Part shown: positions 1 to 64,000 of the stretch, piece by piece
How the letters are laid out: the number at the start of each line of letters is the position of its first letter
Numbering within the stretch: the first letter of the stretch is position 1
NCBI GenBank assembly: GCA_019192445.1
Contig: JAHCMK010000001.1
Location: 310,001-374,000, forward strand
Direction: 5' to 3'
Source of the DNA: Oceanococcus sp. HetDA_MAG_MS8
GTDB lineage: Bacteria; Pseudomonadota; Gammaproteobacteria; Nevskiales; Oceanococcaceae
DNA length: 64,000 nucleotides
Translations under genes and position numbers: made by a program
Notes under the pieces: generated by a model
Database searches by the model: none
The model's input: only the letters and a program-made list of their open reading frames with translations
Told to the model about the DNA's origin: nothing

Positions 1-1090
1 CAATCGCAAACCGGTTTTGCAGCGCATTGCTATCGTGGCAGCAGGGCCACTGGCGAACTTCTTCTTAGCCATTATCTTCTACGCCCTGGTGCAAATGATT
101 GGCCAACCGGCATTGCGCCCGGTCCTCGGCCCAATACCGACGCCATCCGCCGCGGCTCAAGCTGGCGTGCAGGAGGGCGATACCCTGCTGCAAGTCGCCG
201 GCCAGGACGTTGCCACCTGGGATCGCGCTCGGCTGCGGCTACTCGAAGCGTCCTTGGGTGCGCAGTCCTTGCCCATCGTTCTGCAACGTGGTTCGGATCA
301 GCAGCTGAGCGTGTCATTAGCACTGGTGAACGCGCCGACCGAGCCCTTGGAGTTTTTTGATTATCTTGGCTTGGTCCCACCGCAGGTGCGCTTAGAGCCT
401 ATTCTGGGCCAGATATTGGCCGACTCTCCGGCCGATCGCGCCGGACTAAGAGTTGGAGACCGCATCAGCAGTTTGGATGCGCGCGCGGTGGACTCCTGGC
501 GGGAGCTAGTGATGCTCATTCGCGAGCGTCCAGGGCAAACCGTTCGCTTGGTTGTTGAGCGCGAAGACACGCAGCAACAGGTCTCCCTGCAGTTGGCGGA
601 GGTCATGACCGAGCAAGGCCCAGTGGGTCAATTGGGTGCAGGCGTGGCTGAGCAGGCTCATCTATGGCAGGATTTCCGGTTTATTCATCGGCTGGGGCCT
701 GTCCAGAGTGTGTGGGCGGGAGTGGAACAAACCCTGAGCATGTCTGTACTGACGGTCAAAATGCTCTGGCGGATGGTGTTAGGCGAAGTTTCGGTAAAAA
801 ACCTCTCCGGACCTTTGTCTATTGCGGAATTTGCTGGGGTGTCTGCTGCGGCGGGCATCGTTAGTTTTTTGGGATTTTTGGCGTTGATCAGCGTCAGCCT
901 TGGGGTGCTCAATCTGCTGCCGGTTCCGGTATTAGATGGGGGACATCTGCTGTATTACGGCATTGAGGCAATCAAAGGCTCGCCATTATCAGAGCGTGCG
1001 CAAAGCCTAGGCCACAGTGTGGGCCTGGCCATGTTGCTCGGTTTGATGACGGTGGCGTTGTACAACGACCTAGCGCGGCTACTGAGTTGA
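1..1090 (+). CDS. rseP: RIP metalloprotease RseP (5'-truncated by window edge)
   Basis: Inner-membrane site-2 protease that cuts the anti-sigma factor RseA in the envelope stress response and clears signal peptides. The frame is open from base 2 to the stop at 1088-1090. The N-terminal HExxH zinc site lies outside the window. Visible parts are the transmembrane segment with the family motif AAGPLANF, two PDZ domains (about residues 40-115 and 125-200 of the fragment), and the C-terminal membrane part with the PVLDGGH motif that supplies the third zinc ligand. It sits upstream of bamA as in most gammaproteobacteria. The TTG at 17 is an internal codon, not the start. Confidence 0.96.
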   Translation, partial: NRKPVLQRIAIVAAGPLANFFLAIIFYALVQMIGQPALRPVLGPIPTPSAAAQAGVQEGDTLLQVAGQDVATWDRARLRLLEASLGAQSLPIVLQRGSDQQLSVSLALVNAPTEPLEFFDYLGLVPPQVRLEPILGQILADSPADRAGLRVGDRISSLDARAVDSWRELVMLIRERPGQTVRLVVEREDTQQQVSLQLAEVMTEQGPVGQLGAGVAEQAHLWQDFRFIHRLGPVQSVWAGVEQTLSMSVLTVKMLWRMVLGEVSVKNLSGPLSIAEFAGVSAAAGIVSFLGFLALISVSLGVLNLLPVPVLDGGHLLYYGIEAIKGSPLSERAQSLGHSVGLAMLLGLMTVALYNDLARLLS

Positions 1091-1137
1091 GCCGCGTTCG
1101 CTGCGAAGGCAATCGGATCGCCTGGACGACAACATAA

Positions 1138-3456
1138 GTGACTAATTGGATTAAGACGCAGCGTTTGCTAACGCTGTTCGGACAGCTTTTGGTTTTAAGC
1201 TGGGGCCTGGTCTCTACGGCCTGGGCTCTAGACCCATTTCGCGTCGGCGACATTCGCGCCGAGGGCTTAGTGCGGCTCGAGGAGTCGACCATCTTCTCCT
1301 ACCTGCCTTTGACGCCTGGAGATGAGCTCAACGCAGCCACCTCCCGTCAGTCGATTCGCGCCCTCTATCAAACCGGTTTGTTCGACAACGTGGTTTTGCG
1401 CCGCGAGGGCGATACCCTCATCGTGGAGGTGTCGGAGCGCCCCCTGATCTCGTCCTTTGAGATCGAAGGGAATGATAAAGTCAGTGGTGACGAGTTCGAT
1501 GAGGCCTTGCGGCAGTCTGGCCTGGTCGAAGGCGAGATTTTTCGCCAGCTTTTGCTGGACCAAGTTGAACAAGAGATTCGTAACCAATACTTCGCGAACG
1601 GCTACTACTCGGTATTGGTAGAAACAACGATTACGGAAGAGCCGAACAACCGGGTGAGTTTGAAGATTGATGTGGACGAGGGTAGTCAGGCCCGGATTCG
1701 CGACATCAATATTGTGGGTAACGAAGCCTTCACGGATGCCGAGCTTTTAGAGAATTTTGAACTCGAGGCTACCAAAGCCTATAAATTCTTCGGCGCCAAG
1801 GACAAGTACTCCAAGCAGCAAATGCTGGGTGATTTAGAGGGCTTGAACTCTTACTACAAAGACCGCGGTTACCTGCGCTTTGATATTGAATCGGTTCAGG
1901 TCGCGATGACTCCGGACCGGCAGGGGATCTTCGTCACCATTAATGTGGACGAAGGAGAAACTTATGAAGTGCAGGAGCTGCGCTTTGCTGGTGAGCTTAT
2001 CGTTGATGAAAGCGTACTTCGCCGTCTGGCGCCAATTCCTCCAGGGTCAATTTTCTCGCTGAAGGCTGCAACCGACGCGGCTGAGCGAATGACGGTGGCC
2101 TACTCCAATATTGGCTATGCCTTCGCCGAAGTGAATCCACTGCCCGAGCCAGTAGAAGACAGCGACAACGCCGTCATTTTGAACTTTATGGTGGAGCCTG
2201 GACCGCGTACCTATGTGCGGCGGGTGAATTTTGCTGGCCACCTGCGCACCAACGACGAAACCTTGCGTCGGGAAATGCGCCAGTTTGAAGGGGCGGTGTA
2301 CTCACAAAACTTGGTGGAGCTCTCGCGTACGCGCTTGCAGCGGCTGCCGTTTTTACAGGCGGTGGAGGTCAGTACCGACCCCGTTCCTGGAACGGACGAC
2401 TTGGTCGATGTGAACTTCACCGTTGAAGAGCGCGCACCAGGCAGTGTGCAGTTCGGCGTGGGCTTTTCCGGCTTACAGGGCTTTCTCATTAACGGCAGCC
2501 TGACCCATACCAACTTTATGGGGACGGGGAATCGCGTGGCGCTGAACCTGGAAAACAACCAGGTCGCGGATACCATCAGTGCCAGTTGGACCGACCCTTA
2601 TGCAACCCCGGATGGGCTGGCGCGCACGGTGGCAGCCACCTACCGTCGCTCGCAGGGCATTATCCGGTTTGCATCTGGCTTCGATTCCAACACCTTGTCG
2701 GGCTCACTGACCTACGGTATCCCCATCAGTGAGTTCGCCAGCATTCGCGCAGGTTTCGGGGTCGATGCTGTCGCGGTGACCACCTTTGCCGGTAGCACGG
2801 CCGACGAAGTCTTGGAGTTCGTATCGCGTAACGGTAGCCGGTTCAATACCTACGAGTTCCGCACCGGTTTTACCCAAGACAGTCGTAACCGAACTTTCTT
2901 TGCGAGCCGGGGTGCGTTGCATCGACTCAACCTGGATGTGATTTTGCCGGGCAGCGATATTGAATACATTCGCGCTTCGTATACCTGGCAGCAGTACATC
3001 CCCATGTACAAATCCCTGTTTGCCGAGCTCAACACCTCTTTAGGCTTGGTTGAGGGTTACGGCGACACAGAAATCGTGCCGCCTTACGAGAACTTCTTTG
3101 CGGGTGGCGCTCGCTCGGTGCGTGGTTTCCGCCCTGGTACTTTGGGGCCGCGGGATTCCAATGGTTTTGCTTTTGGCGGCAACCTGCGGACGACGCTGCA
3201 AGCCAACCTCATCCTGCCAACGCCCTTGGAATCCAACAACAAATCCACGCGGTTGTCTGTTTTCTACGATATCGGCAACGTGTTTGCCAATCGTGAAGCC
3301 TTTGATACCGCTGAACTGCGGTCAGCCGTTGGTGTCGCATTTCAATGGTTCACTCCCTTCCTGGGGTTGTTGGAATTGTCTTATGCACAGCCGCTGGATG
3401 CGCAGCCCTTTGATAGGGAAGACCGCTTCCAGATTGATTTCGGCGCCGGTTTTTAA
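1138..3456 (+). CDS. bamA: Outer membrane protein assembly factor BamA
   Basis: Core of the BAM complex, which folds beta-barrel proteins into the outer membrane. Starts with GTG; residues 1-30 form a signal peptide ending in STAWA. Five POTRA domains fill roughly residues 31-425 and a 16-strand barrel the rest. The conserved VRGF motif appears as VRGFRPGTLGPR near residue 660, and the chain ends in the aromatic residue F typical of barrel proteins. The length of 772 aa is normal for the family. It lies 47 bases after rseP and 12-27 bases before skp, inside the lipid A/envelope operon, so co-transcription is likely. Confidence 0.97.
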   Translation: MTNWIKTQRLLTLFGQLLVLSWGLVSTAWALDPFRVGDIRAEGLVRLEESTIFSYLPLTPGDELNAATSRQSIRALYQTGLFDNVVLRREGDTLIVEVSERPLISSFEIEGNDKVSGDEFDEALRQSGLVEGEIFRQLLLDQVEQEIRNQYFANGYYSVLVETTITEEPNNRVSLKIDVDEGSQARIRDINIVGNEAFTDAELLENFELEATKAYKFFGAKDKYSKQQMLGDLEGLNSYYKDRGYLRFDIESVQVAMTPDRQGIFVTINVDEGETYEVQELRFAGELIVDESVLRRLAPIPPGSIFSLKAATDAAERMTVAYSNIGYAFAEVNPLPEPVEDSDNAVILNFMVEPGPRTYVRRVNFAGHLRTNDETLRREMRQFEGAVYSQNLVELSRTRLQRLPFLQAVEVSTDPVPGTDDLVDVNFTVEERAPGSVQFGVGFSGLQGFLINGSLTHTNFMGTGNRVALNLENNQVADTISASWTDPYATPDGLARTVAATYRRSQGIIRFASGFDSNTLSGSLTYGIPISEFASIRAGFGVDAVAVTTFAGSTADEVLEFVSRNGSRFNTYEFRTGFTQDSRNRTFFASRGALHRLNLDVILPGSDIEYIRASYTWQQYIPMYKSLFAELNTSLGLVEGYGDTEIVPPYENFFAGGARSVRGFRPGTLGPRDSNGFAFGGNLRTTLQANLILPTPLESNNKSTRLSVFYDIGNVFANREAFDTAELRSAVGVAFQWFTPFLGLLELSYAQPLDAQPFDREDRFQIDFGAGF

Positions 3457-3483
3457 ATCTGTCTGATTATGGGTATTGAAAGT

Positions 3484-3984
3484 ATGTTCAAAGTTCGCCT
3501 CATTACACTCACCTTGCTGACGGCCTTGGTCGTGCCTGCGGCATGGGCCGAGGTGCAGATCGCGGTCATTAACTCGCAGCGTTTGCTCACCGAATCACCG
3601 CAGTATCGAGCCGCGGGCGAGTCGATGAAAAAAGAGTTTCAAAGTCGTGCGGATGACCTGGAAAAAGAAGCGCGAGATCTGGCCGAAGATCTGCAGCGAT
3701 TCAAAAAAGATGCCGACATCATGTCGTCCACCGAGCGTGCTGCGCGTGAGAAAGAGTTGAATACGCGGCGCATCGACATTTCCTACTCAGAGCGCAAGCT
3801 CAAAGAGGACGTGGCCGTTCGCGAGCGGGAGCTAACCCAGAAGCTGATGGCTGAGTTCCAACAAGTGATAGAGCAGGTTGCCAAAGAAGGGAAATACACG
3901 GTGGTGCTACAAGATCCCGTGTATGCGGTGGACAGTGCAGACATCACGGGCACCGTTTTAGACCGGCTTAAGAAGAAACGCTAA
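3484..3984 (+). CDS. skp: Periplasmic chaperone Skp (OmpH family)
   Basis: Trimeric jellyfish-shaped chaperone that carries unfolded outer-membrane proteins from Sec to BAM. A signal peptide (MFKVRL to the AWA cleavage region) is followed by QIAVINSQRLL and a long charged coiled coil (about residues 45-125) forming the tentacles. The length of 166 aa matches the family. The ATG at 3484 is preferred because it starts directly before the signal peptide; an in-frame ATG at 3469 would add five residues and cannot be excluded. Placement between bamA and lpxD is the standard arrangement. Confidence 0.93.
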   Translation: MFKVRLITLTLLTALVVPAAWAEVQIAVINSQRLLTESPQYRAAGESMKKEFQSRADDLEKEARDLAEDLQRFKKDADIMSSTERAAREKELNTRRIDISYSERKLKEDVAVRERELTQKLMAEFQQVIEQVAKEGKYTVVLQDPVYAVDSADITGTVLDRLKKKR

Positions 3985-4000
3985 GTCGCCGGTTTCGCCC

Positions 4001-5008
4001 ATGGATTTGCTCACACTGCTTGAGCGCGTTGGTGTCCAGCCCACGCGCCATCCGCAGGCCAATCCTGATATCACCGGAGTGTGTTCACTGCAGCCGGGTC
4101 AGGCGCAGGGTGTGGCGTGGTGTGGTTCGCCGCGTTATAAAGACGCCGCTCAGTCCAGCCAGGCGGCGGCCGTCCTGGTGCCACAAAATTGGACGGTAGA
4201 CTGGCCCAACGCCGTGTTTGTGGCCGACCCACAGGCCGCGTTTGCGGCGGTAGCCCAGGAGTTTGAGCAAGACCAAAGACCGGCGCCCGGCATCCATCCG
4301 ACTGCTTGTATTGACCCCACAGCGCAGCTTGGAGACGGCGTCAGGGTTGGTCCAGGTGTGGTCATTGAGGCCCAGGCGCGCATCGGAGACGCGGTGTCGC
4401 TCGGCGCTCACTGTTATGTTGGCGCTGGGGTGAGTATTGGCGCGCACAGTGATCTTCACCCCCGGGTTACCGTGCGTAGCCGGGCAAACATTGGTGAACG
4501 CGCGCTCATACTTAGCGGCGCAGTGATCGGTAGCCGGGGGTTTGGCAACTATCATGACGGCCAGGCTTGGCGGGCGATTCCCCAAGTGGGCTCAGTGCAG
4601 ATTGGCAATGGGGTAGAAATCGGGGCGAATACGACCATCGACTGTGGTGCACTGGAAGACACAGTGATCGGTGATAACGTACGCATAGACAATCAATGTC
4701 AAATCGCCCACAACGTGCAGATTGGAGCGCAAACGGCTATTGCGGCGCAGGTCGGAATTGCTGGGTCGACTCGCATCGGTCAGGGCTGCATGATTGGTGG
4801 CCAAGCCGGCATCTCAGGGCATATTGAGATAGCCGACAGGGTCATCCTGAACGGAGGCGCAGTGGTGCTGCAGTCGATCACGGAATCTGGTCAGTACGGC
4901 TCGGGAACGCCTTTGCTTGCTGTTGGTGCATTTCGACGTTTGCTTGTTCTGCTGCGGCGGTTGGAGCCGCGTCTGAAGGCATTGGAAAAGGCGGTATCGC
5001 GTGGCTGA
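4001..5008 (+). CDS. lpxD: UDP-3-O-(3-hydroxyacyl)glucosamine N-acyltransferase LpxD
   Basis: Third enzyme of lipid A synthesis: transfers a 3-hydroxyacyl chain from ACP to the 2-amino group of UDP-3-O-acyl-glucosamine in the cytoplasm. An N-terminal uridine-binding domain (about 1-100) is followed by a left-handed beta-helix of hexapeptide repeats (about 105-290) and a C-terminal helix. The catalytic His is in QIAHNVQIG. 335 aa, as expected. The stop overlaps the GTG start of fabZ by eight bases, pointing to translational coupling. Confidence 0.96.
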   Translation: MDLLTLLERVGVQPTRHPQANPDITGVCSLQPGQAQGVAWCGSPRYKDAAQSSQAAAVLVPQNWTVDWPNAVFVADPQAAFAAVAQEFEQDQRPAPGIHPTACIDPTAQLGDGVRVGPGVVIEAQARIGDAVSLGAHCYVGAGVSIGAHSDLHPRVTVRSRANIGERALILSGAVIGSRGFGNYHDGQAWRAIPQVGSVQIGNGVEIGANTTIDCGALEDTVIGDNVRIDNQCQIAHNVQIGAQTAIAAQVGIAGSTRIGQGCMIGGQAGISGHIEIADRVILNGGAVVLQSITESGQYGSGTPLLAVGAFRRLLVLLRRLEPRLKALEKAVSRG

Positions 5009-5468
5009 GCGTATAGACATTGACCTTGATGACATCCGGCGGCTGTTGCCGCACCGCTACCCATTTTTGCTGGTCGATCGTGTGCTGGAGTGCGTGATTG
5101 GTGAACGCATCGTGGCCTTGAAGAACATCAGTCACAACGAAAGTCAGTTCCAAGGTCATTTCCCGGAGCGGCCCATCATGCCGGGGGTGTTAATACTGGA
5201 AGCCATGGCTCAAGCCTGCGGTTTGCTGGCTTCTGCCACCGCCGAGGAGGGACCCGAGCAGGGCACCATTATGGTCTTTGCTGGCATCGACCGAGCACGT
5301 TTCAAGCGTCAGGTCGTCCCTGGTGACCAAGTGCGGCTAGAGGCCACATTGGTGAAGCGCAAGCGCGATATTTGGAAGTTCTCTGCTCATGCCAGTGTGG
5401 ATGAGGCCATCGTCTGCACCGCAGACATGATGTGTGCGAATCAACGATTGGAGGCCATGCGTAAATGA
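5001..5468 (+). CDS. fabZ: 3-hydroxyacyl-ACP dehydratase FabZ
   Basis: Hot-dog-fold dehydratase of fatty acid elongation; it removes water from 3-hydroxyacyl-ACP and competes with LpxA/LpxD for the same substrate pool. The active site HFPERPIMPGVLILEAMAQ carries the catalytic His and, further on, Glu. 155 aa, normal. Starts with GTG inside the end of lpxD and ends four bases into lpxA (ATGA overlap), the conserved lpxD-fabZ-lpxA order that couples phospholipid and lipid A synthesis. Confidence 0.96.
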   Translation: MAERIDIDLDDIRRLLPHRYPFLLVDRVLECVIGERIVALKNISHNESQFQGHFPERPIMPGVLILEAMAQACGLLASATAEEGPEQGTIMVFAGIDRARFKRQVVPGDQVRLEATLVKRKRDIWKFSAHASVDEAIVCTADMMCANQRLEAMRK

Positions 5469-6256
5469 CGCAAGCGCTCATCAGCCCACAGGCTTATGTG
5501 GACCCTAAAGCGGAGCTGGATAGCAGCGTTGAGGTCGGCCCCTTTTGTTATGTCGGCCCGCAGGTCCAGATCGGCCCGCAGACACGGTTGGTGGCCAATG
5601 TCGCGGTGCGTGGCCCGACCAAGATTGGTGCGCGCAACACCATTCATCCCTTTGCTTCCATTGGTGGTGATCCCCAGGACCTCACTTGGTCCGATGCGCC
5701 TGTCCACCTCGATATTGGCGACGACAACACGATTTTTGAGTTCGTCACCTTTAACCGTGGCACGCCCAAGGAAGAAAGTCGGACCCGCATCGGCGACCGC
5801 AACTTCATGATGGCTTATGTCCATATTGCGCATGATTGTGTGGTGGGTAACGATACGGTGCTCGCCAACAACACAACCTTGGCCGGGCATGTGCACATTC
5901 ATGACCACGCCATTTGTGGGGGCTTTACCGCCATTCACCAGTTTTGCCATGTGGGCGCCTACGCCTACCTAGGGCACGGCGGTGCGGTGGTGCGCGATGT
6001 GCCGCCCTATGTCATGGTGTCCGACTACCCTCAGCGCCCACGCGGCATCAACAAAGTTGGGCTGGAACGCAAGGGCTTTTCTGCCGAGCGCATCCGCCGA
6101 ATTCGTGAAGCCTTCAAGGTGCTCTACAAACAAGATCTAAGTTTGGAAGATGCCATTGCCCGTATCCGTGAGTTGGCTGATGCCGGCGATACCGACGGGG
6201 ATTTGCGCCGCTTTTTAGACTTTATTAGCGCGTCAAAGCGGTCCATCATTCGTTAA
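5465..6256 (+). CDS. lpxA: Acyl-ACP:UDP-N-acetylglucosamine O-acyltransferase LpxA
   Basis: First enzyme of lipid A synthesis. Left-handed beta-helix of hexapeptide repeats (about residues 5-185) followed by a helical C-terminal domain. The catalytic His is seen in YVHIAHDC near residue 125, and GGFTAIHQFCHVG is typical of the family. 263 aa, standard. ATG overlaps the fabZ stop. A 37-base gap to lpxB contains the RBS region of the next gene. Confidence 0.97.
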   Translation: MTQALISPQAYVDPKAELDSSVEVGPFCYVGPQVQIGPQTRLVANVAVRGPTKIGARNTIHPFASIGGDPQDLTWSDAPVHLDIGDDNTIFEFVTFNRGTPKEESRTRIGDRNFMMAYVHIAHDCVVGNDTVLANNTTLAGHVHIHDHAICGGFTAIHQFCHVGAYAYLGHGGAVVRDVPPYVMVSDYPQRPRGINKVGLERKGFSAERIRRIREAFKVLYKQDLSLEDAIARIRELADAGDTDGDLRRFLDFISASKRSIIR

Positions 6257-6293
6257 ACACTCGTGTGCACTGTGCACACCAGAGGTCATTACT

Positions 6294-7445
6294 GTGCCGG
6301 CACGTCGTTTGGCCATTGTGGCCGGGGAAAGTTCTGGGGATCAATTGGGTGCGGGTCTGGTTCGGGCTCTGCGTGAACGCCATCCGGACTTGATCATTGA
6401 GGGGGTTGCGGGACCGCACCTGCAAGCCGCCGGCTGTACTCCCTTAGCCCAAGCCGAGGAACTGGCGGTCATGGGCCTAGCGGAAGTTCTGCCTGAGGTG
6501 GCCCGTATCTGGCGTTTGCGTCAACGGCTGCTCAAGCATTGGCGGGATAACCCGCCGGATGCCTTTGTCGGCATTGATGCACCTGACTTCAACTTGGGCC
6601 TGGAGCGCCGCCTCAAAGATCAAGGCATTCCCGTCGTGCACTACGTAAGCCCTACGGTCTGGGCGTGGCGACCGCAGCGGGTGCATAAAGTGAACCGTGC
6701 CGCCCATGGTTTGCTGTGTTTGTTTCCTTTTGAGCCCGAGTGTTACCAAGAGCTGCCTATACAAACGGCCTATGTCGGTCATCCTTTTGCGCATGCCATG
6801 CGCAAGTTGCCAACGGCGGCCACCTTGCGCAAGCAGCTGCAGGTGGATTCGAGCGCCCCTGTACTGGCACTCGTGCCAGGCAGCCGTAGCGGCGAAATTG
6901 AACGCAATGCCCCAGTGATGTTTGAGGCCGCCGCAGCTTGGCAACAAGACAACCCCCGGCTGCAGTTGTTACTGGCCGCCGCAGACGCTAAACGGGCCGA
7001 GCAGCTCCAAGCTCTTAGCCAGCAATGGGGCCATCGCTTGAGCGTCACCATCACAACAGGTCGTATGCGCGAGGTTCTTTGCGCATCCGACGTGGCCTGG
7101 GTCACATCCGGCACCGCCACTCTCGAGACCCTCTTGAGCCAAACTCCGATGGTGGTGCTGTACAGGGCCGCTGCCAGTACCAATTTTCTATTGCGCGGCT
7201 TAGGGATGCTGCAATCTCGTTTTGTGTCAATGCCGAACATTCTGGCTGGCCGCAGCGTTGTTCCAGAGCTGCTACAAGAGCAAGCGCAGCCAGAGGCCTT
7301 GCTGCGTGCTGGTCGTTTATTGCTAGACAATGCCGGTGCGCGGGAGGCGCAACTCCAGGCTTTCGCGCAGATTAGCGAAGGTTTGCTGCAAGATACCGAC
7401 CAGTTGGCGGCCGAGTTCGTGGAGGATATATGCGGGTGGGTGTAG
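6294..7445 (+). CDS. lpxB: Lipid-A-disaccharide synthase LpxB
   Basis: GT19 glycosyltransferase that joins UDP-2,3-diacylglucosamine and lipid X at the inner membrane. Visible family motifs: [11 protein letters not shown] at the N-terminus, [12 protein letters not shown] in the middle, and [13 protein letters not shown]. 383 aa, normal. The start is GTG at 6294. The last 16 bases overlap the beginning of rnhB. With lpxD and lpxA it completes the Raetz-pathway part of this operon. Confidence 0.96.
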
Positions 7446-7987
7446 ATGAAGCTGGACGCGGTCCTTTAGCGGGTCCAGTGGTGGCCGCCGCCGTCATTCT
7501 TGCCGAGCCCATTACAGGCTTGAATGACTCCAAAAAACTCAGCCCTAAGCGCCGAGATGAGCTCGCAGAACTCATTCGTGAACAGGCTCAGGCTTGGGCC
7601 ATTGCGGAGGCGAGTGCGGCTGAAATTGACGCATTGAACATTCACCATGCCACCCTGCTGGCCATGCGCAGGGCGGTAGAGGCCCTGCCGGAAATGGCTT
7701 CAGAAGCATTGGTGGATGGGCGTTTTGTGCCTAGCTTGAGCATGCCGGCGCGGGCCATAGTGGGTGGCGACGCGAAGGTCGCAGAGATCTCCGCTGCGTC
7801 AATTTTGGCGAAAACGCATCGCGATGCCATATTGGTGGGCCTAGATAGCCAATTTCCAGAATATGGCTTCGCCAAACACAAGGGATATCCCACTCCAGCT
7901 CATTTACAAGCGCTGCATCAGCATGGCCCTTGCGCGGCTCACCGACGCAGCTTTGCTCCTGTGGCGCAGGTGAGTCTCGCCCTGTGA
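7430..7987 (+). CDS. rnhB: Ribonuclease HII
   Basis: Cleaves RNA in RNA:DNA hybrids, notably single ribonucleotides misincorporated in DNA. The metal-binding motif [16 protein letters not shown] opens the protein, followed by [12 protein letters not shown] and the conserved [11 protein letters not shown] near the C-terminus. 185 aa. Overlaps lpxB at its start and dnaE at its end (GTGA), so all three appear translationally coupled. Confidence 0.95.
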
Positions 7988-10900
7988 GTACCGACTTCGT
8001 CCATTTGCGCCTGCATAGCGAATACTCCTTGTGCGACAGCATGGTGCGCATCAAGCCCGGCGTGGCTGCTGTGGCTGCAGCTGGCCAGGCCGCGGTAGGA
8101 CTCACGGATGCCGGCAACGTTTTTGCCCTCGTCAAGTTTTATCAGGCAGCTCGGAGCGTCGGCGTTAAACCCTTGGCGGGAGCCGAGGTTCGCGTGCGGA
8201 CTCCTCAGGGTCATGACCTGATCCTGCTCCTGTACTGCCGCAGCCGGGTCGGCTTGACCAGCCTGTCGAGGCTGCTCACACGCGTGCACCTTGAGGGCCG
8301 TGAGGACCCAGATAACCCGCGTCTGGAATGGTCATGGATGGCGGAGCAGGGGGCGCGCGATGACCTTGAATGCATTGTTTGCAGTGGTGATGCGCAGGCC
8401 GGAACGTGGTTGGCTGCGGCGGATCAAACCAGCCTAGAGCCATGGCTTGTTGAGTTGGCGCAGCTGTTCCCGCAGCGCTGTTGGATGGGTTTGGAGCGAC
8501 TTGGACGTGACCGTGATGAGGCCGTCGTCGCCGCTGCGGTGGAACTGGCGCTGAAATACGACTGGCCGCTGCTAGCGCTGAATCAGGTCTGTTTTCTCGG
8601 TGCGGAGGATTTTGAAGCTCATGAGGCTCGGGTCTGCATCTACCAGGGGGAGAGGCTGGACGACCCTCAGCGTCCCCGTCGCCACACGCCAGAGCAATAT
8701 CTGAAGTCTGGCGCGCAGATGCTGGAGTTGTTTGCTGACGTTCCTGAGGCTGTCCATAACACGGTGATCTTCGCCCAACGTTGTAACCTTCTGCTGCGTC
8801 TGGGCCATAACGTCTTGCCGGAGTTTCCTACGCCTCATGGGGAGTCGGCGGAGGATTATTTAGAGACTATTTCCAAGGACGGACTCGAGGAGCGCTTGGC
8901 CAAGGGCGTGTTGCACGCCAGCCGCGAAGAGTATGAACAGCGCCTGCAGCGGGAGCTGGGCGTTATCAACCAGATGGGTTTCCCCGGTTACTTCCTCATC
9001 GTGGCCGACTTTATTCGTTGGTCACGCGATAACGGCGTTCCCGTGGGTCCAGGTCGGGGCTCCGGGGCCGGAAGCCTAGTCGCCTGGGTATTGGGGATTA
9101 CCGACCTGGACCCGCTACAGTTCGACTTGCTCTTCGAGCGCTTCCTCAACCCAGAACGGGTGTCGATGCCTGACTTCGATGTGGATTTCTGCATCGAAGG
9201 TCGAGACCGGGTGATCGACTATGTCGCACAGACCTACGGTCGCGATCAGGTCTCCCAAATCATCACCTACGGCTCCATGGCCGCCAAAGCTGTGGTGCGA
9301 GACACCGGGCGGGTGTTGGGTCATGGCTACGGTTATGTGGATGGTATCGCCAGACTCATTCCGCCCACGCTGGGGATTAGCCTGAGCGAGGCCTTGAAGG
9401 AATCGGCGGAGCTGCAAAATCGGTATCAAAACGAAGAGGAGGTAACCGAACTCGTTGATACCGCTTTGAAGCTGGAGGGTCTGGCGCGCAACGCCGGAAA
9501 ACACGCCGGGGGTGTTGTCATCGCTCCGGGACCACTGACGGAGTTCTGCCCCTTATATGTGGACCCCGAAGGCCATCCAGTCACGCAGTTCGACAAGGAC
9601 GACGTTGAATCGGTCGGTTTGGTCAAGTTTGACTTCTTGGGCCTTAAAACCCTCACCGTTGTTGATCGCGCCGAAGCATTGGTCAATGCGCGGCGCGAAC
9701 GCGAAGGCTTGGAAGCGGTTGATATTCGGTATTTGGCTATCGATGATCCGGCCGTTTACGAGCTGCTGTGTTCCGGGCGAGTTACAGCCTGCTTCCAAAT
9801 CGAATCCGCTGGGATGCGTCGCTTGGTGCGTGACCTGCGTCCGGATTGCTTCGACGACATCATCTCTCTGCTGGCCCTGTTCCGCCCGGGGCCGCTGCAA
9901 ACCGGCATGGTGGAGGACTTCGTTAAACGTAAGCATGGCGAAGCCGAAATCAGTTATCCCCATCCGTCATTAGAGCCGATCCTCAAGCCCACCTACGGCG
10001 TCATCCTGTATCAGGAACAGGTGATGCAGATTGCACAGGTACTCTCCGGTTACACCCTGGGGGGCGCCGACCTGTTGCGGCGTGCCATGGGCAAGAAAAA
10101 GCCGGAGGTCATGGCCAAAGAACGTGGCAAGTTCGTGCAGGGGGCGCAGGACAATGGGGTTGACGGTCAGCTGGCGGGGCAAATTTTTGACTTGATCGAA
10201 AAATTTGCCGGCTATGGTTTCAATAAGTCACACAGTGCAGCCTATGCCTATGTGGCTTATCAGACCGCTTGGCTGAAAGTTCATTACCCCGCCGAATTTC
10301 TCTGCGCCACCTTATCCGCAGATTTGGATAACACCGAAAAGCTGGTGCCATTGATTGCGGACTGCCGAGAATGGCAGGTCCGCGTCCTGCCGCCCTGCGT
10401 GAATCACTCCGCCCTGCAATTCACGGTCCCGGCGCCCATGACCATCCGTTATGGTTTGGGGGCGCTCAAAGGCGTGGGCCGCGGCGTGGTGGAAGCACTG
10501 ATTGCCGAGCGTGAGGCCCATGGGCCATTTGCCGACATGTTTGACTTGGTCAATCGTTGTGATTTACGCAAGTTGAATAAACGCGTCTTGGAGGCTTTGA
10601 TCAAAGGCGGCGCCTTGGACAGCTTCGAGCCGAACCGCAAGACCTTGCTGAAGAATCTGGACTTGGCTGTGGGTTGGGCCGAGCAGCAGCACAGCCAGCG
10701 CGAAACTGGGCAGATCGACATCTTTGGAGGTGCGGCCGATGTGCCAGCGGCGCAGCCGCCAGCCTTGCAGGCGGCGCCGCCCATGAGCGCTGCTGACACC
10801 CTAAGGATGGAGCAGGAGGGTCTGGGGCTTTATTTGACCGTGCATCCTATGGATCCCTGGCGCCGCGAGTTTGCCCCACTGGCATCCAACAGTATTGCTG

Positions 10901-11481
10901 GGATGATCGACAACGGCGCTCCCAGCATGGAGCGGGGCGGCCGCAGCCGAGGGCGTGAGGTGGTGGCCGCAGGCGTGCTCGTGGACCTCCGTGTTTTGGG
11001 TGAGCGCCGTGCTTTTGCCTCTTTGGATGACGGCAGTGGACGCTTGAGTCTGGCCTTTTTTGATGAAGACCTGCAGCGTTTCCGCCACTTGTTAGTCAAA
11101 GAGCAGCCCTTGCTGATTCATGGTCGGTTGAGTCTGGATAGCTACGACGACAGCTTTAGGCTCACGCCGCAGACCATCCTGGATTTACGCACGCTACGCG
11201 ACGCCCACGCCATTGGTTTGCGAGTGCGCCCAGCCGCCCAGCTTGCCCCGGCTCAGCTGGAACGGATTCTCGCGCCGTTCCAGGACCCTACAGGGGTTGA
11301 GGTCGCGGTGGACTTCAAAGCCCCCCATGTTCGGGGCGAGCTCCTGCTACCCTCGCAGTGGAGGGTACGCCTAGACAGCACATTATTAGACGCATTGGAT
11401 GCGCACCCTGACATACAATCGTTTCGGCCCTTATACCGACGGCCGGAGTGGAACAGCGACAGCATTGAGGCGGCCGCGTGA
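7984..11481 (+). CDS. dnaE: DNA polymerase III alpha subunit
   Basis: Catalytic subunit of the replicative polymerase. An N-terminal PHP domain (about residues 1-280) precedes a C-family palm with the catalytic PDFDVDFC motif and [10 protein letters not shown]. The HhH and OB-fold regions follow, and a C-terminal tau-binding region ends the chain. 1165 aa from the GTG at 7984, which overlaps the rnhB stop as GTGA and gives the expected [16 protein letters not shown]-terminus. An in-frame extension back to 7930 lies wholly inside rnhB and was not used. Confidence 0.97.
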
Positions 11482-12423
11482 ATCTAAAGTACTTGGAGTT
11501 CGAGCAGCCCATTGCGGAGCTCGAGAGTAAAATTGAACAGCTGCGGCAGGTGGCTGACGGGGATGTGGTGAATCTGAGTGAGGATATCAGCCGGCTGGAG
11601 CGCCGGGTGAGTCAACTCACCGAGGAAATTTTTGCCGACTTAAGCCCCTGGCAGGTCACCCAGGTGGCACGTCATCCCCAGCGGCCCTATTTCCTGGACT
11701 ATGTGAAGCACTTATTCACAGAGTTCACAGAGTTGCACGGGGACCGTCATTTTCGCGATGACCAAGCCTTAATCGGGGGGTTAGCTCGCTTCGAGGGTCG
11801 CCCGGTGATGGTGATCGGGCACCAAAAAGGTCGTGACACCAAAGAAAAGGTGCGCCGCAACTTTGGCATGCCGCGCCCGGAGGGCTATCGAAAAGCCTTG
11901 CGCCTCATGAAGATGGCCGAAAAATTTGCGCTACCGATACTAACCTTCATCGACACTCCAGGAGCCTATCCAGGGATTGGCGCGGAGGAGCGTAATCAAA
12001 GCGAGGCCATTGCCCGGAATCTCTTTGAGATGAGTCAATTGCGCACGCCCATTTTGTGCACCGTCATTGGCGAGGGCGGCTCCGGCGGGGCGCTGGCGAT
12101 TGGTGTGGGTGATCATGTCGCGATGTTGCAGTACAGCGTGTATTCGGTGATTTCACCCGAGGGCTGCGCCTCCATTCTTTGGAAAAAAGCGGCCCACGCG
12201 GAAGAAGCCGCAGCAGCCATGGGCATGACTGCAGATTCATTGCATGCTCTGGGCCTCATTGATGAGGTGATTGCCGAGCCGGCCGGAGGGGCTCATCGCG
12301 CGCCCCAAGATGCTGCAGCGCGTCTCGCCGATACCTTGCGCACGGGCTTAGACAAGCTCGGAAGAATGTCGCGCAGTGAGCTGACGGCGCGTCGCCAGCA
12401 GCGCTTGCTGGATTATGGAGACT

Positions 12424-12440
<17 letters not shown>
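11478..12440 (+). CDS. accA: Acetyl-CoA carboxylase carboxyltransferase subunit alpha
   Basis: Alpha subunit of the carboxyltransferase that, with AccD, makes malonyl-CoA for fatty acid synthesis. Family signatures are [31 protein letters not shown] and [13 protein letters not shown]. 320 aa, normal. GTG start overlaps the dnaE stop; the dnaE-accA-tilS order is common in gammaproteobacteria. Confidence 0.97.
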
Positions 12441-15380
<2,940 letters not shown>

Positions 15381-15381
15381 T

Positions 15382-16230
15382 ATGACGCAAGCACTGACTC
15401 TGGCAGGGCAGAAGATAGGGCTGGATCAGCCCTTATTCCTGTTGGCCGGTCCCGACACCTTGGAAAGCCTAGACATGTGTTTGGAGGTGGCAGGAACGCT
15501 CAAAGAGATCTGCAGCCGGCTCGGAACACCCTATGTATTCAAGGGGTCTTTTGATAAGGCCAACCGGAGCTCTCACCGTTCATACCGCGGGCCAGGCATG
15601 GAAGAAGGGCTGCGCATGCTGCAGGCCATCAAAGACCAAATTGGTGTGCCGGTGATCACCGATGTCCATGAGGACACTCCTATTGAGGAGGTGGCCAGCG
15701 TGGTGGATGTCATACAAACGCCTGCGTTTTTGTGTCGGCAGACCAATTTTATGCAACGCGTCGCCCGCGCTGGTAAGCCGGTCAACGTCAAAAAAGGCCA
15801 ATTCATGTCGCCCTGGGAGATGGGCAATGTGGTGGCGAAAATGCGTGAAGTGGCGCCAGACACGCCGTATTTCTTGTGTGAACGGGGCTTTTCCTTCGGC
15901 TACAACAATTTGGTCTGCGACATGCGCGGACTAGCGGCGATGCGCGAAACGGGCTGCCCGGTGGTCTTCGACTGCACCCACTCGGTACAGCTACCAGGTG
16001 GTCAGGGCCAATCCAGTGGCGGGCAACGGGAATATATTCCGGTGCTCAGCCGAGCGGCGGTTGGTGCCGGCGTGGCCGGGCTATTTATGGAGACCCACCC
16101 CAAGCCTGACGAAGCATTGTGCGATGGACCGAATTCCTGGCCCTTGCACTTGGCCGAGCCGCTGCTGGAAAGCCTGGTCGCTCTGGATCGAGCCGTTAAA
16201 GCCCAACCACTTGCCGAAAACTTAGTTTAA
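15382..16230 (+). CDS. kdsA: 3-deoxy-D-manno-octulosonate 8-phosphate synthase
   Basis: Condenses PEP and arabinose-5-phosphate to KDO-8-phosphate, the precursor of the LPS inner-core sugar. Family motifs include [32 protein letters not shown] and [13 protein letters not shown]. 282 aa from ATG 15382, normal. The frame remains open upstream to 15007, but that part is antiphase within pyrG and does not encode KdsA-like sequence. The pyrG-kdsA-eno order is the standard one. Confidence 0.96.
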
Positions 16231-17583
<1,353 letters not shown>

Positions 17584-17594
17584 AGGGTCCGCTT

Positions 17595-17867
17595 GTGGCG
17601 CGCGCCTGGTTGGTACTCGGTGCCTTGGCATTGGTGTATCTGCAGGCGCGGCTATGGCTCATGCCCGGTAATTGGCGCGAGGTGTGGGTGTTGCAGGAAG
17701 AGTTGCTTGCAGTCGACCAGCACAATGAACACTTAGCCGCGCGTAACGCGGACGCTGAAGCATGGGTGCGCCTCCTCGATGGTGACCCGGCTAGTTTGGA
17801 GTTCCAAGCTCGGCATGACCTGGGCCTAGTTCGCCCCGGTGAAACCCTGTACGTTATTCCCCAATGA
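17595..17867 (+). CDS. ftsB: Cell division protein FtsB
   Basis: Small bitopic divisome protein that bridges FtsL and FtsQ and helps trigger septal peptidoglycan synthesis. An N-terminal membrane segment (about residues 4-22) is followed by a short periplasmic coiled coil and the family's C-terminal pattern around LVRPGETLYVIP. 90 aa. GTG start 12 bases after eno; the stop overlaps ispD as ATGA. The eno-ftsB-ispD-ispF order is the canonical one. Confidence 0.92.
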   Translation: MARAWLVLGALALVYLQARLWLMPGNWREVWVLQEELLAVDQHNEHLAARNADAEAWVRLLDGDPASLEFQARHDLGLVRPGETLYVIPQ

Positions 17868-18595
17868 CGGCGCCGCGAACTTGGGTCATCGTCCCAGCGG
17901 CAGGGCAGGGTAGCCGCATGGGCGCTGCAGTCCCTAAGCAGTATTTGCCGCTAGCGGGGGCAGCGGTGTTGGAGCGTACGCTGCGGGTGATTTTAGCCGC
18001 AGCTGAGCCCCACTCTCTGGTTGTCGCTGTCGATGCCGATGATGCCCGTTTCAGCCAACTTCCCAGCGCGCAAGACTCTCGCGTGCTGCGCGTGATCGGC
18101 GGGGCCACTAGGGCCGCCTCTGTGTGGGCGGCAATGCAGCAGATTGCTACTCAGGCCCAAGACCACGACTTGGTCTTGGTGCATGATGCGGCGCGCCCTC
18201 TTGTTGCCGCTGAAGATCTCCAGGCACTGCTGGCTTGTTTGCGTGATCAGCCCGAAGCTGGCGCCGTGCTTGCGGCGCCGGTGGCTGATACTTTAAAAAA
18301 AGGACTGAGTCACGGCGGCGTTGCGCGCGTGCAAAGCACGCTCAACCGTGACGGAGTCTGGGCGGCGCAAACTCCGCAAGGAGCACGTTTTGGCATTCTC
18401 TATCCAGTCTTGAAGCAGGCAGACCATCAGCAGATCACCGATGAAGCAATGGCATTAGAGGCCGAATCAGTACCCGTACTATTAGTGCCCGCGACGGCGC
18501 CGAATTTTAAACTGACCCACCCGCTAGATTTGGCTTTGGCCGAAGCCTGGCTTAACGCGAATCCACTGGAGCACAGGCAATGCGAATCCGTGTAG
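17864..18595 (+). CDS. ispD: 2-C-methyl-D-erythritol 4-phosphate cytidylyltransferase
   Basis: Third step of the MEP isoprenoid pathway: forms CDP-methylerythritol from CTP and MEP. The nucleotide-binding signature VPAAGQGSRMG opens the protein, followed by KQYLPLAG and LVLVHDAARPLV. 243 aa. Overlaps ftsB upstream and ispF downstream by 16 bases; ispD and ispF are translationally coupled as in most relatives. Confidence 0.95.
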   Translation: MTAPRTWVIVPAAGQGSRMGAAVPKQYLPLAGAAVLERTLRVILAAAEPHSLVVAVDADDARFSQLPSAQDSRVLRVIGGATRAASVWAAMQQIATQAQDHDLVLVHDAARPLVAAEDLQALLACLRDQPEAGAVLAAPVADTLKKGLSHGGVARVQSTLNRDGVWAAQTPQGARFGILYPVLKQADHQQITDEAMALEAESVPVLLVPATAPNFKLTHPLDLALAEAWLNANPLEHRQCESV

Positions 18596-19071
18596 GGCAA
18601 GGATTAGACGTGCATGCCTTTGGCCCTGGTGACGCCGTGATGCTGGGCGGCGTGCGCATCGCCCATGATCAGGGCTTGATGGCGCATTCCGATGGGGATG
18701 TGTTGCTTCATGCACTCACCGACGCGATCTTGGGCGCGGCTGCCCTGGGCGATATTGGTCAGCATTTCCCCGATACCGATGCGCAATGGGCGGGCGCCGA
18801 CAGCGGCGAACTCCTCCGGCAGGCCTGGGCCTCGGTCCAAGCTCAGGGTTGGTCCTTGGCCAATGCGGACCTCACGGTGATTGGTGAACGCCCTAAGGTG
18901 AACCCCCATCGGCAAAGCATTGTTCGCAGCGTTGCTGGTCTGCTTGGTGTCCCGCCGGCACATATCAACCTCAAAGCCACCACCACCGAAAAGCTGGGCT
19001 TTTTGGGGCGTCAGGAAGGCTTGGGGGCGATGGCATGTGTCCTGCTGTGCAGCGAGGACATGGGCGCTTAG
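18580..19071 (+). CDS. ispF: 2-C-methyl-D-erythritol 2,4-cyclodiphosphate synthase
   Basis: Trimeric zinc enzyme that cyclises CDP-ME-2-phosphate in the MEP pathway. Metal ligands lie in GLDVHAFG and in the HALTDAILGAAALGDIG segment; KATTTEKLGFLGR is the C-terminal signature. 163 aa, normal length. In many gammaproteobacteria truD comes next; here a convergent Smr-domain gene follows instead, 28 bases downstream. Confidence 0.96.
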   Translation: MRIRVGQGLDVHAFGPGDAVMLGGVRIAHDQGLMAHSDGDVLLHALTDAILGAAALGDIGQHFPDTDAQWAGADSGELLRQAWASVQAQGWSLANADLTVIGERPKVNPHRQSIVRSVAGLLGVPPAHINLKATTTEKLGFLGRQEGLGAMACVLLCSEDMGA

Positions 19072-19099
19072 GCGGGACTGGCGGAGGTCGAAGGCGGAA

Positions 19100-19636
19100 T
19101 TAACGTGGCCCGCGTAGCAATGCCAAGATGGCGCCATGGCCACCAGACCAAGGCGGCGCTGAGGCATAGGCCAACACCTGATCGTTGCGCCGCAGGCCCA
19201 CTTCCACCCGGCTTTTGAGGACCGGCTGACCGCCGGGCGAACGATTGCCCTTGCCGTGAATGATTTTGATGCAGCGCCAGCCGCGACGCTGGGCTTCCTC
19301 AAGCAATTGGCGCACGCTTTGCGCCGCCTCGGCGCGAGTTTGCCCATGCAGGTCGATGGTGGCCTGTATAGAAAACTCCCCCCGCCGCAGTCGCCGCATC
19401 TGCGCACGATTCACGCCAGGCCGCCGGTACTCGGCTTCTTCGCCAGTATCCAGCTCATCCGGGTCGATGATGCCATCCAGCGCATCTGGCATGACCGCAG
19501 CTTCATCCTCCAGCGTCTTCAGCGCGCCGTTAAGCCGCTTGGGCGGAGGCGCTGAACGCGGGGTATCCGGAAGTGGCTGTACGCCGTCTAGGGCTGCGGC
19601 CCATAAGTCGGCTTCGTCTTCGTGTTGTGAGTTCAT
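19100..19636 (-). CDS. Smr-domain endonuclease-like protein
   Basis: Belongs to the stand-alone Smr family (E. coli SmrA/SmrB type, SmrB being a nuclease that cuts mRNA at collided ribosomes). The N-terminal ~90 residues are charged and low in conserved features. The Smr domain follows, with [22 protein letters not shown] and a C-terminal [10 protein letters not shown]. 178 aa from the ATG at 19636, chosen because further upstream the frame enters the surE promoter and coding sequence. Divergent from surE (56 bases between start codons), convergent with ispF. Which paralog it corresponds to cannot be told. Confidence 0.88.
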
Positions 19637-19691
19637 TACTCTGTGGAAGGTTCGCCTTTTGGCTAACATAGCCGCTTTTTGTGGGGCGTGC

Positions 19692-20456
19692 ATGCACATC
19701 CTTTTGGCGAACGACGACGGTATCCATGCGCGGGGTATTCGCACTTTGGCCCAGGCATTGCGCACCCAGGCGCGGGTCACCATGGTCGCGCCTGACCGCA
19801 ATAGATCGGGGGCCAGCCATTCCTTGACCCTGGGACGCCCTTTGCGTCTGACCCAAGTTGCGGAGGGGGATTACACCGTCGATGGCACGCCAACCGACTG
19901 TGTACATCTAGGGCTGACCTCGGTTCTTGCGGATGATCCGCCAGATCTGGTGGTGTCCGGCATTAACCATGGGGCCAACCTTGGTGATGATGTGCTCTAC
20001 AGCGGAACTGTGGCGGCCGCGATGGAAGGGCGGTTTTTGGGCTTGCCGGCTGTGGCAGTGAGTTTGGTTGGTCACGATCCTGCGCATTTTGAAACCGCCG
20101 CCGGTATGGTGCTAAAACTCTTGCAACAGCTGCCAGAGCACCCGCTGCCGCCGCAAACCATCTTGAATCTCAATGTGCCCGATCGTCCTTTAGAAGAGGT
20201 TCGCGGCTTTCAGGTCACTCGTTTGGGCCATCGCCATGTCGCCGAAGGAGTAATTGAAGACCGCGACCCGCGCGGACGGAAAATTTTCTGGGTCGGCCCT
20301 GCGGGTCCGGAACAGGATGCAGGCGAGGGCACCGATTTTCATGCCGTGAGCCGCGGGTTTGTGTCGATTACACCCCTCCATACAGACCTGACCCAGCGTG
20401 ATTGCTTGGGTGATATTCGCTCCTGGCTGGATAGTCAGGCCAGCAACCAGGCCTAG
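19692..20456 (+). CDS. surE: 5'/3'-nucleotidase SurE
   Basis: Metal-dependent phosphatase acting on nucleoside monophosphates, linked to stationary-phase survival. The N-terminal motif [13 protein letters not shown] supplies the metal ligands; [18 protein letters not shown] is the second signature. 254 aa from ATG 19692. The frame stays open upstream to 19260, but that part is antisense to the Smr gene and is not SurE. Eight bases before pcm. Confidence 0.96.
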
Positions 20457-20464
20457 GCCGAAGC

Positions 20465-21118
20465 ATGAGCGTGCAGCGCGGCCTCAGACCCGAGTTTTAT
20501 CGCGCCCGCCTGGTGCGCGACTTGCATGCGCGTGGTATTCCCACGCCCATTTGTGAGGCTCTGGGGCGGATTCCGCGGCATGAATTTGCCGGCAAGGGTT
20601 GGGACTTGGAGCAGGCCTACGCAGACATCACCTTGCCAATCGGCTATGGTCAAACCATCTCCCAGCCCTATGTTGTTGCCCGCATGACGCAGTTGTTGCT
20701 CGACGAATGTCAGCGTCGCTGCGTGCTGGAGGTGGGTACCGGCTGTGGTTATCAAACGGCGGTATTGGCGGCGCTGTGCGAGCGGGTGTACAGCGTGGAA
20801 CGCATCAAAAGCCTGGCCGACTCGGCGCGAGCACGCTTACAGCAACTCGGTATCCTGAGGGTTTACACCCAGCATGGTGATGGCTTTGCCGGATGGCCAC
20901 AGCAAGCGCCCTTCGATGGCATTGTGGTCACCGCAGCCGCCGCCCAGGTTCCTCCGGCCCTCATTCAACAATTGGCCATTGGTGGGCGCTTGGTCATGCC
21001 GGTCGGCGAGCCTGGCAGTCAGATTTTGATGACGATTGATCGTGCTGATGACCAAACTTTGCGGGTAGGCCGCTTTGATCCGGTCACCTTTGTACCGCTA
21101 TTGCCGGAGCTGGAATGA
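20465..21118 (+). CDS. pcm: Protein-L-isoaspartate O-methyltransferase
   Basis: SAM-dependent repair enzyme that methylates isoaspartyl residues in aged proteins. The SAM-binding motif LEVGTGCGYQTAVLA is present, as are IGYGQTISQPYVV near the N-terminus and the C-terminal LVMPVGEPGSQ. 217 aa. The surE-pcm pairing is conserved; the stop overlaps the next gene as ATGA. Confidence 0.96.
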   Translation: MSVQRGLRPEFYRARLVRDLHARGIPTPICEALGRIPRHEFAGKGWDLEQAYADITLPIGYGQTISQPYVVARMTQLLLDECQRRCVLEVGTGCGYQTAVLAALCERVYSVERIKSLADSARARLQQLGILRVYTQHGDGFAGWPQQAPFDGIVVTAAAAQVPPALIQQLAIGGRLVMPVGEPGSQILMTIDRADDQTLRVGRFDPVTFVPLLPELE

Positions 21119-21705
21119 AGCCGGGTGTATTTTCGCGTCTTTATAGCTGGACCCTAGCCCTGGCAGGGCATCCGCGTGCCCCGGCTTGGCTGACCACGGT
21201 GGCGGTGGCTGAGTCTTCCTTCTTCCCTGTGCCAGTCGATGTGATGTTGGCGCCAATGGTGTTGGCAAGACCGCAACGCGCCTGGGCCTTTGCGGCGCTG
21301 GCGACCATGGGCTCGGTAGCCGGCGGAGTATTGGGCTGGATGCTGGGCTTGTGGCTTATCGATAGCTTGCTTCCAGTGCTGCAGCAATGGGGTTATGCCG
21401 AGGCCTACGCGACCTCAAGGCGTTGGTTTGCCGATTACGGTTTTTGGGCTGTTTTTGCGGCTGGTTTTACACCCATTCCATTCAAGGTTTTCACGATTGC
21501 TGCGGGCGCGGCCAATATGTTGCTCCCGCTATTTATCGTTGCTAGCGTGGTGGGCCGAGGGGCGCGCTTTTTCTTGGTGGCAGCTTTGGTTCGCTGGGGC
21601 GGGCCAAAAATTGAACCCCAATTGGCGCGCTACGCCGATCAATTGGGTTGGGCCGTTCTCATACTATGCTTGTGCGCTTTCTTGTTTGTGCAGTTCTGGC
21701 ATTGA
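21115..21705 (+). CDS. yqaA: YqaA-family inner-membrane protein (DedA/VTT-like)
   Basis: Predicted multi-pass membrane protein of the YqaA branch of the DedA/VTT fold, a group connected with membrane homeostasis and lipid handling; the exact substrate is unknown. Several hydrophobic segments are visible, with the family-like FFPVPVDVMLAPM near residue 40 and a central AGFTPIPFKVFTIAAGA segment. 196 aa. Overlaps pcm by four bases and ends 40 bases inside nlpD. Lying between pcm and nlpD is usual in pseudomonads. Confidence 0.85.
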   Translation: MKPGVFSRLYSWTLALAGHPRAPAWLTTVAVAESSFFPVPVDVMLAPMVLARPQRAWAFAALATMGSVAGGVLGWMLGLWLIDSLLPVLQQWGYAEAYATSRRWFADYGFWAVFAAGFTPIPFKVFTIAAGAANMLLPLFIVASVVGRGARFFLVAALVRWGGPKIEPQLARYADQLGWAVLILCLCAFLFVQFWH

Positions 21706-22448
21706 TGTTGAGTTGCAGCTCGCCGTGGCTGCAATTTCAGGAGGTGCCAGCAACCCACGTCGTTCAATCCGGTGAAACGCTGCACCAGTTGGCGTTTCAG
21801 TATCGATTGAACCCGCGCACCCTGGCCCAATGGAACGGGATCGGCAGGGATGCCCGCATTTATCGCGGCGGGGTTTTGCATCTTCGACCACCTTTGCCGG
21901 GACGTATGCACCCCGTGCACGCGCCTGGACAAGGTCGGGTGGCATCTACGAGCCGGCCGGCCACTCGCCCTCGGCAATCCACGCCCGCTGCGAAGCCCGC
22001 GGTCAAGCCATCCGTCGTGTCTCCCGCGCCATCGCCGGGGGCGCAGCCTATGACCCCGTCGATCCAAACGTCGCAAGCTGGCGGACCACGGCGCTGGCAG
22101 TGGCCGGTGCGTGGTGAATTACTTCGAGGCTTTGGTGGCGGTTCGGACGGGCTCGATATCAGCGTGCCTGCAGGAACGCCAGTGAAAGCGGCTGCCAGTG
22201 GCAAGGTGGTGTATGGCGGTAGTGCGCTCAAGGGTTATGGCCTGCTGCTCATTGTTCAACATGGCACGGAGCTGATGAGCGCCTATGCGCATACCTCTGA
22301 GCTACTGATCGGGGAAGGCGAGGCCGTAGAAGCTGGGCAAACCATTGCTCGCTCGGGCTTAGGGCCGTCTCAGGTGCCCCTGCTGCATTTTGAGGTACGC
22401 CGCAGTGGCCAGCCCATAGACCCATTACCGCTATTGCCGTCTCCGTAG
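21666..22448 (+). CDS. nlpD: NlpD-like LysM/LytM lipoprotein, activator of division amidases
   Basis: Outer-membrane lipoprotein with a lipobox (LMLSC), one LysM domain (about residues 35-82, HVVQSGETLHQLA) and a Pro/Ala-rich linker, followed by an M23/LytM domain (about 145-258). The LytM domain has GLDISVPAGTP where active peptidases carry a zinc His. It is therefore degenerate like E. coli NlpD and should act by activating an AmiC-type amidase during cell separation. Start ATG 21666 lies inside yqaA. rpoS, the usual next gene, is absent. Confidence 0.92.
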   Translation: MLVRFLVCAVLALMLSCSSPWLQFQEVPATHVVQSGETLHQLAFQYRLNPRTLAQWNGIGRDARIYRGGVLHLRPPLPGRMHPVHAPGQGRVASTSRPATRPRQSTPAAKPAVKPSVVSPAPSPGAQPMTPSIQTSQAGGPRRWQWPVRGELLRGFGGGSDGLDISVPAGTPVKAAASGKVVYGGSALKGYGLLLIVQHGTELMSAYAHTSELLIGEGEAVEAGQTIARSGLGPSQVPLLHFEVRRSGQPIDPLPLLPSP

Positions 22449-22592
22449 CCTACGCTGCTACAGAGGGCAGGGCGGTCGCCGTTGTCTGCATGGCGATGAA
22501 CTGTCACCGTTGTCTGACAACGAAGCAGGCGGTTGCTCCCGTATACTTGGCGGCTGCCTGATTTTTGATTCACCTACGGCAAGGGATTGTCC

Positions 22593-23777
22593 ATGCAAAG
22601 TGTCTTTCCGCGCATTGAGCGCCTGCCACCCTACGCTCTGTCTTCTGTTACTGAAATGAAGAAGGCGGCGCGAGCCCGTGGTGAAGACATTATTGACTTT
22701 GGCATGGGGAACCCCGACCAACCCACGCCGCAGCATATTGTGGATAAGCTCACCGAAGCGGCCCAGCGCGGTGATACTCATCGCTACTCGGTCAGCCGTG
22801 GTATTCCGCGGCTGCGGCGGGCGATTTGTCATTGGTACAAAACCAAGTTCGACGTGGATTTAGACCCGGAGTCTGAGGCCATTGTCACCATCGGCTCTAA
22901 GGAAGGCTTAGCGCATTTGGCCCTGGCTACCTTGGGGCCAGGGGATGTGGTTTTGGTGCCGAACCCGGCTTATCCCATTCACCCTTATGGGGTGGTGATT
23001 GCTGGCGCGGATGTGCGTCACGTCAAAATGGTACCGGGTGGCGATTTTTTCGCGGAGCTCGAGGGCGCCATCAAAGAATCTTGGCCCAAGCCAAAGATGA
23101 TGCTGCTGTCATTTCCGGCCAATCCCACCACGGAATGCGTGGACCTTGCCTTTTTTGAGCGTGCCGTGGCGATGGCTAAGGAGTACGGCCTGTGGATTGT
23201 GCAGGACATCGCCTATGCGGAGCTGTGCTTTGATGGCTATCAAGCCCCATCGATCTTGCAGGTGCCAGGAGCGCGTGATGTGGCCGTGGAATCTTATACC
23301 TTGTCCAAAAGCTACAACATGCCTGGCTGGCGGGTGGGGTTCATGTGTGGCAACAAAGAGCTGATCGCGGCTCTAGGACGAATCAAGTCCTACCTGGATT
23401 ACGGCACCTTTACCCCCATCCAAGTCGCTGCCATCGCCGCTTTAGAAGGGCCACAAGATTGTGTGGACGAAATCCGCGAGATTTATCGCAAGCGTCGTGA
23501 TGTGCTCTGCGATGGACTCAATGCCATGGCTTGGCCCGTCGAAAAACCTAAGGCCACCATGTTTGTTTGGGCCCGTATCCCGGAGCCCTTTGCTCAGATG
23601 GGCTCCTTGGAGTTCTCCATGAAATTATTAAAGGAGGCCAAGGTGGCCGTGTCTCCCGGTATTGGCTTTGGGCATCATGGTGACGGTTATGTTCGCTTCT
23701 CCTTAATTGAGAATGAGCACCGTACACGCCAGGCTTTGCGCGGCATTCGGAAGATGCTTGAGCGGGGGATGGACTAA
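22593..23777 (+). CDS. alaC: Alanine-forming pyridoxal-phosphate aminotransferase (AlaC type)
   Basis: Class I/II fold-type I aminotransferase closest to glutamate-pyruvate aminotransferase AlaC, which makes alanine. The PLP lysine lies in [17 protein letters not shown]; other signatures are [12 protein letters not shown] and NPTTECVD. 394 aa from ATG 22593; a TTG six bases upstream is a weaker alternative. The stop overlaps the hom start (TAATG). Pairing with hom-thrC places it in a small amino-acid operon. Confidence 0.88.
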
Positions 23778-25057
23778 TGCAGCAGCCCCTCCGAATTGGT
23801 GTTTTAGGTCTAGGCACTGTCGGTGCCGGCACTTTGCGTGTGCTCAGTGACAACGCCGCAAGTATTCAGCAACGCGCTGGTCGGCCCCTAGAAGTAGTGG
23901 CGGCTGCAGTCCGTAATCCTGCTCAGCCTCGGGATTGCCAATTGGCCGGGCTCCGCCTGGAAACCGACCCTTTGGCCGTGGCTAGGGCCGATGATGTGGA
24001 TGTGGTGGTCGAGCTCATCGGCGGCACAGACCGTGCCCGAGATGCGGTATTGGCGGCGCTAGCGGCGGGCAAGCCTGTGGTCACTGCGAATAAGGCTCTG
24101 ATTGCAGAACATGGGCCCGAGATTTTCACGGCCGCACGCGAAACCGGGCAGCCCCTCGCTTTTGAGGCAGCGGTCGCAGGCGGTATTCCCATCATTAAAG
24201 CCGTCCGCGAGGGCCTTGCCGGAAACGCCATCACGGAGATCAATGGCCTCATCAACGGCACTACCAATTTCATTCTGACCAAAATGCAGGCCGAAGGCGC
24301 AGATTTTGGTCCAGTGCTGGAAGAGGCTCAGCAACTGGGCTATGCCGAAGCCGATCCCACCTTCGATGTGCAGGGTATCGATGCGGCGCATAAGCTTGCG
24401 ATTCTCGCGATGCTGGGCTTTGACCTGCCCTTGGATCTACAGCGCATTCGGACGCGCGGTGTGGATCAAGTGGAATCGGCCGATTTGGATGCGGCTCAAG
24501 ACCTGGGCTACCGGGTCAAGCATTTGGCGGTTGCGCGGCGTTCGGCCGATGGGGTGGAAATGTACGTGGAGCCCACCTTACTCCCCGAGGGCAGCTATTT
24601 GGCCAAAGTCGATGGCGTCATGAACGGGGTGGTTATTGCCGGGTCTGCTGTGGGTAGTGCTGGCTTTTATGGGCCTGGTGCTGGCGCGCTGGCGACGGCC
24701 TCCGCGGTGGTGGCGGACCTGATTGATGTGGCTCGCGGCCGCGTACTGCCGGGACCTGGACCGGGCGAGGCTCTGCCCTATGTAGAGCCAGAAACTGTGG
24801 TTAGCCAGCATTATCTGCGGCTCAAAGTCCGTGATGAGCCTGGTGTGCTGCAAACCATCACTGGTCTACTCGCCGATGCTCAGGTCAGCGTTGAATCGCT
24901 GATTCAAAAAGAGCTGGATGGGCAAAGCGCGCAGCTGGTGCTGTTAACCCACGAGGTCAGTCTGGGGACGATCCAGGATGTCCTCCAGCAACTGAATAAT
25001 TTGGATTGTGTGCAGGCTCAGCCGGTGCACTTTCGTGTATCCAACCGGAATGATTGA
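23777..25057 (+). CDS. hom: Homoserine dehydrogenase
   Basis: Reduces aspartate semialdehyde to homoserine, the branch point to threonine and methionine. An N-terminal Rossmann fold (GLGTVGAGTLRVL) precedes the catalytic domain with GGIPIIKAVREGLAGN and GYAEADPTFDVQG; a C-terminal ACT domain (about residues 350-425) is the likely site of threonine feedback. 426 aa, the monofunctional form. Shares one base with alaC and overlaps thrC as TGATG. Confidence 0.95.
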   Translation: MQQPLRIGVLGLGTVGAGTLRVLSDNAASIQQRAGRPLEVVAAAVRNPAQPRDCQLAGLRLETDPLAVARADDVDVVVELIGGTDRARDAVLAALAAGKPVVTANKALIAEHGPEIFTAARETGQPLAFEAAVAGGIPIIKAVREGLAGNAITEINGLINGTTNFILTKMQAEGADFGPVLEEAQQLGYAEADPTFDVQGIDAAHKLAILAMLGFDLPLDLQRIRTRGVDQVESADLDAAQDLGYRVKHLAVARRSADGVEMYVEPTLLPEGSYLAKVDGVMNGVVIAGSAVGSAGFYGPGAGALATASAVVADLIDVARGRVLPGPGPGEALPYVEPETVVSQHYLRLKVRDEPGVLQTITGLLADAQVSVESLIQKELDGQSAQLVLLTHEVSLGTIQDVLQQLNNLDCVQAQPVHFRVSNRND

Positions 25058-26181
25058 TGAAGGTTCCTGCCTACGAGGGGCTGATTGCCCGCTATCGCGA
25101 CCGCTTACCGCTGCCTGATGATGCCCAGGCTGTAGCTCTGTGTGAGGGGCGCACACCGCTCATTCAGCTACACAATATTCCCCGAGATTTGGGTTTTTCT
25201 GGGCGAATCTTCGTCAAATATGAAGGCCTCAATCCCACGGGGTCCTTCAAAGACCGTGGTATGACCGTTGCGGTCACTGCGGCCAAACATGCTGGCTCTA
25301 AAGCGATTATTTGTGCGTCTACCGGCAATACCTCAGCGGCAGCAGCGGCTTATGCAGCGCGTGCGGGGATGACGGCCTTTGTGCTCATCCCTGAGGGCAA
25401 AATTGCCTTGGGCAAGCTGGCACAAGCGGGCATTACCGGCTGCGAGGTCATTCAAATTCGCGGCAACTTTGACGACGGTATGCGCATCGTGCGCGGCATG
25501 TCCGATGCCCTGCCCATCACGGTAGTGAACTCAATTAACCCTTGGCGATTGCAGGGCCAAAAGACCGCAGCATTCGAAATCATTGAAGAGCTAGGTGAGG
25601 CGCCCGACTATCACTGTCTGCCAGTAGGTAATGCTGGAAATATCTCAGCGTATTGGTTGGGCTATCGCGAGATGGCACCGGTGCAGCCGGATGAAACGGC
25701 CATTGCGCCCCCGGAATTTGAGTATCACCGCGCCGTTGTCACGGAGCGCCGGCCGGTGATGTGCGGTTATCAGGCTGCGGGCGCCGCGCCGTTTCTGAGA
25801 GGTGAGCCCGTGGCGCAGCCGGAGACCTTGGCGACGGCTATTCGCATCGGTAACCCACAAAGCTGGGCCCATGCGGAAACCGCAGTGCGTGAGTCCCAAG
25901 GCTGGTTCGATGAATTTGCCGATGAGGACATACTGGCCGCTCAGAAGCTGCTGGCGAGTCGCGAGGGCATATTCTGCGAGCCTGCCTCCGCCACCTCCGT
26001 GGCTGGAGCCATCCGCGATATCCAGCAAGGTCGAATCGCCAGCGGTAGCACGGTGGTGTGTACCTTGACCGGCCATGGTCTTAAGGATCCAGATATTGCT
26101 ATTCGTCAGAGCAGCGCTGAGCCTACTGTGGTGGACGCCGAGCCCAATGCTGTTGAGGCGGCCTTGCGCGCTGCTATGTAA
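25057..26181 (+). CDS. thrC: Threonine synthase (short form)
   Basis: PLP enzyme that makes threonine from O-phosphohomoserine. The PLP lysine is in NPTGSFKDRG, followed by ASTGNTSAAAAAYAA. At 374 aa it resembles the short Bacillus-type enzyme rather than the 420-470 aa form of E. coli and pseudomonads. An insertion of roughly 20 residues lies around residues 205-230, between GYREMAP and VMCGYQAAGA. ATG 25057 overlaps the hom stop. Completes alaC-hom-thrC. Confidence 0.93.
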   Translation: MKVPAYEGLIARYRDRLPLPDDAQAVALCEGRTPLIQLHNIPRDLGFSGRIFVKYEGLNPTGSFKDRGMTVAVTAAKHAGSKAIICASTGNTSAAAAAYAARAGMTAFVLIPEGKIALGKLAQAGITGCEVIQIRGNFDDGMRIVRGMSDALPITVVNSINPWRLQGQKTAAFEIIEELGEAPDYHCLPVGNAGNISAYWLGYREMAPVQPDETAIAPPEFEYHRAVVTERRPVMCGYQAAGAAPFLRGEPVAQPETLATAIRIGNPQSWAHAETAVRESQGWFDEFADEDILAAQKLLASREGIFCEPASATSVAGAIRDIQQGRIASGSTVVCTLTGHGLKDPDIAIRQSSAEPTVVDAEPNAVEAALRAAM

Positions 26182-26238
26182 ATCTGGCGCTGGGGCTGAT
26201 GGCGCTACGGCGCAATAGGGGGCACAGGAGTCATTCTT

Positions 26239-28053
26239 ATGAACGCGGCCATGAGCACGGCTCCAGACCCTAGTGTGGTGTTGCGCCCTGCGAACGCGGC
26301 TGTGGAGCAAACGCTGTTGCAGCGTGGTCTGTCGCCGCACTTGGCTCAGCTGCTGTCAGTGAGATTGACGCAGGTGGTTGAAGACGATTGCCTGTGGGCG
26401 GGCAAGTTGGCGCAGCTACCCAATCCCGATGCCATTCCTGACATGCAGACTGCTGTGGCTCGCTTGCAGCAGGCGGTGCAGCAGCAACAAGTTATCGTGC
26501 TGGCTGTTGACCACGATATGGATGGGCAGGCCAGCGCGGCGGTGCTGTGGACGGCCCTGGTTGAGCTTTTTGGCCATCCCGCCCCACACCTTCATGTGCT
26601 GAGTAGCCACAGGCTACGTGAAGGCTATGGCGTAACCGCTCCTCTGGTGGGACGCATTCTTGAGCTTCAGCCTGATTTGGTAATCACTGCTGATAAGGGC
26701 AGCAGCGATGAGCCTCGCTTGGCTCAGCTACGGCAAGCGGGTATCGACGTGATCGTAACGGACCATCACCTGGTGCCGGAGGAGGGTCCGCCAGCTTCCG
26801 CGTTAGCCTGTGTGAATCCGGCACGCCACGACTCCCATTACGATCCCACCATCTGCGGAGCTGCCGTGGCTTTTTTGGTCATGGCCCGCTTGCGTCAAGC
26901 GCTGGCAAAAGCCGAGCCGGAGAAGAGTTGGCCCAAAGTGACCGGGCTACTGGATTACGTAGCGGTAGCCACCATTGCCGACTGCGTCAGTCTGCGTCCT
27001 GATAGCGCCCAAGTGAATCGCATTTTGGTGCAAGCTGGCCTGCGCCGAATTCGCCAAGCGCAACGGCCATGTTGGGCAGTGTTTATGGAGGCTCAGGACG
27101 GCTATGTGGACTCTCAGGATATTGCCTTTAAGTTAGCTCCTGCGGTTGCAGCGGCAGGGCGGCTGGATTGGGCCGAACCCGGTTTTGATTTTCTGGTGTC
27201 CAAAAGTCGGTCTGAGGCTCAACGGGCCTGGGAGTGCTTACTCAGCGAGAATGCCGCGCGTAAGGCCATTGAGGCAGATATCCGCCAGCAAGCAGAAGCT
27301 CAGCTGACGCAGGAATCGCTGGGCGCATCCATTTGCCTGCACCTAGAGCAGGGTCATAGCGGCGTCCATGGCATTACTGCGAGTCGCTTGGTAGAGCGTT
27401 ATGGTCGCCCGGTGGCCTTGTTTGCCCCGCGGCCAGATAGTGCCGGGCAACTGAGTGGCTCGCTGCGCAGCATTCCAGGCTTGCATCTGCGGCAGGTTCT
27501 GCAGGCGGTCGATGATGCCCATCCCGGCCTAATGCAGCGTTTCGGAGGGCATGCCGGAGCCGCCGGCGTGAGTCTAGTTGCAGAGAGTTTCGATGCCTTC
27601 AGTGTGAGCTTTGAACAGCAGTGCGCACAGGCCTTGGGGGAGCGTGACCTGAGTCCGGTTTGCTGGGTGGATGCCTGCGTGGACCTGGGTGAATGCAATG
27701 AGCAACTGGCGCGGGATTTGGAAAACCTAGACCCTTGGGGACGCGACTTTCCACTCCCGCAGTTTTGGCTCAAGGCGCAGGTGTCTGAGCTGCAAGCCAT
27801 GGGTGATGGTCGGCATGCCAGACTCCATTTGCAAAGTGCTAGCGGCGCAAGACTCGAGGCTGTGTGGTTCCAAGCGCGGACTGATGCGCAATCCGCCTGG
27901 CCAGTACACAGAGACGAAGAGGTTGGCTTGGTGGTGAGGGTTGGCCTGAATCGTTGGCGGGGGCGTGAGCGGCTTCAAATCCAGGTGGTGTTGCGCGCCG
28001 ATACGCAGCCGTTGCCCGCATCACCCCAAGCTGAAGCGTTGCCGGGGAGCTAG
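26239..28053 (+). CDS. recJ: RecJ-like single-stranded-DNA exonuclease (DHH family)
   Basis: DHH/DHHA1-type phosphoesterase of RecJ length (604 aa), expected to degrade single-stranded DNA 5'-3' in recombination and mismatch repair. Motif I reads DHDMDG where E. coli has DFDADG, motif II ADKG where RecJ usually has VDNG; the DHH motif (VTDHH), HSGVHGI and GGHAGAAG are kept. The metal-binding aspartates of motif I remain, so activity is plausible but divergence is clear. A GGAG sits before ATG 26239. Its last 33 bases overlap the convergent FimX-like gene. Confidence 0.85.
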   Translation: MNAAMSTAPDPSVVLRPANAAVEQTLLQRGLSPHLAQLLSVRLTQVVEDDCLWAGKLAQLPNPDAIPDMQTAVARLQQAVQQQQVIVLAVDHDMDGQASAAVLWTALVELFGHPAPHLHVLSSHRLREGYGVTAPLVGRILELQPDLVITADKGSSDEPRLAQLRQAGIDVIVTDHHLVPEEGPPASALACVNPARHDSHYDPTICGAAVAFLVMARLRQALAKAEPEKSWPKVTGLLDYVAVATIADCVSLRPDSAQVNRILVQAGLRRIRQAQRPCWAVFMEAQDGYVDSQDIAFKLAPAVAAAGRLDWAEPGFDFLVSKSRSEAQRAWECLLSENAARKAIEADIRQQAEAQLTQESLGASICLHLEQGHSGVHGITASRLVERYGRPVALFAPRPDSAGQLSGSLRSIPGLHLRQVLQAVDDAHPGLMQRFGGHAGAAGVSLVAESFDAFSVSFEQQCAQALGERDLSPVCWVDACVDLGECNEQLARDLENLDPWGRDFPLPQFWLKAQVSELQAMGDGRHARLHLQSASGARLEAVWFQARTDAQSAWPVHRDEEVGLVVRVGLNRWRGRERLQIQVVLRADTQPLPASPQAEALPGS

Positions 28054-30057
28054 TTCAATTTCCGGCTCATGCACATGGCTGCCCATGATGTAGTTCACCC
28101 CCAATTGCCAGAGCCTTGCCATGGCGTTGGCACTGGTGACCCGCTCTGCAATGGTGGCAATGTTCTGCTGGCGCGCAACTTCCAAAATCTTGCTAAAGGA
28201 GCCCAGATTGGATTGGCTATCGACGATGGTCTGGGTGAAGTCGGCATGCAGTTTGACGAAGTCGATGGGCACGCGTTTGAGGATTTCGTGCGACTGGGTA
28301 CTGATCCCGAAATGGTCCAGGGCAGTGGCGATGCCCATCTCGCGCAACTGCTCCAGCAACGCACGGCCTTGGCGCATCTGCGTTTGCAGCATGCGCTCCC
28401 GTAAGACGATGACCAAGGATTGTGGCTCCACCTGGGCGCCTTCCCAATGAGGCTTCAACCACTGCAGAAAATCGGTGTACTGAGTCAGAGTCGCCGCGTC
28501 CAAGCGCACAAAGAACACGCGCGGCGCTTCCTCCAGGCGCTTGAGGGCATGGCTGACCACCCAGCGATCGATGGAGGGCATCATGCCTTCCGCCTGTGCG
28601 GCAGGCATGAACTTGCGCGCGGGAATGACTTCGCCTTGGGTATCCCGAAGGCGCAGCAAAACATCCACATGCTCGCGAGGGTTATCACTGAGGCAGGCGA
28701 TGTTCTGAAAAGCCAGGTCGAAGCGATCGTCGCTCATGGCTTCTCGCACCATGGCTGCCCAGCGCCGCTGTTCCTCACGGCGACGCACTTGTTCGGCATG
28801 GTCGCCGATGGTTTCCAAAGCTTGATTCACGCCCCGTTGGCGCAGGTCTGCCAGGGTCTGTTGGCCTTGGTTGAGTAGCGAATCCGGATCTCGTGGCGGT
28901 GGTGGCAAGGCCTGCACAGTGGCACTGGCGGTCGCCGCCACACTCTTATCGCCATGGTCGAAGTCGTGACGTCCGATTTGCCGTTGGCGGGCCTGTACCC
29001 ACTCCTGCGCGGCCTCTAACGAGCTGACCTCTGCGGCAATCGCCACGCAGGCGCCGTCGAGCGGAGCCATTTGCATGCCGGGTAAGGGGTGCGCCGAAAG
29101 CAGGTCTAGAAACTGTGAGCGAATCTCATCCAAGCCCAGCAGTCCCAGGTGTTCTTCCAGTTCGCTGGGGTTGTCCAGGCCCATGTTGATGAGGACTAAA
29201 GGATGGCTGCTATCAATGCTGTGATGCGCGATCCATTGATGGAGCCGACGCCGCTGCTCGCCAACATTGCTCGCTTCCTGCACGCTTAAACCACGAATTT
29301 CTATGGCGGGCTCATCGTCGTGCTCTACGCCGCTGAGGCGCATCGGTAAGGCCTTGGCATCTGGACTATCGGTTAGCCAGGCGATGGGAGTGTCGATGCT
29401 GGTGTTGGGGTCTTTGCGTAGGGCTCGCATGGCGTCCCGCAGGGGGCCCGAGGATGTACTGGCAATGCAATCTAAGACGGGCATGGCAATAAGCGCTTCC
29501 CGGTCCCCTTGGCCCAGTTGCTGGGCTGCGGCCAAATTGCAATGCACGATGATGCCTTCCTGCACGATCACGATGGGTTGAGCTTGGTCTTCCATCGCTG
29601 CGGCATCCTTACGCGATTGTTCGCCCAACCTGTCGCGAAGTTGACTCAATTGGCGCAGCTGCGTGCTGATCTGCCACTCGCGCTCCATGATTAATGCACT
29701 CAAGGCCTGATCAGCTCGGCTGAGGAGGCCTTGAGCACCCATCTCAAGGGCTTCCCGCAGCTGGGTGGCATCAAAAGTATCTGCCCACACCAATATGGGT
29801 AGGCTGCCTTGTTGTTGGCGTAAGTCGCGCAGTAGCTCGCGTAGACGCACTCCCGGGTGATGGCTGTCGATAATGATTCCCAGTGCCGAGGGTGTCTCCT
29901 GCAACATCGACACCAGTGTTTCCGGGCCGGGCGCCACGACGACGCGGACACTATGACCACGCTGCCGTAGCGATGCCTCCAGCGAACTAGCGTCAGCAAC
30001 GGTGTCTGCTAATAGCAGGCACTCGCCCTGTAAATGAGTAGCCAAGGGCTTGTTCAT
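28021..30057 (-). CDS. FimX-like protein: degenerate REC, PAS and EAL domains
   Basis: 678 aa. Residues 10-130 look like a receiver domain without the acidic phosphorylation cluster, 145-265 resemble a PAS domain, 270-400 occupy the GGDEF position without a GGDEF motif, and 430-675 form an EAL domain. The EAL motif itself is DVL, DDFG is replaced by DHFGIST, and KLHADF replaces KxD. As in Pseudomonas/Xanthomonas FimX, it should therefore bind c-di-GMP rather than cut it. A role in type IV pilus or twitching control is inferred by analogy. Convergent with recJ. Confidence 0.8.
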   Translation of the reverse strand: MNKPLATHLQGECLLLADTVADASSLEASLRQRGHSVRVVVAPGPETLVSMLQETPSALGIIIDSHHPGVRLRELLRDLRQQQGSLPILVWADTFDATQLREALEMGAQGLLSRADQALSALIMEREWQISTQLRQLSQLRDRLGEQSRKDAAAMEDQAQPIVIVQEGIIVHCNLAAAQQLGQGDREALIAMPVLDCIASTSSGPLRDAMRALRKDPNTSIDTPIAWLTDSPDAKALPMRLSGVEHDDEPAIEIRGLSVQEASNVGEQRRRLHQWIAHHSIDSSHPLVLINMGLDNPSELEEHLGLLGLDEIRSQFLDLLSAHPLPGMQMAPLDGACVAIAAEVSSLEAAQEWVQARQRQIGRHDFDHGDKSVAATASATVQALPPPPRDPDSLLNQGQQTLADLRQRGVNQALETIGDHAEQVRRREEQRRWAAMVREAMSDDRFDLAFQNIACLSDNPREHVDVLLRLRDTQGEVIPARKFMPAAQAEGMMPSIDRWVVSHALKRLEEAPRVFFVRLDAATLTQYTDFLQWLKPHWEGAQVEPQSLVIVLRERMLQTQMRQGRALLEQLREMGIATALDHFGISTQSHEILKRVPIDFVKLHADFTQTIVDSQSNLGSFSKILEVARQQNIATIAERVTSANAMARLWQLGVNYIMGSHVHEPEIELAPRQRFSLG

Positions 30058-30270
30058 AGGTTCTTTCAGAGTCCTCTTCGCTACAGCTCACCGAGAATAC
30101 CGGTCATCTGTACTCACACCTCAAGCACCCAAGCATAGCAATTGTCGCATTCCATCCTTGCTGCATTGCGCGCAGGCCCGGAGCACAGGCTATGTCTGGC
30201 GCATGAGAGGGGCGCTACGGGTGCATGGTGCGAGCGTTCTAGCTTTAGCGTTATCTGCGCAAAGCGGTGT

Positions 30271-31296
30271 TCAGCGCAGAATGGTTTTGTGCGCGCGGCC
30301 GGGTATTTCCCGCACCAGGCGTGGCAGCAAATAGCCGGGAAGCTGCTCCTGTAGCTGCGCATGCAAGGTCATGGCCTGTTGTTCTGGCAGGTCAAAATGC
30401 GCAGCCCCTTCAACCTTATCGAGCACATGCAGGTAATAGGGGAGAGTGCCGCTGCGAAAGAGGGCGTGGGAGAGCTGGGCCAGAGTATCTACGGCGTCAT
30501 TGACCCCAGCAAGCAGAACCGCTTGGTTCAAAACTGGGCCAACTCGGCGCAGTTCGCTCAGGGCAGCGTCTACCGTGGCGTCTAACTCAGCGGGATGATT
30601 ACTGTGGACGATGCTAATGACTTGTAGCCGACTGCGTTGCAATCGATTCACCAAGCTGGGAGTGACGCGCTGCGGAATCACGATGGGCAGGCGAGTGTGC
30701 AGCCTTAAAGTGCGTAGGTGCGGAATTTGTTCTAAGGCAGTGATCAGCTGGTTCAGCCGCTCATCATCGAGCATGAGCGGATCGCCCCCACTTAGGATGA
30801 TCTCTTGGATGTCAGGCCGCTCTTGCAAGTGGTCCAGGGCGGGCTGTAAGCGACCCTGAGCATGCTCAGAGTAGGGAAATTCGCGTCTAAAGCAGTAGCG
30901 ACAGTGAACCGCGCAGGCTTGGGTGGCGATAATCAGCGCTCGTCCGGCGTATTTGTGGATGAGGCCGGGCACGGGGGTGGCCTGGGTTTCCCCGACCGGA
31001 TCCTTGCCAAAGCCTGTAGCCGCTACCGTTTCCGCAGCCTGGCTAAGGACTTGCAGTAATAGAGGGTCTTGAGCATCTCCCCAGCGCATACGACTGATGT
31101 AAGGCCAAGGCGCTAGCACCGGAAAATCAATGGACGGAATGGACTGAGTTGGCAGTCCACATGCCTCGCGTAGAGCCTTTGAACTACGCAGGGAGCGACG
31201 AAATTCCGCCTGCCAATCCGATAGTGGCTCTGGGGTAGGTACAATGTCGGGCCTCGTTCGATTATCAGAGGCTGCTGCCGCGGCCGGAGTCATCAT
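30271..31296 (-). CDS. epmB: EF-P beta-lysylation protein EpmB (radical SAM 2,3-aminomutase)
   Basis: Converts (S)-alpha-lysine to (R)-beta-lysine for transfer to elongation factor P. The radical-SAM cluster motif is [15 protein letters not shown], followed by [10 protein letters not shown] and HTRLPIVIP. 341 aa, the length of E. coli EpmB and shorter than catabolic KamA. Divergent from efp; the ATG at 31296 overlaps the efp start codon in the opposite direction. No closer in-frame ATG or GTG was seen over the first 25 codons. Confidence 0.92.
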
Positions 31297-31858
31297 GAGT
31301 AGTTATTCCACGAATCAATTTAAAGGCGGGCTGAAGATCCTGCTCGACGGCGAACCCTACAGCATTGTCGAGCACGAGATGGTCAAGCCTGGTAAGGGAC
31401 AGGCTTTCTCCAGGGTCAAGGTGCGCAACCTCAAAAGCGGTCGCGTTGTTGAGAAGACCTTTAAATCGGGTGATTCCGTCGAAGCGGCAGATGTCATGGA
31501 AATTGATCTGCAGTACCTCTACTACGACGGTGAGTTTTGGACCTTCATGGAGCCCAACACCTTCGAGCAGTATCAAGCGGACGAAAACGCCATGGTAGAG
31601 GCTAAGAAGTGGATCCGTGAGCAGGATATGTGCACGATCATGCTTTACAACGGCTCGCCATTGACCGTTGAACCGCCGAATTTTGTGGAGTTAGAAGTCA
31701 CCGAAACGGACCCCGGCGTGCGCGGTGATACCTCCGGCGGCGGTGGCAAGCCAGCCACCTTGGAAACCGGAACGGTGGTGCGTGTACCCCTGTTCATCGA
31801 CATTGGCGACAAGCTCAAGATTGACACCCGCAGCGGCGAATACGTCTCTCGGGCCTAA
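31295..31858 (+). CDS. efp: Translation elongation factor P
   Basis: Relieves ribosome stalling at polyproline. The conserved N-terminal loop VKPGKGQAF carries the lysine (about position 34) that receives beta-lysine from EpmA. Three OB/KOW-like domains fill 187 aa, with the end segment [16 protein letters not shown] typical of the family. Start ATG 31295; an upstream in-frame GTG/ATG run back to 31244 lies in the promoter region. A TACAAT sequence at 31240-31245 is a good -10 candidate. Confidence 0.97.
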
Positions 31859-31943
31859 AAACCAGGGTCCTAGACGGCGCTAACGTCCTTGAGGCTTGTG
31901 TTTGCGTTCTAGCTTTGACTGCCCATGGGCAGGAGCCAACATA

Positions 31944-32891
31944 GTGGATATTTCTTGGCGGCCCTCTGCTGATGCCCAAGCCTTGCAGCGCCGCGCCATG
32001 CGCCATCGTCTGCTGCGCGAGCGCTTTCACCGGCAGGGCGTCATGGAGGTGGATACGCCGGTACTGTCGGCCACCACCGCTCCAGACCCTCAGGTTCCTA
32101 GCTTGGCCACGCGGCACGCAGGGCATCGCTACTGGTTGCAGCCTTCGCCTGAACATCATATGAAGCGTCTGCTGGCGGCGGGCTCAGGGTCCATTTATCG
32201 ACTGGGGAGCGTGTTTCGCGATGACCCTGTCGGGCGTTGGCACAGCCCAGAGTTTTGCATGCTGGAATGGTATCGCTGCGGCTTTGACGATACGCAGTTG
32301 ATGCAGGATGTGGCGGAGTTGGTGGCCGAGCTTGGTGGCCCCGTAGAGCACACCGTCCGTTCTTACAGCGAGCTAGTGGCGGCGGCGCTGGGCGAGGACC
32401 CCTTGTTGGTCTCTTTGGCCGAATTGGGTCGGTTCTGCTCCAGCCATGGTCTGTATGAAGTCAGCGCCTTGGATCGGGATGCTTTGCTCGACTTTGTCAT
32501 GGGCGTGGTGGTGGGGCCAAAACTCGGTCATGACGGCCTACAGTTCGTCAGCCGCTATCCGGCCACCCAAGCCGCCTTGGCCCGTTTGGATGATCAAGAT
32601 CCGCGCTATGCACGGCGCTTCGAGCTGTACTGGCAAGGGGTGGAGCTGGCAAATGGTTTCTGGGAGCTGACTGACGCCTCCGAACAAGCCCAGCGTTGGC
32701 AGGACGAAGAACGCCAGCGCGAGGAGGCCGGCGCCACCAAAGTCGAGGCGGACGCTCGTTTGCTGGCGGCCTTGAAGCACGGTCTGCCCGATTGCGCCGG
32801 TGTGGCGTTGGGACTGGACCGGCTTTACGCCCTGCTAGATCAGGAGCCTAGCTTGGCTCCAGTACAAAGCTTTTCCTGGGAGATCGCTTGA
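31944..32891 (+). CDS. epmA: EF-P--lysine ligase EpmA (PoxA/GenX)
   Basis: Truncated class II lysyl-tRNA-synthetase-like enzyme that attaches beta-lysine to EF-P. Motif 2 is FRDDPVGRWHSPEFCMLEW, motif 3 GVALGLDRL, and EVDTPVLSATTAPDP is the N-terminal signature. 315 aa, no anticodon-binding domain. GTG 31944 is chosen because AGGAG lies eight bases upstream. The stop overlaps the next gene's ATG (TGATG). With efp and epmB it completes the modification pathway. Confidence 0.93.
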   Translation: MDISWRPSADAQALQRRAMRHRLLRERFHRQGVMEVDTPVLSATTAPDPQVPSLATRHAGHRYWLQPSPEHHMKRLLAAGSGSIYRLGSVFRDDPVGRWHSPEFCMLEWYRCGFDDTQLMQDVAELVAELGGPVEHTVRSYSELVAAALGEDPLLVSLAELGRFCSSHGLYEVSALDRDALLDFVMGVVVGPKLGHDGLQFVSRYPATQAALARLDDQDPRYARRFELYWQGVELANGFWELTDASEQAQRWQDEERQREEAGATKVEADARLLAALKHGLPDCAGVALGLDRLYALLDQEPSLAPVQSFSWEIA

Positions 32892-34621
32892 TGACTGTGT
32901 TGCTAACGGCGATTGGAGCCTTGCTGCTGGGGCCCTTGATTGTGGCGCCCTTGGAGGGGCGTGCCGGAGTTCGCAATACCCTGGACGGCTTCATCTTTGT
33001 CAGCATAGGCGGGTTGGTGGCCATCGACATACTGCCCCATGTGCTCAGCGATCTGGGCGTGTTGGGTTTGCTCCTGGTAGCTGTAGGGCTGTGGGGCCCG
33101 ACTTGGCTGGAAGCGCGCTTTCGCAGAGCGGCCAAGCGCACGCATATTACGGTCATGGGCATTGCCTTGGTGGGCGTACTGGTGCACACCTTAGTGGATG
33201 GCGCTGCCCTGGAGGCGACTAACAACAATAGTTTGGTGGTGGCTGTGCTGCTCCATCGTTTGCCGGTGGGCATGGCCGTATGGTGGCTGCTGCGTCCCGT
33301 GTGGGGAACCACAGGGGCCTCAGTAGTGCTCCTAGCTATGGTTGTTGCTACCAGCGTCGGCTATCTGTTGGGTCATGGTTTTGCCGAGGGCGTGCCGGAG
33401 TTAGCCGTGCTGGAGGCCGTGGTAGCTGGCTCGGTGCTCCATGTGGTGTTCAACCGGCTGCATATCAGTGCTCAGGCCCAAGCCGAGCCCGTAGAACCCC
33501 GCGCCGAAGGGCTTGGGAACTTGCTGGGTTTGGCCTTCCTCAGCGCTGCCTTTGGTTTGGTTTGGCCCCCATCCGCGGCCGTACAGAGCGTCTTTCAAAC
33601 CACGCTAGAGCTGACCTTGGTTGCCGCGCCGGCTTTGTTGCTTGGGTACACCCTGGCCGGCCTGCTAGGCGGTATGGTGCCGGTGCGTTCCTTGGCCTGG
33701 ATTGGGCGCGGAGGCCCGGCGCGGCAGAGTGTGAACGGCATGGCCGTGGGCTTACCCTTGCCGGTATGTTCCTGTGGCGTGGTTCCTCTGTATCGCAGTC
33801 TGATGCAGCGTGGTGTTCCCCCCTCGGCAGGTCTGGCCTTTTTGATTGCCACACCGGAATTGGGTTTGGATGCACTCATTGTGTCCTGGCCCTTATTGGG
33901 TTGGGAGATGACCCTGGCGAGGTTGGTTGCGGCTGGCTTCATTGCCTGGTGTGTGGGCTGGATTCTGGGGCGGATGATGCCGGTGATTGATGCGCCCAAA
34001 CCCCACTCCTGCGGGCATTGCCACTCCGACCCACTAGACGATGCCGCCGAAGCCAGTTGGTCTATGCAAGGCTTTAAACGCGGGCTGCGTTTTGGCTACA
34101 CAGAGCTCTTCGACTCCACCATGCCTTGGTTGGTGGTGGGCCTCGTCATAGCAGCCGTCGCCGCTCCCTTGTTGCAACTGGTCCCGCAATGGCAGCTCCC
34201 CAGCTTGCTGGAGGTTGCAGCCTTTGCGCTGCTTGGGATGCCGGTCTACGTCTGCGCCACGGGCTCCACACCCATTGTGGCCATGATGTTGCTCAGCGGG
34301 GTATCGCCAGGCGCGGCCTTGGCCTTTCTGATCACGGGGCCAGCCACCAATCCGGCCACTTTTGGGGTGCTGAGGCAACTACACGGTAGTGCAGCCGCCC
34401 TTCGTTTTGGCTTAATGACCGCTGGACTCGCTCTGGTCGCCGGAGTGTTGTTGAACAGCGTGCCTGGGCTGGCAGTGGAACCCGCAGAAATTGGGATGGA
34501 CCACCTGAACTGGTGGCATTGGCTGAGCTTTGCGGTTCTGGTGGGTCTGTGCGCCAGTGCCATCTGGCGGCGCGGCGCCCGTGCTTTGGTTGCTGAACTC
34601 TCAGTGGGCGCGCACGCCTAA
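32891..34621 (+). CDS. ZIP-like domain fused to CSCG-type permease (ArsP/DUF318 family)
   Basis: 576 aa, many membrane segments. The first ~200 residues resemble a ZIP metal transporter: GGLVAIDILPHVLSD (TM2-like), VHTLVDGAALEA near residue 98 (TM4-like H..DG) and LLHRLPVG near residue 121 (TM5-like H..P.G). The rest matches the YraQ/ArsP permease family, with PVCSCGVVPL near residue 290 and a second half after a Cys/His-rich cytosolic loop HSCGHCHSDP near residue 372. A metal or metalloid efflux role is inferred; the substrate is unknown. ATG overlaps the epmA stop, so it may be co-transcribed. Confidence 0.75.
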   Translation: MTVLLTAIGALLLGPLIVAPLEGRAGVRNTLDGFIFVSIGGLVAIDILPHVLSDLGVLGLLLVAVGLWGPTWLEARFRRAAKRTHITVMGIALVGVLVHTLVDGAALEATNNNSLVVAVLLHRLPVGMAVWWLLRPVWGTTGASVVLLAMVVATSVGYLLGHGFAEGVPELAVLEAVVAGSVLHVVFNRLHISAQAQAEPVEPRAEGLGNLLGLAFLSAAFGLVWPPSAAVQSVFQTTLELTLVAAPALLLGYTLAGLLGGMVPVRSLAWIGRGGPARQSVNGMAVGLPLPVCSCGVVPLYRSLMQRGVPPSAGLAFLIATPELGLDALIVSWPLLGWEMTLARLVAAGFIAWCVGWILGRMMPVIDAPKPHSCGHCHSDPLDDAAEASWSMQGFKRGLRFGYTELFDSTMPWLVVGLVIAAVAAPLLQLVPQWQLPSLLEVAAFALLGMPVYVCATGSTPIVAMMLLSGVSPGAALAFLITGPATNPATFGVLRQLHGSAAALRFGLMTAGLALVAGVLLNSVPGLAVEPAEIGMDHLNWWHWLSFAVLVGLCASAIWRRGARALVAELSVGAHA

Positions 34622-34650
34622 ACCTGTGGCAGCGTTAGCATGTGTGGCGT

Positions 34651-35991
34651 TTAGGAATGCTGCGCGGGCGCCGTTGTTGGAATCGCGGCTTTGAGTTTGG
34701 GCAGTGCCCAGGCCAAGGTCAGTCCGCGGCTGCAGACGTAGACCACAAAACACATCCAAAGCCCGCTGTAGTTGTGTGCGGCATAGCGGCTGAGTAGCAC
34801 AAAGACCAGCGCGGAGAGCAGAGCGCTATTGCGCATGGCCGCAGTTTTCGAGGCGCCTATGAACACTCCATCGAGTTGAAAGGCTGTTGCGGAGAGGGCG
34901 ATGTAAAGAGCCGCCCAATGCTGATGCTGCAGAGCAAAGCTTTGCACCTCGTCCAAGTCGGTGAGCAAGCTCAGCAAGGCCTCGCTGCTCATCATCACAA
35001 ACATGGCCATAGCAATTGCGGAGAGCTGCGTGAGCAGCCAGGATTGGCGAATGATCTGGCTTAGCTTTTTGCCCTGCTTGGCGCCCATAGCCTGGCCCAC
35101 CAAGGGTTCTGCCGCGTGGGCATAGCCATCCAGGACATAGGCGCTCAAGGTCACAAATTGTAGTAGCACATGGGTGGCGGCCAGAGCGACCGTTCCCTGA
35201 ATGGCGGCCATATTCAAGAAATAGCCAAAACAAGCCAGCATGGCGAAGGTGCGCAGCAGCAGATGAATATTGGTCTGTAACAGGGCCAGCCAGGCTTCGC
35301 CATGCCAAAAATGCAGATCTTGATCGGTAGTGGGTGCTCGCAATCCTTGCGCTGAGGCTATGCGATAGCATCGCCACAGGGCCCAGGTGAGACCAGACCA
35401 CTCTGCGACAACCGTGCCCCAGGCAATGCCAGCCAAGCCGTAGTCTTGACACCAGCCCCAGTAGAGGTCGAGCAGCACATTGACCACATTGAGCAGGAGT
35501 TGTACCCCCAGCACTTCGCGGGTGCGGCCCAGCCCAATTAACCAGCCCATCAAAGCGAAGGTCGCCAGGGCAGCGGGGGCGCCATTGAGGCGGATACTCA
35601 CGTAGTCCAAGGCATAGGCCTCGGTCTGCACCGAAGCACTTAAGGCCCAGCCCAGTGCGGCGGCCAGGGGCTTTTGGGCGAGCACAAGCACTATGCCGGC
35701 CACAAATCCGAGCATCATGGCTCTAGCGCCGCTGAGCAGCACTTCGCCATGCTGACCGCGCCCAAGCATGAGCGCAACCCGGCCTGTGGTGCCCATGCGC
35801 AGAAAACCAAAACCCCAGTACAGAAAGTTAAAGCTCAAGGCCCCTAAGGCCAGCGCCGCTAGGGCGGCAGCACTGCCCTTATGGCCCATGACCGCCGTAT
35901 CGACCAGCCCCAAGGTGGGCGTGGCCGCATTGGCGAGCATGATCGGCCATGCTAGCTGCAGCAGCCGTGAATAGCCTGGCGGCAAGGACAT
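34651..35991 (-). CDS. MATE-family efflux transporter (DinF-like)
   Basis: 446 aa, about twelve membrane helices in two homologous halves. The N-terminus LAWPIMLANAATPTLGLVDTAVMG is typical of the DinF branch of MATE antiporters, which export cationic compounds in exchange for Na+ or H+. Convergent with the permease gene (29 bases between stops), and followed on the same strand by nothing close. Substrate not predictable. Confidence 0.88.
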   Translation of the reverse strand: MSLPPGYSRLLQLAWPIMLANAATPTLGLVDTAVMGHKGSAAALAALALGALSFNFLYWGFGFLRMGTTGRVALMLGRGQHGEVLLSGARAMMLGFVAGIVLVLAQKPLAAALGWALSASVQTEAYALDYVSIRLNGAPAALATFALMGWLIGLGRTREVLGVQLLLNVVNVLLDLYWGWCQDYGLAGIAWGTVVAEWSGLTWALWRCYRIASAQGLRAPTTDQDLHFWHGEAWLALLQTNIHLLLRTFAMLACFGYFLNMAAIQGTVALAATHVLLQFVTLSAYVLDGYAHAAEPLVGQAMGAKQGKKLSQIIRQSWLLTQLSAIAMAMFVMMSSEALLSLLTDLDEVQSFALQHQHWAALYIALSATAFQLDGVFIGASKTAAMRNSALLSALVFVLLSRYAAHNYSGLWMCFVVYVCSRGLTLAWALPKLKAAIPTTAPAQHS

Positions 35992-36055
35992 GTAGGGTCT
36001 CTGGGCTTGGCGAGCGGTCGCTAAGACTATGCCAAATGACTGCGCGTTGGATTAC

Positions 36056-36790
36056 CTACTGCAGTACCTTGCGTAAGCTCAGCCGCACCGGAGGGTCATC
36101 CCGCTTTTGCTGTTCAGCGCGCACCACGGCATAAGACTGACTGGGGTCTAGCCAGAAGCGCGAAAAGCGATCTTCCGCGTCGATTCTTTCTACCCTCAAG
36201 GCTTCAATACGCCCGGCCGGCACTTCGACGGTTTCGGTATCCATGACCGCAAAGGTGTATTGATCCAGACCGTCGTCATCGACGAAGCTCAATTCCAAGG
36301 GTGCCAAGGTCTGTAGATCAGCTTCGGGGGGCTGGCCACACAGCCACCGCCGTACCCGCAGCTGCAGCAGCAAAGCATCGCTGAGCTCTGGTTGCAGGGC
36401 GATGTTTGCTTGGGCTGCGCCTTGAACCACGCCTTCGGCCCAATCAAAGACCAAGTCATAGTTCTCATCTTCGGCCCCAACCCCGGTGCGGTACTGGTGG
36501 TAGCTGTAGCTGCGCAAGGTGCCGTCGGGTAGTTGGCAGAACTCACTACTTTGAGTGGCAGGCCCGCTGAGCCAGCGCAAAAAGAAATAGGGGGTGGCGA
36601 CCTGCTCAAGCACGTAGCAGCCTGCAGCTTGCCCAGGCTTCAAGCGGATTTGGCCGGTGCCCAACTTGGTGTCTCCACGCTGAACCAAGTATTCGTGGGC
36701 CTGAGGCTGTAAGGGCTCACAGGCTAAAGCCGCAGGGCTGAGGCTCATGGCGGCAGCAACGACAAATGTTCGGGCAAAAGGTGTACGCAT
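36056..36790 (-). CDS. DUF3108-type exported protein
   Basis: 244 aa with a cleavable signal peptide (MRTPFARTFVV to SPAALA). The mature part contains the pattern of DUF3108 proteins: an EYLVQRGDTKLGTGQI strand pair near the start and WLDPSQSYAVVRAEQQK near the end, a mostly beta, lipocalin-like envelope domain. Function unknown. ATG 36790 is preferred over an upstream ATG at 36820 because it begins the signal peptide. Lies 64 bases upstream of the MATE gene on the same strand and may share its transcript. Confidence 0.75.
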   Translation of the reverse strand: MRTPFARTFVVAAAMSLSPAALACEPLQPQAHEYLVQRGDTKLGTGQIRLKPGQAAGCYVLEQVATPYFFLRWLSGPATQSSEFCQLPDGTLRSYSYHQYRTGVGAEDENYDLVFDWAEGVVQGAAQANIALQPELSDALLLQLRVRRWLCGQPPEADLQTLAPLELSFVDDDGLDQYTFAVMDTETVEVPAGRIEALRVERIDAEDRFSRFWLDPSQSYAVVRAEQQKRDDPPVRLSLRKVLQ

Positions 36791-36957
36791 AATGGGACTG
36801 CGACCGTGTGCAGAGGGCAAAGGTTCAGGCAGCGCCCATTGTTAACGATTTTTTGACCCAGGCCTAACTTTTGCGACCTCTGGCGATGGGGCCTCTCCAA
36901 ACCCGCCGCTACCGGCCGATTAAAAACGCCTTGTGGATACCTCAGCCGCCTTGGTGG

Positions 36958-37443
36958 CTAGGGCTTGATCAGCCCGCGGGCAAGGAGCCGCTCGCGAAGT
37001 TTAGTGACGCGCTTTTGATTCACTTTGAAGTCGTACCAGCCTATGCGCCCTGAGGAGCGTATGGCGATATGCGCATCCTGGGGGCGCCAGTGCAGCTCCA
37101 GGTCGTCTTCATACCAACCCCAAGGGCTGCTGATGACAGCATGCAAGTAATGGCTACTGGTGGTAACCACAGCGGTGCGCTCCATCTGCGCAACACTCTC
37201 GACGATGGCTTGCCACTCGGTGTTGCTCATGGTCTTAGCCACTCCGAAACCCTGGTGATGGCGCGCGCTGGTCTTGGCCATGTCGCTGCTGAGGCAGCGC
37301 GGAGCTTTGGGGCAGGGTTGCAATTGGCCTTTTTGTAGACCTACGGCATGGGTGCGAAACCAACCCGGAGCGGCGCAAGCGCTTACACTCAGCAGGCTAA
37401 TGAAGACGAGAATATGTCGCACGGGAGGACTCGGGGCTGGCAT
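36958..37443 (-). CDS. DUF1499-family lipoprotein
   Basis: 161 aa. A hydrophobic N-terminus ends in a lipobox (SVSACAAP), so the mature protein should be a lipoprotein. The body matches DUF1499: PCPKAPRCLSS near residue 45, then YLHAVISSPWGWYEDDLEL and the IRSSGRIGWYDFKVN segment. Function unknown. GTG at 37422 is a possible alternative start. Divergent from prpB. Confidence 0.78.
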   Translation of the reverse strand: MPAPSPPVRHILVFISLLSVSACAAPGWFRTHAVGLQKGQLQPCPKAPRCLSSDMAKTSARHHQGFGVAKTMSNTEWQAIVESVAQMERTAVVTTSSHYLHAVISSPWGWYEDDLELHWRPQDAHIAIRSSGRIGWYDFKVNQKRVTKLRERLLARGLIKP

Positions 37444-37523
37444 AGGCTCGTAGATACTCGGGCAGGCAGGGGTGCAGATGCAAACCGGCTCAGCCCTTTA
37501 GGACTATTGCGAGGAAGATACAG

Positions 37524-38411
37524 ATGTCGACAAGGATTTCGGCGGGCGCGCGTTTTCGCCAGGCGATGCAGCGCGAACAGCCCTTACAGGTCGTGGGTGC
37601 GATTAACGCAAACCATGCATTGCTCGCGCAGCGCGCCGGTTTTGGGGCCATATATCTATCAGGTGGCGGAGTTGCTGCAGGATCCTTGGGCTTGCCGGAT
37701 TTAGGCATTAGCGGTCTGGAAGATGTGCTGATTGATGTGCGCCGAATTACCGATGTATGTGATCTACCCTTGCTGGTAGATGTGGATACCGGCTTTGGGC
37801 CCAGCGCGTTCAACGTTGCGCGTACTGTGAAGAGCCTGATTAAGGCAGGCGCAGGGGCGATGCACATTGAAGATCAAGTCGGCGCCAAGCGCTGCGGTCA
37901 TCGTCCAAACAAGGAAATTGTGGGTCAGCAGGAGATGGTGGATCGAATCAAGGCGGCTGTCGACGCACGCACCGATGACGATTTTGTGATTATGGCTAGA
38001 ACCGATGCCTTGGCTGTAGAAGGCTTGGACTCCGCCATCGAACGCGCTCAGGCCTGCGTCGCCGCGGGGGCCGACATGATTTTTCCCGAGGCCATGACTG
38101 AACTAGGTATGTACAAGCAGTTCGCCGAGGCTGTGGGCGTCCCTGTTTTGGCCAACATTACGGAGTTTGGCGCTACGCCTCTGTACACCACCGAAGAGTT
38201 GGGTGCGCATGGGGTGGGCCTGGTGTTGTATCCCTTATCGGCTTTCCGTGCCATGAATAAGGCGGCCGACACGGTGTATCAAGCGATTCGACGTGATGGC
38301 ACGCAAAAGAATGTGGTGGACCAAATGCAAACGCGCGCTGAGCTTTATGAGGCGATTGGCTACCATGACTACGAGCAAAAGCTAGACGCCATTTTCCGCG
38401 GTCAAGGCTGA
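37524..38411 (+). CDS. prpB: 2-methylisocitrate lyase
   Basis: Splits 2-methylisocitrate into pyruvate and succinate in the methylcitrate cycle of propionate use. Signatures: [38 protein letters not shown] with the catalytic Cys, and the C-terminal [12 protein letters not shown]. 295 aa, normal. A GAGGAAG Shine-Dalgarno precedes the ATG. 155 bases separate it from prpC. No prpR, acnD or prpF is nearby. Confidence 0.95.
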
Positions 38412-38566
38412 GTAAGGCCTGAGCCCTGCGCACAACATGGGGTATCGTACCTTGTGTCAGTTATCGATGCGGGGATGGCGAATACTCAATAAGCGTCGCA
38501 CAGGGGTGGACCGAGCATGGGGCCGCTGGCGAAGGCACAACCAAACCCTACAGGGATGTTTAGACA

Positions 38567-39718
38567 ATGAGTGAGACACAACCAGGCTTCAAGCCCAAGA
38601 AATCCGTTGCGCTGTCGGGCGTTGCAGCTGGTAATACAGCGTTATGCACCGTGGGTAAGAGCGGCAATGACCTGCATTACCGCGGCTACGATATTTTGGA
38701 CTTAGCCGAAACCTGCGAGTTTGAAGAAATTGCTCACCTGCTGGTGCACGGCAAGCTACCTACGGCGGCAGAGCTGCGCAGCTACAAGGCCAAGCTCAAA
38801 CGCTTGCGGGGTCTGCCAGCTGCTGTGAAAGCCGCGTTGGAGGCGACCCCGGCCAATGCCCATCCTATGGATGTGATGCGCACCGGTGTGTCGGTGCTGG
38901 GCACGGTGTTGCCCGAGCGGGAAGATCATAACCACGCCGAAGCCAAAGATATCGCGGATCGGCTGATGGCCTCGTTAGGTTCCATGCTGTTGTATTGGTA
39001 TCACTACAGCCAGAACGGCCGGCGGATTGAGGTGGAAACCGACGACGACTCCATTGGCGGACATTTCCTGCACCTGTTGCATGGTGAAGCTCCCAGCGAG
39101 AGTTGGGAACGGGCCATGCACACCAGCCTCATTCTCTACGCCGAGCATGAGTTCAATGCCTCCACCTTCACTTCGCGGGTCATCGCCGGCACTGGCTCGG
39201 ATATGTACTCAGCGATTTGCGGCGGCATTGGCGCCTTGCGTGGACCTAAGCACGGCGGCGCCAATGAAGTGGCTTTCGATATCCAGAAGCGCTACGACAA
39301 TGCCGATGAAGCCGAAGCCGATATCCGCGAGCGGGTGGGGCGCAAGGAAGTCATCATCGGCTTTGGTCATCCGGTTTACACCATCTCGGATCCGCGTAAC
39401 AAAGTCATCAAGAAGGTGGCCGAGCAGCTCAGCGCCGAGCAAAAGAACATGAAGATGTTCCAGATTGCCGAGCGTTTGGAGTCGGTAATGTGGGACATTA
39501 AGAAGATGTTCCCTAACCTGGATTGGTTCAGTGCGGTCAGCTACCACATGATGGGTGTACCCACGGCCATGTTCACGCCCCTGTTTGTGATTGCGCGGGC
39601 CTCGGGTTGGAGCGCGCACATTATCGAGCAGCGTATGGATGGCAAGATTATTCGCCCCAGTGCGAATTACACCGGCCCTGAAAACCGCGGCTTTGTTCCC
39701 ATCGATGAACGGGACTAA
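38567..39718 (+). CDS. prpC: 2-methylcitrate synthase
   Basis: Condenses propionyl-CoA with oxaloacetate. Short-form citrate-synthase fold, 383 aa. Signatures: [13 protein letters not shown], the catalytic His region [16 protein letters not shown], and [15 protein letters not shown]. The N-terminal [17 protein letters not shown] is characteristic of PrpC rather than GltA. Followed by a strong hairpin terminator at 39755, which ends the prpBC unit. Confidence 0.95.
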
Positions 39719-39754
39719 GTAGCTGCTGATTGATAAGCAGTCGCCCAAAAGAAA

Positions 39755-39785
39755 ACCCGCGCCAATGGCGCGGGTATTTTTATGT
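39755..39785. terminator. Bidirectional intrinsic terminator after prpC
   Basis: Perfect 9-bp stem (39755-39763 with 39767-39775) with an AAT loop, flanked by A-rich sequence on the left and T-rich on the right, so it can end both prpC on + and the metalloprotease gene on -. Confidence 0.88.
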
Positions 39786-39818
39786 CCACTTCGGCTGGCA
39801 TCAGCCCCAACCGGAGCA

Positions 39819-39840
39819 GGGCGACTCCATAGAGTCGCCC
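39819..39840. repeat. 9-bp stem hairpin downstream of the metalloprotease gene
   Basis: GGGCGACTC (39819-39827) pairs with 39832-39840 around a CATA loop. No T-tract on either strand, so it is more likely an mRNA 3'-end stabiliser or part of a compound terminator for the - strand gene than a terminator by itself. Confidence 0.6.
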
Positions 39841-39853
39841 CATCTCTTGAGAC

Positions 39854-42800
39854 TTAGATCCAGCGCTTGCGGCGCAGCGCCAGAGGCAGTACCAGCAGGC
39901 TCAGCAGCAGCCAGTTCAGGCTGCCGCCGCGCAGGTTCAGACCACGCGACGGTACTTCGGTGGCCGCATCACGGCTCTCGGCCCCTGTCAGTGGCAAACC
40001 AAAGACCTGGAACTCCGAGATCCGGACTTCGTTCGGACGATTGCTTGCTGCGAAGGTCGCCAGCGCCTGCAGTTGCAGGTTGGAGCCGGTGTCGCAGTCG
40101 GCATCGTTGAGCGGATCGCCCGAAGGGTTGGCTTCACGCTGATAGTTGGGCTCACCCGTGCACTGGCTATCGCGCGTGATGATGCGCATATGCGTCGCTT
40201 CGGTGTCCGGGATATTGAAGTTCTTCAACTGCAACTTGGGCGCCTTGGGACGCAGGAAGGGGGCATGGAAGGCTTCGTCCGGGCTCTGATATACCACCTC
40301 GAAACCGGCGTCGGAGCTGCAATCCGCCTTGGCGGCGTCACAGGCTGCGATGTCGAAGCTGCGCAGGGCAGTGAAGCGGTTCTGACCTTCGGGGGTCAAG
40401 AAAGCCGATACATTGATGTCGGTGACCAGCGTGCGCTCGGCCAATGCCACAGTCACGGCACGACCTTCCACAAAGGCCCCTTCAGATTTGCCCTCGGCCA
40501 ATGCGGCGTCGGTGGATTGCCAGTTGGTGGACTCGGTGTCGTCAATCAACTCCACCAGGTCCTCCGGCGTATCCGCAACACCGGAAGCCACCGCACCCTG
40601 GTGCACCGAAGCGACGTTCTTACGCAGATTGAAGGTCAAGCTGCGTTCCTCACCGGCAGCAAAGGTTTCGGTGAAGCGGGTGAGGCCGTAGCCGTCAGCC
40701 TGCACGAAGAACTCATAGGTGCCAGGCACAAAGTCGTGGAAACCTGCGAAGCCGCCGTTGGGGTCGGTATCCCCAATGGGGGTAATACGAGCTTCGTAGC
40801 GGCCGACGTAAATCGTAGCGATGGGGCTGGTTCCATCGTTGGCTTCAGTGGCAAAGGTAATTTTCGCCTCATCGTCACGTAGCGGTGAACTGAAGTCCCC
40901 ACGTGGGTCTACATCGCCGGTGCCGGCTGAAAAAGCGTTCTCACCCATGCCGCGGCGGGCAAAGGCATCCCACATCTCGAACTGGTTTTCACCGCCGTAG
41001 CGGATCATGTCCGAGGCCAGCATGGCATCACGGGCATCCAGCATGCCGGGGTTGGCGGGCTGAATGACTAGACCGTCAAACAGCATCTGCACCCAGCGGC
41101 GGTTACCCGGGCAGGCATGCGAGCTACGAACGCCCATGCCACATTCCTTCTGAACTTTTTTGTCTTCGAAGGGGAACTGGTCCTGGAACTTGTCGATGAG
41201 GGCTTGGCGTACTTCATAGTTCACTGCACCCCAGATCTCGGAGTCCGCATGCGGGCTGCCGAGGCCATTCGGGTCGTATTGGAAGCTGGTGAAGTTCAGC
41301 GGGCTCTTATCAATGGCGTAGTTGCGAATGCCGGCTTCGGGGTCGCCCGTGACATACACGGACATAGCGAAGGGGCTTTCGTTGGAGATTGGAGTCAGAT
41401 CAAAAGCTTGCAAGTACTCAATAGCTGTGAGGTCTGACCAGGCCTCGCCCATGTTGCCGCCTTGGCCGCCACCCAGTGGGCCATCCGGGCCACCCGTCAT
41501 GCGGTTGGAGATGGCATGGGTATATTCGTGAATGATGATGGCCATGTCATAGGCCCCATCCACACAAGGCGTGTAAATGGCGCCAGGCAGGGACTGCCAT
41601 AGGTATTGGTTGGTAATGCCCGGAATACCATCCTGCAAGGTGAGCTGGTTGGCATTGTCACGACCGTTCACCGTGAGTCGACCAGCTTGGGATTGACCGA
41701 TTTCGGGGTCATTGGCGCGAGTAATCGCGGTATTGCCGAAGTTATGCACCTGCAGGTTGGAATTGACTTCGGTAAAGCCCAGCAAGTAGCTCCAATCATG
41801 CACGATGTTGTGCATGGCGAAGAGGTTTGCTGTCGCGGCTTCAAAGTCGGCCAAATTGCGGGTGGGGTCTACGAAGCTCAGTGGGTCACAGGCGGAGTCA
41901 AACCACGCATTGGTCCACTCGAAATCGTAAGTCCGTGTCGGTGAAACAGGACGTTGGACCACGGTATCTGGGGCGATAAAGTTGGCTTGAGAAACAGCGG
42001 TGCTAGCGTTGTTGCCATGGGTGGTGAAGGTAGGCACGCCCAGGTGGGTCTCATCCCAGGGGGCACGATTCAAGAACTCCCGTAGCTCGAAGCCTTCGCA
42101 GTCCTCGGGGCTCAAGCCTTCGCTGTCTTCGATGGGGTCTTCTTCACCCTCGGCGACGTTCCAGCAGTACAGCTCACGGGTGTCTTCACCAGGAACCTGG
42201 TTGGGGTTGCGAACATCGTTGGGCACGTTCGGGAACACCTTCCAGGCTGGGTTGCCCACATAGTGTTGCACGGCATTGTCACGGGTCCAGACCTTCCCGT
42301 TTAAAGCATCCACATGCAGGATGAAGGCTTGAGGATGGCCGCGATCATCGGTGTGTGCGGAGTCCAGCAGGGTGACCTCCCAGACATGGCGCAAGCCTTC
42401 GGCGGTGGGCAGGATGCGGGGGCGCACGCGCTGCACATCGCTGAGCAGTGAACTGCCAAAGGTAATGAAGTCGCCCAGCGCATCCGGCAGCAGCTCCAAC
42501 TGACCCAGTTTCATCGCGACGTTTTCGGCACCGGTACGCAGTGCTGCGATGTCACTGAGGCTGCGGCTGTTGGTTACGCGCAGATCTTTGGCCAGGCTAG
42601 AGCCCACGAAAGCCACCCGGTTTTGCGGGTCCATCGCGACGGTCACCAAGCCTTCGCGACCGGCAAAGGGCAGCCCTTCCGCCGTTTGGCGCAGCAGCAC
42701 TACGTGCGGCGGGTTTTTGTCCAGCGGCTCCAGGTTCTGCGCAATGCGCTTGAAGTCTGGCGACTCATACAAAGGGGAGACCCGGAGGGTTTCCATGCTA

Positions 42801-43153
42801 TCGATGGCCGCTGCATTCAGGCCGAAGAGTTCGGCATTGGATTTCAACCAGGTGCGGGCAGCGCTGTCGGCATCACCGGAAATGGCCCCGCTGAGGAAGC
42901 CATTGAGCTTGCTCACCACCTTAGGGGTGCCATTAGGTCCAAAACGCACCGTGGCGCCCAGAGCATCAGCCAGTTGGAGCTGACGGGCGCTAGGCTGCAG
43001 GTCGGGCCCGCGTTCATCGAAGTGGGGGACGTATCCGGGGCCTTCGCCCTGGAAACCGTGGTATTTGAAAGCCGGAGCGGAGTGGCTGACCGCAGCGAGC
43101 GCTACAGCGGGGGCCAGCAACGCCGATGCGGCGAAGATCAAGGGTTTGCGCAT
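39854..43153 (-). CDS. Secreted M36 (fungalysin-type) metalloprotease with GlyGly-CTERM-like tail
   Basis: 1099 aa. A signal peptide (MRKPLIFAASALL to VALA) precedes an FTP-like propeptide region (about 30-300). An M36 catalytic domain follows, with HEYTHAISNRM near residue 540 and GEAWSD near 570. A PEGA/carboxypeptidase-regulatory-like segment near 790 and an F5/8-type-C-like domain near 880-1060 come next. The end, GGSLNWLLLSLLVLP plus ALRRKRW, has the Gly-Gly, hydrophobic helix and basic cluster of GlyGly-CTERM signals processed by rhombosortase after type II secretion. ATG 43153 is chosen for its AGGAG and the signal peptide. Confidence 0.88.
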   Translation of the reverse strand: MRKPLIFAASALLAPAVALAAVSHSAPAFKYHGFQGEGPGYVPHFDERGPDLQPSARQLQLADALGATVRFGPNGTPKVVSKLNGFLSGAISGDADSAARTWLKSNAELFGLNAAAIDSMETLRVSPLYESPDFKRIAQNLEPLDKNPPHVVLLRQTAEGLPFAGREGLVTVAMDPQNRVAFVGSSLAKDLRVTNSRSLSDIAALRTGAENVAMKLGQLELLPDALGDFITFGSSLLSDVQRVRPRILPTAEGLRHVWEVTLLDSAHTDDRGHPQAFILHVDALNGKVWTRDNAVQHYVGNPAWKVFPNVPNDVRNPNQVPGEDTRELYCWNVAEGEEDPIEDSEGLSPEDCEGFELREFLNRAPWDETHLGVPTFTTHGNNASTAVSQANFIAPDTVVQRPVSPTRTYDFEWTNAWFDSACDPLSFVDPTRNLADFEAATANLFAMHNIVHDWSYLLGFTEVNSNLQVHNFGNTAITRANDPEIGQSQAGRLTVNGRDNANQLTLQDGIPGITNQYLWQSLPGAIYTPCVDGAYDMAIIIHEYTHAISNRMTGGPDGPLGGGQGGNMGEAWSDLTAIEYLQAFDLTPISNESPFAMSVYVTGDPEAGIRNYAIDKSPLNFTSFQYDPNGLGSPHADSEIWGAVNYEVRQALIDKFQDQFPFEDKKVQKECGMGVRSSHACPGNRRWVQMLFDGLVIQPANPGMLDARDAMLASDMIRYGGENQFEMWDAFARRGMGENAFSAGTGDVDPRGDFSSPLRDDEAKITFATEANDGTSPIATIYVGRYEARITPIGDTDPNGGFAGFHDFVPGTYEFFVQADGYGLTRFTETFAAGEERSLTFNLRKNVASVHQGAVASGVADTPEDLVELIDDTESTNWQSTDAALAEGKSEGAFVEGRAVTVALAERTLVTDINVSAFLTPEGQNRFTALRSFDIAACDAAKADCSSDAGFEVVYQSPDEAFHAPFLRPKAPKLQLKNFNIPDTEATHMRIITRDSQCTGEPNYQREANPSGDPLNDADCDTGSNLQLQALATFAASNRPNEVRISEFQVFGLPLTGAESRDAATEVPSRGLNLRGGSLNWLLLSLLVLPLALRRKRWI

Positions 43154-43294
43154 TGCAAGTTCTCCTAGCCTGTAGCCAAGCGCCGCACCGACAACTTGTA
43201 AAAGGGGAGTTCGGTGGCAGCTTGGAACAGGGTGGTTCACGAAAAGGTTGGTGAGGTTCTCAGGAACACCAACACTGGTTTCACCTTAGCGCGA

Positions 43295-43316
43295 CGGGGT
43301 GGCTTACACCACCCCG
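43295..43316 (-). repeat. 8-bp stem hairpin after the TonB-dependent receptor gene
   Basis: CGGGGTGG (43295-43302) pairs with 43309-43316 around a six-base loop, 18 bases past the receptor stop. It lacks a T-tract on the - strand, so rho-independent termination is doubtful; it may protect the 3' end of the receptor mRNA. Confidence 0.5.
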
Positions 43317-43333
43317 CACACTATCGGAAAAAG

Positions 43334-46243
43334 TTAGTACTTCCAGATCAGCTCCAGGTATCCGAACTGACCGGGGAGGTCATAGAGCGAAGCGTCATAG
43401 CCGTTCAAAGAACAGCTCACGCAAATGGGTGGGTCTTCGTCCAGCAGGTTGTTAATCCCCACCGAAAACTGCACATCACCATATTCCTGCGGCGCCCAGG
43501 TCAGGCGCACGTCATGGTAAACGCGGGGGTCTAGGCGGTTGGTGCCGGCGTCTTGGTTCCCACAGACCTCAAATGCAGCGACATCGCCACACTCTTCGGT
43601 AAGGGCGGAGAGGTAACGCAGCGAGTAACTGGCGGCGTAGTCATCCTTGCCCCAGTTCATTCTCAGGGTAGAGCGGTATTCCGGGATGCCGGAGTCATTG
43701 ACTTCAACACCTACGCCGCGTGGTTCAGGAAGCCCTGTGGCTTTAGACCGTGCCGTAAAGCTTTCCGTTTTTGTGGTGAGCCAATCCATGCTGAACTGGC
43801 CAAAGGTTGTTGCTGGCGCAATCCAGGAGAGGGTGAGGTCGTAACCTGAGGTCTCCAGTTCACCAAGGTTGCGCAGAGTGTTATCGAAACCAGCGATGGC
43901 CCCGGTGCTGTTGCGCTGAATGCCGCTACAGAATGTCGGGTCATTGGTCTCGGCGCAGCGATCCAATTGGGTTTGGGCATCCAGGGCTTGAATAGCGCCA
44001 TCGACTTCGATCTCGTAATAGGTCAGCTCAATGTCGAAACGCTGCGTGAAGGGAAGCGATTCGGCCCAGCCTGGGCTGTATACCAAGCCATAAGTCAGGC
44101 TGTCGGATGTCTCTGGCTCCAAGTTCTCATTGCCGCCGGTGCGCACGCTGATCTGCGGGTTGGCCTGTTCGTAGTTCGCAGGCACTCCTTGGTCAGCACA
44201 GTTCTGCTGGATGGCAGGGTCGGTTGGCTGCGAGCAGGGGTCATCCAAGGTGGCATCGAAGCGCGATGGGCTGCCGAAGAGCTCGCCCACGGACGGGGCT
44301 CGGAAGCCTTCGGCATAGGTGGCGCGCAACAAAATGTCACTGCTGGCCTGCCAACGCAGGCCGACCTTGTCGGCGGTGGTGGAGCCGAAAGTGGAGTAAT
44401 CGGAATACCGCGTGGCCAGACTCAGATCTAGGGACTGAGCGCCGGGCAGGTCCCGAAGCAGGGGAATTGCTAGCTCCAAGTAGGCTTCTGCAACGTCATA
44501 ACCGCCGGAGGTTGGCAGTGAGGGAACACCATTGCCCTCACCGCGCACAACGACTGGGTCTGGGCTGTAGCTACCGGCCAAATCGCGGTATTCCAAGCCG
44601 GCGGCAAACTGAAGATTGCCGGCTGGCAGATAGAACAGGCCACCGGAAAGGTTAGCCGTCACAGAATCCAGGGACTGTTCACTGCGTGCCACTTCGGTAA
44701 AGCCGATGTAGTCCAGCATGGCTGGAGTGATGGTTCCGGGGCCACCGAAGAGGTTGAGCGGGACGCAGGGGTCGGTGCAATTATCAACAGGCCCAACTGC
44801 CTGGGCGATGTTGGCAATGTTGTAAGTGCCTTGAGCCGTTTGGGTGGCGCTGGCACGGGAGCGAATCAGGTTCACATCCCAGAAGAAGGCCTGATCGAGC
44901 ATGTCGAAGGCACCTTCTAAGCCAGCCGAGGCGTAGAGCATGCTGACTTTCTGGGTGAAAATGCGAGGGCCGCCTTCGATGGGGCGACGACCAATCAGGA
45001 TGAGATTGTCGTTGGCGTCCAGAGTGAAGCCGAAGGGGTTGAAGGGATTGCTTTCGTCAACGCTTACCGTGTCGGCCAAGCCACCACTTCCGAAACCAGG
45101 GCCCAGGAAGATGGGTTCTGGTGCAGCACGGTTTTGCGACTCCCGACTATGGGCGACTAATTTCACGTTGGCCGTGATATCGGGGCTGATATCGAAGGCC
45201 GCCTGAGTAAAGAGGTTGCTGCGCTTTTGCGGAGTAAGCAGCAGGTTAAAGGGCGAGAAGTTGAAGCGATCGTCGTTGGTGAAAGGCTTGAACCCTTCTG
45301 GAAACTCCTGCACAAAGTCCGGGCCTGTAGCTGTTCCCAGAGCAGTGATGTCACACAGAGCACGGTCGCCTTGTCCGTCGCCGTCTGTGTCGGTTAATGG
45401 ACATAAGCCATTTTCGTTGTCGCTACCTGGCTGATTAAAAAAGATGCTGCGCGTCGTTGGCGTCGCCGAGCTACCAAACGCCACACCGGTTCCCGGCACG
45501 GGTACCGAGGCAGGGCCGTAGGCGGCCGATGAGATGGCGTTTTGATCAAAGAAATTCAAATCAGCAAACCAGCGCATGCGCTTGGTGCTGTTTCCCAGGG
45601 AGATACCCAAGGTGGTGGTTTGGCCATCCCCTGTGGCTTGGTCGCCAGCGTAGAGGGTAGCCGTCACAGTATTGTTCTGGGACTTGCGCGTAACGATGTT
45701 CACCACGCCAGCAATGGCGTCCGCACCATAAAGTGCTGAGGCGCCATCGGTCAGAATTTCCACGCTCTCGATGGCTGAGAAGGGAATGGTGTTCAAATCA
45801 ACCGCGGCGGACACGCCAGAAGCCGAGGTTTCGTTGATCCAGCGTTGGCCATCCACCAACACCAATACCCGCTGGGCCCCAAGATGGCGCAGGCTCACCG
45901 TTGTGGAACCGGCACCAACGCCGCCACCGTCGGCAGGGAAGCCGAAGTTGCCGCTGGAGTTGAAGCGGGTATTCAGCGAAGAGCCCGTTACTGGGAGTCG
46001 TTGAAGAATATCGCCGATAGAGGTGATACCAGACTCGGCCAACTCTTCTGCGGAGAAGGTCAGGACAGGCTTAGCCCCTTCCGTGTCTGTTTTTTTGATT
46101 CTCGACCCGGTGACCGAGATGGTGCTCAGAGACACAGAGTCTTCGGCGTCGCTTGCGTCCTGCGCGTAGGCAGGAATGCTCAGCGCCAAAGTGGCAGAAA
46201 AAATAGTCGAGCCGACCAAATGGCCGTAGCGCAATCGGTTCAT
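43334..46243 (-). CDS. TonB-dependent outer-membrane receptor
   Basis: 969 aa. Signal peptide (MNRLRYGHL to IPAYA), TonB-box-like [10 protein letters not shown], plug domain (about 45-170: [44 protein letters not shown]), then a barrel ending in an aromatic Y. An Asp-rich loop DTDGDGQGD near residue 290, next to two Cys, resembles a calcium-binding loop. Start ATG 46243 has GGGGA upstream. Substrate unknown. Transcribed toward the M36 protease gene, separated from it by about 180 bases. Confidence 0.9.
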
Positions 46244-46302
46244 GATTCCCCAAGTTATATATAAAAACCCCAAGCGCGGATTATGCGTTCCACAACATTA
46301 AA

Positions 46303-46343
46303 AATATACCCCCCGGCCACCGGCTAATGTAATAAAGTTACAT
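46303..46343 (-). promoter_or_regulatory. Promoter with overlapping inverted-repeat operator for the receptor
   Basis: On the - strand a TATATT -10 (46303-46308) lies 18 bases from TTACAT (46327-46332) acting as -35. That -35 is one arm of a perfect inverted repeat ATGTAA-TAAAG-TTACAT (46327-46343). The overlap suggests control by a dimeric repressor; the regulator is not identifiable. Confidence 0.45.
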
Positions 46344-46458
46344 AAAAGGCTGCTTGGGCATTCTTACGAACGCTGGGTTCGGTATCCGCTTGACCCGGAA
46401 TAAGCAAAGACAGTGCCAAGGCTAAGGGGCACATGTTCGGCTAAAATAGGAACGAAAC

Positions 46459-46535
46459 GCGCCTGTAGCTCAGTTGGATAGAGCAGCCGCCTTCTAAGCG
46501 GCCGGTCGGGGGTTCGAATCCTCCCAGGCGCGCCA
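46459..46535 (+). tRNA. tRNA-Arg (anticodon TCT)
   Basis: Complete cloverleaf of 77 bases with encoded CCA. Acceptor arm GCGCCTG pairs with CAGGCGC, D arm GCTC/GAGC, anticodon stem GCCGC/GCGGC around loop CTTCTAA (anticodon TCT at 46493-46495), T arm with the TTCGAAT loop. A TAAAAT -10 lies at 46442-46447. It reads AGA/AGG arginine codons, which are rare in this GC-rich genome. Confidence 0.96.
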
Positions 46536-46708
46536 GTTATTTGGCATACAGCTCAATGCCATAGCAGCCATAGGCGCGGGCATGGTGTTCTCACTCCCGA
46601 CTGCGTCGGGGGTTGCTGGGGCCATCCGTGGCCCCAGCCCTGCGGGCTCGCGTTGCTCGCGTCAGCGGCCCGTCCTGGGCCGCTGGTCGAATCCTCCCAG
46701 GCGCACCA
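46514..46708 (+). repeat. Displaced copy of the tRNA-Arg 3' end and intervening hairpin run
   Basis: The 18 bases 46514-46531 of the tRNA are repeated exactly at 46687-46704, 173 bases on, followed by ACCA. Between the copies lie hairpins at 46596-46610 (6-bp stem), 46617-46636 (8 bp), 46637-46647 (4 bp) and 46663-46685 (9 bp). The arrangement resembles an attachment-site duplication or the remains of a second tRNA gene disrupted by a palindromic element. No integrase is nearby. Confidence 0.7.
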
Positions 46709-46814
46709 TTCACAAGGCTGGACTTGGCTCTTGCCTCGCCAGCCACGGCGCCCAACAAGAAGGGTCTGGGCGTCTCAGCTCCGTGAGGGAATGGTACCCA
46801 TTTGGGGGGTGAGG

Positions 46815-47585
46815 TTATGTGCGGGTCGGCGAGGGGTTACGGGCGCTGAAGACCTGCCGGCTGCCGGCTAATAAAAGGCCAAGAAAGACTAGGCCGAGAA
46901 TGAGCCAGATCAGGCCGATTCCGGCGAATAGCACTGGTGCCTTCATCATCATCGACATCAGTGACTCTTGGTAATAAAAGAACCATTGATGATCGGCCGG
47001 GAAAACGACGGTGTGGAGCCAATAAAAAATGTCTTCGGCGCCGATGGCGAGGACGGCGATGAGGCCGCTGCCGAGGATGACGCCCAGTCCCATAACCCAG
47101 CGCCGGGCGCTCGGGGGGGGAAGCTTTGTGCGCCGCATGAAGATAGAGCACAGGATCAAACTCAGCAGTCCCAGGCCGGCAAGGGTTTCGTAAATGCTGA
47201 CCACGCGAGCGACGTCTTCCAGGTGGACTACTTCTGCGGGGGTGAGCAAAGGGTAGCGGCGCCCGCTGCTCCGATCGGTATAGCGCAGCTCACGCAGGCC
47301 CTCACCATCGTTGCGTATGGCGCGGCCAATGCCGGCGAAGAGCTCTTGCCGAGTAGTCACATCCGTGGTGTGAAAGCCGGGTCGTGTGGGATTTTGCGGC
47401 CCAAAGGTTTCGATATTGCTATGCATCCCTAGCGGGTGGTACAGCCAGGGGTAAGCGAAATCCACCATGGCCAGCAGGCGCCAGGCCAGCAAGCTGGCGA
47501 CGAGTAACACACTCATTGCCCATACGGTTTGAGTCAAGGCGCGGCTGACGGACCCGCGTTTACCAGGTGCTTTTTTCTTTCTCAC
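46815..47585 (-). CDS. DUF1461-like integral membrane protein
   Basis: 256 aa with a membrane segment near residues 20-42 and three more after residue 130. The periplasmic-side pattern LLTPAEVVHLEDVARVV and the late FYWLHTVVFPADHQWFFYY resemble the DUF1461/TIGR01906 family, whose function is unknown. The first codons are Lys/Arg rich. It stands alone: the tRNA region lies on one side and the cupin gene on the other. Confidence 0.65.
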   Translation of the reverse strand: MRKKKAPGKRGSVSRALTQTVWAMSVLLVASLLAWRLLAMVDFAYPWLYHPLGMHSNIETFGPQNPTRPGFHTTDVTTRQELFAGIGRAIRNDGEGLRELRYTDRSSGRRYPLLTPAEVVHLEDVARVVSIYETLAGLGLLSLILCSIFMRRTKLPPPSARRWVMGLGVILGSGLIAVLAIGAEDIFYWLHTVVFPADHQWFFYYQESLMSMMMKAPVLFAGIGLIWLILGLVFLGLLLAGSRQVFSARNPSPTRT

Positions 47586-47815
47586 TGCGCTGAGTATGCC
47601 TGTTGAATCAAAAGGTGCTGTTGCAAGGGCGGGGGCGCGAAAGAGCCTGCGTGGCGTGGTGTCTCATGCTTTTCCCGTCGCGCTGGGTAGGCAGAGAGGG
47701 TTCAGAGGTCTTGTGGTGAGTTGGGACGGTGAGATATGTCCACGCCCCCGGTATGATGGCTAACCGTACTGCCGATGCTAGCCTGAATGGGTTTCCTCAT
47801 CGCTTAATTGTCATC

Positions 47816-48193
47816 ATGGACGTCGAAGGCCTAGTACACGAGCGAAACCTCACAGAGTTCTTTACGGAAGAACGCTGCAGTATCGTGGAGTTATCCAATG
47901 ATCCGCGCGACCCGGCGGTATCGATTGCTCAGGCGCGGGTTGCCCCCGGGGTGTGTACGCAATGGCATCGGCTGGAGGGCATTGTTGAGCGTTATGTCAT
48001 TGTGTCGGGTCGTGGCGAGGCAGAAGTTGGCGATCAGGACGTCGCCCGTGTGGGCCCACAGGATGTGGTGTGGATACCAGCCGGGGCGCGTCAGCGTATC
48101 CGCAATATCGGTTCCGATGATCTGATCTTCTTGGCGATCTGTACGCCGCGCTTTATACCCAGTGCGTACACCCGTCTTGAAGATGCGCTCTGA
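47816..48193 (+). CDS. Small cupin-domain protein
   Basis: 125 aa, a single cupin barrel. Motif 1 keeps one histidine (WHRLEGIVERYVIVSGRG). Motif 2 reads IPAGARQRIRNIG, with Arg where most cupins have the second metal-binding His, so metal binding is probably lost or altered. The start is uncertain: ATG 47816 gives the compact domain, while in-frame ATGs at 47753 or 47756 would add about 20 residues without obvious homology. Function unknown. Confidence 0.7.
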   Translation: MDVEGLVHERNLTEFFTEERCSIVELSNDPRDPAVSIAQARVAPGVCTQWHRLEGIVERYVIVSGRGEAEVGDQDVARVGPQDVVWIPAGARQRIRNIGSDDLIFLAICTPRFIPSAYTRLEDAL

Positions 48194-48197
48194 ACAC

Positions 48198-48503
48198 GGC
48201 TCGGTTGTCGGTTGCGCAGTGATAAGCGAGAGGAGGTGTCTCTCGGAGGCCGCTCGGTGTACTCCGGTCCGTACGTGAGAGCGTGCTGCGTCGCTGCGGC
48301 CGATGTTGCCGTAGCGCCGTAGGCGCCTGGCCTGACTGTGGTCAATCGGCCATGGACGGCCGATTGAGGCTTGCCGCGACAGGAAGTCGCGTCAAGCCGA
48401 CCACACCAAAGGCCAGGTGCCGGAGGCAACCGCGCAGCGGCGCGCAGGCATTGGCCGCAGTGATGCAGCACGCTGTCGGCTAAGGGCCCATACCAACCGA
48501 GCC
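48198..48503 (+). ncRNA. Candidate structured RNA or palindromic element, unclassified
   Basis: 306 bases that close on themselves. A 10-bp outer helix joins 48198-48207 with 48494-48503. A 25-bp helix joins 48281-48305 with 48449-48473; its only non-Watson-Crick pairs are three G-U (48290/48464, 48293/48461, 48302/48452). A 12-bp helix joins 48322-48333 with 48410-48421 (one G-U) and a 7-bp helix 48337-48343 with 48399-48405. Two hairpins sit inside (48344-48365, 48368-48398) and a side hairpin at 48227-48245. The G-U pairs favour a + strand RNA. No known family recognised. Confidence 0.55.
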
Positions 48504-48540
48504 GGTTCTGAGATGGTTCCATGGCTCTGACCGAACATAA

Positions 48541-48570
48541 AAAAGCCAGCTCAAAGGAGCTGGCTTTTAT
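48541..48570. terminator. Intrinsic terminator between the structured element and the subtilase gene
   Basis: AAAAGCCAGCTC (48541-48552) pairs fully with 48557-48568 around an AAAG loop. A/T runs on both sides make it work in both directions: for the - strand subtilase gene and for any + strand transcript of the 48.2-48.5 kb element. Confidence 0.88.
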
Positions 48571-48593
48571 TGTGGTGAGCTGCGACTGAAAAA

Positions 48594-49865
48594 CTACTCC
48601 CAGCCCAAGGTGTAGAGCAGCAAATTCGGGGAGCCGGTACGGGCATTGCTCACACGGCCCTCCGTGGCGGTGGCAGTGATCGCCGCTTCCACCTGGGCCG
48701 GGAGGGCCAAGGGATTGTTTGCCAGATACAAGGCAGCAGCGCCGGCCACATGGGGGGCCGCCATGGAGGTGCCACTTAGGCTGCGGCTGCCACCATCACT
48801 GCTATGACTGGCCGAGCGAATGCCTTGCCCAGGGGCGAAAAGATCCAAACAGGTGCCGAAGTTGGAAAAGCTGGAGCGCCGGTCATCTGAGCGTGTGGCA
48901 CCCACGGTGACGGCTTCAGTGACACGCGCGGGGGAAGCGTTGCAGGCATTCTGGTTTTCGTTGCCTGCAGCCACCACATAGGTGATGCCGGTGGCAATCG
49001 ATGCACGCACGGCCTCATCCAGTGGCTGGAATACACCGCCACCCAGGCTCATGTTCGCCACAGCCGGGCGTTGGGCGTTCAAAGTCACCCATTCCACCCC
49101 CAGCAGGATGTTCACAATGCTGGCGGAGCGCCCACAACCAAAGACCCGCACCGGGTGCAAAGTCACGCCCTTGGCCACGCCCCAGGTGCTGCCGCCGACG
49201 GTTCCGGCCACATGGGTGCCGTGCCCGTTGCAGTCTTCCACGTCGTCACCGGCTGGGGTACTGAGCAAGCCCCCGAGCAGGTCGAAAGGGCTGAAGCTGA
49301 ACACAGTCCCGCCGGCATCGTTCGAGGTGTTGAAGCCCGAGCCAATGCGGCCGGCGAACTCGTTGTGGCTGCTGCGAATGCCGCTATCGATAATGTATGC
49401 ATGCACATTGGCGGCATCTGTCTCGTAGCTGTAGCTGCCGTCCAGCGGGCGTTGTTGCTGGTCGACGCGGTCCAGCCCCCAGGTCGCATTGAACTGAGTG
49501 CTGAGGTTCAGGTCCACGAGGCCGTCGCGCTGAATGTAGCGAACGCGTGGATCGCGGCGCAGCAGCTCTAGGCCGGCTTCTCTAATCCCATCCACGACGA
49601 CGGCCGCCAGCGAGGCGGTGAGGGTGGCGCGAGCCTGCGCGCCGCCGAGTTGAGCGATCTCGAAGGCGACCGTAGGAATCTGAGCAGTTGGGATACTGTC
49701 GTCGAGTACAACGATATGGCGTTGTCGCTCTGTGGGCCGATCTGGCGTGTAGATCGGTGCAGTATTGATTAGGTCCAAACCCACATAGGCTTGTGCCGGG
49801 GCTTGTAACATGGCGAGTAGCAATGCGGCTGCAGAAGCCGCGCGTTTCAGGGCGAGCATGGGCAT
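48594..49865 (-). CDS. Secreted S8 subtilisin-family serine protease
   Basis: 423 aa, proteinase K-like. Signal peptide (MPMLALKRA to APAQA), an inhibitor-I9-type propeptide (about 45-125), then the catalytic domain. The triad is visible as Asp in YIIDSGI (~160), His in NGHGTHVAG (~215) and Ser in [11 protein letters not shown] (~366); the oxyanion Asn lies in [11 protein letters not shown]. No C-terminal PPC domain. ATG 49865 or 49859 starts the signal peptide; the frame upstream to 49979 is not protein-like. Probably exported for extracellular protein digestion. Confidence 0.93.
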
Positions 49866-50054
49866 TCGTAAACGTATTGTGTTGCAAAAGCAAAGAAAGG
49901 TTCTCGGCGCGGATACTAACTGATGACGTAGCCGCGCGGCTGACGTGAAGGTGGGCCTGGATAAACATGCAATCGTCATTTGTTCGTCGCGCTTAGTTGG
50001 TCAAAGCCTGAGGGGGTGTAGAGTTGCCGGCTGAACCTTAATAACCCCTGCCCG

Positions 50055-50933
50055 ATGCGGATGGCCTTACAAGCTCAAGACGGCGAGAGCGATGGCAGAC
50101 CGGCTGTGCAAGGCAACCCCATGCTGGCCTGGGATCGCTGGCACTCTGAAGTGCATAGAGATATTCCGCAGTTCTGCAGACGTGCCTTTTGGGGGCGCGG
50201 AGTGTGGCAGATCAACCGCCATGCATTGGGTTGGGATTTGCTCCGTGCACCCGTCAACCTCTTTGTGAGTCCGCTTTGGGTGGTGTTGCAGCTTTGCGCT
50301 TTTGGTCTAAAGCGTTGTGGGGCGGTCGCTTTGAGTCGACACTTCCGTCGCTGCCCGCCAGGTCTGAGGACGCGCGCACATGTCGAGATTGATCAACAAT
50401 TGGGGGCCTGGCTCCTACGCGAGCGTCCCCCACTGAATAGCGCTCAGCAGAGGGTCTGGAATATTTGCCTGCTGCGTTATCAAGCCTCTCGTCAAGCCAC
50501 AGCAGAAATACTGGCCAACCTCGTGGTTTTGACCCTTGGGGGAATGCTGTTCACGCAGTTCACGCCAGGCGGACTTGGGCTTGGTCGCGTAGTGGCGCAG
50601 CAATGGCATTTCGCGAGCGCGGTCGATCACTTCTGGGCAGGACAAACCTTAGGAAGGATCTGGTTCTCCGTGTTTCCACCAGATACACCTATGGTGCTCA
50701 GTGTGGTGTGCATCATGGGTGCGCTATGCATCATTGCCCTGGTCAGCGCGGCGGCGGGCTTCATGACCGACCCACTGCAGTATTTGTTGGGCTGGCATCA
50801 GAAACGCCTACAGCGTTTGGTGGGGGCTTTGCATCAAGGCTGTGCGAAGACTGCTGACAATTCTTACCAACCATCGGAGCCCTGGCTGGCGCGGTTGTTT
50901 GACGTCTTGGACTGGCTGCGTCTGGGGAGCTAG
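50055..50933 (+). CDS. Predicted membrane protein of unknown function
   Basis: 292 aa. An amphipathic N-terminal part with GWDLLRAPVNLFVSPLW (about 58-75) could lie in or on the membrane; two clear membrane segments lie near residues 155-175 and 215-240. The stretch around GLRTRAHVEIDQQL (~105) and the C-terminal PWLARLFDVLDWLRLGS are not motifs I recognise. ATG 50061 is an alternative start. No functional link to the neighbouring protease or receptor genes can be read from the sequence. Confidence 0.65.
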   Translation: MRMALQAQDGESDGRPAVQGNPMLAWDRWHSEVHRDIPQFCRRAFWGRGVWQINRHALGWDLLRAPVNLFVSPLWVVLQLCAFGLKRCGAVALSRHFRRCPPGLRTRAHVEIDQQLGAWLLRERPPLNSAQQRVWNICLLRYQASRQATAEILANLVVLTLGGMLFTQFTPGGLGLGRVVAQQWHFASAVDHFWAGQTLGRIWFSVFPPDTPMVLSVVCIMGALCIIALVSAAAGFMTDPLQYLLGWHQKRLQRLVGALHQGCAKTADNSYQPSEPWLARLFDVLDWLRLGS

Positions 50934-51056
50934 CCCCACGCGAAGCCTAGCCTCTCAGTCATGCGCCGGTCCTTCTGCGCGCAGGCCATCATCCCTTTGC
51001 AACATTTGGCCCTTAGCTTTGGCAATGAAGCGTTGCAAGACGTCGTTTCCATAGAA

Positions 51057-51090
51057 ACGTCACATAAGTGTCACAAAGCGCACTTAGTCT
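51057..51090 (+). promoter_or_regulatory. Pho-box-like direct repeat upstream of receptor/lipoprotein genes
   Basis: ACGTCACATAAGTGTCAC (51057-51074) contains two GTCACA units exactly 11 bases apart with an ATAA spacer. This matches the PhoB-box layout of two CTGTCAT-like heptamers separated by four A/T bases; the second unit fits 6 of 7. A weak -10 (TAGTCT, 51085-51090) lies at the spacing seen in PhoB-activated promoters. About 120 bases separate it from the start codon. Confidence 0.5.
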
Positions 51091-51160
51091 TCTGCGAACC
51101 GAAAGGATTTCGGGGCGGCCGCATGCTCGGGAGTAGGGGCTGAAGCCGAAGTCGCATCTC

Positions 51161-51174
51161 CGCAGCATGCTGCG
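51161..51174. repeat. 14-bp perfect palindrome before the receptor gene
   Basis: CGCAGCATGCTGCG, 36 bases upstream of the receptor ATG, in its 5' leader. Could be an operator or a small hairpin; no Shine-Dalgarno is visible nearby. Confidence 0.35.
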
Positions 51175-51210
51175 TTGTCGATCACCTAATAGTTTTTACC
51201 TGGCCATTTT

Positions 51211-54200
51211 ATGACCAACACGCTGAAGGCGATTCTTCTGGGCTTCGGCCTGATCCTCAGTTCCCAGGCATTTGCTGACGAGCTGTTGGTTTATACCTTT
51301 TTTGAAGCTCGGCCCTTCAAAGGCCTAACGGTTAAGCTGAACGAGCGGACCTTGGGCGTAACGAACGACCAGGGTAGTGTGCGTGGCAAGTTGGAGGAAG
51401 GTAGTTATACCTTGTCGGTGCTTAAGGGCGCCGCGCTGTTGGCTGAAACACAAATCATCGTCGGTGATGACGAGAGTGCAGAGGTCAGTGTTGCTTTCGC
51501 GGACTTTGACTCCGAGCCGAAGATATCCGTAGCGACCTTTGACGAAGATGGACTAGCGACGGCGCTTACAGGGTCTATTCGAGGGCTCGTGACAGATGTT
51601 GACGGCACTCCGATCGCCGGAGCTGACGTTATGCCGGCATCTGGCAGTCCTTCAACGACCACCGGTGTCGACGGGCGGTTTAGCCTGGAACTACCGCGCG
51701 GTGTTTATAACCTCGAGGTCATTCACCCCGATTTCGAAACGGCGCGGGGTGACTCCATCCGGGTCGTTGCCAACGTTGGGGTCGCTGCAACAATCCGTTT
51801 ACGTCGCAACGCGGCATTGAGCGCTGGCGGACTGACTGCGGACGACTTTGCTGACGTTGAAGAGGTTGAAGTAGTTGGTACTTTCAACCCCACTGAAGAT
51901 GCCGCTGATCTGGAGAAGTTCTCAGTTGCGATCACGGACTCCATTAGCATCGAAGATTTGCTGCGTTTCGGCGATAGTGATGTTGCTGCAGCCCTCAAGC
52001 GTATTGTTGGTGTGGCGGTCACTGGGGGTAAGTATGCAAACGTGCGAGGCCTCGATGGGCGGTACATTTCAAGCACATTGAACCGCAGCTTAATGCCTAG
52101 TACCGACCCCTTCCGTCGGGACGTGCAGCTAGATTTGTTCCCATCGCAGATTCTCGGCAGCATTGAGATCCAAAAGAGCTACACGCCTGACCTGCCAGGT
52201 GATACCACGGGCGGCATCATCGCGATGACTTCACGGGATATCCCCGAAGAAGACGTTGCGGGTATATCGATATCGTTGGGGGCTCAAAACGGGGCAACTG
52301 GTCAAGATTTGCTGACCTATGACGGCAGTAGTACCGATTACTTAACCTTTGATGACGGTTTGCGAGAGCTACCGGGTGACGTTCGAGCGAACCTGAGCAA
52401 CGGGAACTTTCAGTTTCAAATCTGCGATGTAGAGGGGCAGCCAAACTGTGTTCCTCAAGAAGAAGCGGCTAGGCTCGGCACCTTATTCCCAAATATCTAC
52501 AACACTCAAACCGAGACGGCGACGCCCAATATTGGGGCGGCCGCGAAGTACGGCCGTCGTCTTGAGAAAGAGACGGGTGAGCTGGGTTTCTACGGATCAG
52601 TCACCTATGACCAAGGGTTCGGTTCCCGGCAGAACTACACCTTTGACACGCTGGACCGACGCGGTACCTCCGACTGGGATACCTTCCGATCGAGCCTTAA
52701 TGGCTACTTCGTCGCCGGTTGGGTTTCTGACAACGGCTGGGATATCACGAGCAAAACCATCCTTCTTCGGGATGCGGAAGATCGCGCCACAATCAACGAC
52801 GGCTTCAACATCGATGATGACTTTGAAGAGGTAACGACCTTTTTGGAGTGGATCGAGCGTCAGTTCATCGGTCAGCAGTTCGAGGGCAACATCTCCTTGT
52901 TCGGCAACCACACACTGTCTGCGCGGCTGGGATACACGCAAACGCGTCGCTTTTCTCCTGATCGTCGTGAGTACCAATACCGTAATGGTGGGTTAGAGGT
53001 GTCTCGCGTTGAACGCAGCTACTCAGATCTTGTCGAGGACGGGCTTGACCTTGGGCTGGATTATCAGTGGCCGATCCAAATCAACGATTGGTGGTACAGC
53101 AACTTTCGGTTTGGTGTGCTTCTCAATAGCCGCGATAGAGACAATGAACTTGTTCGAATCGGTGTGCGGCTGCGTGATCTCAGCACGGACCTGACACAGA
53201 ATATTGAAACTCTGCTTCGTCCTGAGAACTTTGAAAACGGCACTTTTCGTCTTGACACCACCAAGACGGCACCAACGGATAGCTATTTAGCCACCCAAGA
53301 TCTATTCGCCTTGTACGCAGGTACAGAGTCCGATATTGGTTACGACTGGACTGTTGTAGCGGGGTTGCGTCTGGAACAGTTCCAGATGGACCTCGATTAT
53401 CCAAACTCGACGCGAGCATCTGATTCCGAGATTTCAGACCGCGACGACAGCGATATTTTGCCCACTGTCTCCGTTATCTACCGCTGGAGCGATGATCTTC
53501 AGTTTCGTGGTGGCTACAGCCAAACCCTCTCGCGCCCCAACATTACCGAACTTGCTGGGTCGCGATTTTTCGACCAAGAGGGTCGTGAATTTATTGGCTG
53601 CCCAGACTGCTTGAACAGTTCCATCCAGAACTTTGACCTGCGTGGTGAATATTACTTTGGCGATAAGGATTCCCTGTCCATCGCTTTGTTCCACAAGATT
53701 ATCGAAGACCCATTAGAGCGGGCGGTATCTGATGGCTCTGGCTCAGCAGTGTTCTCACTGACCTTCAGAAACGGTGTTGAAGCCACCGTGCAAGGTATTG
53801 AGATCGATGCTTCGAAGCGGGTACTCGATGGAATTGATCATGTGGTGAGCATCAGCGGGAACGTCTCATTCATTGAGTCGGAAATCGAACTCGCAGGTCG
53901 TGGAGCCACGCTAGAAGGCATTCGGTTTCGTGAACTCCAGGGACAGTCCCCATTCTTGGCGAACTTCCAGGTGGCCTATGACAACTACGCCTGGGACTCC
54001 ACATTCACCTTTGTTGCTAACTATTTCGATGATCGAATCGACGCGGTCGATCGGGCGCCAGCTGGGCCTATTGTTGAAACAGGGCGCTTGGATATCAACC
54101 TGAACGCGGAAAAGAATTTTCGCGATGGCTCCTCTTTGAGCTTTCGGGTGCGCAACCTCCTAAACGTCGATATCGAGCGGGTCCAAGCCGGGCGCGCTTA

Positions 54201-54255
54201 TGAGCGGTTTAATCTCGGGACGGAGTTCTCCCTGGGTTACTCGCGTGAGTTTTAA
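51211..54255 (+). CDS. TonB-dependent receptor with carboxypeptidase-regulatory-like N-terminal domains
   Basis: 1014 aa. Signal peptide (to SSQAFA), a first small beta-sandwich (about 25-95, VKLNERTLGVTNDQGSV), and a second typical carboxypeptidase-regulatory-like domain (about 120-195, GLVTDVDGTPIAGADV). A TonB-box-like VEEVEVVGTF leads into the plug (about 225-350, including KYANVRGLDGRYISSTLN and PGDTTGGIIAMTSRD); a barrel ends in F. The plug resembles large-substrate receptors that pair with surface lipoproteins. The lipoprotein gene follows 39 bases later and a TonB2-type energiser next, suggesting one uptake system, possibly PhoB-controlled. Confidence 0.92.
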   Translation: MTNTLKAILLGFGLILSSQAFADELLVYTFFEARPFKGLTVKLNERTLGVTNDQGSVRGKLEEGSYTLSVLKGAALLAETQIIVGDDESAEVSVAFADFDSEPKISVATFDEDGLATALTGSIRGLVTDVDGTPIAGADVMPASGSPSTTTGVDGRFSLELPRGVYNLEVIHPDFETARGDSIRVVANVGVAATIRLRRNAALSAGGLTADDFADVEEVEVVGTFNPTEDAADLEKFSVAITDSISIEDLLRFGDSDVAAALKRIVGVAVTGGKYANVRGLDGRYISSTLNRSLMPSTDPFRRDVQLDLFPSQILGSIEIQKSYTPDLPGDTTGGIIAMTSRDIPEEDVAGISISLGAQNGATGQDLLTYDGSSTDYLTFDDGLRELPGDVRANLSNGNFQFQICDVEGQPNCVPQEEAARLGTLFPNIYNTQTETATPNIGAAAKYGRRLEKETGELGFYGSVTYDQGFGSRQNYTFDTLDRRGTSDWDTFRSSLNGYFVAGWVSDNGWDITSKTILLRDAEDRATINDGFNIDDDFEEVTTFLEWIERQFIGQQFEGNISLFGNHTLSARLGYTQTRRFSPDRREYQYRNGGLEVSRVERSYSDLVEDGLDLGLDYQWPIQINDWWYSNFRFGVLLNSRDRDNELVRIGVRLRDLSTDLTQNIETLLRPENFENGTFRLDTTKTAPTDSYLATQDLFALYAGTESDIGYDWTVVAGLRLEQFQMDLDYPNSTRASDSEISDRDDSDILPTVSVIYRWSDDLQFRGGYSQTLSRPNITELAGSRFFDQEGREFIGCPDCLNSSIQNFDLRGEYYFGDKDSLSIALFHKIIEDPLERAVSDGSGSAVFSLTFRNGVEATVQGIEIDASKRVLDGIDHVVSISGNVSFIESEIELAGRGATLEGIRFRELQGQSPFLANFQVAYDNYAWDSTFTFVANYFDDRIDAVDRAPAGPIVETGRLDINLNAEKNFRDGSSLSFRVRNLLNVDIERVQAGRAYERFNLGTEFSLGYSREF

Positions 54256-54294
54256 GTTTCTTTTTTGCCAACACTCTGAAGAGAGGTAATCAAC

Positions 54295-55776
54295 ATGCAA
54301 CGGTATACCCATGCATTGCTCGCAAGCGCTGTAGCCGCTGGCCTAGTGGCCTGCGGTGGAAGCAGCGGTAGTAACTCGTCTGCTAACCCCAGCCCGACGC
54401 CGACTGCCGCTCCTACGGCAACGCCAGCGCCAACCGCTACTCCAACACCAGCGCCTACGCCGGCACCGACGGCGTGTTCTGAGAGCTTCGTCAACTGCTC
54501 TGGAAACACGGCCTTCCTCGTCGGCACCATCGACAAGGACTTTACGCTGACCGCGGGCGTGAACTGGGTCATCTCCGGTACGGTGACCGTCGGTGAGGGC
54601 AACGAGCCTATTGCCGATAACGACGAGGCACAGGCACTAAAAGACAACGGTGTCACCCTCACCGTAGAGCCCGGCACAGATGTCCGTGCCACCGGTAACG
54701 GTATTCTGGTGGTGACCCGTGGTTCCAAGATGAACGCCGCCGGTACCCGTGAAAACCCCATTACCTTCAGCAGCGTCGACGAAGATTTCGATGGTCTGTC
54801 TGAGTGGGGTGGTGTTGTTCTTCAAGGCTTTGCACTGCAATTCGGCGCAGGTGGCACCGGCCCTTGTAACCAGCCTGGTGACACCTTCTGTAACCTCGCT
54901 GGCGAAGGCGGTGTTGGTTTCTTCGGTGGTACCGACGATGCCGATAACAGCGGAATCATCCGTTACGTTCGTATTGCAGAGGGTGGTCTTGTTGCTGGTC
55001 CTGCTGATGAAGTGAACGGACTCACCCTGCAGGGTGTGGGTCACGGCACCACCATCGAGTACGTCCAAGTTCACAACAATCTGGACGATGGCGTGGAATG
55101 GTTCGGTGGCACCGTGAACGCGAAGTACCTGGTGCTGACCGGTAACGATGACGATGACATCGACTTCGACGAAGGTTGGCGCGGTAACGTGCAGTACGCC
55201 ATCGTTGCTAAGAGCCCCAATGCCAGCCCTGTCGGCGGTAACGATCCTCGCGGCATCGAAGCGAACAGCTCCGATGAAGATTACGTTGAAGAAACCAACG
55301 GTGCACTGGCCAACATCACCATCATTGGTAACAACGTAAACAACTTCGATGGTGGTGAGCCCGGCATGCGTCTGCGTGGTGCATTGACCGTCGCGATCTA
55401 CAACACTGCGGTTACCGACTTCGACCGCGGCTGTGTTCGCATCGACGATGCAGATACTCCGGACGGCACTTTCTTCTCCGATGTGTCTTTCACCAATGTG
55501 TTCGGTAGCTGTGTGGGTGGCTTCTACGAGCCTAACCGCGATGGTCCTGCAGACCCTGAAGTGAACTCTGGCGCGCAAGCCATCTCCTTCGATAGTGCGC
55601 TTGCTATTACGGAGTCGTTTGCTGAACTTGGTGCTGCTACCGCAATTCCGGCTGTCGACAATGGATCTGGTTTTGCATTCGACGCTACTGACTACGTCGG
55701 TGCAGTCGAGCCAGGTACAGCTGAGGCAGATGCTTGGTGGAACGGCTGGATCATTCCTGGGTCCTTGCCGCAATAA
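54295..55776 (+). CDS. Lipoprotein with predicted right-handed beta-helix
   Basis: 493 aa. Lipobox LVACGG at residue ~20, a Pro/Thr/Ala linker (about 35-65), then repeated short beta-strand turns such as ISGTVTVGEG, LTVEPGTDVRA, ILVVTRGSKMNAAGT, IEYVQVHNNLDDGVEWFGG and Asp-rich turns (GNDDDDIDFDEGW), typical of a parallel beta-helix. Two Cys pairs occur. Similar lipoproteins accompany TonB receptors in other bacteria and could capture substrate at the surface. No enzyme motif recognised. RBS AGAGG; followed by a terminator. Confidence 0.78.
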   Translation: MQRYTHALLASAVAAGLVACGGSSGSNSSANPSPTPTAAPTATPAPTATPTPAPTPAPTACSESFVNCSGNTAFLVGTIDKDFTLTAGVNWVISGTVTVGEGNEPIADNDEAQALKDNGVTLTVEPGTDVRATGNGILVVTRGSKMNAAGTRENPITFSSVDEDFDGLSEWGGVVLQGFALQFGAGGTGPCNQPGDTFCNLAGEGGVGFFGGTDDADNSGIIRYVRIAEGGLVAGPADEVNGLTLQGVGHGTTIEYVQVHNNLDDGVEWFGGTVNAKYLVLTGNDDDDIDFDEGWRGNVQYAIVAKSPNASPVGGNDPRGIEANSSDEDYVEETNGALANITIIGNNVNNFDGGEPGMRLRGALTVAIYNTAVTDFDRGCVRIDDADTPDGTFFSDVSFTNVFGSCVGGFYEPNRDGPADPEVNSGAQAISFDSALAITESFAELGAATAIPAVDNGSGFAFDATDYVGAVEPGTAEADAWWNGWIIPGSLPQ

Positions 55777-55801
55777 GCGAGCTTAAGTAGCTCAACTGAA
55801 G

Positions 55802-55838
55802 TGCGGCGGCTCCCTTGATGGAGTCGCCGCATTCTTTC
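55802..55838 (+). terminator. Intrinsic terminator after the beta-helix lipoprotein gene
   Basis: 12-bp stem (55802-55813 with 55820-55831, one G-T pair), six-base loop CTTGAT, then TTCTTTC. Separates the receptor/lipoprotein unit from the energiser operon; some read-through is possible since the T-tract is broken. Confidence 0.8.
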
Positions 55839-55859
55839 ATTCGATTGGATATGCAAGTC

Positions 55860-56642
55860 ATGAACTCGCTGCTCTCTTTGCTGCGCCCTGGCGCGGTACT
55901 CCTCGCCGCTGGTATGGGGCTCAGTGCTACTGTCCACGCCCAAAATCTCGATAAAGTTATTGAGGAAGGCCAGCAAAAAGTGCAGGCCAACCGTGAGTCC
56001 CAAGAACGTGTCAACGATCTTGTGGCCGAGAAACAACAGAAGCTTGTTCGTTACCGGGCTCTGCTGAAGCAGATTGAAGGCCTGGAGCAATACAACACAC
56101 AGCTTCGCACCCAAATTCAGGGTCAAGAGGCGTTAATCACGCGTTTTGACCGCTCCATCGCGGAAGTGGCGACCATTGAGCGCCAAATGCTTCCGCTGAT
56201 TCACCGCATGGCAGACAGTCTGGCTGCTTACGTGGATCTTGACCTGCCGTTCCATGAGGCCGAGCGCTTGGAGCGCTTGGAGTTCATCAACAAGTCGGTG
56301 AATCGAGCCGACCTAGATATTGGCGAGAAGTTTCGCCAGGTGATCGAGGCTTACCAGGTCGAAAGTGAGTACGGCCGCAAAATCGATACCTATACCGACA
56401 TCGTGACCATTGATGGGCGTGAAGTTGAGGTCGATATTCTGCGCTTTGGTCGTATCGCGCTGGTCGCCCAAAGCAAAGACACGGCGACCACCGCGGTGTG
56501 GAATCAGGACCAAAAGTCTTGGCAAAAGCTCGATACCGGAACTTATCGGAACAGCATTCGTAAAGGGATTCTGATGGCCAAGAAGCAGGCCTCCATTGAC
56601 CTTATTACCCTTCCCATCGCCGCACCGGAGGTGGCCCAATGA
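55860..56642 (+). CDS. DUF3450 periplasmic coiled-coil protein of TonB2-type system
   Basis: About 260 aa. Signal peptide (MNSLLSLLRPG to TVHA), a long coiled coil (about 25-105), and the DUF3450 pattern QMLPLIHRMADSLAAYV followed by KFRQVIEAYQVESEYGRKIDTY. DUF3450 genes lead TonB2 operons in many marine and soil gammaproteobacteria; the molecular role is poorly defined. ATG 55860 begins the signal peptide; 55851 is an alternative. The stop overlaps the next gene as ATGA. Confidence 0.88.
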   Translation: MNSLLSLLRPGAVLLAAGMGLSATVHAQNLDKVIEEGQQKVQANRESQERVNDLVAEKQQKLVRYRALLKQIEGLEQYNTQLRTQIQGQEALITRFDRSIAEVATIERQMLPLIHRMADSLAAYVDLDLPFHEAERLERLEFINKSVNRADLDIGEKFRQVIEAYQVESEYGRKIDTYTDIVTIDGREVEVDILRFGRIALVAQSKDTATTAVWNQDQKSWQKLDTGTYRNSIRKGILMAKKQASIDLITLPIAAPEVAQ

Positions 56643-57997
56643 CTGCGTCGATGATGAAGAAAGCTGCCGTTGTGGCCTTAGGCCTAGGTGCCGTGTTGCC
56701 TTTAGGCCTTGGTGCGGAAGAGCCTGTATCCATGGACGCGTTGCTGCAAGAGGTGCGTCAAGGTCGCTTGCAAGATGCTGCTGAGAACGCAGAGCGCGAG
56801 GCCAAATTTGAGCAAAACGTTGCCCAGCAGGATGCGCTTATTGCTCAGGCAGAAGCACGGATTGCTGAGCTGGAAGCCGTCAGCGCCGAGCTTGAAGAAA
56901 CCTTCAACGCCAATGAGCTTTTGGTTGAGGAAAAGCGGACCCAGCGGAACGACCGGCTGGGATCGCTTAAAGAGCTGTTTGGACATCTCACATCTGGTGC
57001 TGGGGATCTGCGTGCGCGCTTGGACGTATCGCTGACATCCAGCCAGTTCTCGGGACGTCAGGAGTTCCTCGACGCCCTGATTGCCAAGATGAACGATGAC
57101 ACCGATCTTCCCTCCGTCGAGGAAATCGAGTCGCTCTGGTTTGAACTGCATCGTGAGATGACAGAGACCGGACGGATTGTGAAGTACAACACCAAGGTGG
57201 GTACTGAGCCCAGCCGCGAAGTGGTTCGCGTAGGTGTGTTTAACTTGGTATCCAACGGTGAATATCTGAGCTACGACGGTGCGACCGACACCACTTCGGT
57301 GCTCCCCCGTCAGCCCGAGGCTTACACCAGCGGCGCACGTAAGCTGCAAAACGCACAAGATGGGTTTGTGGCCTTAGGTGTAGATCCAACCGGTGCTTCT
57401 GGTGGTGGCTACCTCCGCGCGCTCATCAACAACCCCACACTCATTGAACGCTGGCATCAAGGCAAGCTGGTTGGCTACGTGATTACCGTTGTTGGGCTGA
57501 TTGGTTTGCTCATTGCGGCTTGGCGTTTCGTTGCTCTGGCGCAGATTGAGTCCAAGGTTCGTCGTCAGCGAAATAGCGACACCCTAAGCTTAGATAACCC
57601 ATTGGGGCGCGTGTTGAAAGTCGGTCAGGACAATGCCACCGACGACATTGAGACGCTAGAGGTGAAGCTGGGTGAAGCCATTATTAAAGAGCGCCCGCAG
57701 ATCCAGAAAGGGCTACCCATCATCAAGATCATTTCCATGGTGGCGCCGCTCATGGGACTGCTTGGTACGGTCACCGGGATGATTATTGTGTTCCAAGCCA
57801 TCACCATTTATGGCGCTGGCGATCCCAAGGCAATGGCGGGTGGTATCTCCAGTGCGCTGGTGACTACCGTGTTGGGCTTGGTCGTAGCCATTCCCATGTT
57901 GCTCTGCCATACCTTGTTGTTCACGCGGTCGCGGTCGATTCTGCAAATTATTGAAGAGCAGACGGCAGGGATTGTGGCGCAACGGGTTGGCCGCTAA
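56639..57997 (+). CDS. TtpC-like MotA/TolQ/ExbB proton-channel protein
   Basis: 452 aa. Signal peptide (to LGAEE), a long periplasmic coiled-coil region (about 30-260), a membrane helix near 280, and a C-terminal MotA/TolQ/ExbB domain (about 310-445) with KIISMVAPLMGLLGTVTGM and ALVTTVLGLVVAIPMLL. The architecture matches TtpC, which Vibrio TonB2 systems need in addition to ExbB2/ExbD2. Overlaps the DUF3450 gene; precedes exbB by 22 bases. Confidence 0.9.
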   Translation: MTASMMKKAAVVALGLGAVLPLGLGAEEPVSMDALLQEVRQGRLQDAAENAEREAKFEQNVAQQDALIAQAEARIAELEAVSAELEETFNANELLVEEKRTQRNDRLGSLKELFGHLTSGAGDLRARLDVSLTSSQFSGRQEFLDALIAKMNDDTDLPSVEEIESLWFELHREMTETGRIVKYNTKVGTEPSREVVRVGVFNLVSNGEYLSYDGATDTTSVLPRQPEAYTSGARKLQNAQDGFVALGVDPTGASGGGYLRALINNPTLIERWHQGKLVGYVITVVGLIGLLIAAWRFVALAQIESKVRRQRNSDTLSLDNPLGRVLKVGQDNATDDIETLEVKLGEAIIKERPQIQKGLPIIKIISMVAPLMGLLGTVTGMIIVFQAITIYGAGDPKAMAGGISSALVTTVLGLVVAIPMLLCHTLLFTRSRSILQIIEEQTAGIVAQRVGR

Positions 57998-58019
57998 AGC
58001 CGCTTAGGAGCAGCAGAGC

Positions 58020-58574
58020 ATGTTGATATTTCTGCTCGATGCACAGGAGGCCATCCGCGACTTTTTTGGCGCGGGTGGTCCTATCCTGCTGCTGATTGCA
58101 CTGCTCACATTCATCATGTGGATGATCATTCTGGAGCGGTCTGTCTACCTACAGCGCCCCTTCAAGAGTGAATTGGCCGACGCTGTGCAGGCTTTTGAGT
58201 CGCGTAAAGACCGTTACTCCTGGTATGGCGACGCGGTGCGGCGAATGTACGTGTCTGAGTTGCGAGTTGCCGTTAACCGCAACTTGAAGCTCATCAAAGT
58301 ACTCATCGCTCTGTGTCCGTTGTTTGGCCTGCTGGGCACGGTCACCGGCATGATTGAAGTGTTTACGGTGTTGTCGATTACGGGTGGTGGAGATGCGCGT
58401 TCCATGGCGGGCGGCGTCTCTCGAGCCACGATTCCCACCATGGCTGGAATGGTGGCCGCGCTGAGTGGCGTATTCGGCAATACCTATGTGGATCGTATGG
58501 TGACCCGCCGTCGGGCCCGTATCGAAGCCGCACTCCCCCGACACCACCTCGAGCCTGTAGCTCAGGAGTCTTAA
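58020..58574 (+). CDS. exbB: ExbB-like proton channel subunit
   Basis: 184 aa. Three membrane segments; the MotA/TolQ/ExbB signature is ALCPLFGLLGTVTGMIEVF followed by AGGVSRATIPTMAGMVAALSG. Forms the proton channel that powers TonB. TAGGAG lies nine bases before the ATG. Next to exbD by three bases, so tightly co-transcribed. Confidence 0.93.
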   Translation: MLIFLLDAQEAIRDFFGAGGPILLLIALLTFIMWMIILERSVYLQRPFKSELADAVQAFESRKDRYSWYGDAVRRMYVSELRVAVNRNLKLIKVLIALCPLFGLLGTVTGMIEVFTVLSITGGGDARSMAGGVSRATIPTMAGMVAALSGVFGNTYVDRMVTRRRARIEAALPRHHLEPVAQES

Positions 58575-58577
58575 GTT

Positions 58578-58985
58578 ATGGCCCGTTATTTAGTTAGTCA
58601 GGAAGAACCAGAAGAAGAGGGTGCAGTCGACCTCACGCCCATGTTGGATGTGGTGTTCATTATGCTCATCTTCTTCATTGTGACGGCCAGCTTTATTAAA
58701 GAAGCAGGCGTAGAGGTGAATCGTCCACAAGCCAACACGGCGGAGAATAAGAACGCTTCGGTACTGGTGGCCATCAACGCCGACAATTCCATCTACATGG
58801 ACGGTCGCCGCATTGATGTGCGAGCTGTACGCGCCAACATTGAGCGTATGCATGCCGAGAATCCGGAAGGTTCGGTGATTATCCAGGCCGATGAACTGGC
58901 CTCGGTGAAAACCTTTACCGAAGTGCTTGATGCAGCCCGCCAAGTGGTCCCTCCCGAGCGCGTGTCCTTAGCGACACAGCAGTAA
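58578..58985 (+). CDS. exbD: ExbD-like proton channel subunit
   Basis: 135 aa. Short cytosolic start, one membrane helix with the essential Asp in VDLTPMLDVVFIMLIFF (about 20-40), then a small periplasmic domain. Partner of ExbB; proton flow through the pair is passed to TonB. Confidence 0.93.
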   Translation: MARYLVSQEEPEEEGAVDLTPMLDVVFIMLIFFIVTASFIKEAGVEVNRPQANTAENKNASVLVAINADNSIYMDGRRIDVRAVRANIERMHAENPEGSVIIQADELASVKTFTEVLDAARQVVPPERVSLATQQ

Positions 58986-59003
58986 TACAAGGGAGTTGCT
59001 GAC

Positions 59004-59603
59004 ATGCGCATGATGATGGTTCTGGTACCCGCGGCCCTTATCACCTTCAGTCTACAGATGGTGATGGTGTCATTGATCACATTTGCTGATCGTGAGCTTG
59101 ATAAGACCCCGCCGATCAAATTGCCTGAAATTGGCATGCCCGAGATCGAGATCAAGACGCAAAAGGCCGTTGAAAAGCCTGAGAAGCCGGAGCTCGACGA
59201 TACTCCTCCGCCCGAGGTTCCTGAGCAGGCCTTCGACAACATTGATGGCTCAGCAACCGTCGGCAACCTTGGGGCAGGTGATCTAGTCGCGGGTCTAGAC
59301 CTGAGTATTGGTGCTGGGATTTCGGCCTCGGACGGCGAGTACCTGCCTATCGTGAAGGTGGCGCCGCAGTATCCGCGCCAAGCTCTGAAGCGCAAGCTAG
59401 AGGGTGACGTGGTGTTGGAGTACACGGTGTCGACCAATGGTTCTGTCAAGAACCCGAAAGTGCTGTTCAGTACTGATCCTGTCTTTAACAAGGCCGCTAT
59501 GCAGTCGGCTCTTCGCTACAAGTACAAGCCTCGGGTTGTGGATGGACAGGCTTTGGAAGTTCCGGGTGTTCGCACTCGCATCAAGTTCCGCTTAGGAAGC
59601 TGA
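59004..59603 (+). CDS. tonB: TonB-family energy transducer
   Basis: 199 aa. An N-terminal membrane helix (about 4-26), a charged Pro/Lys/Glu linker (about 35-80) and a C-terminal TonB domain with the YP motif region APQYPRQALKRKLEGDVV near residue 118. Spans the periplasm to energise outer-membrane receptors. Short linker, as in TonB2 proteins. Presumably serves the receptor at 51.2 kb and perhaps the ZnuD-like one at 63.2 kb. Confidence 0.92.
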   Translation: MRMMMVLVPAALITFSLQMVMVSLITFADRELDKTPPIKLPEIGMPEIEIKTQKAVEKPEKPELDDTPPPEVPEQAFDNIDGSATVGNLGAGDLVAGLDLSIGAGISASDGEYLPIVKVAPQYPRQALKRKLEGDVVLEYTVSTNGSVKNPKVLFSTDPVFNKAAMQSALRYKYKPRVVDGQALEVPGVRTRIKFRLGS

Positions 59604-59609
59604 TCTCAG

Positions 59610-60950
59610 ATGAAGAAACAATCTGGCGACAAAGCCTTGCGGCAGTTCTTAGCTCAGCTGTTGTTCTGCCTGCCATTGCTGGCAGCTGCCTTATGGTTGA
59701 GCCCGGTCCAGGCGCAAGGTGCTTTGGACCCGAAGACATTTGACCAGCTCAGCAAGGCCCAGCGCCTGGCTGCGGAGGGTAACCATGACGACGCCATATA
59801 CATTTTGGATCGCCTGCGCGATCGCGGGCGTCTCAATAGTTATGCGCGTTCGCAGTTGTGGAACTTTTATGCCTTCATCAATGCTAGTCGAGAAGAGTTT
59901 CAGACCGCTATCGACTACTACTACAAGGTTTTAGACGAAGAGGACGTTCCTGAAGGCCTAGTGCTCACTGCCAAGTACACCATTGGCCAACTGTATTTCC
60001 AACTCGAAAATTACGACGAATGCATTCGTTTCATCGAGGACTGGCTGAGTACGGCTGAGAAGTCCACGCCAACCGCACACATCATGTTGGCTCAGGCTTA
60101 CTACCAGAAGCAGGATATGGATAAAGCCCTGCTGAACGTCAATCAGGCCATTGACTTACAGCGGGCCGAAAACAAAAAAATTCAGGAAGGATGGCTACGC
60201 CTTAAAGCGGTTTTGCATTACACCGACAAAGACTATGCGGCGACCGCGGAAGTCTACGAAGAGTTGGTGAGTAATTACCCGAAGAGCTCCTACATGAAGC
60301 AGCTTGCTGGCATGTACTCCGAGCTCGGGCGGGATGAGGAGCGCTTGGCGATCTTCGACGCTGTCTACCAACATGGTGACCTCAAAACCGAAAACGATGT
60401 ACTGAACCTCGCTTATATGTGGCTAGGTGGCGCCGTTCCGTACAAAGCGGGTCGCATTATCGAAGACGGTATTGCTACTGGCACCATCGAAGAGTCTGAA
60501 AAGAACATTCAGACCCTGGCCAATGCTTGGGCGCAGGCGAATGCTTACGATAAAGCTGTTCCGACATTGACGCGTGCTGCCGAAATCACGGGCGAAGGTA
60601 TTTTCCATGCTCGGCTCGCCGGGGTTCACTTCAATGCCGGGGAATACGATCTGGCGGCGAAGGCAGCGCAACGCGCAGCTGAGCTGGGTGGGCTGAAGAA
60701 CCGTGAGGCGAACTTCTTGTTGATGGGAATGGCTCTCTTCAACCAGCGCAAGTACGAGCCGGCCCTGCAGGCTTTCCGTCAGGCCAAACAGGACAAGTCA
60801 ACCTTCAAAGCGGCCTCTAAATGGGAAGAATACACCTTGGGGGAAATACGCCGTATCCGTCAGATTGCCCAGGCGCAGGAAGATTTGGAGCGCAGGACCC
60901 GCGAAGCTTTGGAAGCGCAAGAAAACAATCAGCGGGCACTAAGTTTTTGA
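59610..60950 (+). CDS. Exported TPR-repeat protein of the TonB2-type operon
   Basis: 446 aa. Signal peptide (hydrophobic segment to SPVQAQG) and many TPR-like helix pairs, for example QLWNFYAFINASREEF, AHIMLAQAYYQKQDMDKAL and FLLMGMALFNQRKYEPALQAFRQAK. The C-terminus is a charged helix. TPR proteins close TonB2 operons in related bacteria; its role (assembly or receptor contact) is not known. Followed by a strong terminator. Confidence 0.88.
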   Translation: MKKQSGDKALRQFLAQLLFCLPLLAAALWLSPVQAQGALDPKTFDQLSKAQRLAAEGNHDDAIYILDRLRDRGRLNSYARSQLWNFYAFINASREEFQTAIDYYYKVLDEEDVPEGLVLTAKYTIGQLYFQLENYDECIRFIEDWLSTAEKSTPTAHIMLAQAYYQKQDMDKALLNVNQAIDLQRAENKKIQEGWLRLKAVLHYTDKDYAATAEVYEELVSNYPKSSYMKQLAGMYSELGRDEERLAIFDAVYQHGDLKTENDVLNLAYMWLGGAVPYKAGRIIEDGIATGTIEESEKNIQTLANAWAQANAYDKAVPTLTRAAEITGEGIFHARLAGVHFNAGEYDLAAKAAQRAAELGGLKNREANFLLMGMALFNQRKYEPALQAFRQAKQDKSTFKAASKWEEYTLGEIRRIRQIAQAQEDLERRTREALEAQENNQRALSF

Positions 60951-60985
60951 TTGGCTTTGCCTTAGTCTTAAATTCAGGCATGAGA

Positions 60986-61012
60986 AAAAGGGGCTATTAG
61001 CCCCTTTTTTTC
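60986..61012 (+). terminator. Intrinsic terminator ending the TonB2-type operon
   Basis: AAAAGGGGCT (60986-60995) pairs with 60999-61008 around an ATT loop, followed by a T-run. Strong rho-independent terminator. Confidence 0.93.
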
Positions 61013-61459
61013 CGCTCATTTTTCGACTAAGCGCTGGGAACAGGCCTCAATCTAATTTCGCAGGACACTTGTGCGGCATTGGCCAGTCAGCGGCTGCTGT
61101 GTCTAGTAAGGGTGGGTCGGCGTGGGCTGAGTGGCTTAGTGTGACGATCAGGCGCTGACATGTTATAAAGTACGGACGCCTTAAGCTGCAGGTTTGTGGC
61201 TTCCCCCATATAGAGGTCTGTGTTCGCGTCGGCAGTACTGTCTGTCTTGCGTGGTTATCCCAAAGTGGTGGCCATGTCTGCGTCCCGATCACTGACTCTT
61301 CCAATCTTGGGAGTTGCCCGACACGTAGCCCGGTTAGCGCCATCCCTGGAGGACAGTGAGGTTCAATCCGCTACAACCTTCAGATTGGCGCATATTCACA
61401 TGCAGGCGGTTTGGTCCAACCTAGCAGCGTTGGGTCAGACCTAGGAGTTGGCCCCAGGA
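61013..61459 (+). other. Long non-coding leader region before the zinc cluster
   Basis: About 450 bases without a convincing gene. It holds the promoter and Zur-like site at 61141-61175. A long leader follows, with a 56-74-codon frame (61220 or 61274 to 61444) that has no recognisable features. No riboswitch fold was recognised. Confidence 0.5.
61141..61175 (+). promoter_or_regulatory. Promoter with Zur-like half-site
   Basis: GTGACG (61141-61146), 17 bases, TATAAA (61164-61169). Over the -10 lies GACATGTTATA (61157-61167), which matches the left half of the gammaproteobacterial Zur box GAAATGTTATA; the right half is poorly kept (TAC only). The location suits zinc repression of the genes downstream. 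Confidence 0.35.
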
Positions 61460-61765
61460 ATGACATGGTCGGGTGGTATACAGCGCAGAGTTCGACCCAA
61501 TCGACTCAGCAGCGCCCTCGTGATGTGCGCGTTAGTTGTCGCACAGGCGGCTTTATTGCTGCACGGATCGACGGCGATCTCGCACGACGAGTGTCAGACC
61601 TGCTCGTTAATACGCAGTTTAGACCACCAGCCCGCATTGCCCATTCAAGCCGCTTTCATGGCGGGCGTCGTTGCCGACTCGGACTGGTGTCTTGGGCAGG
61701 CTCCAAGCTTGCTCCTTGCACAAGACACCTTTCGCTGGCCAGCCCGGGGGCCGCCCCGGCCCTAG
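61460..61765 (+). CDS. Small membrane protein with His/Cys motif, possible zinc-cluster accessory protein
   Basis: 101 aa. Basic N-terminus, one membrane segment (about residues 18-37, SALVMCALVVAQAALLLHG), then SHDECQTCSLI with a CxxC and nearby histidines, and a Pro-rich tail. Small proteins of this form, annotated DUF2946-like or zinc chaperones, occur next to zinc or copper uptake genes; the assignment here is by form and context only. ATG 61460 is chosen over the TTG at 61448, whose TAGGAG would be too close. Confidence 0.55.
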   Translation: MTWSGGIQRRVRPNRLSSALVMCALVVAQAALLLHGSTAISHDECQTCSLIRSLDHQPALPIQAAFMAGVVADSDWCLGQAPSLLLAQDTFRWPARGPPRP

Positions 61766-61976
61766 CGGCAGAGCGTTACCAAAGATGCTGACTGCTTTTT
61801 TGCGGTGCACACGCACCCTCCACTACTCGCTGGACTGGTTCTGACAGCGCCAACCGCGATCCAGTCTGCTCCGCCGCTGGCTTCATTTTCTACATCGTAT
61901 GCCGGGCCGGCGCCCGGCTCCCTACTGTTGTTCGGCTGTTCCTGAAGCAGCCTTCCTAAAAGAGGCTCGAGAACTC

Positions 61977-63167
61977 ATGATATTGAATAGAATCGCGGTA
62001 CTCCCCGCCTTGATTGGTTCCGCAGTGTTACTGACGGCCTGTGGCGGCTCTGGTGGTGGCTCTGACGGCGACCCCAACACCTTGGATATTGGCTTGCCCG
62101 GTGGCCAAAAACTCGCGTTTCTGAACTCTGCAACCAGTGACTATCACAGTTACGACACAAGCAGCTACGCCATCACGGATTTGAACCTCGCCGCGCGCAC
62201 TAGCGAAGATGGCGACGTACAAAGCATGTTGATCGAAGATACCTCCACTATTGGGCACTTTTTGCACTTTCCAGACCTTCGTGGGTCTGGTGAAGATGCC
62301 TCGATCTCAAACTGGTTCGCGCTGATGAAGCCCAGCTATGTTCCGGGGTCACCTATCGATGCCGATCAGTTTGTAAAGCTTGTTCACTTGCATGACGATG
62401 AACTCGCAGCGCACTCGTCTGATGAATACGTAGATCTCGAAGAGGGAAGCCAACGCGCTGAGTTCCTGGAGAGGTTGAACGCCTTTGTTCTTGAGCAGAA
62501 CGACCTGAACCAAGAAGTGGTAGAGGCATTGTCTGCGGAAGGACAAACGCTTTGCCGCGCTTATGTAGACCCTTATGTGAAGAACGGCGTTGAAGGCGGT
62601 GACGGTCACGACCATGATCATGATCACGACGGGGACGACCACGATCATGACGGGGATGATCACGATCATGACGGGGATGATCACGATCATGACGGGGATG
62701 ATCACGATCATGATGGGGATGATCACGCTCATGAGCATGGTGAGTTAGTCCACTTCGGCCTGACCGATTCTGGCCGCGTCTACTTCTTCCACGAAGAAGA
62801 AGATGGCCTCGAATCCTTCCAAGGTTTCGTTACTCTGAGTGGCGTGCAGAGCATCATGGACTGCGATAAAACGACCATCTCACGGATTAGTGATGAGGCG
62901 ATCTTGGTGTTTGTTCCGGTCCCTGGCAACCCCATGATTTACATGGTTGATAACCATGGTGCCGACTGGCATGAGCACGAGAGCTGGGCTGTGGCTGAGC
63001 TCAATGGCCTGACGGCTGACATGATGGCCATTCTTCCAACCTCCGCTGATCACGATCACGATCATGAGGGCGATGACCATGACCACGATGATGATCATGA
63101 CCATGACGATGATCACGATCATGATGATGACGATGATGGTCATGACGACGACGGAATGGGTTCGTAA
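61977..63167 (+). CDS. His/Asp-rich metal-binding lipoprotein
   Basis: 396 aa. Lipobox LLTACGG at residue ~20. The folded part (about 25-205 and 255-350) is interrupted by five copies of the heptad DGDDHDH (residues 218-252). A second His/Asp-rich run ends the protein (about 355-390). The repeats should bind zinc or similar ions, as in histidine-rich periplasmic metal buffers. Sits directly before a ZnuD-like receptor, so a zinc-capture role at the outer membrane is likely. ATG 61977 begins the signal peptide. Confidence 0.85.
   Translation: MILNRIAVLPALIGSAVLLTACGGSGGGSDGDPNTLDIGLPGGQKLAFLNSATSDYHSYDTSSYAITDLNLAARTSEDGDVQSMLIEDTSTIGHFLHFPDLRGSGEDASISNWFALMKPSYVPGSPIDADQFVKLVHLHDDELAAHSSDEYVDLEEGSQRAEFLERLNAFVLEQNDLNQEVVEALSAEGQTLCRAYVDPYVKNGVEGGDGHDHDHDHDGDDHDHDGDDHDHDGDDHDHDGDDHDHDGDDHAHEHGELVHFGLTDSGRVYFFHEEEDGLESFQGFVTLSGVQSIMDCDKTTISRISDEAILVFVPVPGNPMIYMVDNHGADWHEHESWAVAELNGLTADMMAILPTSADHDHDHEGDDHDHDDDHDHDDDHDHDDDDDGHDDDGMGS
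62628..62732 (+). repeat. 21-bp tandem repeats (five units) in the His-rich lipoprotein gene
   Basis: Five in-frame 21-base units, each encoding DGDDHDH; the inner units are almost identical at the DNA level, the first and last slightly changed. Recent repeat expansion or contraction would alter the number of metal-binding heptads without a frameshift. Confidence 0.93.
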
Positions 63168-63185
63168 TTTCGCTTAGTCCCCCAT

Positions 63186-63222
63186 TGCGGTTCCGGGGTT
63201 ATTCCCGGAACCGCACTTTTTC
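63186..63222 (+). terminator. Intercistronic terminator between lipoprotein and ZnuD-like receptor
   Basis: 12-bp perfect stem (63186-63197 with 63204-63215), six-base loop, then CTTTTTC. It ends only 18 bases before the receptor ATG, so the receptor must be expressed by read-through unless an unseen promoter lies in the gap. Confidence 0.88.
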
Positions 63223-63239
63223 GGCAAGGACGCCTGGTA

Positions 63240-64000
63240 ATGAGGTGTAAACAAGGCGCTTTAAAGCGCGCAGCATTCTGCTGTTTACTCGGTTTGTGCG
63301 GACCCGCTCCGGCGCAGGTCGAGCTAGACGATATGGTGGTTGAGGGGGAGGCCGACACGGGCACCTCCGAAGACACCCGAAAACTCGAGCGTGGGGCTGC
63401 AAATGCCACCCTCGGAAGTTTTTTGGATGATATGCCCAATGTGGACTCGGCCAGCTATGGTGAGGGCGTGGGCCGACCAGTCGTGCGCGGCATGAGCGGC
63501 TATCGGGTCAAGATCCTGCAAAACGATAATGAGGTCAGTGATCTGTCGGCCATGAGCCAGGATCATGCCGTGGCTATTTCACCGGTCGCGGCCGAGCGCA
63601 TTGAGCTACTCAAAGGGCCGGCATCACTGGTTTATGCGGCGCAATCTGGTGGTGTGATCCGGATTAGTGACGCTATGGACTTCCCCTTCAAAAAGCCTGG
63701 TTTGCACGGCGAAGTGGCGGGCAACGTGCGGGCTGACCCCGCGGGCTACAATCTGAATGGGCGGGTGTCCCAAGCATCGGACACCTGGGCCTTCCAACTG
63801 AGCGCGGTCGATCAATTCTCGGATCCTTACATTGATGGCAATGGTGACCGGGTGATTGATTCCGATGTGAACACCCAGCAGGCTCAGGCCGGCGTGGGTT
63901 GGCGGCCTACAGAATCGGGCGAGTTTCAGTTCCACTCCACGCTATTGCGCAAGGAATACGGAATACCCAATCGAACCATCGCACCTTCGCGTATTGATAT
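63240..64000 (+). CDS. ZnuD-like TonB-dependent receptor (3' end beyond window)
   Basis: The frame is open from ATG 63240 to the window end (253 codons). A signal peptide (MRCKQGALK to PAPAQ) precedes a TonB-box-like DDMVVEGEAD. The plug contains VGRPVVRGMSGYRVKIL, MSQDHAVAISPVAAERIE and LLKGPASLVYAAQSGGVI, the pattern of the zinc receptor ZnuD. AAGGA lies nine bases before the ATG. It follows the His-rich lipoprotein through a terminator. Zinc import is the best-supported role; another divalent metal is possible. Confidence 0.88.
   Translation, partial: MRCKQGALKRAAFCCLLGLCGPAPAQVELDDMVVEGEADTGTSEDTRKLERGAANATLGSFLDDMPNVDSASYGEGVGRPVVRGMSGYRVKILQNDNEVSDLSAMSQDHAVAISPVAAERIELLKGPASLVYAAQSGGVIRISDAMDFPFKKPGLHGEVAGNVRADPAGYNLNGRVSQASDTWAFQLSAVDQFSDPYIDGNGDRVIDSDVNTQQAQAGVGWRPTESGEFQFHSTLLRKEYGIPNRTIAPSRID

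Follow-up and report, generated by a model that had tools for sequence, protein, structure and literature searches.

The window, a stretch of 64,000 nucleotides on the forward strand of contig JAHCMK010000001.1 (positions 310,001 to 374,000; assembly GCA_019192445.1) of Oceanococcus sp. HetDA_MAG_MS8, contains a run of eight + strand genes between 51211 and 60950. The source genome is a draft of 3.53 Mb in 20 contigs. Open reading frames and Pfam matches gave, in order, a receptor, a lipoprotein and then DUF3450, TtpC-like, ExbB, ExbD, TonB and TPR genes, the last six being referred to below as the energiser (Table 1). This confirmed the gene content, order and strand described in a previous reading made from the letters alone (the sequence-only reading). 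In the energiser, Pfam placed a MotA_ExbB domain in both the TtpC-like protein and ExbB, and found ExbD, TonB_C and TPR domains in the remaining proteins. The DUF3450 gene starts at an in-frame ATG at either 55851 or 55860, as the TTG at 55815 given in the list of open reading frames falls inside a hairpin. This hairpin (55800-55833), which separates the lipoprotein gene from the energiser, had been called a terminator. Its stem of 14 pairs was borne out, and the gap folded more stably than 200 of 200 shuffles (z -4.3), but its T tract is poor. A strong hairpin was present in the same gap of 13 of 13 relatives, the shuffle control applying to the window gap alone. A promoter scan upstream of the receptor returned 0 sites.

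Table 1. Features of the receptor, lipoprotein and energiser locus, in window numbering
Feature	Position	Strand	Remarks
Pho-box-like direct repeat, 11-bp period	51057..51074	+	About 137-154 bases before receptor start; 11/12 match
TonB-dependent receptor, CC0171-type, 1014 aa	51211..54255	+	Pfam barrel, Plug, CarboxypepD_reg; AF2 model
ElpS-type beta-helix lipoprotein, 493 aa	54295..55776	+	LVAC lipobox, Pro/Thr-rich linker, one predicted beta-helix domain; AF2 model
Hairpin, terminator/attenuator-like, between lipoprotein and energiser	55800..55833	+	14 pairs
DUF3450 protein (TtpB-type)	55851..56642	+	Pfam DUF3450 254.7 bits, scanned from 55854
TtpC-like protein, C-terminal MotA/ExbB domain, 452 aa	56639..57997	+	Pfam MotA_ExbB 103.1 bits, residues 319-439
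ExbB	58020..58574	+	Pfam MotA_ExbB 68.6 bits
ExbD	58578..58985	+	Pfam ExbD 98 bits
TonB, 199 aa	59004..59603	+	Pfam TonB_C 60.4 bits
TPR protein (TtpD-type), 446 aa	59610..60950	+	Pfam TPR families
Terminator-like hairpin with T run, 3' of TPR gene	60982..61012	+	14-pair stem

The receptor had been credited with two N-terminal domains. Pfam recognized one of them, a CarboxypepD_reg domain (122-197), together with the plug and the TonB-dependent receptor barrel. The AlphaFold model (AF2, pLDDT 89.5) showed N-terminal beta domains at about residues 24-111 and 120-197, followed by a low-confidence linker, the plug and the barrel; the domain at 24-111, missed by Pfam, thus supplied the other one. 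When compared with the PDB, the model best matched FecA (1kmo, Z 37.4, 3.2 A over 599 residues), and siderophore, cobalamin and copper receptors are among the nearest folds.

The lipoprotein matched 0 Pfam families at E<=0.01 and had no sequence relatives in the PDB (best E 0.12). Its AlphaFold model (pLDDT 87.7) is a parallel beta-helix, in line with the sequence-only reading, and it matched phage tailspikes, alginate epimerases, NosD and PL6 lyases with Z of 20-23; among the 50 matches listed, Z ranged from 19 to 23 and identity from 8 to 15%. The function of the lipoprotein cannot be read from this modelled fold alone. A SusD-like lipoprotein was ruled out by the predicted beta-helix and the lack of any Pfam match at the above threshold. 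The lipobox is followed by Gly at +2, and we infer that the protein sits on the outer-membrane surface and pairs physically with the receptor. The mature protein is strongly acidic (65 D/E vs 17 K/R). In an alignment of 66 lipoprotein homologues, ten acidic positions were unchanged (E204, D217, E239, D264, D265, E268, D286, D287, D290 and E322), several of them lying about one helix turn (22-25 residues) apart. These residues may form a cation site.

Next to each other in the window, the receptor and the lipoprotein also proved to be a conserved pair, which supports the partnership proposed by the sequence-only reading. Among 61 related genomes, 25 contained the receptor (E<=1e-60), in single copy each, and a lipoprotein match adjoined it in 25 of 25. 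A second collection of loci (L035-L059 and L095-L173) was selected via the lipoprotein match, so the presence of the lipoprotein in 105 of 105 is by construction. The receptor was present in 98 of these 105, several of the 7 misses being contig ends; L060-L068 were excluded from this count. Related loci are not independent of each other, L135 and L149 for instance belonging to one species. Both gene orders, receptor first and lipoprotein first, occurred among the relatives, and many related lipoproteins carry two or three beta-helix domains in tandem. They were found in gammaproteobacteria, alphaproteobacteria, deltaproteobacteria, Myxococcota, Flavobacteriales and Opitutaceae. In L060-L063, L067 and L068 we noticed LIP-like proteins some 530-650 aa long, the one in L060 having a thiolase and a sodium symporter as neighbours; these loci were omitted because a receptor of the same type was not found there.

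Some relatives of the pair lie beside type II secretion (T2SS) genes. All three T2SS-type clusters were found in 12 of the 105 loci (L113, L121, L127, L130, L133, L137, L146, L158, L162, L170, L171 and L173), all of them alphaproteobacterial; window positions 40001-64000 fell in 0 of the three. The C and E genes were confirmed by Pfam in L133 alone, GspD and GspF being assigned from size and order. An ExbD-type gene was present in 0 of these 12 loci, as against 35 of 103 overall. Since T2SS and ExbD never occurred together in the fetched stretches, the pair appears beside either machine and not both, with taxonomy as a confounder. L133, a Phenylobacterium locus, consists of lipoprotein, receptor, T2SS C gene, a 681-aa gene that is GspD by size and order, and T2SS E gene, with a pseudopilin-type motif. 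Window and L133 proteins are 33% identical for the lipoprotein and 27% for the receptor. Judged by sequence, the window pair is homologous to this Phenylobacterium pair, whose gene order resembles elpS-cc0171-gspC.

In Caulobacter crescentus, the order is cc0170 (elpS), cc0171 and gspC onward (PMC2996285). ElpS (CC0170) is a phosphate-starvation-induced surface lipoprotein of about 50 kDa whose release depends on T2SS, probably via a protease; cc0171 was reported to be constitutive, and ElpS/CC0171 homologues co-occur in genomes (PMC2996285). In the parts of this 2010 description available, the pair has no assigned substrate, and a shift from rich to poor medium is reported to have had no detectable effect on intracellular phosphate (PMC2996285). 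ElpS overproduction increased alkaline phosphatase in the supernatant (PMC2996285). The latter effect raises the question of whether the lipoprotein might act as an enzyme at the cell surface, or activate secreted phosphatases, instead of serving in capture, with the receptor importing breakdown products or helping to place the lipoprotein. Lyases, epimerases and hydrolases are numerous among the beta-helix proteins with a comparable fold, which would suit such an activity, as would the unchanged acidic residues and the T2SS genes beside the pair in the 12 loci above. Yet re-folded and immunoprecipitated ElpS showed no alkaline phosphatase activity (PMC2996285), and the window lipoprotein matches no catalytic family and is distant in identity from its fold matches. 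We thus regard an enzyme or activator as unlikely, though it is the alternative that we would take most seriously, and continue to view the lipoprotein as a putative capture partner.

The sequence-only reading had also proposed a phosphate-starvation signal in front of the locus. The repeat CGTCACATAAGTGTCAC at 51058-51074 matches the consensus TGTCAY-N5-TGTCAY at 11/12 and is the only site of at least 11/12 on either strand of the whole window. Taken alone it is weak: sites of this type (at least 11/12) numbered 26 in the source genome vs 20 for a reversed control pattern. With a weight matrix (PWM) made from E. coli sites, the repeat scored 9.7 and so fell short of the 95% level in shuffles (10.1); a higher-scoring window site (10.4) lies at 58684, inside exbD. 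By PWM the repeat is thus unremarkable, and the case for a Pho box rests on position and on conservation in relatives.

This conservation was pronounced. We kept 100 of 104 loci, the rest having upstream DNA cut by contig ends, and used other genes of the same loci as controls, with the 22 largest clusters excluded; L038, which is the same place as L098, was left out here and in the pho/pst neighbour counts below. Upstream of the pair, the highest PWM score per locus had a median of 11.9 (100 loci) vs 5.4 for 585 control genes (Mann-Whitney p 4.7e-23), and scores of at least 12 bits were obtained for 47/100 pair loci vs 45/585 control genes. On the coding strand, a consensus match of at least 10/12 preceded the pair in 66 of 100 loci vs 61 of 596 control genes (Fisher p 6e-32, kinship ignored), and one of at least 11/12 in 33 of 100 vs 17 of 596. 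Moreover, repeats of at least 10/12 lie before the DUF3450 gene in 17 of 24 loci (p 1.6e-11, kinship ignored), 9 of them reaching at least 11/12. No energiser repeat of at least 10/12 was found in the window, L035, L036, L040, L045, L050 or L052; in the window, the gap between lipoprotein and DUF3450 genes is short and contains the hairpin alone.

The source genome was also searched for the motif in front of its own phosphate genes. Of 13 genes belonging to the PhoB, PhoX and PhoD families, 10 had a repeat of at least 10/12 in front, in most cases some 60-80 bases from the probable start; the remaining 3 scored 9/12, and 5 of the 13 were individually below 0.05 in shuffles. This suggests that the motif is in use in this organism. 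The window repeat, at about 150 bases from the start codon, lies farther out than the repeats of the PhoD/PhoX genes. No Pho box was found by PWM or consensus before the phoR-pst genes of the source genome. A tandem Pho box was seen just upstream of its PhoB gene (G000 C10:1792-1819), on a contig other than that of phoR-pst. We rejected a chance occurrence of the window repeat on its position and its conservation in relatives. Together with the pho/pst neighbours described below, the conservation of the repeat and the source genome's own Pho-family genes favour the proposed signal: the phosphate link of the locus is well supported by sequence, phosphate-starvation control is probable, and PhoB would presumably bind at the repeat.

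A phoR-pstSCAB-phoU cluster, which contains the only PBP_like_2 (PstS-type) match of the source genome, begins 9.7 kb downstream of the TPR gene. Directly before it lies a TonB-dependent receptor gene of 792 aa (L175 7253-9631, that is, 68152-70530 in window numbering), in front of which we found no recognizable Pho box. Between the locus and phoR-pst, window positions 61899-63167 encode a His/Asp-rich repeat lipoprotein with a weak ZrgA zinc-uptake match, far below cut-off, and downstream of it comes a 695-aa TonB-dependent receptor (L175 2341-4428); from their sequences, these two are perhaps a zinc-type pair. Among the relatives, PhoB/PhoR/PstS/PstB/PhoU matches occurred near 18 of 103 loci, in stretches of mostly 10 kb per side and at identity cut-offs, relative to the source-genome proteins, of 50% for PhoB, 35% for PhoR, 25% for PstS, 50% for PstB and 30% for PhoU; we estimate chance overlap at about 1-2% of loci. 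In L048, a PhoX-family gene (7860-9176) is convergent with the lipoprotein gene.

These neighbours bear on the nature of the cargo. The pair might import a metal or cofactor, such as iron or calcium, for phosphate-starvation enzymes like PhoX, and not phosphorus itself. An acidic, possibly metal-binding lipoprotein fits such a role, as do the siderophore, cobalamin and copper receptors among the closest folds and the transport of siderophores by TonB2 of Vibrio vulnificus (PMC6957404). However, the substrate is not readable from the receptor fold, and among recurrent neighbour clusters with scanned representatives, pst/pho and T2SS stood out whereas metal-uptake families were absent. We therefore give metal or cofactor import a low probability, below that of a surface enzyme, and retain a phosphorus compound as the favoured cargo.

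We then asked how closely the energiser is tied to the pair. DUF3450 was found somewhere in 25 of 26 genomes checked, and the source genome has 3 DUF3450 loci over cut-off; since the family is so common, its mere presence proves little. The lineage of the window energiser, defined by TtpC identity of at least 66% (next best 50%), was more informative. Of the 61 genomes, 10 have this lineage, and every one of the 10 belongs to the 25 that carry the receptor (hypergeometric 3.6e-5, kinship ignored); it adjoins the pair in 8 and lies on another contig in 2. The energiser tree grouped the window with L035, L036, L040, L043, L045 and L046 (support 1.000). In contrast, the receptor-lipoprotein tree, in which the L122 receptor is a short piece, placed L043, L045 and L046 with L042 (support 1.000), whose energiser belongs to another lineage. 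The two trees conflict, which indicates that the partners were exchanged or re-joined in evolution and yet stayed together. Inheritance of the eight-gene locus always as one block was ruled out by the same conflict. The two other energisers of the source genome differ: their upstream repeats are no better than 8/12, and no receptor occurs among the nine flanking genes scanned. The third DUF3450 energiser (L065 5913-15750, G000 C1) lies downstream of LolA-like and MMPL-family genes and upstream of a DUF1329 gene; this context hints at a role in envelope lipids.

An ordinary TonB2 system could have come to lie beside a phosphate-regulated pair by chance, with no functional coupling. TonB2-type systems are common in such genomes, the energiser lineage is on a contig apart from the pair in 2 of 10 genomes, and 68 of 103 related loci have no ExbD-type gene in the fetched stretch, some being cut by contig ends. 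Against chance adjacency stand the lineage-specific co-occurrence in 10 of 10 genomes, the repeats before the energiser in 17 of 24 loci set beside the low scores of the other two source-genome energisers, and the repeated re-association of pair and energiser in the trees. We hold chance adjacency to be very improbable, the least probable of the alternatives considered, and a dedicated energiser, as put forward by the sequence-only reading, remains likely. Its picture of a self-contained uptake system was upheld in part: the phosphate signal, the conserved pair and the tied energiser lineage remain, but a nearby energiser is not general. The sequence-only reading had named homologous pairs without Pho boxes or TonB2 genes in close relatives as evidence against itself, and such loci do occur in part: 34 of 100 lack a repeat of at least 10/12, in addition to the 68 of 103 lacking an ExbD-type gene.

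The locus thus appears to combine an ElpS/CC0171-type pair under Pho control with a TonB2-type energiser of its own. Given the energiser, import is the likeliest role, and we think it reasonably probable that the whole module serves outer-membrane import under phosphate starvation. In low phosphate, PhoB would bind the repeat at 51057-51074 and turn on the receptor and the lipoprotein; the energiser would be expressed by read-through past the hairpin in the window and from its own Pho box in many relatives. Next to the CC0171-type receptor, the ElpS-type lipoprotein would sit at the outer membrane, where it would bind or present a phosphorus-containing substrate, perhaps via a cation held by the acidic ladder. 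TtpB-TtpC-ExbB-ExbD-TonB-TtpD would pass proton-motive force to the receptor so that the substrate enters the periplasm; there, its processing would be completed by PhoD/PhoX-type enzymes and PstSCAB. The architecture, homology, motif conservation, pst/pho neighbourhood and energiser-pair association in this scheme come from computation; the transport direction and the substrate are what the scheme would predict. The acidic composition of the lipoprotein is unlike that of a plain anion binder and counts against phosphorus capture. Also weighing against the scheme are the lack of a recognizable Pho box before phoR-pst, the modest PWM score of the window repeat and its distance from the start codon, the many loci with no ExbD-type gene nearby, and, in Caulobacter, the constitutive cc0171 and the unchanged intracellular phosphate. 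A narrower version, in which the lipoprotein, receptor and Pho-controlled energiser form a dedicated proton-driven importer for a large phosphorus substrate (nucleic acid from outside the cell, phytate or some other organophosphate, for instance), is offered tentatively and with less confidence than import in general.

To our knowledge, the outer-membrane passage of phosphorus compounds other than phosphate is poorly understood. The porins PhoE and OprP provide a diffusion route across the outer membrane, and the scheme above, if true, would add active transport of phosphorus compounds. The link to an apparently co-regulated energiser points to TonB-driven work by the pair, which lends itself to a clean deletion test. 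As related lipoproteins occur in several bacterial groups, the answer would bear on phosphorus cycling.

How does this locus compare with known systems? In SusCD- and BtuBG-type systems a receptor works with a surface lipoprotein, and SusC has a carboxypeptidase-like N-terminal domain. The window shares the receptor and lipoprotein pairing; SusD is helical and BtuG a propeller, whereas the window lipoprotein is a predicted beta-helix. With Caulobacter ElpS/CC0171, the likeness lies in an adjacent lipoprotein, of about 50 kDa, and receptor and in probable phosphate-starvation control, the tie running via the gene order of L133. The window differs in having the receptor before the lipoprotein, two extra N-terminal domains in the receptor, and an energiser operon in place of T2SS genes. 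In Caulobacter, T2SS, PstSCAB and several TonB-dependent receptors belong to the PhoB regulon (PMC11208175). The vre/hxc region of Pseudomonas aeruginosa is likewise a phosphate-starvation-linked cluster with exbB2-exbD2-tonB4, T2SS genes and a phosphatase; the passages available name neither DUF3450/TtpC/TPR proteins nor a beta-helix lipoprotein, and call TonB4 uncharacterised (PMC7035377). Our literature search on the energiser, receptor or lipoprotein with phosphate found no work joining the pair and the energiser. The closest energiser is TonB2 of V. vulnificus, TtpB-TtpC-ExbB-ExbD-TonB-TtpD, all six of which are reported to be needed for TonB-dependent transport (PMC6957404). The window has the same six components, with DUF3450 first and TPR last (PMC6957404). 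However, V. vulnificus TonB2 has a Fur site and serves siderophore transport (PMC6957404), whereas the window energiser is tied to the receptor-lipoprotein pair and is preceded in relatives by Pho-box repeats. Hence, the pair seems to be already known, as a relative of ElpS/CC0171 that the sequence-only reading missed; what seems to be new is that it is coupled to an apparently co-regulated energiser of TonB2 type.
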